Shown: positions 1-34,698 of the stretch, piece by piece
Position numbering within the stretch: the stretch's first letter is position 1
Layout: each line of letters opens with the position of its first letter
IMG/VR virus record: IMGVR_UViG_3300044546_001066
Coordinates: 1 to 34,698 of that record
Direction: 5' to 3' (one strand)
DNA from: a virus
DNA: 34,698 nucleotides
Position numbers and translations under genes: made by a program
The notes under the pieces: generated by a model
Databases searched by the model: none
Told to the model about the DNA's origin: nothing
Seen by the model: the letters and a program-made list of their open reading frames with translations, nothing else

Positions 1-2397
1 TTCTCCTGCGGGTCCCTGAAGTCCTTGTGGACCTATATCACCTTTTTCTCCTTGTGGACCTGCAGGACCTTGTACTCCAGTTTCGCCGGTTGGTCCCTGC
101 GGTCCAACATCACCCTGTGGTCCATGAAGTCCTTGTGGACCTTCGATACCTGCTGGTCCCTGTGGACCTTCGATACCTGCTGGTCCCTGTGGACCTTCGA
201 TACCTGCTGGTCCCTGTGGACCTACATCGCCTTTTTCACCTGCTGGTCCCTGCGGTCCAACATCTCCTTTAGGACCCTGAAGTCCTTGTGGTCCCTGTTC
301 ACCTTGCAATCCTTGAGGACCGGCTGGTCCAACATCTCCGGCTGGACCAGCCGGTCCAACTTCTCCAGCTGGTCCAACTTCTCCTGATGGACCTCTAATA
401 GCTCCTACATTATCCCATGATGTTCCGTTAAAAACATAACCATTGCCGTCATTTAGTACAACAAACAAATCTCCAATATTTGAGTTTTGTGGCAGATCGT
501 TTGTACTTTGAACAGATCCTTTTAAAGCTACGCTTGTTCCATCTGCACCGCGTTCACCACGAAGTCCTTGTGGACCTGCATCTCCTTTTGGTCCTGATGC
601 ACCTTGTGGACCAGCTACACCCTGTTCTCCTCGAGGTCCTTGAATACCCTGAGGACCTACATCTCCAGTTGGACCCTGAAGTCCTTGTGGACCTGCATCT
701 CCTTTTGGACCAGTTGGACCATGTACACCCTGAATGCCCTGTGGACCTTGCGGACCTGCATCTCCTTTAGATCCCTGCGGTCCCGACGGACCTGTTGTTC
801 CAATATCACCTTTAGGTCCTTGAATGCCTCGCTCGCCTTGAGGACCGGCTGGACCCTGACTACCTTGTGGACCGGCTGGACCGGCAATACCTTGTGGACC
901 AGCAGGACCCTGAATACCACGCGGACCAGTTGTTCCAATATCACCTCGCGGTCCAATATCACCTTGCGGTCCCTGCGGTCCCGCGTCACCTTGATCACCG
1001 CGCGGACCAAGTGGACCTGCGGGACCAGCTGGACCTTGGGGACCAACTGGACCTATATTGCCTTGAGGACCTGCGGGACCGAGCAAACCAACATCTCCTT
1101 GTGGTCCTTGAATGCCTTGCGGACCAGTTGGTCCAGTTTCCCCTCTTGGACCAGTTGGTCCAACATCACCTTTTGGTCCTTGAATGCCTTGCGGACCAGT
1201 TTCACCCTGCTGTCCTCTAATTCCCTGTTCTCCGCGCGGACCTTGTGGACCAGTTGGACCTTGAATACCTTGTGGACCAACTGGTCCCAACGGACCAACA
1301 TTGCCCTGCGGACCAGGAAAGCCTTTATCGCCCTGCAAACCCTGCAAACCTTGATCACCTTTAGGACCTTTTATTGGACCAATGTTTTTCCAAACGCTTC
1401 CATCCCACACCCAACCATCGCCTGTATATTGTACTACATACAAATCACCTGCTACGTTTTGCAACATAGGAAGTGCAAGTTCACCGGAAACAGCTCCTTT
1501 TAATTTTATACTGTTACCAGTTTCACCCTTTTCTCCGCGCAGACCAATATCACCTTTAGGACCTTGAATACCCTGTGGACCTGCTGGACCAGCTACGCCA
1601 CGATCACCTTGAAGTCCTTGAATACCCTGCGGACCGCGATGTCCAGGAATTCCTTGATCACCGTCATTTCCAGATATACCGCGTATTCCTTGAATACCTT
1701 GTGGTCCCTGTGGACCAATCAAACCCTTTTCGCCCTGTGGACCTTGAATACCCTGTGGTCCCTGTGGTCCTGCGATTCCTTGTTCGCCACGATCACCTTT
1801 TTCGCCACGTTCACCAGTTAAACCTCGCTCACCGCGCTGTCCTTGAATACCTTGCGGTCCTCGTTCACCAGTCAAACCAGGATCGCCTTGCTCTCCTTGG
1901 ATGCCTTGTGGACCTACTAGACCCTGTGCTCCGATTAAACCGCGTTGACCAGTTTCTCCACGTTCTCCACGTTCTCCACGTTCACCTTTTTCACCCTGCA
2001 ATCCACGTGGACCAGCAATACCCTGAGGACCAACTATGCTTTCTCCAGGATCGCCTTGCTCGCCTTGCTCGCCCTGTGAACCTTGAATACCTTGTGGTCC
2101 CTGCGGACCAGCAATACCTTGTTCACCCTTTTCGCCAGTCAAACCGGGATCACCTTTTTCACCCTGCAATCCACGTGGACCAGCAATACCCTGAGGACCA
2201 ACTAGACCAGCAATTGGAATTTCATAAACGTCTAATATTCGACCTTTATCATCGACTTCTATTTGTGGAACTGTATAAAATGTTCCATATTTTCCAGCTA
2301 CTACACCTGTTGACTTTAATTCGGTTTTAACGTGAAAATCGCCACTTGTGTCGTCTGTATAACCAGAAACATCTCCAACTATTTTAAGAGTAGTCAT
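1..2397 (-). CDS. Collagen-like tail fibre protein, partial (C-terminus beyond window)
   Basis: The frame is open from an ATG at 2397 to the window edge, at least 799 residues. Residues 1-60 are non-collagenous (begins [14 protein letters not shown]). The rest is almost all Gly-X-Y triplets, which form trimeric collagen-like rods in phage fibres. Two globular inserts interrupt the rod at about residues 294-340 and 615-670. Both follow the pattern K-G-x-V ... L-P ... G-D-L-(Y/F)-V-V ... W ... G-P-I, and the 1027-aa fibre at 26103-29186 carries the same module. A 9-residue unit (GPQGPAGIE) is repeated three times at 141-221. The start abuts the stop of the upstream gene (TAAATG) and has GGAG five bases before the ATG, so it is probably translationally coupled. 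It is likely a fibre or whisker-like virion protein. Where it attaches is unknown. Confidence 0.85.
141..221 (-). repeat. Three perfect 27-bp tandem repeats inside the collagen-like gene
   Basis: Units lie at 141-167, 168-194 and 195-221 and are identical at the base level. Each encodes nine residues (three Gly-X-Y triplets). Identity at synonymous positions suggests recent duplication by slippage or unequal recombination, which would change rod length without a frameshift. Confidence 0.9.
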
Positions 2398-4047
2398 TTA
2401 AACTCCGGTATGATGTTTAAAACGTTGCATAGCAGCAGACGCTTTACTTGTATATGGCAGTGGATGTGCTGATGGTGTATAGTCTTGTTGTTTTTCTTCA
2501 TCAGGACTCTTTTCAAATCCAGAAACTGGAATTACATCATTACCCTTAACTGTTCGTTGTTTACCGTTTGATGCATGAGTTACTTCAAGTTCACCGTTTG
2601 GAAGAATTGAATTTACGTGAACACGATGATGACCTGAACCATCACGACGAGCAATCAGCGCTTTTGGAAGACTGTCTGCATGAAATTCATGACGTTCTTT
2701 AAGAGTACTTTGACTGCCTAGTAATTTTTCGTCAAACTTAATTCCAACTTGCCGCGCTAAATCCAGCATTCGATTAATAATCTCAAAAGACGCTCCGCGT
2801 GTCATTTGTGGATTGCGCATTGCAGATTTTATAGCAAGATTAACAAGTGCTTCTGGACTAGATGAACTGCTTGAATCTCCTCCAAGAGTGTCAGAAATAA
2901 TAATTGCTACTTTCAACTTGTCTGTGTTTTTAATTCTATCGTCAGACTCAGCAATTTGTTCTGTTAAATCTATTAAAAGTTTTTCAAATTTCATATTTGT
3001 TACTTCTCCAATCCTCGATAAACATTGTTTTAATTTTTCTACATTTTCAAGTATGTTTTTTCTTTGTACTATTTCATCCAACGATTTAATTGTTTTTAAA
3101 ACTGCAACACCGTCTTGAGTTTTTCCATTATTGTAATTTTCTACTATAGATTTTGAAAATTCTGCAATAGATTCGCTTTCAAAAAATTCTGAGCTAACAG
3201 AGTATCCTTTAAAAGTACCATTAAAATCGACGTTTTCTTCTTCAAAAGTTTTTTCCAGCAATTGCAAATTTTCAATAAACTTTTTATGTAATTCGCCATG
3301 TTCATTTACAACAGTAACGTAATTTGTTCCACGATCCAAAATTTCATACTCTCCAGCTGCGTCAGAACACCAATCACCTACACGAAAAATCTCATTAAGA
3401 TAAAATCTATTACGTAAAGAAGAAACTCCTGGAATAGATTCTTTTAAATCTTTTATTTTTAGTCCAGCGCGAAGTTCTTTTATTAATTCATTAACTTCGA
3501 AGTCAGTCAAGTTTTTTACGCCTGCTTTAAATGAATCTGCGTCGTTATTGATTGCAGCTTGACGCAGCTTTGTAGCTGACATTCCTGATGAATCATCAGC
3601 ATCGGGATCTCGTTCTCCAGCGCTAACAACTTTAATTGAATCAAAATTAAACGATTTTCCGTTTGTAGATGCAAACATCTCTTCGTATTCTTTTACTCTA
3701 TCACTTCCAGCAACAAAAATTACATTTTTATATTTGTTGTTTTTTGTTTTAAGCAATCTAATAGGAGTATTGATATATTCTTTGTCAGTATAGATGTGCT
3801 GTTCTTTTAGTATTTTTTTAGCCCAAAATACTTTTCTATCATGTTGAAGTGGATTTTTTTTACTGTCGTTTGTTGGACTAAGCCAAATTTCATAGCTGCA
3901 ATGATTTGTAGCTGCTGTTTTTTTAACAGCTTCAGCAAGTTTTGCATGACCCGTTGTTGGAGGCTGCATTCTTCCAAAAGACAGCACAATACAATCATGT
4001 TGAGTCTCGGCTGCTACTTCTTTTAAAAATTGTTTGTAGGTTTTCAT
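2398..4047 (-). CDS. Nucleotidyltransferase fused to a head-internal-type protein
   Basis: 549 residues. Residues 17-165 look like the HxGH nucleotidyltransferase superfamily (NMN adenylyltransferase or FAD synthetase type): FGRMQPPTTGH at 24-34 supplies the nucleotide-binding T-x-G-H, and SGMSATKLR at 154-162 fits the family's C-terminal (I/S)-S-x-T-x-(I/L)-R loop. From about 221 the protein resembles internal head proteins of T4-like phages: an SH3-like stretch (FRVGDW...GTNYVTVVNEHG) at 221-251, a F-K-G-Y segment at 279-282, and a second SH3-like stretch at 465-510. The N-terminus (MKTYKQFLKE) is also of the kind I associate with such proteins. LKE|S at 201-204 and IAE|S at 365-368 match the gp21 protease consensus (L/I-x-E | A/G/S). 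There is no clear Shine-Dalgarno before the ATG; a TAAATA element lies 24 bases upstream. The exact substrate cannot be told from sequence. Confidence 0.7.
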   Translation of the reverse strand: MKTYKQFLKEVAAETQHDCIVLSFGRMQPPTTGHAKLAEAVKKTAATNHCSYEIWLSPTNDSKKNPLQHDRKVFWAKKILKEQHIYTDKEYINTPIRLLKTKNNKYKNVIFVAGSDRVKEYEEMFASTNGKSFNFDSIKVVSAGERDPDADDSSGMSATKLRQAAINNDADSFKAGVKNLTDFEVNELIKELRAGLKIKDLKESIPGVSSLRNRFYLNEIFRVGDWCSDAAGEYEILDRGTNYVTVVNEHGELHKKFIENLQLLEKTFEEENVDFNGTFKGYSVSSEFFESESIAEFSKSIVENYNNGKTQDGVAVLKTIKSLDEIVQRKNILENVEKLKQCLSRIGEVTNMKFEKLLIDLTEQIAESDDRIKNTDKLKVAIIISDTLGGDSSSSSSPEALVNLAIKSAMRNPQMTRGASFEIINRMLDLARQVGIKFDEKLLGSQSTLKERHEFHADSLPKALIARRDGSGHHRVHVNSILPNGELEVTHASNGKQRTVKGNDVIPVSGFEKSPDEEKQQDYTPSAHPLPYTSKASAAMQRFKHHTGV

Positions 4048-4086
4048 TTAGACAATCAATGTAGAAAAATTATTTAGATTATTTAC

Positions 4087-4215
4087 AAAGTTTATTTTTC
4101 TTTAGTAAAAAACATGGTATAATGGTATTAACACCGTCAAGTTATTCTAGTAATCAATACATTAATGATCTATTACTGTTTGCAAGCAAACCAGATGCGC
4201 AGCATCTGTTCAAGA
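4087..4215. repeat. Intergenic promoter/hairpin cassette, copy A
   Basis: Near-copy of 21797-21918. Block 4087-4149 matches 21797-21859 with three mismatches. After a diverged stretch, 4176-4215 matches 21879-21918 apart from a 3-base hairpin loop. On the plus strand it carries an extended -10 element TGGTATAAT (4113-4121), opposite to all genes. Downstream are two adjacent hairpins: GTTTG-CAAG-CAAAC (4178-4191), and CAGATGC/GCATCTG (4192-4208) with loop GCA. On the minus strand the hairpins directly follow the uvsW stop codon. The arrangement recalls the promoter-plus-stem-loop cassettes (PeSLs) described between genes of T4-like phages. The role is inferred. Confidence 0.75.
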
Positions 4216-5730
4216 TTACTGCAGATCAAAATTATAGAGTTTATATTCAAACTGTTCACTTGTATATATTGCTACTCTAGATTCAAGATGATTATATGTT
4301 GTATTTGTATACGATTTACCAACTCTAAAATCATCAGCAATATCATAAACTGTACATTGTTGTTTGTCTTTATTTAATCTTAGCCCACGTCCTATTGATT
4401 GACGAATTCGAATATTGCTTTTTGTCGGAATAGCAAATATAATATTTTCAAGACTTGGAATGTTTGTTCCAGTACTAAAGAGACTACTGGTTGCAAGAAT
4501 AATAGAATTTTGTTCAGTGTCAACGATTTTTCTGATTCGCTCTCGCTCTTCGCTGTCTACACCACCATGAATAAAATAAACACTTCGACTTGTATCGACA
4601 CGTGATTTGATATTTTCAAAAAGATGATTTCCATGCGATACAAAATTAAAAAGAATTAGTGTATTGCCTGTTGTAGAAACTGCTAGTTTACTTATAAAAT
4701 CATTTCGTGGTTGATAACCTACAATGTGCTTTATTTCTTCTTTATGATCCATTCCTTTTAGCGCTTTTCGCGTGTGCTCTGGATGCTTTAATAAGAAAAT
4801 TTTAATCTTTAGATTTACAACCTGACCACGATCCATTAATTGCTTTGCTGTTACTGCTCTGTAGATTGGTCCAAGTAATCCAACAAGAACAAGTTCATTA
4901 ATCTGAGTTCCATCTAGTGTTCCTGAAACACCTGTTCTATAAGCTGTAGATGTAAATGACTCCAACAATTTTGATGTTGCAGCACTTTTCATTGTATGCG
5001 TTTCGTCACACAATAAAACATCAGTGTTCTCGGTTATTTTTTTAAACAGTCGCGGATTGTTTTTTTGAATACTTGCAAGACTCTGCCAAGTTGAAACTAG
5101 TACAGACTTGTCTGATTCTTTTTCCTGACCAGAATAAAGCCCATGCACATGCTCATCAACGTTCCATTTATTCTCACTACTATAATCGCCAAAATCGCCG
5201 ATCATTTGATTTACTAAATTTACAGTAGGAACAATCAGCAGTACACGGCGTTTTTTAACAAGATGAAAGCGGATTGCTGAATACAAAATAAGACTTTTGC
5301 CACTTGAAGTTGCCGCAAGAACAATATTACGTTGTTGTGAAACTATACGTTGAATTGCAGAAATTTGATAATCACGTACTTCTACAGGCTGACCCCGTCC
5401 ATGTAAGTTTAATTTTTCAATAAAACCTTGAATGAATTCTTCAGTAATTGATTCGTCTCGAGAATCAACTTCAAGAGAATTGCACAATGTTATACTATAT
5501 TGCCGTTGAGTTGCAAATTTTTGTAATACAGCAATCAGACCTTTGTACAGTGTTTTTGTTCTTAAATTGAACAGTCGTAATTTTCCATCCCACATACCAG
5601 ATCGAAACTTTGGCTGAAATTTTGCACCAGGTATCATGAATGTAAAAAAATCAGCAATCTCTTGTTCGACGCCAAAATCGTCACATCTAACCTTTACAAA
5701 TACTTCATTAAAACTTTCGACATAGATCAT
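4216..5730 (-). CDS. uvsW: UvsW-type recombination helicase
   Basis: SF2 helicase that in T4 unwinds R-loops and branch-migrates recombination intermediates, moving replication from origin- to recombination-dependent mode. The N-terminal part has the UvsW pattern F-x-P-(K/R)-F-R-x-G-x-W-D-G. The helicase core has Walker A AATSSGKS, DEAD-box variant CDETH, motif III-like SGT, and motif VI QSIGRGLR. I place the start at the second ATG (5730, MIYVESF) and not at 5760. This gives 504 residues, like the T4 protein (503), and puts AGGA about nine bases upstream, two bases after the uvsY stop. It lies just downstream of uvsY, as in T4 and cyanophages. Its stop is followed at once by the hairpins of cassette A. 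Confidence 0.93.
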   Translation of the reverse strand: MIYVESFNEVFVKVRCDDFGVEQEIADFFTFMIPGAKFQPKFRSGMWDGKLRLFNLRTKTLYKGLIAVLQKFATQRQYSITLCNSLEVDSRDESITEEFIQGFIEKLNLHGRGQPVEVRDYQISAIQRIVSQQRNIVLAATSSGKSLILYSAIRFHLVKKRRVLLIVPTVNLVNQMIGDFGDYSSENKWNVDEHVHGLYSGQEKESDKSVLVSTWQSLASIQKNNPRLFKKITENTDVLLCDETHTMKSAATSKLLESFTSTAYRTGVSGTLDGTQINELVLVGLLGPIYRAVTAKQLMDRGQVVNLKIKIFLLKHPEHTRKALKGMDHKEEIKHIVGYQPRNDFISKLAVSTTGNTLILFNFVSHGNHLFENIKSRVDTSRSVYFIHGGVDSEERERIRKIVDTEQNSIILATSSLFSTGTNIPSLENIIFAIPTKSNIRIRQSIGRGLRLNKDKQQCTVYDIADDFRVGKSYTNTTYNHLESRVAIYTSEQFEYKLYNFDLQ

Positions 5731-5732
5731 TT

Positions 5733-6167
5733 TTAATTTCCTGAACGAAAACGTACCCACTCAATAGCGGATTTAATTGCAAAATTACGGTTTTTAATAT
5801 CGCCCATAACAGATTCAAGAAAATAAATCACAGTCTTTATATACTGTTCTCGTGTAATGAGTTGTTGTACGTCACTGTCTGCATCGATCAAACCTTCAAT
5901 GTCTGCTTTTAGAGTTCTGTACTGCCATTGTTCCCAATCGCGTTCACGTAATTCATCACTTGTTAGTTCACCTCGAAAATAACGACCCTTCAGTGCACGC
6001 AGTCCAGCAATGTCCATGCATAATTTAGTATGTTTGAGTTTATACTGAATGAGTTCGTTGAGATATTTTGAATGCAACATTGGCAATTTAAGTGCTTCAC
6101 CACTTAAATTTTCTTGATCAATTTGAGTATCTTCTGACCATTCCTGTTTTAGTTCATCAAGTGTCAT
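5733..6167 (-). CDS. uvsY: UvsY-type recombination mediator
   Basis: 144 residues (T4 UvsY has 137). UvsY loads the UvsX recombinase onto single-stranded DNA coated with gp32. The recognisable pattern is an acidic N-terminus, M-L-H-S-K-Y-L-N-E near residue 31, a basic helical middle, and a C-terminal F-L-E-S-x-x-x-x-I-K-N-R-x-F-A-I-K. T4 UvsY has the comparable I-K-S-R-G-F-A-I-K. It sits directly upstream of uvsW. No Shine-Dalgarno is evident before the ATG. A TAAATA element (6193-6198) lies 26 bases upstream, over the stop of the preceding gene. Confidence 0.9.
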   Translation of the reverse strand: MTLDELKQEWSEDTQIDQENLSGEALKLPMLHSKYLNELIQYKLKHTKLCMDIAGLRALKGRYFRGELTSDELRERDWEQWQYRTLKADIEGLIDADSDVQQLITREQYIKTVIYFLESVMGDIKNRNFAIKSAIEWVRFRSGN

Positions 6168-6195
6168 AATAAAAATAAAAGTTTGTATGATCTAT

Positions 6196-6741
6196 TTACT
6201 GAGTGTTTTCAAATTCATAGTATGTATATGCAAAAGTAACACGTGACGTTAAAGGAGATGCATCAGTTGAAGTTGATGTAAAGTCAATGCCAGAAAGATT
6301 TGTTGGAAAACAATCTACAAAACGCACTTGAACCAGCGGCTGATATGCATTGTCTAATATTGAAAGCGTACCGTCTGTATATCCTGATGCAAGTTCACTA
6401 GCAGAGTTATTATTTTTTGTACTGCTCATTAATTTTTTATACAGTTCATGATTTGTTGGATAGCCCAGTCCAATTATCCAATCATGAATAGCACGATAAT
6501 TTTCAAGTTTAGAGTCAATTTGAAATGTACAAGTTAATTCTCCATATTCCATTGTTTCTCCAGGAATAGGAATGTCATGCACAGTACTTGTTTGAATCAC
6601 TGTTCCAAGACTAATAGATGGCAACGAAACTTCTTGAACAAAAAAAGTAATTTCTGGAAATTTAACCAGCGAAAAAACATAATTACCACTACCAATAAGT
6701 GGAGTAATTGTAGTAGGCGAAGGACATGTTAAAACTGCCAT
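6196..6741 (-). CDS. 3: Tail tube terminator / tail completion protein gp3
   Basis: 181 residues (T4 gp3 has 176). gp3 caps the tail tube at the neck end and fixes tail length together with gp15. The sequence follows the gp3 layout as I recall it: V-S-L-P-S-I, then I-P-I-P-G-E-T-M-E-Y-G, a strand (CTFQIDSKLENY), I-H-D-W-I-I-G-L-G-Y-P, then a C-terminal hairpin ending V-T-F-A-Y-T-Y-Y-E-F-E. The tail tube protein gp19 and hub-associated tube proteins share a related fold, so a tube paralogue is the alternative. The position between 23 and uvsY is where cyanophage-type genomes carry gene 3. A weak GGAA lies about a dozen bases upstream of the ATG. Confidence 0.75.
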   Translation of the reverse strand: MAVLTCPSPTTITPLIGSGNYVFSLVKFPEITFFVQEVSLPSISLGTVIQTSTVHDIPIPGETMEYGELTCTFQIDSKLENYRAIHDWIIGLGYPTNHELYKKLMSSTKNNNSASELASGYTDGTLSILDNAYQPLVQVRFVDCFPTNLSGIDFTSTSTDASPLTSRVTFAYTYYEFENTQ

Positions 6742-6756
6742 ATAATAAATTCCATA

Positions 6757-7221
6757 TTAGTTTTTACGACGATATTCCCATGGAGCTGTAGGTGTAGTTT
6801 CAGCCCACAATCCACGATGCTCAATACGCGCTGCTTCTTGTAGTTTAAACAGCGGAGATTTTTTAGGAGCATAATCAGTATAGACCCATGCAGCTCCTAA
6901 TTCAACTTGACGAGCATTAATACTCTTGTTATCCACAAAAATTTCACAAAGTTTTCGACCATACATGTCCTTTTTAGCATCACAATGCAGAACTATACTT
7001 TTACCGGCTATAGATTTTTCAAGTAAAGATTTTGATTTTGTGCCAAAACGTTGATTCAGTTCTGGAGCATCAATATGTCGCAGTCTGATTTTTTCTGTGC
7101 CATTAAATGTTTTTACAGTTAAAGTATCACCATCTATAACTTTTATATCAGACATTAGAGTTGATGCAGCCATACTTGAAATGCAAAAAGTTAATATGCA
7201 GCACATTAATGCAGTTTTCAT
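6757..7221 (-). CDS. Exported staphylococcal-nuclease-family thermonuclease
   Basis: 154 residues. The N-terminus (MKTALMCCILTFCISSMAAS) is a short basic start, a hydrophobic core and a small-residue end, i.e. a Sec signal peptide with cleavage near residue 19 or 20. The mature part has the SNase active-site set by position: D30 in I-D-G-D-T, R46 in R-L-R-H-I-D-A-P-E, D51, E54, and R89 in Y-G-R-K. SNases are Ca2+-dependent phosphodiesterases that cut DNA and RNA; this one should act in the periplasm or outside the cell. AAAAGGAC precedes the ATG, and a TAAATA element lies 21 bases upstream. It sits in an accessory insert between gp23 and gp3. Possible roles, all inferred, are degrading competing DNA, nucleotide scavenging, or host DNA release. 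Confidence 0.9.
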   Translation of the reverse strand: MKTALMCCILTFCISSMAASTLMSDIKVIDGDTLTVKTFNGTEKIRLRHIDAPELNQRFGTKSKSLLEKSIAGKSIVLHCDAKKDMYGRKLCEIFVDNKSINARQVELGAAWVYTDYAPKKSPLFKLQEAARIEHRGLWAETTPTAPWEYRRKN

Positions 7222-7302
7222 AATTGTCCTTTTAAAGAACTTATTTACGTAGTTAAAATAAAAGCCAAATCGGTTAGTCTAGTTGTAAAAACACTTGACT
7301 GT

Positions 7303-7462
7303 TCTTGCTACTTTCATTATACGTTCTTATCAATGTTATATAATCACTTTTGTATATTACATTGTAGTATTTTTGACTGTTATTAATATTATTTGGTAAT
7401 TAATAATATTTGGACAAAGCTTCGCTAATTAAAGCTAAAGAGCTTTATTGAAAGTAGCAAGA
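7303..7462. repeat. 160-bp structured non-coding element bounded by 14-bp inverted repeats
   Basis: TCTTGCTACTTTCA at 7303-7316 is the exact reverse complement of 7449-7462. Inside are a stem-loop TTATTAAT/ATTAATAA (7380-7387 with 7399-7406, 11-nt loop) and a second hairpin AAAGCT-AAAG-AGCTTT at 7431-7446. The left arm and start of the loop hold TAATATTAT. The element fills most of the gap between the HUH-type gene and the nuclease and contains no ORF of note. It could be a cis substrate (origin-like site) of the HUH protein, a structured RNA, or the remains of an inserted element. Sequence alone does not decide. Confidence 0.65.
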
Positions 7463-7485
7463 GCCAAACGAGGGCAGTAATGCTG

Positions 7486-8010
7486 TTAAGTCAAAGACCA
7501 AAGCACATTGTCTGTGTCTTTAGTCCCCAACTCTTTTGTTATGTACTCAATCCATCCGCTATCAGCAATGTCAACTGCGTGTTCAGCGTCTATGCTTTCA
7601 ACATTTAACTTTGCCTTTGTAACAAGCGCATCAAACTGATTAAACTTAACATGACTTGGTAAGCCGCCAATAGCAAAGTGAAGATGTAAGTTTTTATTAC
7701 TTCGTTCGCCTTCAACTACAGGCAAATACTTTAATGATTTGCCACCTTTTTCTGCAGCGTACTTACCAAACACTTCTCTGTTCAGTTTCTGCATAAAGCG
7801 TTTAGCAATGCGTTCACAATCAAATTGTTTTAGCTTACGCTTGTATGTACCTTTGTCTGTAGTTTCTACAATAGTCTGTTTCAAAGTTAGTGTTAAAGCC
7901 AACTGAAAATCATTGCTTTTACCAATTAACCATGTGCGCGTTGCCGACTTTTGTGTAGGTACAGCAAGTGGGTCATATGCTGTGCGATCGCGAATTTCTT
8001 GTAGATTCAT
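7486..8010 (-). CDS. Small HUH endonuclease / rolling-circle Rep-like protein
   Basis: 174 residues with the three motifs of HUH replication initiators in the right order: motif I L-A-L-T-L-T (residues 37-42), motif II L-H-L-H-F (H109 and H111, metal binding), and motif III W-I-E-Y-I-T-K (Y156 nucleophile, K159). A basic helix lies between motifs I and II. Such enzymes nick single-stranded DNA and stay linked through the tyrosine. No helicase domain follows; the protein ends 15 residues after K159, so it is a minimal nuclease domain or a truncated Rep. There is no Shine-Dalgarno; AATAAATA ends eight bases before the ATG. It is isolated from gp23 by a terminator. T4 superfamily phages do not need a Rep, so it is probably accessory or mobile. 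IS200-type transposases lack the L-T-L-T and Y-x-x-K motifs and fit less well. Confidence 0.65.
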   Translation of the reverse strand: MNLQEIRDRTAYDPLAVPTQKSATRTWLIGKSNDFQLALTLTLKQTIVETTDKGTYKRKLKQFDCERIAKRFMQKLNREVFGKYAAEKGGKSLKYLPVVEGERSNKNLHLHFAIGGLPSHVKFNQFDALVTKAKLNVESIDAEHAVDIADSGWIEYITKELGTKDTDNVLWSLT

Positions 8011-8069
8011 ATATGTGTATTTATTCTAGCACGAACGTACGACAAATATTTTATCAATCAGAAATAACA

Positions 8070-8089
8070 AAACCCGCCGAAGCGGGTTT
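8070..8089 (-). terminator. Rho-independent terminator after the major capsid gene
   Basis: AAACCCGC/GCGGGTTT, an 8-bp perfect stem with a four-base loop (TTCG on the minus strand), followed on the minus strand by a T-rich tract (TTTTGTTATTT). It lies 65 bases after the gp23 stop and before the HUH-type gene. A short T run on the other side could also let it work on the plus strand. Confidence 0.9.
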
Positions 8090-8153
8090 ATTTTTGCCTA
8101 TCAACAACCTACTTAATTTGCATCTCCTAAGTTGTTAATTTTAAAAAGAAATC

Positions 8154-9401
8154 CTACAAAAGATTCTGTACCTTGATTTTGCGGAAGTAGGAATTCTGAC
8201 CAGAAGCCAAGCTAGTGAACGGATTAGAAACAAAACCGTAGCGGGTTTTGAAAGCCAGCTTGGGTTGGAAAGTTTCTGGATCAGTTGCACGATACAGTTG
8301 CAGGGGAACGTATGGGCAGTAGAAAGCACCTGCGTCGAAACGACTAGTACCTTTATAACCAACCATCAAGAATTGATCTGCAGTTTGGTTAGCAGCGAAG
8401 GGATCAACATACACTTTATAGCGACCATTCAGTACACCAGCAAAGGTAGAAGAAGCTTCGTCAACTTTCAAGTCGGTGCTCAAACCAGGAGCATAATCTA
8501 ACACACCAGCCATTGCCAAAGCAGAGGCTACGTCTGCAGAGCAAACGATAAAGTTGCCTTTACCGCGACGGGTAGTTTGATAGATTGCATTGGCTTCGCG
8601 CTCGATTTGATACATCAAGCCTTTAAACTTCTCAACAGACCAACGACCGTTAGAGTCAACGTCCAAGTCGAAAGTACCAGCAGTAGCAGTACCAACTTGA
8701 GCACCAACTTTAGCAGAGTTGTAGATTGTGCGGATTACTTCACGATTGATTTCGTTAGTGATCTCTTGAGAAAGAATGTTAGACAATTCAGCTTCAGCAT
8801 CCAAACCATGAACTGCTTTCAAATCTTGTGCAAGTTCGATAGAGTATTCGGCTTTCAGCGCGCGGGTTTGAGCAACAACGCTGGTCTTCTCAATAGAGAA
8901 TGCCATTTGGTTAAACGCAGCACCGTTTTTAGAACCCATTGCTTCGGCTTCAGAAGTAGAAACAGGGGTACCAGAAGTAGAACCGTCTGCACCAGGAGAA
9001 CCTGCGTGAGCACCTTTACCAGAGAATGCTGTATCAGCTTCGTTGAACAGTGCTTCAGGACCGTTCTGCGAACCGTACTTGCTCTTCATTGCAAAGATCA
9101 GACCGGTAGGTTGGGTCATTGGCTGTACACCACACATGTCATATGCAATCATTGCTGGAACAGCGCGACGTACCAAGGAGATCAGCACGGGGTCAAACTT
9201 AGCAACACCGCCGGTATCGGGCATTACACCAGCAGAATTGGTTGGAGCGTCTTCAAACAGTGCAGCACGTTCTTCACGCAGTGCACGTTCTTGGTTTTCC
9301 AACAGGACAGCTGTGTCCATTTTGCGTTGTTCATCAGCAATTTTGGGCATAGAAGTTGCTTCTAGGATGGGGGCCCATTTTTTTACGAGTTCTTTAGACA
9401 T
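8154..9401 (-). CDS. 23: Major capsid protein gp23
   Basis: 415 residues. The HK97-fold capsid subunit shows T4 gp23 signatures: L-V-x-K-W-x-P-I-L-E near the N-terminus, V-R-R-A-(V/I)-P with C-G-V-Q-P-M, the central A-(E)-Y-S-I-E-L-A-Q-D-L-(K/R)-A-V-H-G, and G-Y-K-G-T with P-Y-V-P-L near the end. It is about 100 residues shorter than T4 gp23 (521), consistent with lacking much of T4's surface insertion. In T4, gp21 removes the N-terminal 65 residues. The equivalent site here is probably LFE|D after residue 50, with Asp in place of the usual Ala/Gly/Ser. AAAAAGGA precedes the ATG. The gene closes the head operon, ahead of the terminator at 8070. Confidence 0.97.
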   Translation of the reverse strand: MSKELVKKWAPILEATSMPKIADEQRKMDTAVLLENQERALREERAALFEDAPTNSAGVMPDTGGVAKFDPVLISLVRRAVPAMIAYDMCGVQPMTQPTGLIFAMKSKYGSQNGPEALFNEADTAFSGKGAHAGSPGADGSTSGTPVSTSEAEAMGSKNGAAFNQMAFSIEKTSVVAQTRALKAEYSIELAQDLKAVHGLDAEAELSNILSQEITNEINREVIRTIYNSAKVGAQVGTATAGTFDLDVDSNGRWSVEKFKGLMYQIEREANAIYQTTRRGKGNFIVCSADVASALAMAGVLDYAPGLSTDLKVDEASSTFAGVLNGRYKVYVDPFAANQTADQFLMVGYKGTSRFDAGAFYCPYVPLQLYRATDPETFQPKLAFKTRYGFVSNPFTSLASGQNSYFRKIKVQNLL

Positions 9402-9430
9402 TTAAATTTCCTTTTTAGTTAATGGATAGT

Positions 9431-10561
9431 TTAGAAACCGGATTTTTCAATAGCTTTCAAATAGCGTTGCATAGAAGGATCAATAGCTGGTGCACTCTCT
9501 TGAATTGTTTCAACAGGAACATCAGTCATAAATTCTTCAGCTAACACTTTACTTTGTGGTTTTTTAACAACAAGATAATTTTCCTGAATCAGTACGAGTT
9601 TTTCAGTAAACTCTGCAGTATTAGAGAATACAAGTTCTTCAGCCAAAGCGCGCAGTTTTTCTGCATCGGTTTCTGCCAATCCCTTGCACGACTCTTCAAT
9701 TGCAAATTGTTTTTGCATATCTTTAATGTTCTTTTTCAAGTGCATTATAGATTCTGTTTGCTCATCCAGACGGCGCTCAAGATCTTCTTTTTCAGACTTA
9801 ACAGCCTCTACCAAGTCATATTTTTCATCAGGTACATCAATATAATGACTTTCAAAGACTTGTTTCATGCCAGAAACAAAAGACTCAAGAATCTCTGTTT
9901 TAATTCCACGATTAATTGCTAGTTCGTTTTTATTCATCCACTGCTCGACTACATAGTCAAGGTATCCATCAACTTTATCGACTAGACTCTCTTTAAGAGC
10001 AACAGCTTCATCTAATTGCTGCTGCTCGAAACTTTCTTTTAGTTCAGCAACTTCTTGATTTACACGAGCAGACACTGCTGCTTCAAAAATTTCAGTTGCT
10101 GACTTTTTAAATTCTTCTGATAGTTCTTGACCCTCGAATAATTTACCAAGATCAATCTTAGATTCTTCAGATTCGGTTTTATATTGCGGATCGTTGTCAA
10201 TTTCTTTGTGTTTGTCGAGGAATTGACCCATAGTTATTTTCCCGCTTCTGACTTGATTCAAAGCATCATCCTTAGCCATTTGTTTAGCTTTACCCTTGGC
10301 CCAATTTTTCACCGGTTTTCCGCCTATTGCGCTGGCTAATTTTCCAGCGCCTGTTGCGATAGAAGATAATACGCCTTCGTTTTTCTCGTCGTCTTCGGAA
10401 CCTTCTGCTTCATCGTCATTTTCGATGTCAGACTCACCGTCATTGCCTTCGGGCTCATCTTCTTTTTCGTCTTCAGCGGCTTCTTTTTTAACGCTGCGTT
10501 TAGCTTCATCTAGTTGTTCTGCAAGACGCTCAAGTTCTGCAAGTTTTTGTTCAATACTCAT
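9431..10561 (-). CDS. 22: Prohead scaffold core protein gp22
   Basis: 376 residues, highly charged and helical. It has an acidic low-complexity region at about 28-62 and a long coiled-coil-prone middle. The C-terminal segment (I-Q-E-S-A-P ... Y-L-K-A-I-E-K) fits gp22. gp22 is the main scaffold around which gp23 assembles and is then cut to peptides by gp21. Matching cut sites are LFE|G (143), IFE|A (160), LKE|S (176 and 191) and IQE|S (355). The protein is longer than T4 gp22 (269), mostly through its acidic and Gly/Ala/Lys-rich N-terminal part. AAAGGAA precedes the ATG, and an exact T4 late promoter sequence lies 26 bases upstream. Gene 23 follows after 29 bases. Confidence 0.92.
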   Translation of the reverse strand: MSIEQKLAELERLAEQLDEAKRSVKKEAAEDEKEDEPEGNDGESDIENDDEAEGSEDDEKNEGVLSSIATGAGKLASAIGGKPVKNWAKGKAKQMAKDDALNQVRSGKITMGQFLDKHKEIDNDPQYKTESEESKIDLGKLFEGQELSEEFKKSATEIFEAAVSARVNQEVAELKESFEQQQLDEAVALKESLVDKVDGYLDYVVEQWMNKNELAINRGIKTEILESFVSGMKQVFESHYIDVPDEKYDLVEAVKSEKEDLERRLDEQTESIMHLKKNIKDMQKQFAIEESCKGLAETDAEKLRALAEELVFSNTAEFTEKLVLIQENYLVVKKPQSKVLAEEFMTDVPVETIQESAPAIDPSMQRYLKAIEKSGF

Positions 10562-10586
10562 TTAATTAATTCCTTTCGGGATTTGT

Positions 10587-10594
10587 TATTTATA
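10587..10594 (-). promoter_or_regulatory. T4-type late promoter upstream of gene 22
   Basis: The minus strand reads TATAAATA, the exact T4 late -10 consensus recognised by gp55-containing RNA polymerase. It ends 26 bases before the gp22 start codon, leaving room for the leader and the AAAGGAA ribosome site. It probably drives 22 and 23 as the most strongly expressed late unit. Confidence 0.75.
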
Positions 10595-10614
10595 AAATTA
10601 AAGTTTGATTACCA

Positions 10615-11262
10615 TCAACGAGGTTTTGCTATGTCCGAAAGGAACTCTGCAAAAAGTTTCAATTTCTGATCTTCATCTAAACTGCCTTTATTTAATAGAC
10701 GTTTATGCTTTTCAAGAATTCTTCCATCGTCAGTTACAACCCATTCAGTTGATTCATTTATAGCATTGACCCAGCAATCAATTCCTGACGGATCACTTAC
10801 AACATCGACTGCGTAGAGCTGAAAGTCTGACTGTACTACTTTTACTCCACTAGTATCTTCTTTAACTGAGCCAAGTGCACGTGTAGAAACACCGAGTTGA
10901 ACTCCACCATTCAACAGACCGCGTACAATTTGACCTTGAGGAGTTTCAAGAATTTTTGCTTTACCAAAAACATTATTACCTTGAATTTTTAGTTCAGTAA
11001 TAAGATGACTTGCCAATTCTGGTTTTACTTGTGGACGATTTTCAGGATGGCTTAATTCTCCTAGTGCTCGTTTTTTATTAACAAATTCACCAATATATTT
11101 CTTTACAGCACTTTCCATAACAGTCTTTGGATATGTACGACCATTACGGTTAGGAGTATCGGCTTGAGCAAAAATACCTTCAATAAAAAGATTTTTACCG
11201 TCTGTTCCCTCATTTAGAACTTTGATAGAATTAAAATCTTGACTTTCTCTTAAGAATAACAT
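10615..11262 (-). CDS. 21: Prohead core protease gp21
   Basis: 215 residues (T4 gp21 has 212). A serine protease of the herpesvirus assemblin-like clan that matures the prohead by cutting after L/I-x-E. The family catalytic regions are visible: E-L-S-H-P-E-N-R with the catalytic His (about residue 72), and G-V-S-T-R-A-L-G with the nucleophilic Ser (about 128). Nearby D-V-V-S-D-P-S-G is also typical. An LRE|S at residues 4-7 is a possible self-processing site. AAAGGATCC precedes the ATG. It lies between the small unknown head-region gene and scaffold gene 22, the normal order. Confidence 0.95.
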   Translation of the reverse strand: MLFLRESQDFNSIKVLNEGTDGKNLFIEGIFAQADTPNRNGRTYPKTVMESAVKKYIGEFVNKKRALGELSHPENRPQVKPELASHLITELKIQGNNVFGKAKILETPQGQIVRGLLNGGVQLGVSTRALGSVKEDTSGVKVVQSDFQLYAVDVVSDPSGIDCWVNAINESTEWVVTDDGRILEKHKRLLNKGSLDEDQKLKLFAEFLSDIAKPR

Positions 11263-11273
11263 ACTGGATCCTT

Positions 11274-11705
11274 TTATCGATTAACTGAGGTTGTATCATC
11301 ATACGACCCGTACATTTCAGGTTGAATTTTGCTCTTATATCCTGCTACTTTACGAACTGTAATATATGCATATCCATTTCCAATAATTTGATATTCGATA
11401 TCACTAGTATTGTTTGTATCCTCTGTCATGCCGCCATTTGCGCCAAAATCCATAGTGCCAGTATTTTGATATAATCCAATAACGGTTTCACCGCCGCGAT
11501 TTATATTAATTACATCGGTAGATACGGGATCGTTTTTGCCAGTTGAAGACCACTGCAAAAATGTAATATTAACAGTTGGTGTTCCATCTACAATCATTGT
11601 AGGAGAAAGCAGATCGCCAGCGAGTGTTATTTTGCCAGAAGTATTAGTACCCCAAACTTTTATTGAAGCTTTGGTTTCTGTTTGATTCATTATTCTATGT
11701 GGCAT
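11274..11705 (-). CDS. Small head-region structural protein of unknown function
   Basis: 143 residues, rich in Thr, Asn, Gly and Ile with alternating hydrophobics, i.e. mostly beta structure. It starts MPHRIMNQTETKAS and has no signal peptide, membrane segment or known motif. It is closely packed in the head operon, 11 bases after the gene at 11717 and 11 before gene 21. That context and the beta-rich composition suggest a capsid-associated or decoration protein, but I do not recognise the family with certainty. The ribosome site is weak (AAGAGAC). Confidence 0.6.
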   Translation of the reverse strand: MPHRIMNQTETKASIKVWGTNTSGKITLAGDLLSPTMIVDGTPTVNITFLQWSSTGKNDPVSTDVININRGGETVIGLYQNTGTMDFGANGGMTEDTNNTSDIEYQIIGNGYAYITVRKVAGYKSKIQPEMYGSYDDTTSVNR

Positions 11706-11716
11706 ATTTGTCTCTT

Positions 11717-12760
11717 TTAATTAGTATGTAAAGCTGCCATTTTTTTAGACAATTCTTGCACGGCATCATGATGTTTCATTGCTGTAGCATGATGTGCATT
11801 TGCAGTTTCTAAATGTTTTGCTGCTTCTTCATGATTGCCGGCTTTCTTTGCGGCATGATGAGCTGTCATTGCGGCATTTTTCTTAGCTAAGTGTTCTACG
11901 CCTGACGCCAAGTTAGATTGTTTTTGCTTGTGAATTGCGGCGTGCGTTGTTAGATTTTTATATTCTACAAATTCGTCTAACTCTTCAGATTCTGTTTTGA
12001 CCTTCTTCTCATCATTCGCAAATTGCTTCTTTGTGGCTTTCATAATGCCAGAGAAACGTTTGTTGCCAGTCTTGAAGTCACCAGACGCATCTGCAGCAGA
12101 AGCAGCTTTACCAGCAGCGCTCTTGTACTTGCCAAGCAGTTCTGTAGACAATTCGTCTAATTCCTCGGATCCGCCTAGTCCTACCGACTGGCAATAATCA
12201 ACAAACGACTTCAATAGCTCCACTGCCGCTCTGTCGTCTATCTTATCACCAGCAGTGTGCGATGATTTGAAACGCGACAAAAACTCAATTTTCCATTTGC
12301 CGTTGGGCTGGAGCGTCAATGAAACATAGCTTGGTGTTCTCATAGGGCCGTGCTGTATGCGAACATTTTTTCTGGTTACTGTGAGGTCGATAGAGCCCCC
12401 TCCCTTCTTCCAAGTCTTCAAGTTATCAGCTACATACTTCGCAACGGCAGTGTCAACCATTTCCACCCCTTCGTTAACTGCACGATAGTTCAGCACAGCA
12501 ACAGCCTCATCTACAAACTTCAAATGATCTGCTTCTTGTTTTGAAAATTGTGGAATTCGATGTTGTTCGCGACGTGCTTCATTCAGCTTAGTGCTCAACT
12601 CTTCAATTGTTAGGTTGTGCAGATCAGAATCGGGATATGGTTTTTGCAAAACCGATTCTGCAACGACTGGGGCAATAGTCGATTCAGACAATGTATTTTT
12701 GTCTTTACGCATATTGCTTAAAAAATCTGAAATTTCATTTAAATTTATTTTGTTGTTCAT
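11717..12760 (-). CDS. Core-like virion protein with His/Ala-rich C-terminus
   Basis: 347 residues. I see three parts: an N-terminal helical region with LSE|S at 24-27 (gp21 consensus site); a beta domain around 115-180; and, after about 200, a module E-L-D-E-L-S-x-x-L-L-G-K-Y-K-x-A ... K-R-F-S-G-I-M-K-A-T. The next gene upstream (12958-13635) carries a comparable module. The last 80 residues are very rich in His, Ala and Lys (repeated H-H-A, A-A-K-x-x-E), predicted helical, possibly metal or DNA binding. Position between the portal and protease genes and the cleavage-like site suggest a packaged core protein. It has its own predicted promoter (12906-12934) and a long structured leader. Confidence 0.6.
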   Translation of the reverse strand: MNNKINLNEISDFLSNMRKDKNTLSESTIAPVVAESVLQKPYPDSDLHNLTIEELSTKLNEARREQHRIPQFSKQEADHLKFVDEAVAVLNYRAVNEGVEMVDTAVAKYVADNLKTWKKGGGSIDLTVTRKNVRIQHGPMRTPSYVSLTLQPNGKWKIEFLSRFKSSHTAGDKIDDRAAVELLKSFVDYCQSVGLGGSEELDELSTELLGKYKSAAGKAASAADASGDFKTGNKRFSGIMKATKKQFANDEKKVKTESEELDEFVEYKNLTTHAAIHKQKQSNLASGVEHLAKKNAAMTAHHAAKKAGNHEEAAKHLETANAHHATAMKHHDAVQELSKKMAALHTN

Positions 12761-12783
12761 ATGTCAATTTTCTTTTTTGAATT

Positions 12784-12894
12784 CTATTTGGTGATGGAAT
12801 TGTCAATTATTGCTTTTTTATTTTTTATTCTTAAGACAACTTATATTTGTTATTTAGACAATTCCATCAACAAATAGAACTGGGTCTATTTGTT
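12784..12894. repeat. Three-arm inverted repeat in the leader of the 347-aa protein gene
   Basis: Arm 12784-12804 pairs with arm 12857-12877 over 21 positions with one mismatch. The second arm also lies within a perfect 10-bp hairpin AACAAATAGA/TCTATTTGTT (12869-12878 with 12885-12894, loop 6). The two pairings exclude each other. On the minus strand the short hairpin would sit at the very 5' end of the transcript from the promoter at 12906-12934. On the plus strand it is followed by a T-rich run. A switch or a 5' stabilising hairpin is possible; the role is inferred. Confidence 0.6.
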
Positions 12895-12905
12895 ATTTTT
12901 TATTT

Positions 12906-12934
12906 ATTTTATTTTTATGTTGCCAAAGCGTCAA
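12906..12934 (-). promoter_or_regulatory. Sigma70-type promoter for the 347-aa protein gene
   Basis: The minus strand has TTGACG (12929-12934), a 17-base spacer, then TAAAAT (12906-12911): five of six matches to each consensus box at ideal spacing. It lies in the 197-bp gap between two head genes and directs transcription toward the gene starting at 12760. Confidence 0.6.
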
Positions 12935-12957
12935 GTCGACAACTCTAAATTCAATAA

Positions 12958-13635
12958 TTATTTGCTGTTCTTTAAATCATCGATTACAGCTTTTACTACA
13001 GCGCTTTGTTGTGCTGATGTAAGTTTACCAAGTTGTTTTTTGACTTGAGAAGTTATCTCATGAGTGTCTGGTAAAAACTCTTCGTCGTAGTCCCAATAAG
13101 TAAATGTTACTTTTTTGCCTTCTACATTAAAATGGTATATTTGTTGATCCAAATCTTCATCGCTGTCAACAAGTTTAACGTCGCATGACTCGTCTAGTTC
13201 TTCTGATTCTTTATCTTTTTTTGCATACTTTGCCAAATCCAATAGTTTTTGCTCAGATTCACTTTCATCAATTTGTTCTTCATCCAACTCTTCAGATTCT
13301 TTAGTAAGACGATCAACAGCTTTGACAACACCAGCTTGGCGTTTTTTCATAGTCTTAACTGCATCTTTTTGTTCTTTAGATCCAGCACCAGCACTTCCTG
13401 CTTCTAGACCAGAATGACCTCTTTCTCGGCTAGCCTTTTTGACATACGCACCAAGAGTATCTTTGCTTAGTTCATCCAATTGTTCAGCTGATTCAAACAT
13501 GCTTGTACTGATCTCAGCACGACGTTCTTCCATTTTTTCAGCAATTTTAGCATGAATCAACGCTTCAAACGACGTCTCGCATTCACGTGTCTTGCCTGCT
13601 TCAATAGCATTAATTAAATCGATTACACTACTCAT
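12958..13635 (-). CDS. Prohead core protein (gp67/gp68-like)
   Basis: 225 residues, charged and helical. The N-terminus (I-D-L-I-N-A-I-E-A-G-K ... F-E-A-L-I-H-A-K-I-A-E-K-M-E-E-R-R) matches the pattern of small prohead core proteins encoded just after the portal in T4-like phages. Next comes the module E-Q-L-D-E-L-S-K-D-T-L-G-A-Y-V-K-K-A ... R-Q-A-G-V-V-K-A-V, shared with the 347-aa neighbour. An acidic middle (repeated E-S-E-E-L-D-E) and a compact C-terminal domain from about 148 follow. MFE|S near residue 46 resembles a gp21 site. The ATG overlaps the portal stop (ATGA) and is preceded by AGGAG, so translation is coupled to gene 20. Confidence 0.65.
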   Translation of the reverse strand: MSSVIDLINAIEAGKTRECETSFEALIHAKIAEKMEERRAEISTSMFESAEQLDELSKDTLGAYVKKASRERGHSGLEAGSAGAGSKEQKDAVKTMKKRQAGVVKAVDRLTKESEELDEEQIDESESEQKLLDLAKYAKKDKESEELDESCDVKLVDSDEDLDQQIYHFNVEGKKVTFTYWDYDEEFLPDTHEITSQVKKQLGKLTSAQQSAVVKAVIDDLKNSK

Positions 13636-15203
13636 TCTTGTTCTCCTGCTTGATCTTGATCGGATTGAGATTGTTGTTCCATACCTTGTTGGAAAACCAT
13701 CATCTTCTGTTGATTGGTTATATCTGATGGAACAGCTTCTTCTCCCTCAGACTTAATTTCTTTTTCAATTTCATCTATTTCAGAGTCGTCCATCATCAAT
13801 ACGTTCTTTTGTATATATCGTTTCGAATAATATTTACCAAGATATGGATCAACAAGCTGGAGTGTATTCATTCGACTGGAAATAATCTCAGCTTCTTTAA
13901 GCTCAGTGAAATGATTATCTTTTATAAAGTCATAACGAATTTTGCTCTTTAAATCGTCCCATTCGTCAGCACGAATAATTCCTTTTGCTATAAGTTGAAC
14001 TCGTAGCAGTTGATGAAATAATCCAGAAAATTTAACCCGAAGACGACCGACAAATTTAGAAAATTTCAATTCTTCGCGTGAAATTTCTGTGCTTCGACCA
14101 AGAGTAAACCCCGTATCGGGTTTCATACGACTAACAGGTACATTGAGTGATTGATATAACTTATCCTGGAAGTACGAAACAAAATCACTTTGGATTAAAC
14201 TTTGACTGCCAGGTAACGTTGAAATTTCTGTACCTTTACTTCCGTCTCGACGCGCAAGATAGAAGTCTTCGATCATTGACATGTGCTTTTTAGAATCAGC
14301 CATTTGACCTGTAGTTGGATTATAAACAAGTTTATTCTTGAACTTGTTCATTACTTCCTGAACATACTGTTCTGCCTTTAATTTTGGCAAATTACCTACG
14401 TCAATATAGAATACTCGTCTGTCAGGAGCTCGTGTAATAGTGTAAATTACAATTGCATCCTCAAGCATTCTCAGCTGATTCGCTGGTTTAATTGCTTTTT
14501 GCAAGTAACCAATATTAAGTGAGTTGTTTACATCAAACACACCAGAATTGACCATGACAACGCAGTCTGGTGAAAGCTTAATTCCTTGAACACTGTTCTC
14601 GACTATACCTTTATCATTATAAACATAGTACTCTTCTACGGAATCTACGACTTCAACACCTCGTTCGTTTTTAACCTTCTTGATATTTTTAATCCGACGG
14701 ATTTTCATTGGGTCAATTTGACGAAGTTCGACTATTCCATTCTTAACGTCATTGTCTTTGAACATTATATGGAAATATATTTTTCCATCAACATACCATT
14801 GACGGAAAGTTTCATGACCGGTGTTGTTAAAATCAAGAATGTTTAAAATTTCTTGAAAAGAATCTTGAAATTTCTTCTTAATGTTTTCCGATACTTTAAG
14901 ATTGTCCAATTCTAATTTTACAGAATAGTCATCTTGATCAGAAACGATCGCTTCATTTACAATATCATCAATAGCACTTTCTACTTCTGGCATTTGTGCA
15001 ACTTCACGATATCGTCTAATTTGATCGTTTTCAGTTTTAACTGCGCCATCAATATCGTAAGAAATTCCTGTCCAACCGCCAGCGACAGCAGAATTGTCTA
15101 TAATAATAGAACCGTCTACTATCGAAGGTTGGACAACAGATGGAATTTGTTTTCCATCTGTTTTATCTTTTATTTTAAACCCAAAAAAATCAGAAAGTGC
15201 CAT
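13632..15203 (-). CDS. 20: Portal protein gp20
   Basis: 523 residues (T4 gp20 has 524). Forms the dodecameric vertex through which DNA is packaged and to which the neck binds. Typical gp20 features are R-x-Y-R-E-V-A-Q-M-P-E-V-E-S-A-I-D-D-I near residue 65, the long stem and crown helices, L-P-G-S-Q-S-L near 330, and M-K-P-D-T-G-F near 360. The C-terminal tail is acidic and glutamine-rich. No Shine-Dalgarno is evident; TATAAATG lies just seven bases upstream of the ATG. It is followed by the overlapping core protein gene and preceded by tube gene 19. Confidence 0.95.
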   Translation of the reverse strand: MALSDFFGFKIKDKTDGKQIPSVVQPSIVDGSIIIDNSAVAGGWTGISYDIDGAVKTENDQIRRYREVAQMPEVESAIDDIVNEAIVSDQDDYSVKLELDNLKVSENIKKKFQDSFQEILNILDFNNTGHETFRQWYVDGKIYFHIMFKDNDVKNGIVELRQIDPMKIRRIKNIKKVKNERGVEVVDSVEEYYVYNDKGIVENSVQGIKLSPDCVVMVNSGVFDVNNSLNIGYLQKAIKPANQLRMLEDAIVIYTITRAPDRRVFYIDVGNLPKLKAEQYVQEVMNKFKNKLVYNPTTGQMADSKKHMSMIEDFYLARRDGSKGTEISTLPGSQSLIQSDFVSYFQDKLYQSLNVPVSRMKPDTGFTLGRSTEISREELKFSKFVGRLRVKFSGLFHQLLRVQLIAKGIIRADEWDDLKSKIRYDFIKDNHFTELKEAEIISSRMNTLQLVDPYLGKYYSKRYIQKNVLMMDDSEIDEIEKEIKSEGEEAVPSDITNQQKMMVFQQGMEQQSQSDQDQAGEQE

Positions 15204-15219
15204 AATTTACATTTATAGT

Positions 15220-15741
15220 TTAAGCTGGATTAGTACCTGCAGAAAACCAATTATATTGGAAAGTCACTTCATACTCTTCGATCTGGTTATTAGCATCCCA
15301 AGAAAGAGCAATCTGACCAACGTTGATAGGAAAAGCGTCGTGAAATGTATAGGTTCTAATAGGCTGATCTGCACGATCAAGCTGTGTAACCTGCAATTCA
15401 GTTTGATAATCCGACGGTTCTACAAGACCGTTTGAAGATTCGGCATTACCAATATCTTCAATCCATTTTTCAAAAGCAGCGCGTACTTCAAACGAACCTT
15501 CATTGATAACTGTAACACTCCATGGTTGAAATGTTCGTTCGCCTGCGAAATTAACAGGTCGACCACGATACATTACTTGAATTGGTTCAATGTCAGAAGC
15601 CGGAATTGACGCAGTTTTGCACAGGAACGTTACAGTTCCCGCATCAGCTCCACCACGAGGAAATGTGAGTCTACAAATAAACTGATTAGGGCGGGCGCCG
15701 CCCCCAAACATATTTGCTTTAAAATCGCTAATTGATGCCAT
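15220..15741 (-). CDS. 19: Tail tube protein gp19
   Basis: 173 residues (T4 gp19 has 163). The inner tube subunit. Recognisable features are F-K-A-N-M ... R-P-N-Q-F near the start, K-T-A-S-I-P-A-S-D-I, P-V-N-F-A-G-E-R-T-F-Q-P-W, and the C-terminal E-Y-E-V-T-F-Q-Y-N-W-F. AAGGAA precedes the ATG. AATAAATA (15764-15771), one mismatch from the late promoter consensus, lies 23 bases upstream over the gp18 stop. The order 18-19-20 is the canonical T4 one. Confidence 0.95.
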   Translation of the reverse strand: MASISDFKANMFGGGARPNQFICRLTFPRGGADAGTVTFLCKTASIPASDIEPIQVMYRGRPVNFAGERTFQPWSVTVINEGSFEVRAAFEKWIEDIGNAESSNGLVEPSDYQTELQVTQLDRADQPIRTYTFHDAFPINVGQIALSWDANNQIEEYEVTFQYNWFSAGTNPA

Positions 15742-15763
15742 AGTTATATTCCTTAATTCGGTT

Positions 15764-15771
15764 TATTTATT
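15764..15771 (-). promoter_or_regulatory. Probable late promoter for the tube gene
   Basis: The minus strand reads AATAAATA, one mismatch from TATAAATA. It overlaps the gp18 stop codon and lies 23 bases before the gp19 start, close to the spacing seen at gene 22. Being AT-rich, it could arise by chance. Confidence 0.4.
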
Positions 15772-18010
15772 ATACACTGCCGGCAACTTCTTCGAAGTTT
15801 ACACCAGTTCGCGTAGCTACAAAGTTCAACTCGATAAAATTGATTGTGCGTGCTGGTTGAATATAGATGCTAGCAGTAAACTGATTTGTGTCAATTACTT
15901 CAGGAGTATTATTTGTTCCATCACATACAACCTTATACGCATAGATTCCACGACGACCTTGTACGCTGCGCAAGAAAGGTTCGATTGTTGCGCGGAATTG
16001 AGCACGTGTTTGTTCATCGTTGATTTCAAACAGTTGATATTTTGCAGCTGTTGAAATGGCTTTCTGCAGTACGATAAACAGTCGACGTACGTTAATACGA
16101 TCAAATGCGCTTGGCTTTGTCAAGCCTGTTTTATCGCCGTAGAGAACAACACCTTGACCTGGGAATGCAACTACAGGATTAATACCAGCTTTGTACAGTG
16201 TATCACGATCTGTTTTACGTGGGCTGTAACCAAGTTTAATAACATTCTTAATTTGACCACGATTTAAACCTGCGGGAGAGAACCATGGATCATTAGTAGA
16301 ATCGGTACGTGCACACAAACCAGCAATGTCACCGTTAAGTGGAACCCAACGATATGCATCATTATAACGATCATATTGGTATTTGTAACCACTGTCGATT
16401 ACAAAATATGAGCTAGATGGAAGAGCATTGCGGAAAGTTACAATTTTTTCAGCGATGTCAGAATTATTTCCAACTAGCGCATCGCCTGTTTCTGGATCAA
16501 CTGGGCTAATAAAAGCAATACAATCTTTACGATCTTCTGCTAAGTTTTGAATAACCCAATTTGCTACAACTGTTGAAGCTTTTCCAGAAATAATCAGATT
16601 GATATCTAATTCTTCTGCATTCGAGAACATATCAAATGCTCCAATACGCTGTCCATCGGTTGCAGTATAATGATCTACACCACCTACAAGATTACGTGTA
16701 ATTGCTGATGCGAATGTTGCAAAACTGATATTATTTGCAATTTGACCCCAATTTGTACCGAGTGCAGGATGATCCATCCACCAAATATACGCACTGCTAT
16801 TATTAATAACTTGTTTGTAATATGCACCGCTTCCGTCTTCTTTACGCACGTCTGATGATTTACTCAAAAATGAATATTTTTCAAGAACAGAACCTGCAAT
16901 GCCTGTCCAACGACCATCTTTGTCAATAATAACAATGTGAAGTTCGTCATTTGCACAACCGTTGCGCGCGGCATAAGCAGAAGTACCGGGCGCTGAATCA
17001 AATAGAGCTTTATAATCCCAAGATCCAAAACTCATCTTATCAGCCATACTTACTTTTAAGCTATTACCAAGAGTTCCGGGATATTTTGCTGCAAACTCAC
17101 CTACTACAGCTTCACCATTGCTGTATGCTTGTTCATAGTGCGATTCATTATTGATTTTTAATCCACCCGAACCAAGATTTACTGCCCCAAGAACAGCATC
17201 AGTAGAATTAGCGCCGTTTAATGTTACAGCAGGACGTCCTGCAAAATATCCACCTTCTGCAATAACATAACCTGAACCAGGATTGGTGATTAAAATTTCT
17301 GCAACGCTACCAGCAACAAAACGAGCTTCACCTGTAGCTTGGATACCACCAATAGTAAGCTTAATTTCACCAAGCGTTGCTGGTTTATTCGCTGGATCTG
17401 CTGAGTTTGCGAAACCATCAGTCATACCTCCAAGTACAACTGTTGGAGGTGTAAGATAACCAGAACCGGGATTCGTAATGTCAATGCGTGAAACTACAGG
17501 AGTTGTACCAGAGTCATCTATAATTGCAACAGCAGTTGCTTGTACACCACCTTGAGGAGGCGCGCTAATATTAACCCATGGAGCATGATCATAATTTCCA
17601 CCACCATTAATCACATCAATAGAAGCTAGACCGCCAGCGACAGGTGGCGGTTCAATTGTAACGTTTGCAGATGTATATCCAGAACCACCACTCACAACTG
17701 GAACAGAGAGTACGCTAGTAGTTAAAAAAGAAACAGCATTACGTTGGTTTGAAGTATCACTGCGTACGATTTTTAAATCACTGCTGTAGCTTAAAAAATT
17801 TGCAGCAGCAAACCAATTGGCAGAATTCTGTGCATTAGGTTTGCCAAATCGTTGAACAAGAACATTCTCGCTGCTCACTGTTGTAACGTCCATCACTGGA
17901 CCCCAACCCGCTTCAATAACAGCTGCACCAATAGATGTTGCTACGCCAGGGACCACGTTTGTCAAATCAGTTTCTTTTACTGTAACTGAAGGAGATAAGG
18001 AAATTGCCAT
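15770..18010 (-). CDS. 18: Contractile tail sheath protein gp18
   Basis: 746 residues, longer than T4 gp18 (659). The start S-P-S-V-T-V-K-E-T-D-L-T-N-V-V-P, G-W-G-P near residue 36, the central protease-like domain, and the C-terminal region (K-A-I-S-T-A-A-K-Y-Q-L-F-E, F-L-R-S-V-Q-G-R-R-G-I-Y) identify the sheath. The C-terminal strand that interlocks subunits is present. Residues about 100-270 are an insert of repeats of the form (I/V)-x-x-(G/P)-G-S-G-Y-x-x-x-P-x-V, which should project outward as a beta-rich decoration. The ribosome site is weak (AAGAAAG). Confidence 0.95.
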   Translation of the reverse strand: MAISLSPSVTVKETDLTNVVPGVATSIGAAVIEAGWGPVMDVTTVSSENVLVQRFGKPNAQNSANWFAAANFLSYSSDLKIVRSDTSNQRNAVSFLTTSVLSVPVVSGGSGYTSANVTIEPPPVAGGLASIDVINGGGNYDHAPWVNISAPPQGGVQATAVAIIDDSGTTPVVSRIDITNPGSGYLTPPTVVLGGMTDGFANSADPANKPATLGEIKLTIGGIQATGEARFVAGSVAEILITNPGSGYVIAEGGYFAGRPAVTLNGANSTDAVLGAVNLGSGGLKINNESHYEQAYSNGEAVVGEFAAKYPGTLGNSLKVSMADKMSFGSWDYKALFDSAPGTSAYAARNGCANDELHIVIIDKDGRWTGIAGSVLEKYSFLSKSSDVRKEDGSGAYYKQVINNSSAYIWWMDHPALGTNWGQIANNISFATFASAITRNLVGGVDHYTATDGQRIGAFDMFSNAEELDINLIISGKASTVVANWVIQNLAEDRKDCIAFISPVDPETGDALVGNNSDIAEKIVTFRNALPSSSYFVIDSGYKYQYDRYNDAYRWVPLNGDIAGLCARTDSTNDPWFSPAGLNRGQIKNVIKLGYSPRKTDRDTLYKAGINPVVAFPGQGVVLYGDKTGLTKPSAFDRINVRRLFIVLQKAISTAAKYQLFEINDEQTRAQFRATIEPFLRSVQGRRGIYAYKVVCDGTNNTPEVIDTNQFTASIYIQPARTINFIELNFVATRTGVNFEEVAGSV

Positions 18011-18077
18011 GTTTTATTCTTTCTTGAAAATCAGCGAATGCTGCGTTTAATAAAAATTTCTGTCTATTATTTAATGT

Positions 18078-19661
18078 CTAGAAATTTAAAACTTCTACCG
18101 GTTCTTCAGACTGGGTACCATCATTTAAAAATCCAACTGGAAGCATTTCTTGCTCTTCATGCGCAGCTCGTTCTAGCAGTAAACGCTCTTTGAATGAAAT
18201 ATCAGAAATGTCAGCAAATTTTCCAGATGTAGTCAAATGTGCAAACATAACAAGACACATTACAAGATCGTCATGTCCAGTATCTGCCTCATATGATTTA
18301 CCCTTTGCTACAAAATTACTCAATTCCATCAAGATATCATAATCATTTATTATTAACTTGTCTGATTCTATAAGCTGTTTTAAAATATCACAACCAATTC
18401 GTTTTGTCTTTGTCGTAGTTCTTACACCTGGAGTAGATCCACGACCACTCCAAACTGCAATTTCTCCGTCTTTCGAAAAGATGCAGTTTTCATATTCAAA
18501 ATCATAATACAAATCGTACGCCACACCTTCGCCAACGTCATTTGATTCAACAAGAACCGTTGCTTGATTATATTCAACTGCTGCTTTATGAATTACTGAA
18601 GGATACAACAAACTTGAAATTGTATTACTACTGTATTTAAAAACAACTCTGTACGGAAACGCTGACACGTCAAATACCAAGAATGCAGAATAGTCATTTC
18701 CTGTTCCGCGACTTGTATCTGCTGTTATACAATAACTGTGTCCAGCTTGAGGCTTTGCATAAACACATGTTGTACTATTTGACAATTCAGGTTTGATGAA
18801 TGGAATAGACTTTAATTTAGCGCCATTGATAAGTGTATTTGACGCACCAAGAAATTGAACTTCCAATTCCTGTGAGAATTTTTGATCTCCTAGCACGGCT
18901 CGTTGTTCGTCTGCCCATTTTTGATCACGACCTGGAATGTCTTTCCACGTGGCCATAATAGGCAAAAAGCCATTAGTTCCTTCTTGTGATTCTATCCAAA
19001 GTTTATAAAAATGATTCATTCCATTTGGAGTAGAAATAATAGCTAACTTTGAATTTTTACCAGAAGAAATTGTAGGATAAACAGAAGTAAAAAATTCTTC
19101 CGCAATATTATTCTGAATAAATGCAAATTCATCTAAAAACAAAAAATTCACGGAATAGCCGCGAATTGCATCACCACTTGTAGAACTTGCAAGTATACGC
19201 GAACCGTTTTCAAGTTGAATAGAACCCTTATTCCATTCAGAAACACCGTGCTGCAACCAGCTCGGCAAATGTTCATATGCAAGTTTAACACGAGCTAAAA
19301 TTTCACGCGCTGTTGCTGCTTTGTTTGCTAATATAGCACATACTTTGTCTTTGTTAAAAATAACATAATGACAAAAAATTGCAGCCATTACAGTTGTTTT
19401 ACCAGCCTGACGACAACATGCGCTCACAACTTTGTTATTTGTTAAGATACCATTAACAATGCCTTTTTGAAATTCAAATAAACGCATTGGCTGCAAGCCA
19501 TGATCAAGCGTAATAATCTTTACATACTGCTCAATAAAGTAAACGGGATTGTCGCGACATTTAATCCACTCAGCAATTTGATCAGACGTATAACTAACGG
19601 GAACACCACTGCTTTTAATCAGTGCATTTCCATTATACGATGTATTACGTTGTTGATTCAT
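18078..19661 (-). CDS. 17: Terminase large subunit gp17
   Basis: 527 residues (T4 gp17 has 610). The DNA-packaging ATPase and headful nuclease. The ATPase domain shows Walker A S-A-C-C-R-Q-A-G-K-T-T (80-90), Walker B and catalytic Glu F-L-F-L-D-E-F-A-F (173-181), and the coupling S-T-P-N-G. The RNase H-like nuclease shows I-T-A-D-T-S-R-G, V-E-S-N-D-V-G-E-G and the C-terminal D-T-G-H-D-D-L-V-M acids. GGAA precedes the ATG, three bases after the gp15 stop. In T4 a small subunit gene (16) lies between 15 and 17; it is not here. Confidence 0.95.
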   Translation of the reverse strand: MNQQRNTSYNGNALIKSSGVPVSYTSDQIAEWIKCRDNPVYFIEQYVKIITLDHGLQPMRLFEFQKGIVNGILTNNKVVSACCRQAGKTTVMAAIFCHYVIFNKDKVCAILANKAATAREILARVKLAYEHLPSWLQHGVSEWNKGSIQLENGSRILASSTSGDAIRGYSVNFLFLDEFAFIQNNIAEEFFTSVYPTISSGKNSKLAIISTPNGMNHFYKLWIESQEGTNGFLPIMATWKDIPGRDQKWADEQRAVLGDQKFSQELEVQFLGASNTLINGAKLKSIPFIKPELSNSTTCVYAKPQAGHSYCITADTSRGTGNDYSAFLVFDVSAFPYRVVFKYSSNTISSLLYPSVIHKAAVEYNQATVLVESNDVGEGVAYDLYYDFEYENCIFSKDGEIAVWSGRGSTPGVRTTTKTKRIGCDILKQLIESDKLIINDYDILMELSNFVAKGKSYEADTGHDDLVMCLVMFAHLTTSGKFADISDISFKERLLLERAAHEEQEMLPVGFLNDGTQSEEPVEVLNF

Positions 19662-19664
19662 CGT

Positions 19665-20384
19665 TTAATTCCAAAAATCAACAATTTCTCCAGACGTTTT
19701 ATCACCCAATGATGTATGTGATGCGTCAACTCTGTTTGTATCAATATTTTGAATATCAACGTCTGTTCGTGTAATGTAATTTGCATCGCCGGGCAGTCCG
19801 TACATGTTGATTTTTGCAGTAAAATCAAACGTTGTAGTAACTAGTCGGCGTGTCGAAAAATCACCCTCATAGTCGTCATTAATATTAACAGAGTTTAAAA
19901 TGAACGGAACAGCTTGTGTAATGTTCATATTAGGAATAGTTTTTACATGAGCAGTATATTCTGGCATAAATGCTGGTAAAATTTGTTCCATTATGTCTAG
20001 ACCGTCCTCAGTGCCTTTTGTTATAGCATACAGTGTCATATTAATATTATACGGCACTGGCATAAACACACCAAGAACAGTTCCGTCTGGTTTTTTACAC
20101 GCTATTTTTTGATTTTTATTACCAGTTCGGCTAGAGTCGTAATTTATACTTGTAATTTCAAATGCCATTCGTGGCAGTGTAATCATTACTTGCTGATCAA
20201 AATCAGGATCTTGCCGAATTCGTGTAAAGATTTTTTCTTTGGGACCGTACGTTATAGGAACAGCAACAACTTGTTGACCTACTTCAGCTGAATCTTGTCG
20301 AATAATTTTTATATTACTAAACATACGACCAAAAGTCAATATGGTATTCTTGATTGTAGAATGTCTGTACGGTGAATCAAACAT
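19665..20384 (-). CDS. 15: Tail sheath stabiliser / terminator gp15
   Basis: 239 residues (T4 gp15 has 272). Forms the ring that ends the sheath and contacts gp3 and the neck. Recognisable features are M-F-D-S-P-Y-R-H near the start, V-P-I-T-Y-G-P-K-E-K, L-P-R-M-A-F-E-I, and P-V-P-Y-N-I-N-M-T-L-Y. The start overlaps the gp14 stop (TAATG) and GGAG lies eight bases upstream, so translation is coupled. Confidence 0.92.
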   Translation of the reverse strand: MFDSPYRHSTIKNTILTFGRMFSNIKIIRQDSAEVGQQVVAVPITYGPKEKIFTRIRQDPDFDQQVMITLPRMAFEITSINYDSSRTGNKNQKIACKKPDGTVLGVFMPVPYNINMTLYAITKGTEDGLDIMEQILPAFMPEYTAHVKTIPNMNITQAVPFILNSVNINDDYEGDFSTRRLVTTTFDFTAKINMYGLPGDANYITRTDVDIQNIDTNRVDASHTSLGDKTSGEIVDFWN

Positions 20385-21037
20385 TATAGATCTCCAAAAG
20401 GATTATTCATATCAAGAATAAGATTGTCAGTTCGTTTTTTGAACTTTGAATTGTCTGCACCGCGTTTTATATTATCAATTTCAGGCTGTTTAATTACATC
20501 AGCTGTATGTACTGTTTCAAATGCATCAATTGCTGCATTACCCGTAGAAATATTTTCACTTGAATAACGGAACAATTCAATGTTGAGTTTGTAAGTATAA
20601 AAATCACCAAGCTGATAAAAAGGCATTTGATGATTAACAAACGAAATTTCAAACAGTCCTTTTGTCATTGGAATGAACAGCAGATCTCCTTCAGTGGGAC
20701 GATTGGGCAGAATTGTTTTACCAAAACGACCTACTGATTCCATCCAACCGGAACGAGAGATAATTACAGTTGCACTACTTTCAATTTGCAAACCAAATTT
20801 ACTAGCAAAGGAATTCTGACCCATGTATGCGTCGTTTGTTTCAATATAGACATTAATTGGATAAGAATGCTTAAATTCACTAAGTCGATCTTCACCCAAT
20901 ATTTTGTCTTCGGCAACAAGTGTTCGTGGAATGTAGAACGACTCAACACTCTGTACATCAACAACTTCTTTGTTGAGTTTATCTAATATATTATTAGGTG
21001 TACCAAGTATTCTTGGATGAATTCGGAGTGTTGCCAT
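20384..21037 (-). CDS. 14: Neck protein gp14
   Basis: 217 residues (T4 gp14 has 256). With gp13 it joins the tail to the filled head. The sequence follows the gp14 pattern: E-S-F-Y-I-P-R, E-D-K-I-L-G-E-D near residue 45, G-x-N-S-F-A-S-K-F-G-L, R-P-T-E-G-D-L-L-F-I-P, and F-E-I-S-F-V ... P-F-Y-Q-L-G. It lies between 13 and 15, as in T4. The ribosome site is weak (TTGGAT). Confidence 0.92.
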   Translation of the reverse strand: MATLRIHPRILGTPNNILDKLNKEVVDVQSVESFYIPRTLVAEDKILGEDRLSEFKHSYPINVYIETNDAYMGQNSFASKFGLQIESSATVIISRSGWMESVGRFGKTILPNRPTEGDLLFIPMTKGLFEISFVNHQMPFYQLGDFYTYKLNIELFRYSSENISTGNAAIDAFETVHTADVIKQPEIDNIKRGADNSKFKKRTDNLILDMNNPFGDL

Positions 21038-21048
21038 ATCTAGTATTA

Positions 21049-21774
21049 TTATCCAACCAGCATTGTAAATGGTGCTTGGTTATTCATGATGTTTTGTTCT
21101 ATATCGTCGCATTCAGCCTTTGCATCATTGTACATTGTCTTGCCATCTACAGTAACACCGCCAGGCAGCTGAATATTATCAAATTTATAGTACGCTTGTG
21201 CCCATTGTTTTTTGAACAGAGCAATAACATATTCTTTAAGAGTTCTGTTATTCCATAATTTTTGATTTTGATTTGGATCAATTATTGAATAGCACTCGAG
21301 CAGCAACCACGTACCTGGAGAAAAACGTGCTTTCCAGTTTGTGTCAATAAAAACTTTATCAGTATTGCGATTAAATCTAAATTGCCGCTGAGTACTCAGC
21401 GTACTGTCAATAAGAGACAAGTGCTGCATTGCTTGTTCATAATAGATCATACTAGTAGAAGCAATGTCGCTGATATTTTTTTGCAGTCCAAATATATTAA
21501 ACGGTTCATTTAAGTTATTACTAAATGGAAAAATATTAGTAATTCCCCAAATATTCGACGGCACTGTAATGTACTGATTAATAATGTCTTGCGGTGTTAT
21601 TTGATGTTTGTAGAATACTTTATCACTTCCATCAAAATAATATTCATGAAAAAAATCAAGCGCTTCTTCTATTCGATCGTCCATAGCTTCTGGCGTAATG
21701 TCTACTTCAACAAGCGGATGACCGAGTGCACGAAGTGCATATTGTTTTAATTCTTCTCTCGACATTACGGTCAT
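21049..21774 (-). CDS. 13: Neck protein gp13
   Basis: 241 residues (T4 gp13 has 309). The N-terminal signature S-R-E-E-L-K-Q-Y-A-L-R-A-L-G-H-P-L-V-E-V with D-D-R-I-E-E-A-L-D-F-F is typical of gp13 in T4-like phages. So are Q-R-Q-F-R-F-N-R-N-T-D near 135 and the helical C-terminus ending in F-T-M-L-V-G. AGGA lies about nine bases before the ATG. A second in-frame ATG at codon 4 is also possible. The upstream gap holds cassette B. Confidence 0.9.
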   Translation of the reverse strand: MTVMSREELKQYALRALGHPLVEVDITPEAMDDRIEEALDFFHEYYFDGSDKVFYKHQITPQDIINQYITVPSNIWGITNIFPFSNNLNEPFNIFGLQKNISDIASTSMIYYEQAMQHLSLIDSTLSTQRQFRFNRNTDKVFIDTNWKARFSPGTWLLLECYSIIDPNQNQKLWNNRTLKEYVIALFKKQWAQAYYKFDNIQLPGGVTVDGKTMYNDAKAECDDIEQNIMNNQAPFTMLVG

Positions 21775-21796
21775 TTAATTTTTCCTAAAATAATTA

Positions 21797-21918
21797 AAAG
21801 TTTATTTTTCTTTAGTAAAAAAGATGGTATAATGATATTAACAACGTCAAGTTATTCTAATAATAATTAATTCAAGTTCTGTTTGCAAGCAAACCAGATG
21901 CTGCGCATCTGTTCAAGA
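21797..21918. repeat. Intergenic promoter/hairpin cassette, copy B
   Basis: Second copy of the element at 4087-4215. It keeps the plus-strand extended -10 TGGTATAAT (21823-21831), the hairpin GTTTG-CAAG-CAAAC (21881-21894), and the hairpin CAGATGC/GCATCTG (21895-21911) with loop TGC in place of GCA. The copies diverge in the 20-30 bases between promoter and hairpins. Both sit between a gene end and a gene start on the minus strand, so the hairpins directly follow a stop codon and the promoter faces against all genes. Confidence 0.75.
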
Positions 21919-21922
21919 ATAC

Positions 21923-22363
21923 TTATTGTATTGTAACTTGCCATTCAATTGTTAAAATATCAGCTGAATTCTTAGTAATCAATCCAAATGTTGTTCTATT
22001 TAACATTGTTCCATCTGAATTAAACATTGCTGCTTCGTATATTTGTTGAGTTCCACCAGGTACACCACTTCCAAATGTTGCAGAATATGTTATAACATTA
22101 TTGATTGCATTTACTGAAGAAAATCCAACACGTGCAACTTCATTTCCCAATTGTACATTTTCAAATTGCGTAGCATGCGAAGAAGTTCCAATAGCCATAA
22201 AACTTATAATAGGCTCAGAATTATTTACTAATCGTTTTGCAATATGATTTTTGCCAGTGCTAACTACCAAGTTCTTTACACTCTGCTTTTGAATTATGTT
22301 TCCGGACGAATCCATCAATACAATATTCAAATTTCCTTTTACATCAATATTTTCTTTAATCAT
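21923..22363 (-). CDS. Small tail-region structural protein, unknown function
   Basis: 146 residues. Mostly beta by appearance, with M-A-I-G-T-S near 57, P-G-G-T-Q-Q-I-Y-E-A-A-M-F-N near 98, and a C-terminal strand ending I-E-W-Q-V-T-I-Q. The pattern (conserved 'G-T', 'E-A-(A/G)-(L/M)-F' and a terminal W-x-(V/I)-x-(V/I)) is common in small virion proteins near baseplate genes of many phages. I cannot name its T4 counterpart. AGGA lies upstream of the ATG, three bases after the preceding stop. It ends the baseplate unit before cassette B. Confidence 0.6.
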   Translation of the reverse strand: MIKENIDVKGNLNIVLMDSSGNIIQKQSVKNLVVSTGKNHIAKRLVNNSEPIISFMAIGTSSHATQFENVQLGNEVARVGFSSVNAINNVITYSATFGSGVPGGTQQIYEAAMFNSDGTMLNRTTFGLITKNSADILTIEWQVTIQ

Positions 22364-22365
22364 TT

Positions 22366-23847
22366 TTAGAATCCTACTGGAGGTTGTGGTACATATGTTT
22401 TTGTATAATCTTCGTCAAAATATTCTGGATCAATAAAATCATTAATAAACTTCTGCAATACTGCATAACCAGAGTCTGCAGTATTAATAACGTCAGATGC
22501 AGAAGTTTTAACGCTGAATTTAATCTGCTCAAGCTGCGGATCAAGCGTTTCTTGAAGTGATTTGACAAATTTGAAATTATATGTATTGTCATTTAACTCA
22601 GCAGCGTCATCAAACACAACAGAGTGCGTTACTGGTCCAGTAATATATTTGGATTTGCTGTAAATTTTTGTAGTTATATCAAACTGACCAAACAATTCCA
22701 TCCCAGCTGGATGAAGAAGTTTTTTAACAATATCACGATATTTTGCAATCTGCTCGTCTAATTTTAAAACATAACTATACGCCTGATAAAAATGATTATC
22801 TCGTATTTTGATTGCGTCAGATAAAAATCCTTTTGACGAACTAAAAAACCCAGGATATTTTAAAATATGACCTTGCTTTATTTTTATTTTAGCCTGATGT
22901 GATGCTGTAGAAAATTCTGAACCTTCGCTGTAGAGATCATCACACCAGATATTATCCGCAGCATAATCTTGTGGAGAATATTGCTGAAAATTTGATTTTA
23001 ATGCAGTATTATTCTTTTTATCAAGAATAGCCCAACGTACAATATCACTTGCGCCAGGAGAAATTATTGTAGCTGAAGTAATTCCTCCAGCTTTGTCAAC
23101 GCCAATAATTTTAATTCGTATTGGAAATGTTGGATTTTGCGGATCAGGAATAACAAAAAATTGACCTTTCGAGAACCCCTTGCCAGGCTTTTCAATTTCA
23201 ACATCTGAAAGCATACTAACAATCGTGCCATTAACATTTTTTGTTTCGTCAACGTCGTCGGTTGTTTGAATTGTATCACCTAGATTTATAGTTCCAGTAT
23301 AATTTCTTGAAATAAAAACATCAAATAAATCATTTTTTAATCTAGCAGCTCTTTCGCATTTAAGATTTATTTTTCTGTTGAATGAATTGATTATATCAAA
23401 ATCTTTTCCTGCTAAAATAGAGAGATCTTGATTTGATCTAACTCGAATAGATATTTCTTGATTCCACTCACCGTCAGACGTTTTTAAAACAATTTCTGAT
23501 GGATAAGAAATTTCAATCTCTTTTCCAAATAGAGCTCTAAACAAAAAGTGATAACTGTCTTCTGAACCGCGTGAAACATAAAAGTTCTTAGCATGGTTCA
23601 AGAAAAACTTATCATCAAACAGATCAAAAGTAGGAATATTTTTTGCAAATTCAGATTTTAATTCTACAGCAAAATCGTTAAAAGAGTCGTCTATGTCTTT
23701 TGGTTTTTTGAATTTATTATAATTCGTATTTTTTTCAAGAAACTCATAGTACTTTTTAACAAATAGAATAAATTGTGGAAATTCTTCCCTGTAGAATTCA
23801 GGAAATTGATCTTCTATCTGTACACGCCAACGTTCAATATTCTGCAT
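22366..23847 (-). CDS. Large baseplate-region structural protein
   Basis: 493 residues. The N-terminus carries F-P-E-F-Y-R-E-E-F-P-Q-F ... F-V-K-K-Y-Y-E-F-L-E, then F-Y-V-S-R-G-S-E-D-S-Y-H-F-L-F-R-A-L-F and S-Y-P-S-E. This layout is characteristic of a large structural protein that follows gp6 in marine T4-like phages. I know no clear T4 counterpart; it may be a wedge component. About residues 200-260 contain a G-K-G-F/G-A-S-D beta repeat related to the G-S-G-Y repeats of gp18. It lies three bases after the gp6 stop; a GTGAGA site precedes the ATG. Confidence 0.65.
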   Translation of the reverse strand: MQNIERWRVQIEDQFPEFYREEFPQFILFVKKYYEFLEKNTNYNKFKKPKDIDDSFNDFAVELKSEFAKNIPTFDLFDDKFFLNHAKNFYVSRGSEDSYHFLFRALFGKEIEISYPSEIVLKTSDGEWNQEISIRVRSNQDLSILAGKDFDIINSFNRKINLKCERAARLKNDLFDVFISRNYTGTINLGDTIQTTDDVDETKNVNGTIVSMLSDVEIEKPGKGFSKGQFFVIPDPQNPTFPIRIKIIGVDKAGGITSATIISPGASDIVRWAILDKKNNTALKSNFQQYSPQDYAADNIWCDDLYSEGSEFSTASHQAKIKIKQGHILKYPGFFSSSKGFLSDAIKIRDNHFYQAYSYVLKLDEQIAKYRDIVKKLLHPAGMELFGQFDITTKIYSKSKYITGPVTHSVVFDDAAELNDNTYNFKFVKSLQETLDPQLEQIKFSVKTSASDVINTADSGYAVLQKFINDFIDPEYFDEDYTKTYVPQPPVGF

Positions 23848-23850
23848 GTT

Positions 23851-25650
23851 TTATCTCACTTGAGAAAAAACAAATTCTGATCCACCAGAAGATACACCAG
23901 ATGCAATGTTATCAATAATTGAAGATACATTAATATTATCATCTTTTATTGTAAGAATAATATTTCGGCTTGACGCAACATCATTACTTCTTGGCGTGAA
24001 CACAAATTCTAATAGAATGTCGTGCATTGTTGTTATTTTTAAAACTGGAATGTCCCAAGATCCAGTTTGATAATCAATAGTACCAACATCACGTAAGTAA
24101 AAAGGTAATCCTCTTTCATCTTCATAATACAGTTCAAGAATTCCATCACCATTATCTTTAACGTAAGAACGACTTGGATGTTCTTCTGTGTAAAATCTGG
24201 TAGAATAAAACGTTCCCGGTGTAATTGGGTTATCAAGATTTACTGAGTAACGAGAATATACATCTAGTTTTGCTTGCTTTGGAACACGAACCCGTAGCGC
24301 AATACTGTTGCTTGTTATAGCTTCGTCTACACCGTCTATTAGTCCAGACAATTTACTATATCTAAAAACACTGTCGAATTTGTTAAGTGATTTTGAAAAT
24401 TCTCGTATTTTATTCTTTACCATCGTTTGAAGTTGACCATTTAAGTATCTTGTTCTATTATCATTGTAGTATACATTACAAAAAAGTTCAATACACATAT
24501 AATCTGGATCAACGATTTCAGGCGTAACTGATATTACACCACATTTTAATTTTAAGAATTTTATAATTTCAGATTTTTCTGCATCTGTAAATTTGAGCGC
24601 ATTATACGGTTTTGCACTTATAAAAACTTTACCATAATATTTTGGTATATTATCCTGACCACCCCATACATGAATAGATTCTATTCGTGGAAAATTTGCT
24701 TGTAGAACTGTTTCGTAATCTGAAACAGTCACTGCTCTATTTTGACTTACCCATGCGCGTGGTGCGTTGTATTTTATAGAATCAATTGATTCTTCTTCTA
24801 CTCCACCATAGCCACTACGAATGGTGAATACTTCGACACCAACGTCATCACGATCTAAGCCAGACTGATATGTAAATGCATTTGAACCGTTTGCTTCTTG
24901 ACCTGAAGATTTTATATACGAAACTTCAATTATATTACCTATTTCAACTGACGCACCAATAGAGTTATTTCCAAAATATATTTCAAAAAGTCCGTCATCA
25001 CGCTGCTTAATAAAGTATACTTTATCACTTCCTTTAATACGCATCAAATCACCAGCGATTGAAAATTTTTCAAATCCTATTGACGTTGCTGATTGTTTTA
25101 CTTTAACTAAAATAGTAGACGTATCAATTCCGCTGTTTGGAATTACAAATTTATTGTCCGTATTTGTAACAGTGAACGAATTAGATAACATCGTTCCTTC
25201 TATAATTTCTACATCGTTAAAAATAAATTTTCTGTCTTTTATTTTTGTAAAATAATCGTTATTAGTATAAAAAATAAAAGAATTATCTCCAAACGCTCCA
25301 TTAAACGCTGTTCCTTTTGGAATAAGAAAAGAAGTGTCTGATGCTGATGCTGGAAGAGTACATTCAACACTGACATAAGCACGAGCACTTCGTTTTGACG
25401 ATGCAACATATCCAAGAGACTTTGCAAGACTTATTACACTGCTGCGCTTTGACGCTGAATCCAAGAAAGATTCATTGACTGCCATATTAGTATACAGTGC
25501 ATTGTATTGTGTATTGTATGCAAGGACATCTAGTAATACTGACAGTGCAGAGCCATCGAATTCATATGATTCAAACTCTTGTTGTGATTGTAAAAATGAT
25601 TTTAAATTATTCTTAATTGAATCAAAGTCTAATTCGTCAAAATTTTTCAT
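23851..25650 (-). CDS. 6: Baseplate wedge protein gp6
   Basis: 599 residues (T4 gp6 has 660). Forms the continuous inner ring of the baseplate wedges. The gp6/J-like signature is clear: F-D-G-S-A-L-S-V-L-L-D-V-L-A-Y-N-T-Q-Y-N, A-V-N-E-S-F-L-D-S-A-S-K-R-S-S-V, and R-A-W-V-S-Q-N-R-A-V-T-V-S-D-Y near 310, then V-W-G-G-Q-D. Its ATG overlaps the gp25 stop (ATGA), with AGAAAGAA upstream, so the two wedge proteins are translationally coupled. Confidence 0.93.
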   Translation of the reverse strand: MKNFDELDFDSIKNNLKSFLQSQQEFESYEFDGSALSVLLDVLAYNTQYNALYTNMAVNESFLDSASKRSSVISLAKSLGYVASSKRSARAYVSVECTLPASASDTSFLIPKGTAFNGAFGDNSFIFYTNNDYFTKIKDRKFIFNDVEIIEGTMLSNSFTVTNTDNKFVIPNSGIDTSTILVKVKQSATSIGFEKFSIAGDLMRIKGSDKVYFIKQRDDGLFEIYFGNNSIGASVEIGNIIEVSYIKSSGQEANGSNAFTYQSGLDRDDVGVEVFTIRSGYGGVEEESIDSIKYNAPRAWVSQNRAVTVSDYETVLQANFPRIESIHVWGGQDNIPKYYGKVFISAKPYNALKFTDAEKSEIIKFLKLKCGVISVTPEIVDPDYMCIELFCNVYYNDNRTRYLNGQLQTMVKNKIREFSKSLNKFDSVFRYSKLSGLIDGVDEAITSNSIALRVRVPKQAKLDVYSRYSVNLDNPITPGTFYSTRFYTEEHPSRSYVKDNGDGILELYYEDERGLPFYLRDVGTIDYQTGSWDIPVLKITTMHDILLEFVFTPRSNDVASSRNIILTIKDDNINVSSIIDNIASGVSSGGSEFVFSQVR

Positions 25651-26039
25651 CTTGTTCTTTCTAACGTTATAGACACATCAAGTGGCTTTTCACTATTTTT
25701 TATAGTAAACTGGATTAGTACATCCAGCGTATGTTGGTTTCTATTTTCTCGTATAATAACGTCGTCTACACGAACGCGCGGTTCAAAATTCGTGATGACA
25801 TCTACAATAGACTGACGCAGAATAATATTCGTCATATCATCAAAATTTTCAAACAACATTTTTTTAATAGGAGTACCTATTTCAGAATGAAACAACCTCT
25901 CGTAATTTTGTGTCAGCACAAGACTTTTTACTGCAAATTTAATTGCCCTTTCGCCAGTTTTTATTGACACATCACCAGTGTTTGGATTTGCGTCAAAAAT
26001 CGCATCAAGATCAGTAAAAAGTCTGTTTTGTTTATTCAT
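25647..26039 (-). CDS. 25: Baseplate wedge protein gp25
   Basis: 130 residues (T4 gp25 has 132). Lysozyme-like-fold wedge protein that nucleates sheath assembly. Features are L-F-T-D-L-D-A-I-F, T-G-D-V-S-I-K, A-V-K-S-L-V-L-T, G-T-P-I-K-K-M-L-F-E-N, and I-x-N-F-E-P-R-V-R-V-D-D-V near residue 90. I start at the ATG at 26039; a GTG at 26054 would add five residues that fit no gp25. Neither start has a good ribosome site, and a strong terminator ends only about 18 bases upstream. Confidence 0.92.
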   Translation of the reverse strand: MNKQNRLFTDLDAIFDANPNTGDVSIKTGERAIKFAVKSLVLTQNYERLFHSEIGTPIKKMLFENFDDMTNIILRQSIVDVITNFEPRVRVDDVIIRENRNQHTLDVLIQFTIKNSEKPLDVSITLERTR

Positions 26040-26057
26040 AGCATTATTTAACACAAA

Positions 26058-26083
26058 AAAATAGCGGGAAGACCCGCTATTTT
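26058..26083 (-). terminator. Rho-independent terminator after the collagen-like fibre gene
   Basis: AAAATAGCGGG/CCCGCTATTTT, an 11-bp perfect stem with a four-base loop, followed on the minus strand by seven T. It lies 19 bases after the fibre stop and just before gp25. It ends the fibre transcription unit. Confidence 0.93.
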
Positions 26084-26102
26084 CATACTACATCAACTCT
26101 AA

Positions 26103-29100
26103 TTAGAATTGCAACACAAAAGAAGCTGGAGATGTAATATCAGGCAAGTTTGAAACTTTCACTTCAACAAGACCATTTACAACAGATTCAACTGATGCTG
26201 TTATTGGAGCATTTGTTAATGGAAATAAACCAGCATCGCCACTAATAAAGTATACTGCATCTGCAGCTGTTCTAAAATTAGCTGTTTGATTTACCACCAA
26301 TCGATCGATAACGACATCAGAACTGCTGGAAACAATCTTATTGCCATCTACGAGTTTAACACCAACACTGTATGCTCCAAGAGTACCAGCGACTTCACCC
26401 GAATCTTCTACCACTACATCAAAAGTATCTGCAGTTTTTGCTACAATCAAACAAGATTTAGATGCAACATTCGTATTTTTGACGTTTACACGATCACCAA
26501 CGTCAAGACCATGACCAACTTTAGTGCATGTTAAAGTTGTACCAGTTCTTGCCCAAGCAATGTTTGTATAAACAACAGACGAAGAAGTCACCCAGATAGT
26601 TTCATTGCTACCATCTGCAGAAATTTTATAACGCGTTTTTGTATTAAACACATCAGATGCAATAACAGTATCGCCTTGTGGACCGGCTGGACCCTGCACA
26701 CCTTGCGGACCACGGATTGGGCCTAAGTTAATCCAAGTATTGCCATCCCATACGTGTCCATCATTAGTGTCTGTTACAATATATACGTGTCCAAGCATCG
26801 ACGACTCAGGCAATTCAAATACAGCAGAAACAGAACCTTTGATTGAAATGCCTGAACCAACATCACCTTTAGGACCTACGTCACCCTGAAGACCTGCTGG
26901 ACCTACATCGCCTTTTTCTCCTTGAGGACCTTGTTCGCCTTGGATACCCTGTTGACCAGTTGCTCCAACATCACCTTTAGGACCTACATCGCCTTGATCA
27001 CCTTTAGGACCTTGTTCGCCTTGGATACCCTGTTGACCAGTTGCTCCAACATCACCTTTAGGACCTACATCGCCTTGATCACCTTTAGGACCCTGAATAC
27101 CCTGTTGACCAGTTGCTCCAACGTCACCTACTGGACCTTGAATACCCTGTGGACCTTGAGGACCAACATCACCACGAGGACCTTGAAGACCTGCTGGACC
27201 AGTTGCTCCAACATCACCTTTAGGACCTACGTCACCTTGATCACCTTTGGGACCCTGAATACCTTGAGCGCCTGACAAGTCGTTCATATATTCATATGAA
27301 CTACCATTCCACAAGTACAATTTTGAATTGTCTACGTGATTTGAATTCGAAGTTTGAATAAGAGCAAACTCACCTGGCATAATATCCATTGGCGAATCGG
27401 TTTGCAATGCGGTTAGACTAGAATATATTTTAGCAATTTTGAATCCAAAACCAGCAATACCTTGTACGCCACGAGGACCAACATCACCTTTGTCACCCTT
27501 AGGACCAACTGGACCTACTAGACCCTGCGGACCTACATCACCACGCAGACCCATTTCACCTTGAATGCCCTGTGGACCAATTGGACCTCGTGCACCCTGT
27601 GGACCAGTATCGCCTTGTTGACCCTGTAAACCAGCTGGTCCTTGATCACCTCTTGGACCAACGTCGCCTTTGTCACCCTTAGGACCAACGTCGCCTTTGT
27701 CACCCTTAGGACCCATTGGACCAACGTCACCGCGGGGACCTACCTGACCCGTATCGCCTTGAGGACCAGCAGCACCAACATCACCTTTAGGACCTTGAAT
27801 CCCTTGAGGACCAGCAGCACCAACATCACCTTTGCTACCAGCTACGCCAGCATCGCCTTTGTCACCTTTAGGACCCTGAATACCCTGTTCACCTCTTGGA
27901 CCTACCTGACCCGCGTCACCTTGTGGACCAGCGACACCGTCATCACCTTTAGGACCTTGAATACCTTGTTCACCACGGGGACCTTGTTGACCGGAATCGC
28001 CTTGAGGACCTTGAAAGCCTTGTTCTCCACGCGGACCTTGCGCACCCGCGTCACCTTTAGGTCCTTGATCGCCTTTGTCACCTTTAGGACCCATTGCGCC
28101 AGTATCACCCTTTGGACCAACTGATCCTTGTTCTCCTTTAGGACCCTGAATACCTTGATCGCCGCGTGGACCAACTGGACCAGTATCTCCTTGAATGCCT
28201 TGAAGCCCTTGATCACCTTTTGGACCGACTGGACCAGTTTCTCCTTGAGGACCACGTTCACCATCATCTCCTTTTTGACCCATAGGACCAACGTCGCCTT
28301 TAATACCCTGAGGACCTTGTACACCGGTTGCGCCAGTAGTACCTTGTTCACCCTGGAAACCTTGCGGACCTCGTGCACCTTGAACACCTTGAGCGCCGCG
28401 TGGACCCGACGGACCGCTGATTTTTGCGATAAAGGTATACACTGTTCCAGTAAAGACAAACAATTTTGCATTGTCTGGATCGTCAATAGTATTGCTATTG
28501 ATAATTGCAAATTCGCCGTCTTTGATATTCATGGGTTGAATATCAGATTCTAGTTCTGCTAAACTAACGTACGTACGTTTAATCTTGAAACTAGCACCTT
28601 CAATGCCGCGCTCTCCGCGCATAGCCATCATATCCCAATAATCAATATTAGTTGGAATTTGATCTGAACATTCAACAGTACAAATAAACGAATGACCATT
28701 ATAACGGACACAATCATTTACAGAATAGAATGTGTTTGGAGTGTATAAACCTTTCCACACTATTGCCAGTCCGGTTTCACCTTGAATTCCTTGAGGACCC
28801 TCAATACCTTGAATGCCCTGAATACCTTGCAATCCTTGAGGACCTTGTTCACCTTGAGGACCTTGTTCACCTTGAATACCTTGAATACCTTGAAGTCCAG
28901 TTGGTCCAATTGGACCAGGATCGCCTTGTTCACCACGATCACCCTTAGGACCCATAGGACCGCCATGAGGACCCATAGGACCAGGATCGCCTTTTGGTCC
29001 GCGCAAACCTTGTGGACCCTCTGATCCACGCAGTCCAGGAAAACCCTGAGGTCCTTCTGGACCCATGGGCCCGCGCGGACCAACTGGACCTACATCTCCT

Positions 29101-29186
29101 TTTGGTCCTGGAAGGCCCTGTGGGCCCATCTGTCCTTCAATACCTGGATCGCCCTTGGGTCCTTGAGGTCCGACTAAATCTGCCAT
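26103..29186 (-). CDS. Collagen-like tail fibre with inserted beta modules
   Basis: 1027 residues. Gly-X-Y rods are interrupted by four kinds of module: W-K-G ... [11 protein letters not shown] at about 141-190, resembling small carbohydrate-binding modules; an F-K-I-K-R ... G-E-F-A-I-I module at 200-260, repeated as F-K-I-A-K ... G-E-F-A-L-I at about 577-637; the K-G-S-V ... W-D-G-N-T-W module at 779-825; and a non-collagenous C-terminal domain from about 842. The last is Val/Thr-rich with [13 protein letters not shown], a fold-on or tip candidate. A 27-residue rod unit repeats in tandem at 26930-27100. AGGAG precedes the ATG. It is probably a side or long fibre that binds the host surface. 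Confidence 0.88.
26936..27097 (-). repeat. 81-bp tandem repeat in the collagen-like fibre gene
   Basis: Two nearly identical 81-bp units (starting at 26936 and 27017) and a partial third encode the 27-residue, nine-triplet block [20 protein letters not shown] plus QGIQGEQ. High base identity points to recent duplication. Confidence 0.85.
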
Positions 29187-29195
29187 AAAATTCTC

Positions 29196-29831
29196 CTACT
29201 TAATAATAGTTAACCAACCAAATGTATTGTCTTTTATTTTTACTTTTTGCATGATCGAATATTTATCAATTCTCGTCATATAGTAATCATCTACTATCTC
29301 AGTCTGATAGTTTTCTGCTTCTTCTAAAGTTTTAAAAATTTTGTTTGTGCCGTACAAACCGTGATTTACTTGATATCCAATTGTTGTGTCAAAACCAGAA
29401 ACTTCTTCGTCTATACTTACAAATTTTTTGAAGTTATTTTCGTCTTGAATAATTTTAAAAATGTCTAATTTTATTTCTAATTTTTCAAAATCGGCTTTTC
29501 TTGCAGTGTTATAATATTTTTTTGCATCTTTAAGGGTTTTGAATGCGACGTTTGATTTTTCAACAATATCATATACGCCAAATTCGCCGTCAACAAATTC
29601 ATAATAATTTAAAAATTGTTTAGCTAGCGATCTTATCATGTGTTCATTATTTTTGCTAAGAAATAACATGTTTATATGTTTAACTAAACCAAAATTTTGA
29701 AACGCGATGTTAGCAACTTCTCGAACAGTTTTATTATAAAGATTATATTTTTCAAAAAACTCTTTTCCAATGCCGCACATCACGTCGTCAACGAATTCTC
29801 GTGTTGTAATTACATCATCTAATACGATCAT
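29196..29831 (-). CDS. Unknown 211-aa protein in the fibre operon
   Basis: Not recognised. 211 residues, rich in Lys, Phe, Tyr, Asn and Asp. No signal peptide, membrane segment or low complexity. Two stretches resemble each other: F-K-T-L-K-D-A-K-K-Y-Y near residue 97 and F-K-T-L-E-E-A-E-N-Y near 166, suggesting a duplicated small alpha/beta unit. Its ATG overlaps the stop of the glycine-rich adhesin half (ATGA), so the two are coupled. It lies ten bases before the collagen-like fibre. A fibre-folding or attachment chaperone would fit the position, but nothing in the sequence proves it. Confidence 0.6.
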   Translation of the reverse strand: MIVLDDVITTREFVDDVMCGIGKEFFEKYNLYNKTVREVANIAFQNFGLVKHINMLFLSKNNEHMIRSLAKQFLNYYEFVDGEFGVYDIVEKSNVAFKTLKDAKKYYNTARKADFEKLEIKLDIFKIIQDENNFKKFVSIDEEVSGFDTTIGYQVNHGLYGTNKIFKTLEEAENYQTEIVDDYYMTRIDKYSIMQKVKIKDNTFGWLTIIK

Positions 29832-30184
29832 TGTAGCACTCCAAGTAATTTACCGGTATTTAACCAAGTGACTTTATCATTACCTATTACAGCAGGGCCG
29901 CCTGCTCCAGCGGAACCTGTAGAAACAGGCGACGCCGTAGAAAATACTCCTACTCCTCCAGACTGACCTAATCCACCTCCACCACCTGTAAGAGCACCAG
30001 TTGTTCCAACAGTTTTAGGAGCTCCTCCTGTTAAAAATGCGCCGTCATTACCACCAAAGCCAACACCACCGCCACCGGTTCCGGCTGGATATCCAGCTCC
30101 ACCGCTACCGCCGGTTCCATTGTTTAAAGATGGAAAGTCAATAACAATTGGTGTAATAATACACGCACAAGCACATGCACCCAT
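29828..30184 (-). CDS. Glycine-rich adhesin, C-terminal half as a separate ORF
   Basis: 118 residues. It starts MGACACACIITP, with three alternating cysteines, then about 80 residues of Gly-rich sequence (G-G-G-G-V-G-F-G-G, G-A-L-T-G-G-G-G-G-L-G). It ends G-N-D-K-V-T-W-L-N-T-G-K-L-L-G, the normal C-terminus of glycine-rich phage tip adhesins, in which runs of glycine form a polyglycine-II bundle (as in S16 gp38). Here it lacks the usual N-terminal part, which is in the neighbouring 222-aa ORF. AAGGAAG precedes the ATG, so it is translated on its own. Confidence 0.75.
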   Translation of the reverse strand: MGACACACIITPIVIDFPSLNNGTGGSGGAGYPAGTGGGGVGFGGNDGAFLTGGAPKTVGTTGALTGGGGGLGQSGGVGVFSTASPVSTGSAGAGGPAVIGNDKVTWLNTGKLLGVLQ

Positions 30185-30193
30185 AATTCTTCC

Positions 30194-30862
30194 TTAAAAA
30201 TAAGTAGATTGACACCCGGCACCGCCACCTCCGCCACCGCCAATAGTGCCACGATTATCAATATGAATAGGATATTCTACCAACAATGCTGGACCGCCAG
30301 AGGTTGCGCCAGTAGACAATACTGCGCCAACTTGAGTATTCATAGAAGAAACGTTTGGACCATAACCGCCGTTTCCACCACGTCCTAAAATAAAGCCATT
30401 GTTAATTAAACTCAATTGACTTCCAACTGGAAAATTTGCACCAGTGCTGAAACTTGCAGTATCGGTTGTTTGTGAGCCAATATATACGTTTTCAATTACA
30501 GTGATTACAGCATTTAATTTTTTAACAGTATCCCATCCATGTTCAATTGCCTTTTGACGCAGATTAAAATTAAAACAATTAAGAATAACAGTAAATGTAA
30601 ATTTAAATAAGTTTGGATCTTCTATATAGATAGGATCTTTCCACTGAAGCGTTCCAAACGGACCTGAAGATGTTAAGACCGTTCCTTGTGGTCCAGGACT
30701 GGTTAGTGCAGATGGCAATGAGACTGTTTGTTGTATAATTGTACCACCCGACGAAAATTCACCTTTTTCTACAACCCATCTAGTACCATCAAACTTAAAT
30801 CTTTTATTTGAAAACGTAACGTGCGTTTGCCCAACTACTGGATTTTTTGGAAACTGAATCAT
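30194..30862 (-). CDS. Glycine-rich adhesin, N-terminal half
   Basis: 222 residues. Residues 1-32 form a small P-K-N-P-V-V-G-Q ... F-D-G-T-R-W module common at the N-terminus of fibre proteins. A helical segment lies around 90-120. The C-terminal third is glycine-rich (L-G-R-G-G-N-G-G-Y-G, N-R-G-T-I-G-G-G-G-G-G-G-A-G) and ends abruptly A-G-C-Q-S-T-Y-F. Related adhesins continue from here into more glycine runs and a T-W-x-N-T-G end, which are found in the next ORF nine bases downstream. AAAAGG precedes the ATG. Both chains have Cys at the break point. Confidence 0.75.
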   Translation of the reverse strand: MIQFPKNPVVGQTHVTFSNKRFKFDGTRWVVEKGEFSSGGTIIQQTVSLPSALTSPGPQGTVLTSSGPFGTLQWKDPIYIEDPNLFKFTFTVILNCFNFNLRQKAIEHGWDTVKKLNAVITVIENVYIGSQTTDTASFSTGANFPVGSQLSLINNGFILGRGGNGGYGPNVSSMNTQVGAVLSTGATSGGPALLVEYPIHIDNRGTIGGGGGGGAGCQSTYF

Positions 30863-30875
30863 AGTAGACCTTTTG

Positions 30876-32726
30876 TCATTGTTTATTATTTTTTAGAGCA
30901 TCGATTTCGCTCTTTAGATTTTTGATTTCGTTACTCAGTTCTTGTATTGCATTGACCAAAATTGGCAATAAATGCGAATCCACCATTTTGAGTTTTTCTG
31001 GAGCTTCTGTATCTACTACAACGGGTTTGTCACCCTCAATTGCTAAAATATCCTGTGCGCCAAAACCATATTTAACTGGTCCGTGCGGTGTTGTTGAATC
31101 TCGTGTTTCGCGGAAACGATATTGAATTGGTTTAAGTTGGTTAACAAATTCAAGCCCATGCGGTACAGGACCGGACACAACTTTATCACGCAAATCAGAA
31201 ACAACAGTCCATGCGACCGCAATATATGCATTTGTTACGCCTGTGTGTGCAATAGACACTCTGTTGTTTTCTGTTGTACAATTATATGCAGGTGCATAAA
31301 CGCCGGATTGATTATACTGAGTACCTAATGCGGTATTGTTTGAACCAGTTGTATTAGAGTTCAGCGCGCCATTTCCGATCGACGTATTGTTTGAACCAGT
31401 TGTATTATTACCAAGTGATGACATTCCAACAGTAGTATTTGCCATGCCGGTCGTATTGTTTATAAGTGTCCACCAACCAATCGCAGTATTACTATCACCA
31501 TTAGTACTGTTCAGCAGAGCTCCAACACCAACAGCAGTATTAAATGCGCCAGTTGTATTTGCATTTAACGCTGCTTTTCCTACTGCGGTATTGTCTGATC
31601 CAGTAGTATTGCTTATAAGTGTCCACCAACCTACTGCTGTATTGTAATTTCCTGAAGTATTAGAGTTCAGCGCGCCATCACCGACCGCTGTATTGTTTGA
31701 ACCAGTTGTATTATTACCAAGAGATACTAAACCAACGGCTGTATTCATCGACCCTGTAGTGTTATTGATAAGTGACCAATAACCAGCTGCGGTGTTATTA
31801 TAACCGGTTGTATTATTAAGAAGAGCACCTACACCAAAAGCAGAATTAGCTGATCCACTAATATTTTTACCCATCGCACCATGTCCAACAGCAGTATTAT
31901 TTCCACCGGTAGTATTATCGCGAAGCGCTCCGTGACCTAGAGCAGTATTATAACTACTTACGTTTTTTTGCAGAGAATATGCGCCAACAGAAGTATTAAA
32001 AGCTCCATTAATATTAGTCTCTTGCGCTTTATGACCAACTGCTGTATTTTCGTCAGAATCAACATTTTGTCCAGCGCCAAATCCAATAACAATATTTCGT
32101 TTACCTTTTGTCGTGCTCTTTAGCGAATTAACATTATCAACATTGATATTTTCAGTTAGTTTGTCTACGATTAAATTGCTATTTCCACCTCCGGCTCCGG
32201 TTTGAGGGCAAAAGTCTACCCAACCAGTACCGCTCCAAATAAAACCACGATCTTCAATAGAAGAATCGTACCATAGCTGACCTATGCTAGGATTAATTGG
32301 TGGATTATCTCCAATAAAAACTACTGAATTAGTTACAGCAGTTATTTCAGAAGTTCTTACAGACGTAACTAACCCTTTAGAGTTAACCGTTATAATAGGA
32401 ATTCTTTCTCCAGAACCAAATTGACCAACATTTGGATTAACTTGATTTAGTGTTAAATCTCCTTTAACGTCGTTTTTTCCGTTAAAATAAACAGACCAAG
32501 CTCCGTCTCCCTCAATCTGAATTTTTCTATCTAACGGAGTTGTATTTTTTTCTATGACAACAACTTTCTGTTCAATGTTTCCAACAATATTTTTTAATTG
32601 TGCTGTATCATTGTCCAACGATTTAAAGTTTGCATCAATTTCAGAATGCGTAAGAGGAGAATTTTTAACGTATGTTGCGCCTGGAATGACAGGACTAGAA
32701 TTTACACGATATGTTATATTTGCCAT
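30876..32726 (-). CDS. Repeat fibre with S74 intramolecular chaperone
   Basis: 616 residues. An N-terminal virion-binding and linker region (1-200) includes a small G-Q-L-W-Y-D ... W-S-G-T-G-W module. About 15 units of 17 residues (N-T-A-V-G-x-x-A-L-x-x-N-T-T-G-x-x) follow at about 212-470, resembling the trimeric left-handed helix of YadA-type adhesin heads. The C-terminal 110 residues are a peptidase S74 chaperone: S-D-L-R-D-K-V near 507, G-L-E-F-V-N-Q-L-K-P, Y-G-F-G-A-Q-D, and a coiled-coil end (N-A-I-Q-E-L-S-N-E-I). The S-D pair at its start is the expected self-cleavage point. It is a trimeric receptor-binding fibre by family. Confidence 0.9.
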   Translation of the reverse strand: MANITYRVNSSPVIPGATYVKNSPLTHSEIDANFKSLDNDTAQLKNIVGNIEQKVVVIEKNTTPLDRKIQIEGDGAWSVYFNGKNDVKGDLTLNQVNPNVGQFGSGERIPIITVNSKGLVTSVRTSEITAVTNSVVFIGDNPPINPSIGQLWYDSSIEDRGFIWSGTGWVDFCPQTGAGGGNSNLIVDKLTENINVDNVNSLKSTTKGKRNIVIGFGAGQNVDSDENTAVGHKAQETNINGAFNTSVGAYSLQKNVSSYNTALGHGALRDNTTGGNNTAVGHGAMGKNISGSANSAFGVGALLNNTTGYNNTAAGYWSLINNTTGSMNTAVGLVSLGNNTTGSNNTAVGDGALNSNTSGNYNTAVGWWTLISNTTGSDNTAVGKAALNANTTGAFNTAVGVGALLNSTNGDSNTAIGWWTLINNTTGMANTTVGMSSLGNNTTGSNNTSIGNGALNSNTTGSNNTALGTQYNQSGVYAPAYNCTTENNRVSIAHTGVTNAYIAVAWTVVSDLRDKVVSGPVPHGLEFVNQLKPIQYRFRETRDSTTPHGPVKYGFGAQDILAIEGDKPVVVDTEAPEKLKMVDSHLLPILVNAIQELSNEIKNLKSEIDALKNNKQ

Positions 32727-32731
32727 ATTGA

Positions 32732-32938
32732 TTAATCCAGGTTAACAGATTTAAATGGCTCTAAATCTTCGTCTGTCCAAAATTTTTGTTCAAGAAGTTT
32801 TTTAATGTACTGTTTATTTCCATTCATTAAAAAATCCCAGTCAGTTTGACCAATATATTCAGGTTTTTCCATCTGAATAACTTTAATGGATTCTAATCCA
32901 TCTTCATAATAGTTTTGTATTAATTCTTTTGTTAACAT
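32732..32938 (-). CDS. Small protein related to the 71-aa protein across the radical SAM gene
   Basis: 68 residues. The C-terminal half (N-K-Q-Y-I-K-K-L-L-E-Q-K-F-W-T-D-E-D-L-E-P-F) aligns without gaps to the 71-aa protein at 34289-34504 (N-K-Q-H-V-E-I-M-L-K-R-D-Y-W-T-T-E-D-L-D-P-F); the N-terminal halves differ. It lies four bases after the radical SAM stop and five before the S74 fibre, with no clear ribosome site. It could be a fibre-assembly accessory protein, or a substrate or partner of the enzyme. No known motif was recognised. Confidence 0.65.
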   Translation of the reverse strand: MLTKELIQNYYEDGLESIKVIQMEKPEYIGQTDWDFLMNGNKQYIKKLLEQKFWTDEDLEPFKSVNLD

Positions 32939-32942
32939 ATAA

Positions 32943-34289
32943 TTAGATTAATTCAGTTTTAACTGGTACTGGAAATGGTTTTTTAATTTTTAAACCTTCA
33001 CCAAATATATTTTTTCTATCTTCTGGAATATTAACACCTTCTAAACGGAATGGTTTAAAACCACCCGAAAAATAAGTAATAATATACGACAGCAGTGCTA
33101 TATTATCGTCATAACTTGTATCACAAGATTTGGAATATTTATCACCAGTCAAGAACATGCAACTTCCCTGACACAGTTGTAATACAGGACAATCACTACA
33201 CAATTTTCTAGTCGACCAGTGATGCGCTGTATTTAATTTAGCATTTTCTATATCGTCGAGCGTTCCAATTATATGCGACGTGCCAGATTCAGTTGTAGAT
33301 TTTGCTGAAACATTTTGACACGTTAATAAATTTCCATTAAGATCTACTGCTATTGAACCAGGTAAATCCATTCCGCATTTTTGAGATAGCGAGTCAGATG
33401 TTATTCCATATGAAATTGAAAATACAAATTTTAAGAATTTTTGATTTAAGTTTGTATAATTTTGAAGTATGTTTTTGCTCAGATCAGTATACAATTTGTT
33501 TCGAACATAAAAGTGATCCTTTTCTTCAACTAGCAGGCTGAATCCGTCTTCGTCATACGCATCAATGAAGCCACCTTCACCAATTGGAACAGATTCATTA
33601 TTTGTTATAGTCTTAAACCAATCAAGTGTTTTGGCTCTGTCAAAAGAATTTTTATGCATCATTGCATTAAGACTAATTTTACCGTGCAGCTGAAGACGAT
33701 TAAACAACTCTAAAATAAATGGATTTGACTCTAATGGATCTGTTCCCCTAAAAGCTTGACCGGGACCGTCATGACTAATACCAATTTCGAATTGATTTTC
33801 TACCAACCAATCATTTATTTCTTGATTTAATAGTGATCCATTTGTTACTATTGAAAATTCAGCAAAACCGTAAATTAATTTTAATTTCTCAGCAAGTGGT
33901 TGTAGAGTTTTCCAGTATACTAAAGGTTCGCCACCCCAAAATTCAAACTTTACACGCGCATTTTTATCTAGAACTCGTTCTATTTTTTTAACAAAGTCAT
34001 CAACGTCATTTTTATTGGTGGATTCCGCACGCGGGACGTACTTTTGACTACAATAATCACATGAGTAATTGCAATTAAGACCAAGCTGAATTTTTATTAA
34101 TTTTAAATCTCGCGATTTTTTTCCAGGATTGTCTGGATGAACCTGCTCGGCTTTTGGTAATTTAAAATCAGCACTTTTTAGTGGTATTAAACTTTTTCCA
34201 AACTCGTCTACAAGTGTAGATTTGTGTTGATCGTAAAAAAAAGTTTTAAAAATTCCTTGATTGTTTTTAGTGCTGATTTTAATAGTCAT
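32943..34289 (-). CDS. Radical SAM enzyme with SPASM domain (peptide-maturase type)
   Basis: 448 residues. L-N-C-N-Y-S-C-D-Y-C at 71-80 is the CxxxCxxC site for the SAM-binding 4Fe-4S cluster. G-G-E-P at 119-122 and I-V-T-N-G at 147-151 follow as in the family. The C-terminal cysteines C305, C324, C364, C367, C373, C377 and C389 have SPASM spacing (C...G-N-x-x-x-C, C-x-x-C-x-x-x-x-x-C-x-x-x-C...C), which binds auxiliary 4Fe-4S clusters. Members include sulfatase-maturing enzymes and RiPP maturases acting on peptide or protein side chains. Its ATG overlaps the stop of the 71-aa gene (TAATG), so it is translationally coupled. The substrate is unknown; candidates are the flanking small proteins or fibre proteins. 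Confidence 0.92.
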   Translation of the reverse strand: MTIKISTKNNQGIFKTFFYDQHKSTLVDEFGKSLIPLKSADFKLPKAEQVHPDNPGKKSRDLKLIKIQLGLNCNYSCDYCSQKYVPRAESTNKNDVDDFVKKIERVLDKNARVKFEFWGGEPLVYWKTLQPLAEKLKLIYGFAEFSIVTNGSLLNQEINDWLVENQFEIGISHDGPGQAFRGTDPLESNPFILELFNRLQLHGKISLNAMMHKNSFDRAKTLDWFKTITNNESVPIGEGGFIDAYDEDGFSLLVEEKDHFYVRNKLYTDLSKNILQNYTNLNQKFLKFVFSISYGITSDSLSQKCGMDLPGSIAVDLNGNLLTCQNVSAKSTTESGTSHIIGTLDDIENAKLNTAHHWSTRKLCSDCPVLQLCQGSCMFLTGDKYSKSCDTSYDDNIALLSYIITYFSGGFKPFRLEGVNIPEDRKNIFGEGLKIKKPFPVPVKTELI

Positions 34290-34504
34290 TACAAAATTGC
34301 TGTTCTAAAAGGATCCAGATCCTCAGTTGTCCAATAATCACGTTTCAACATAATTTCAACGTGCTGCTTGTTTCTATTTAACGTGTCAGTTTCTTCTTTT
34401 GTCAAGCTTTCTTTAGCTTTGAGTTTATTAATCAATTCAACACTGTGAAGCGTTGACTCGTATTGTTGTTTGATTTCTTCAGCAGTGTATTCAATTTTAT
34501 ACAT
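34289..34504 (-). CDS. Small protein coupled to the radical SAM gene
   Basis: 71 residues, charged, mostly helical by appearance. It shares its C-terminal W-T-x-E-D-L-(D/E)-P-F and the preceding helix with the 68-aa protein on the other side of the radical SAM gene. It has no cysteine. AAGGAAA lies before the ATG, and the stop overlaps the enzyme's start (TAATG). It could be a precursor peptide, an enzyme partner, or a virion accessory protein. I do not recognise a named family with confidence. Confidence 0.65.
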   Translation of the reverse strand: MYKIEYTAEEIKQQYESTLHSVELINKLKAKESLTKEETDTLNRNKQHVEIMLKRDYWTTEDLDPFRTAIL

Positions 34505-34529
34505 TTGTAATTTCCTTGTTTGACTTATT

Positions 34530-34556
34530 AAAACTTATTTTTATATAATAAGTTTT
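34530..34556. terminator. AT-rich hairpin, possible terminator
   Basis: AAAACTTATT (34530-34539) pairs with AATAAGTTTT (34547-34556), 10 bp with a 7-base loop. On the plus strand the stem runs into six T; on the minus strand only TTTT follows. It lies between the stop of the partial upstream gene and the 71-aa gene. Being A/T only, it would be a weak terminator. Confidence 0.4.
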
Positions 34557-34559
34557 TTG

Positions 34560-34698
<139 letters not shown>

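Follow-up and report, generated by a model that had tools for sequence, protein, structure and literature searches.

The stretch of viral DNA analysed here (the window, all 34,698 nucleotides of IMG/VR record IMGVR_UViG_3300044546_001066) carries an intact Rep-like gene in the midst of genes typical of a T4-like phage (Table 1). On the plus strand the same interval is interrupted by stop codons. In the direction of reading the order is gp23, terminator, Rep, a gene for a protein that resembles staphylococcal nuclease (PF00565), a tail-tube-like gene (phrog_45), uvsY and uvsW. A reading made from the sequence only had already placed a terminator between gp23 and the open reading frame, and a terminator-like hairpin was found there. 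It had also stated that gene 3 comes right after gene 23 in related genomes; this was wrong for the relatives, in which a second tail-tube-like gene (phrog_45) is followed by uvsY and uvsW. At the sensitivity applied, IMG/VR yielded no relative of the nuclease-like protein. Replication in T4-type phages proceeds by recombination, and we know of no HUH Rep in any of them.

Table 1. Features at the rep locus and their positions in the window.
Feature	Positions	Strand	Remarks
Tail-tube-like gene (phrog_45)	6196..6741	minus	downstream border of the insertion hotspot
Staphylococcal-nuclease-like protein (PF00565)	6757..7221	minus	second gene of the insert
17-nt inverted repeat	7303..7462		arms 7303-7319 and 7446-7462, 94%; closes a larger fold
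Noncoding element	7404..7485	minus	directly 3' of the Rep stop; common to chromosomal homologues; candidate nick site or origin
Rep-like open reading frame, 174 aa, intact	7486..8010	minus	single-Tyr HUH endonuclease-like; H109/H111 on a strand, Y156/K159 on a helix
AATAAATA, T4-type late-promoter-like octamer	8018..8025	minus	ends 7 nt before the ATG
Intrinsic terminator-like hairpin (both strands)	8070..8089	minus	after gp23; parts gp23 from Rep
gp23, major capsid protein	8154..9401	minus	upstream border of the insertion hotspot

Elsewhere in the window, a long protein of collagen-like GXY repeats (26103-29186) and a fibre-like protein with TAVGxGAL repeats (30876-32726) are probably tail fibres, and positions 1-2330 of the minus strand are seemingly filled by collagen-like coding sequence. 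A Radical SAM domain protein (phrog_1802; 32943-34289) lies in the structural cluster between two small genes that are similar to one another (32732-32938 and 34289-34504), and the three resemble a peptide-modifying set.

The protein has the motifs of a Rep in the order that the sequence-only reading had described: L39-T-L-T-L43, H109-L-H111 and Y156-I-T-K159. Among the 137 open segments of at least 60 amino acids in the window, this is the only one in which H-x-H is followed by YxxK 35-60 residues on, and the pattern arose in 42 of 20,000 shuffles (0.2%) of the protein's own composition. H109, Y156 and K159 do not vary among the 12 homologues, E100 and W153 are also invariant in the alignment, and the LTLT strand is conserved or nearly so in homologues that range from 86 down to approximately 18-39% identity. 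Conservation of H109, H111 and Y156 had been put forward as a check on the assignment; H109 and Y156 are kept throughout, and H111 is histidine in nine of the 12, being replaced by asparagine in L163, L173 and L174. These three form a subgroup of Reps with an HxN variant of the HUH motif in the same gene module. In comparisons of the phage and chromosomal copies dN/dS was 0.065-0.10, indicating purifying selection.

Sequence databases have little to say about this family. The window protein found no match in Pfam, NCBIfam, PDB sequences or the phage and plasmid collections, and its only direct match was to phrog_3584, 'replication initiation protein', at E=0.011. Its homologue L086 matched PF23343 (REP_ORF2-G2P) at E=0.0039 over positions 3-98 of 99; the scores of L086 (17.9 bits) and of L161 (15.6 bits) fall below the curated cut-off of 27.8, and the window protein itself gave no match. 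None of the GIY-YIG, HNH, LAGLIDADG or Vsr/EDxHD nuclease domains was found in it with Pfam and NCBIfam and, in agreement with the earlier statement that this short protein lacks a helicase domain, none was matched in the domain searches.

An AlphaFold model built with a six-sequence alignment is of medium confidence (pLDDT 72.8, pTM 0.71); a single-sequence model (pLDDT 37) was discarded. Strands at 35-43, 46-51, 54-59, 94-99, 108-115 and 140-148 and helices at 62-81, 123-134 and 151-160 give the order of an HUH fold that a structure prediction had been expected to return, with strand 108-115 carrying H109 and H111 and helix 151-160 carrying Y156. In a library of viral models the replication initiators of microviruses were matched with probability 1.00 and a best E of 3.8e-5; the 17 viral fold matches at E<=0.001 include the 'Replication initiator protein' of Microvirus mar14 and an ORF2/G2P-domain protein. 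Comparison with PDB folds placed the AAV2 Rep domain (OBD) first (Z 8.1 over 117 residues), with ribosomal S6 following at Z 7.8. Because unrelated ferredoxin-like folds follow so closely, the PDB ranking alone is not decisive for HUH. When motif conservation, the order of secondary structure elements, the microvirus/G2P and AAV Rep matches and the weak PF23343 match of L086 are taken together, the protein is very likely the HUH Rep-like nuclease that was first suspected. That the resemblance is due to chance, or that this is a decayed gene with no HUH activity, is highly improbable: the lack of a Pfam or NCBIfam family and the marginal phrog_3584 match speak for it, and the conserved motifs, the HUH-like model and the low dN/dS speak against it.

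We take the protein to be a minimal replication initiator of the HUH class and the microvirus/G2P (ORF2/G2P) type, predicted to nick DNA in a strand-specific manner. The microvirus initiators and PF23343 share its HUH strand order, HxH and YxxK, and provide its best viral fold matches and the weak profile match. They differ from it in that the window Rep has 174 amino acids, no added domain and a score below the Pfam cut-off, and in that its family occurs in a T4-like phage and in chromosomal elements, while the microvirus initiators belong to a small ssDNA virus.

The DNA behind the gene is also conserved. Similarity between the window and locus L082 extends from 8052 to 7404, so the rep gene moved with some 80 nt of the DNA that follows it. 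Of the first 71 nt past the stop codon 65 are identical to L082, while synonymous divergence (dS) is about 1; this element of approximately 80 nt is therefore conserved above the level of synonymous sites. Parts of it are retained beyond the near clade in L085, L086 and L161, and it is not recognisable in the more distant L170-L174. It contains a conserved hairpin (GCA...GCC/GGC...TGC) and matched no known RNA in Rfam. The wider region 7222-7485 had been called structured, and its folding z-scores of -3.75 and -4.67 bear this out; the 7303-7319 arm of the inverted repeat falls outside the region common to the chromosomal copies. We propose, by inference from its conservation and position, that the 3' element is a candidate nick site or origin. 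It occurs once in the window, and no second strong copy was detected in the five host genomes searched; multicopy transposition of the IS200/RAYT type was rejected on the ground that each of these genomes has one strong copy. The Y1 enzymes IS200/IS605 TnpA and RAYT resemble the window Rep as single-tyrosine HUH proteins found near hairpins, with weak fold matches to 2xm3 and 4er8, but the Rep differs from them in its single strong 3' element per genome, its conserved partner genes and its association with tyrosine recombinases.

Relatives of the protein were sought by scanning genome contigs and then by profile searches. The scan identified relatives at 86, 83, 77, 56 and 39% amino acid identity in Limnohabitans and other proteobacterial/Burkholderiales genomes, and the profile searches contributed another six copies, spread over five genomes from that family or order. 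The close relatives (77-86%) belong to integrative elements in the chromosomes of Limnohabitans and other Burkholderiales, not to phages: viral-contig scans and the phage and plasmid collections contained no second phage or viral copy, leaving a single phage record. Viral loci picked out by pattern matching (L088-L150) were set aside since profiles revealed no true relative among them, the few weak matches spanning only the GWIxYIxKE motif. A tree built to infer the direction of transfer between phage and elements favoured neither direction.

The elements have a conserved module composed of DUF6641 on the opposite strand, Rep, noncoding DNA and a short (approximately 190 aa) tyrosine recombinase, often accompanied by a larger integrase and a small MRIxEI-type protein. 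No relative of the short recombinase was found in IMG/VR. DUF6641 was not found in the window or the phage collection, with controls silent in one of these searches; its first alignment was too diverse for scanning, and phrog_31551 does match it. A role for the MRIxEI protein in targeting T4 capsids was considered and dropped, as no homologue was detected among T4-like loci or phages. The Limnohabitans 2KL-17 element begins at the 3' end of guaA, is bounded by 16-bp direct repeats (ATTGAGTGGGAGTGAC) 11.8 kb apart and carries type I restriction-modification genes, which also adjoin the L187 copy. L164 has a tyrosine integrase and 16-bp att repeats and, with no terminase or capsid genes seen among the ORFs of the element, no full structural set, which is the combination taken to mark a satellite. 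No packaging or capsid-hijacking genes were recognised in the elements, so the satellite label draws mostly on promoters, size and cargo. Near guaA in L087 (5410-6048) an integrase is fused in frame to a 15-residue fragment of Rep, apparently a remnant of an element after deletion. The earlier suggestion of a satellite-derived gene thus stands in outline, its closest relatives lying in integrative elements of bacterial chromosomes that have integrases, att repeats and genes for defence, and these elements look like satellites of T4-type phages or islands triggered by phage.

The position of the gene in the phage is informative too. In relatives whose gp23 is at least 72% identical, the gp23/tail-tube junction varies from approximately 0.1 to 6.4 kb and often holds GIY-YIG or Vsr/MTES_1575-like homing-type nuclease genes, several of the matches being below curated cut-offs. 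These genes place Rep in a homing-nuclease hotspot; Rep itself was present at none of the 80 gp23 loci. The homing-type role once suggested for it is upheld as regards position only. The free-standing homing endonucleases of T4-type phages (GIY-YIG Seg-like and Vsr/EDxHD-like) that occupy this slot beside gp23 have an unrelated fold, and the predicted chemistry of Rep is single-strand nicking. At this junction many relatives (L004, L010, L013, L016-L019, L023, L027 and L029) have a protein of approximately 125-207 amino acids with two HxT-type motifs (HCTLIYS...HVTLRY), which presumably resembles 2H phosphoesterases such as T4 Acb1.

A further link to T4-type phages is found upstream of the rep genes. 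TAAATA, the core of the T4 late promoter, lies within 21 nt of the start in all 12, a count in which L168-L171 and L173 were given an alignment-guided ATG other than the ORF finder's first start, chosen after the motif was seen, and in which the closely related Limnohabitans-type L164-L166 amount to nearly one. The gap to the ATG is 5 nt in nine, 4 nt in one, 7 nt in the window and 21 nt in one. The motif thus stands 4-7 nt before the ATG in 11 of the 12, against 0.06 expected from shuffles, and at such spacing it was absent from all 110 ATG ORFs of a sample of host DNA. It is the most enriched hexamer (16-fold) ahead of genes at those T4-like loci that are related to the window and is found 5 nt before many tail-tube genes of T4-like phages; several elements also have it in front of their small MRIxEI gene. 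T4 late promoters have been published as NATAAATA/TATAAATA (PMC2984593, PMC1524935) with the consensus at -13 to -6 (PMC1524935), so a gap of 5 nt puts the transcription start (+1) on the A of the ATG. The promoter motif suggests that Rep is probably transcribed late, with almost no leader. Some element promoters have a context resembling an extended -10 (TTTGGTTnTG upstream), from which host sigma-70 could also produce leaderless transcripts. Beyond the rep genes, TAAATA exactly 5 nt before the ATG is seen at many genes of T4-like phages (L030-L067 and others; window 25647-26054), a spacing that suggests that late mRNAs without leaders are widespread in this group of phages.

On balance we judge it slightly more probable than otherwise that a T4-like phage has exchanged a satellite-type HUH initiator, together with its candidate origin, with Burkholderiales elements, and that it expresses the gene late. 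The rep gene and the cis element of approximately 80 nt would have travelled together, in a direction that we infer, and would have been kept in the gp23/tail-tube slot where relatives have homing-type nuclease genes. We predict that Rep uses Y156 to nick a single strand in or close to the 3' element, H109 and H111 holding a metal; the resulting 3'-OH would serve rolling-circle or recombination-dependent synthesis. In the chromosomal elements nicking would support replication following phage infection, and the phage may benefit either by interfering with matching elements or through selfish maintenance of a rep-ori cassette.

The first of these benefits has a precedent. As a refinement of the exchange reading, Rep could be an anti-satellite nuclease that, in the course of infection, attacks the origin of those chromosomal elements that match it, by analogy with ICP1 Odn and PLE; this would be a better-motivated version of the 'tool against other phages' that the sequence-only reading had imagined, and we regard it as somewhat unlikely. 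Phage genes that copy the initiator domain of a satellite are known (PMC8263062; PMC10448857), and Odn and PLE RepA resemble the present case as a phage gene matching a satellite-type initiator in a nuclease-gene setting. The phage copy here matches the initiator of the elements, is under purifying selection and lies in a homing-type nuclease hotspot. Odn, however, is a chimera of a T5orf172 nuclease and a RepA_N binding domain, while the window has a plain, complete HUH initiator with a candidate site, and possession of that site would expose the phage to self-nicking. Retention of gene and candidate site somewhat favours the selfish cassette over a role in attacking or outcompeting the elements. 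Such a cassette, an HUH gene with its target, would move between T4-like phages by nick-primed recombination in the niche of homing endonucleases, whose GIY-YIG and Vsr/MTES_1575-like genes occupy this junction in relatives, and gene and element do travel as a pair; but a single phage has it, with no phage relative in IMG/VR, and an empty-site allele with the target was not seen, making this explanation unlikely. No more probable is the proposal that the elements are ordinary integrative or mobilisable islands with host promoters, from which the phage acquired the gene by chance recombination. Their two tyrosine recombinases, att repeats and restriction-modification cargo are typical of islands and several have the extended -10-like context, but TAAATA at 5-nt spacing is absent from the 110 sampled host genes, is common in T4-like phages and recurs before the MRIxEI gene.

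A larger version of the exchange reading can be offered only tentatively. In it the elements would be a new kind of T4-type phage satellite, replicating by means of an HUH initiator whose leaderless mRNA is transcribed by the late RNA polymerase of the helper, and the phage would have captured the rep-ori module in its homing-type nuclease slot for use against, or in competition with, the satellite. The presence in one phage of an intact Rep that is kept by purifying selection, and that defence islands in chromosomes also possess, is a sign of unrecognised exchange between integrative elements and phages of the T4 type. On the islands, the late-promoter motif before the rep genes offers a direct and cheap test for satellites of T4 phages in abundant freshwater bacteria, and a new setting for the conflict between phage and satellite known from ICP1 and PLE.

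Follow-up and report, generated by a model that had tools for sequence, protein, structure and literature searches.

A phage radical SAM/SPASM enzyme family encoded beside cysteine-tract tail-fibre proteins, with a split Gp38-like adhesin as candidate substrate in a T4-like fragment

Why does a phage encode a radical SAM/SPASM enzyme between two small proteins in the midst of its tail genes, and on what does this enzyme act? The gene lies in a window of 34,698 nucleotides (the whole stretch of DNA analysed here), which comes from a larger T4-like genome, and it is surrounded by T4-like structural genes for terminase, portal, sheath, tube, gp6 (closest relative in Methylophilales phage Melnitz, 37%), gp25, a collagen-like fibre, a Gp38-like adhesin and an S74 fibre. 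A first-pass annotation made from the sequence alone had described an intact SPASM enzyme between two related small proteins next to adhesin genes, and this arrangement was recovered, with all three ORFs on the minus strand:

34289 to 34504, minus strand: small protein A, 71 aa, no cysteine, coupled with the start of the enzyme (TAATG); belongs to an S74-fibre-associated family, judged not to be a substrate
32943 to 34289, minus strand: radical SAM/SPASM enzyme, 448 aa (Pfam, NCBIfam, alignment, AlphaFold2 model)
34050 to 34073, minus strand: radical SAM cluster motif CNYSCDYC, residues 73-80 of the enzyme (cysteines invariant in alignments)
33123 to 33377, minus strand: SPASM domain of the enzyme, seven cysteines from C305 to C389, without a counterpart of the fourth Aux I ligand of anaerobic sulfatase-maturating enzyme (anSME)
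32732 to 32938, minus strand: small protein B, 68 aa, no cysteine, same family as A, directly upstream of the S74 fibre gene, judged not to be a substrate
30876 to 32726, minus strand: tail fibre with a C-terminal S74 chaperone domain, 616 aa (domain and profile matches)

The S74 fibre contains many TAVGxxALxxNTTG-type repeats, which resemble trimeric-adhesin head repeats. At the other end of the block, a gene cut by the fragment edge (34559 to 34698) ends in about ten threonines, encoded by an ACA repeat on the minus strand.

The enzyme is a member of the radical SAM/SPASM superfamily by its cluster motif, its SPASM cysteines and its scores for Pfam Radical_SAM (41 bits, cut-off 29.5) and the NCBIfam SPASM-domain model TIGR04085 (34 bits, cut-off 27). 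C73, C77 and C80 form the cluster motif CX3CX2C, and the SPASM cysteines C305, C324, C364, C367, C373, C377 and C389 follow the pattern CX9-15GX4C...CX2CX5CX3C...C, with the spacing C305-x13-G319-x4-C324, C364-x2-C367-x5-C373-x3-C377 and a final C389. Relatives were gathered from IMG/VR, GTDB genomes and phages; the three radical-cluster and seven SPASM cysteines are invariant across 60 aligned relatives, and because the window enzyme keeps them, together with every other residue invariant in this alignment, it looks intact, as the first reading had held. An AlphaFold2 model (pLDDT 93.4) has CteB and anSME as its nearest folds and begins with a short beta sheet of three short strands, in which no wHTH was seen. 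The phage protein family phrog_1802 matches residues 22-391 at E = 1.1e-60, which places the enzyme within that family. It has no close relative (best about 48%), and in a quick tree it sits on a long branch, grouped weakly (86%) with loci that have CAC-unit tracts such as CACACW.

The first-pass annotation took the flanking small proteins for possible RiPP-like precursors carrying a shared W-T-x-E-D-L-x-P-F, and the arrangement invites this reading, as the two adjoin the enzyme as a related pair of which one is coupled to it. Their homology was confirmed (36% identity, 67% similarity, pairwise E = 2e-13), and the coupling also stood: the ORF of small protein A shares one base with the start of the enzyme ORF (TAATG), and a Shine-Dalgarno match (AAGGA) was found before that ORF and none at the enzyme start, a configuration consistent with translational coupling. 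The motif is indeed common to both proteins, but it is not specific to the enzyme. WTTEDL is the constant signature of a widespread phage family with at least 551 relatives in IMG/VR, whose genes usually lie 0-30 bases behind a fibre gene ending in an S74 chaperone coiled coil, and it is constant also in records without the enzyme, which argues against its being a modified site. Motif and position assign both small proteins to this family of S74 tail-fibre operons, small protein B lying upstream of its S74 fibre, unlike the usual downstream place. Neither protein has a cysteine, and co-occurrence fails in both directions, with the enzyme present in 0 of 50 tested records carrying the small-protein family and a detectable relative of the small proteins at 0 of 167 enzyme loci, so that a precursor role is very improbable. 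Judged by sequence and gene neighbourhood, we take the small proteins to be companions of the fibre operon, not dedicated substrates of the enzyme; they are perhaps assembly factors. The neighbourhood analysis that the annotation had itself suggested thus tells against these two proteins as targets, but not against its larger idea of a phage system for modifying tail parts.

The partner found at the enzyme loci is a different one. A same-strand ORF with a CxCxC tract is present at 141 of the 167 loci. After dereplication at 90% identity, 90 loci with at least 3 kb upstream were kept, and 79 of these have a nearby same-strand Cys-X-Cys-X-Cys protein, mostly with CNCNCNC, while 11 have no detectable tract; within 4 kb upstream, tract matches number 90 on the enzyme strand vs 10 on the other. 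The tract gene precedes the enzyme gene in nearly all of these relatives, and the tract mostly lies 5-20 aa from the C-terminus of a protein that is tail-fibre-like by neighbours and profiles. Achromobacter phages JWF and 2-1, like many contigs, encode the enzyme behind a tail-fibre-like protein whose tracts are of the CNCDCNCNC type. The residues interleaved with the cysteines are N (62%), A (17%) and D (11%), percentages that are biased by the search pattern. One tract protein at a related locus has an N-terminal domain in common with a Gp38-like adhesin, which links the two protein types.

Several tract proteins have further peculiarities. About a dozen continue after the tract into another domain of 170-230 residues, which in most is a Hint (intein-like) domain directly following the tract (L007 5838-7286, from Achromobacter phage JWF, L008, L017, L025, L027, L120, L155-L157 and L160; confirmed by profile in JWF and identified by sequence at the other loci); autoprocessing by Hint could expose the tract at a new C-terminus. 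At seven loci (L011, L020, L026, L028, L042, L046 and L051), two or three short tract paralogues of about 90-120 aa stand in tandem upstream of the enzyme. L080 (8641-9150) encodes, beside the enzyme, a tract-protein homologue with 8 cysteines and no CxCxC, possibly a degenerate or alternative substrate.

The association also holds when it is read from the tract to the enzyme. An independent scan of IMG/VR DNA for CNCNCNC returned 80 loci, of which 43 were plausibly coding; in 36 the pattern was out of frame or fell within a trivial ORF, and one 1.4-kb locus was set aside. Matches to the enzyme profile were obtained in 37 of the 43 coding viral records (34 at E < 1e-80), a set that was picked by eye before the enzyme search and whose records are not fully independent, vs none of the 36 out-of-frame controls (Fisher P about 1e-16). 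When the window's own GACACAC served as the pattern, most hits were non-genic noise and one was a convincing tail-type coding case, L444, whose record has the enzyme at 3e-154. At that locus (L444 1-7559), four consecutive tail-protein paralogues ending in CACNC-type tracts are followed by a protein of 331 aa with no known function, several oxygenase-like genes and the enzyme. Three further CNCNCNC records (G004, G008 and G013, those of L175, L181 and L190) have the coding tract in non-fibre-like proteins and several more distant SPASM enzymes each, perhaps a second pairing of tract and enzyme.

We conclude that the enzyme family sits beside cysteine-tract tail-fibre proteins in more than a hundred further phages and prophages. 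A phage system modifying tail parts is well supported at this family level, and the survey strongly favours the earlier suggestion that the target of the SPASM enzyme is a tail or fibre protein. The two-way association with tracts also bears on the reading that this is an ordinary auxiliary radical SAM enzyme, serving sulfatase activation or host metabolism, that came to lie in a tail block by chance: the homologue in Achromobacter phage JWF is annotated as sulfatase-maturating, but with the anSME residues missing and the tract found from both directions, we regard such a role as highly unlikely.

Which protein is the substrate in the window itself? Where the first reading spoke of adhesin genes, the adhesin downstream is a single Gp38-like protein divided between two ORFs in the same frame:

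30194 to 30862, minus strand: Gp38-like tail-tip adhesin, N-terminal part, 222 aa, ending ...GGGGGGAGCQSTYF (Pfam GP38, 33.5 bits, cut-off 25)
30185 to 30196, minus strand: in-frame TAA followed by a strong Shine-Dalgarno sequence, splitting the adhesin in a loop between glycine-rich motifs
30161 to 30175, minus strand: CACAC tract at residues 4-8 of MGACACACII, a candidate site of modification (shuffle P about 0.006)
29828 to 30184, minus strand: Gp38-like adhesin, C-terminal part, 118 aa, with its own start, candidate substrate

The Pfam match and the poly-glycine motifs identify the protein as a Gp38 tail-tip adhesin, of which the window holds no unsplit form; positions 68-164 of phrog_2056 correspond to the N-terminal part and positions 168-264 to the C-terminal part. 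Against three Gp38-like proteins that Burkholderiales phages encode in unsplit form, none of which has a CxC, the split and the cysteine segment stand out as an insertion, with a glycine-rich motif on either side. Loops between such motifs bind the receptor in PP01 and S16 (PMC12892980). No CxCxC other than this CACAC is encoded by the genes of the window, and within-protein shuffles produce one in 0.6% of cases. No close relative of the N-terminal part was found in IMG/VR, and tblastn of the C-terminal part against phages gave no match. Since 23 genes of the window terminate in TAA and the Shine-Dalgarno match at the split is one of the two longest in the window, re-initiation is the preferred explanation of how the second part would be made; stop-codon readthrough or recoding was rejected on the same grounds, and the split could also be a nonsense mutation or an assembly error. 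A protein of 211 aa (29196-29831) overlaps the end of the adhesin gene; it has no confident family, and tblastn found no phage relative.

Because it carries the only CACAC, at a receptor-loop position, because Gp38-like proteins are linked to tract proteins elsewhere and because the enzyme groups weakly with CAC-tract loci, the adhesin is the best substrate candidate for the window enzyme, with about an even chance, or a little better, of being the true one. Its tract departs from the family pattern in having three cysteines, in lying near the N-terminus and in having Ala rather than Asn between the cysteines, and its gene is 2.8 kb downstream of the enzyme, opposite to the upstream place usual in relatives. 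This last point would be explained if the enzyme acted on a CNC-tract fibre encoded beyond the 34.7-kb fragment and the adhesin CACAC were incidental, a possibility to which the larger T4-like genome lends room, as the fragment ends only 194 bases upstream of the small protein A gene. The improbability of CACAC by chance, its place in the receptor loop and the edge-cut gene, whose polythreonine end has no cysteine tract, speak against an external substrate, which we consider unlikely though deserving of weight. The adhesin tract as the substrate of the window's own enzyme is graded here as only probable.

Taking these observations together, we propose with moderate confidence that a ranthipeptide-like late enzyme of the phage cross-links Cys-X-Cys tracts on the phage's own receptor-binding tips, and that its substrate in the window is likely the adhesin. 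The targets of this uncurated radical SAM/SPASM family would be Cys-X-Cys tracts, with Asn, Ala or Asp as the usual X, that lie exposed on the tip of a receptor-binding tail protein. SAM would be cleaved at the N-terminal cluster (C73, C77, C80), and the 5'-deoxyadenosyl radical would abstract a hydrogen from one of the Asn, Ala or Asp residues between the cysteines. A tract cysteine bound at the open site of Aux I would add to the carbon concerned, giving a thioether cross-link like those of ranthipeptides and of the protein subunit modified by QhpD. For the phage of the window, the substrate would be the Gp38-like adhesin, with GACACACII in the receptor-loop position, and the product a rigid or metal-binding tip touching the host. 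The analysis shows the enzyme family, its conserved cluster ligands, its association in both directions with tract-bearing tail-fibre-like proteins and the lone CACAC of the split adhesin; we infer that the tract is what the enzyme modifies, that thioethers are formed, that they serve the tip and that the window adhesin is the target.

Thioether cross-linking is the favoured reaction, by analogy, because the enzyme has seven SPASM cysteines with a presumably open Aux I site and because Asn and Asp, which can be acceptors in ranthipeptides, are together with Ala the dominant residues between the tract cysteines. Neither the cysteine that we take to be the fourth Aux I ligand of anSME nor the Asp presumed to matter beside the following cysteine is conserved in the enzyme family. 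An Aux I site open to a substrate thiol, with seven SPASM cysteines, has been seen in CteB and argued for AlbA (PMC6231123), and Asn, Asp and Thr are known acceptors in such thioether links (PMC8326336). Families resembling 2OG-Fe(II) oxygenases lie near the enzyme at 66 of 102 loci (three of the five families identified by Pfam, two of these above cut-off). Such neighbours make other chemistry on the same protein plausible, and the enzyme might then be no cross-linker at all, altering the tract otherwise (formylglycine formation, C-H chemistry on Asn or Asp, epimerisation) or helping to load a metal centre, Fe-S or other, into it. Metal binding is within the capacity of dense CxC tracts, and anSME is among the nearest folds; however, the anSME aspartate is not conserved, the Aux I ligand set is CteB-type and the nearest curated families are thioether formers, and we rate this class of activities as possible but less likely, keeping thioether cross-linking as the working proposal.

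Other genes recur around the enzyme. At L005, L083 and L107 it stands beside a protein of 390-410 aa with a flavin (tryptophan) halogenase-like N-terminus, together with oxygenase-like proteins, and L005 and L083 also encode a second radical SAM-like protein, the halogenase-like and second radical SAM assignments both resting on sequence reading only; these three loci appear to be multi-enzyme modification clusters in viruses. A conserved protein of about 288 aa with no confident Pfam family is encoded near the tract gene and the enzyme at 54 of 102 loci, including L020, about 0.9-3 kb upstream of the enzyme. No oxygenase-like, halogenase-like or second radical SAM gene was recognised in the window's fibre block.

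More broadly, we suggest tentatively, at somewhat less than an even chance, that a dedicated pathway in numerous tailed phages and prophages, with mainly proteobacterial hosts, turns the receptor-contacting fibre tip into a RiPP-like structure, cross-linked or metal-binding, and that this pathway would consist of a radical SAM cross-linker, often joined by 2OG-type oxygenases and sometimes by a flavin halogenase-like protein. If so, phages use radical enzymes of a kind familiar from the biosynthesis of peptide natural products to tailor their own fibre tips, and host range or adsorption would depend on a post-translational modification that is unreadable from the fibre sequence, a hidden layer of host recognition missed by sequence-based host prediction and by fibre studies. 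It would also give phrog_1802 a function, explain the CNC-ended tail proteins and provide a large natural set of thioether-type maturases that act on proteins. The tract link of phrog_1802 is new here: in a search confined to open-access literature we found no earlier description of phage-encoded RiPPs, of radical SAM enzymes with tail fibres or of CNCNC.

Among known systems, the ranthipeptide maturases PapB, CteB and NxxcB are also SPASM enzymes, CteB with a three-cysteine Aux I, and SCIFF and freyrasin precursors resemble the tracts in being cysteine-rich with Asn and Asp between the cysteines. A cysteine-rich candidate substrate near the enzyme is likewise found at most loci of the family described here, and in the window it is represented only by the CACAC of the split adhesin. 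The best NCBIfam matches of the enzyme are PapB (NF047865, 76.5 bits, cut-off 340) and the quinohemoprotein maturase QhpD (TIGR03906, 69.5 bits, cut-off 453), both so far below cut-off that membership in either family is not claimed; anSME (59.3 bits, cut-off 349) also falls short. Ranthipeptides differ in their C-x3-D or N-xx-C spacing, as against CxCxC, and here the substrate would be a phage tail-fibre-like protein, the tract is usually C-terminal and no RRE was seen. QhpD, also a radical SAM/SPASM enzyme, makes Cys-Asp/Glu thioethers inside a protein and not in a secreted peptide (PMC8326336), but its target is a dehydrogenase subunit, not a virion protein. phrog_1802, the phage radical SAM domain-containing proteins, has the window enzyme as a clear member, and PHROGs gives it no function or substrate. 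On the substrate side, Gp38 of T2, S16 and PP01 likewise has poly-glycine motifs and, at the tip of the fibre, variable loops that bind the receptor (PMC12892980), whereas the window protein is split at one loop position, in a loop that carries CACAC.
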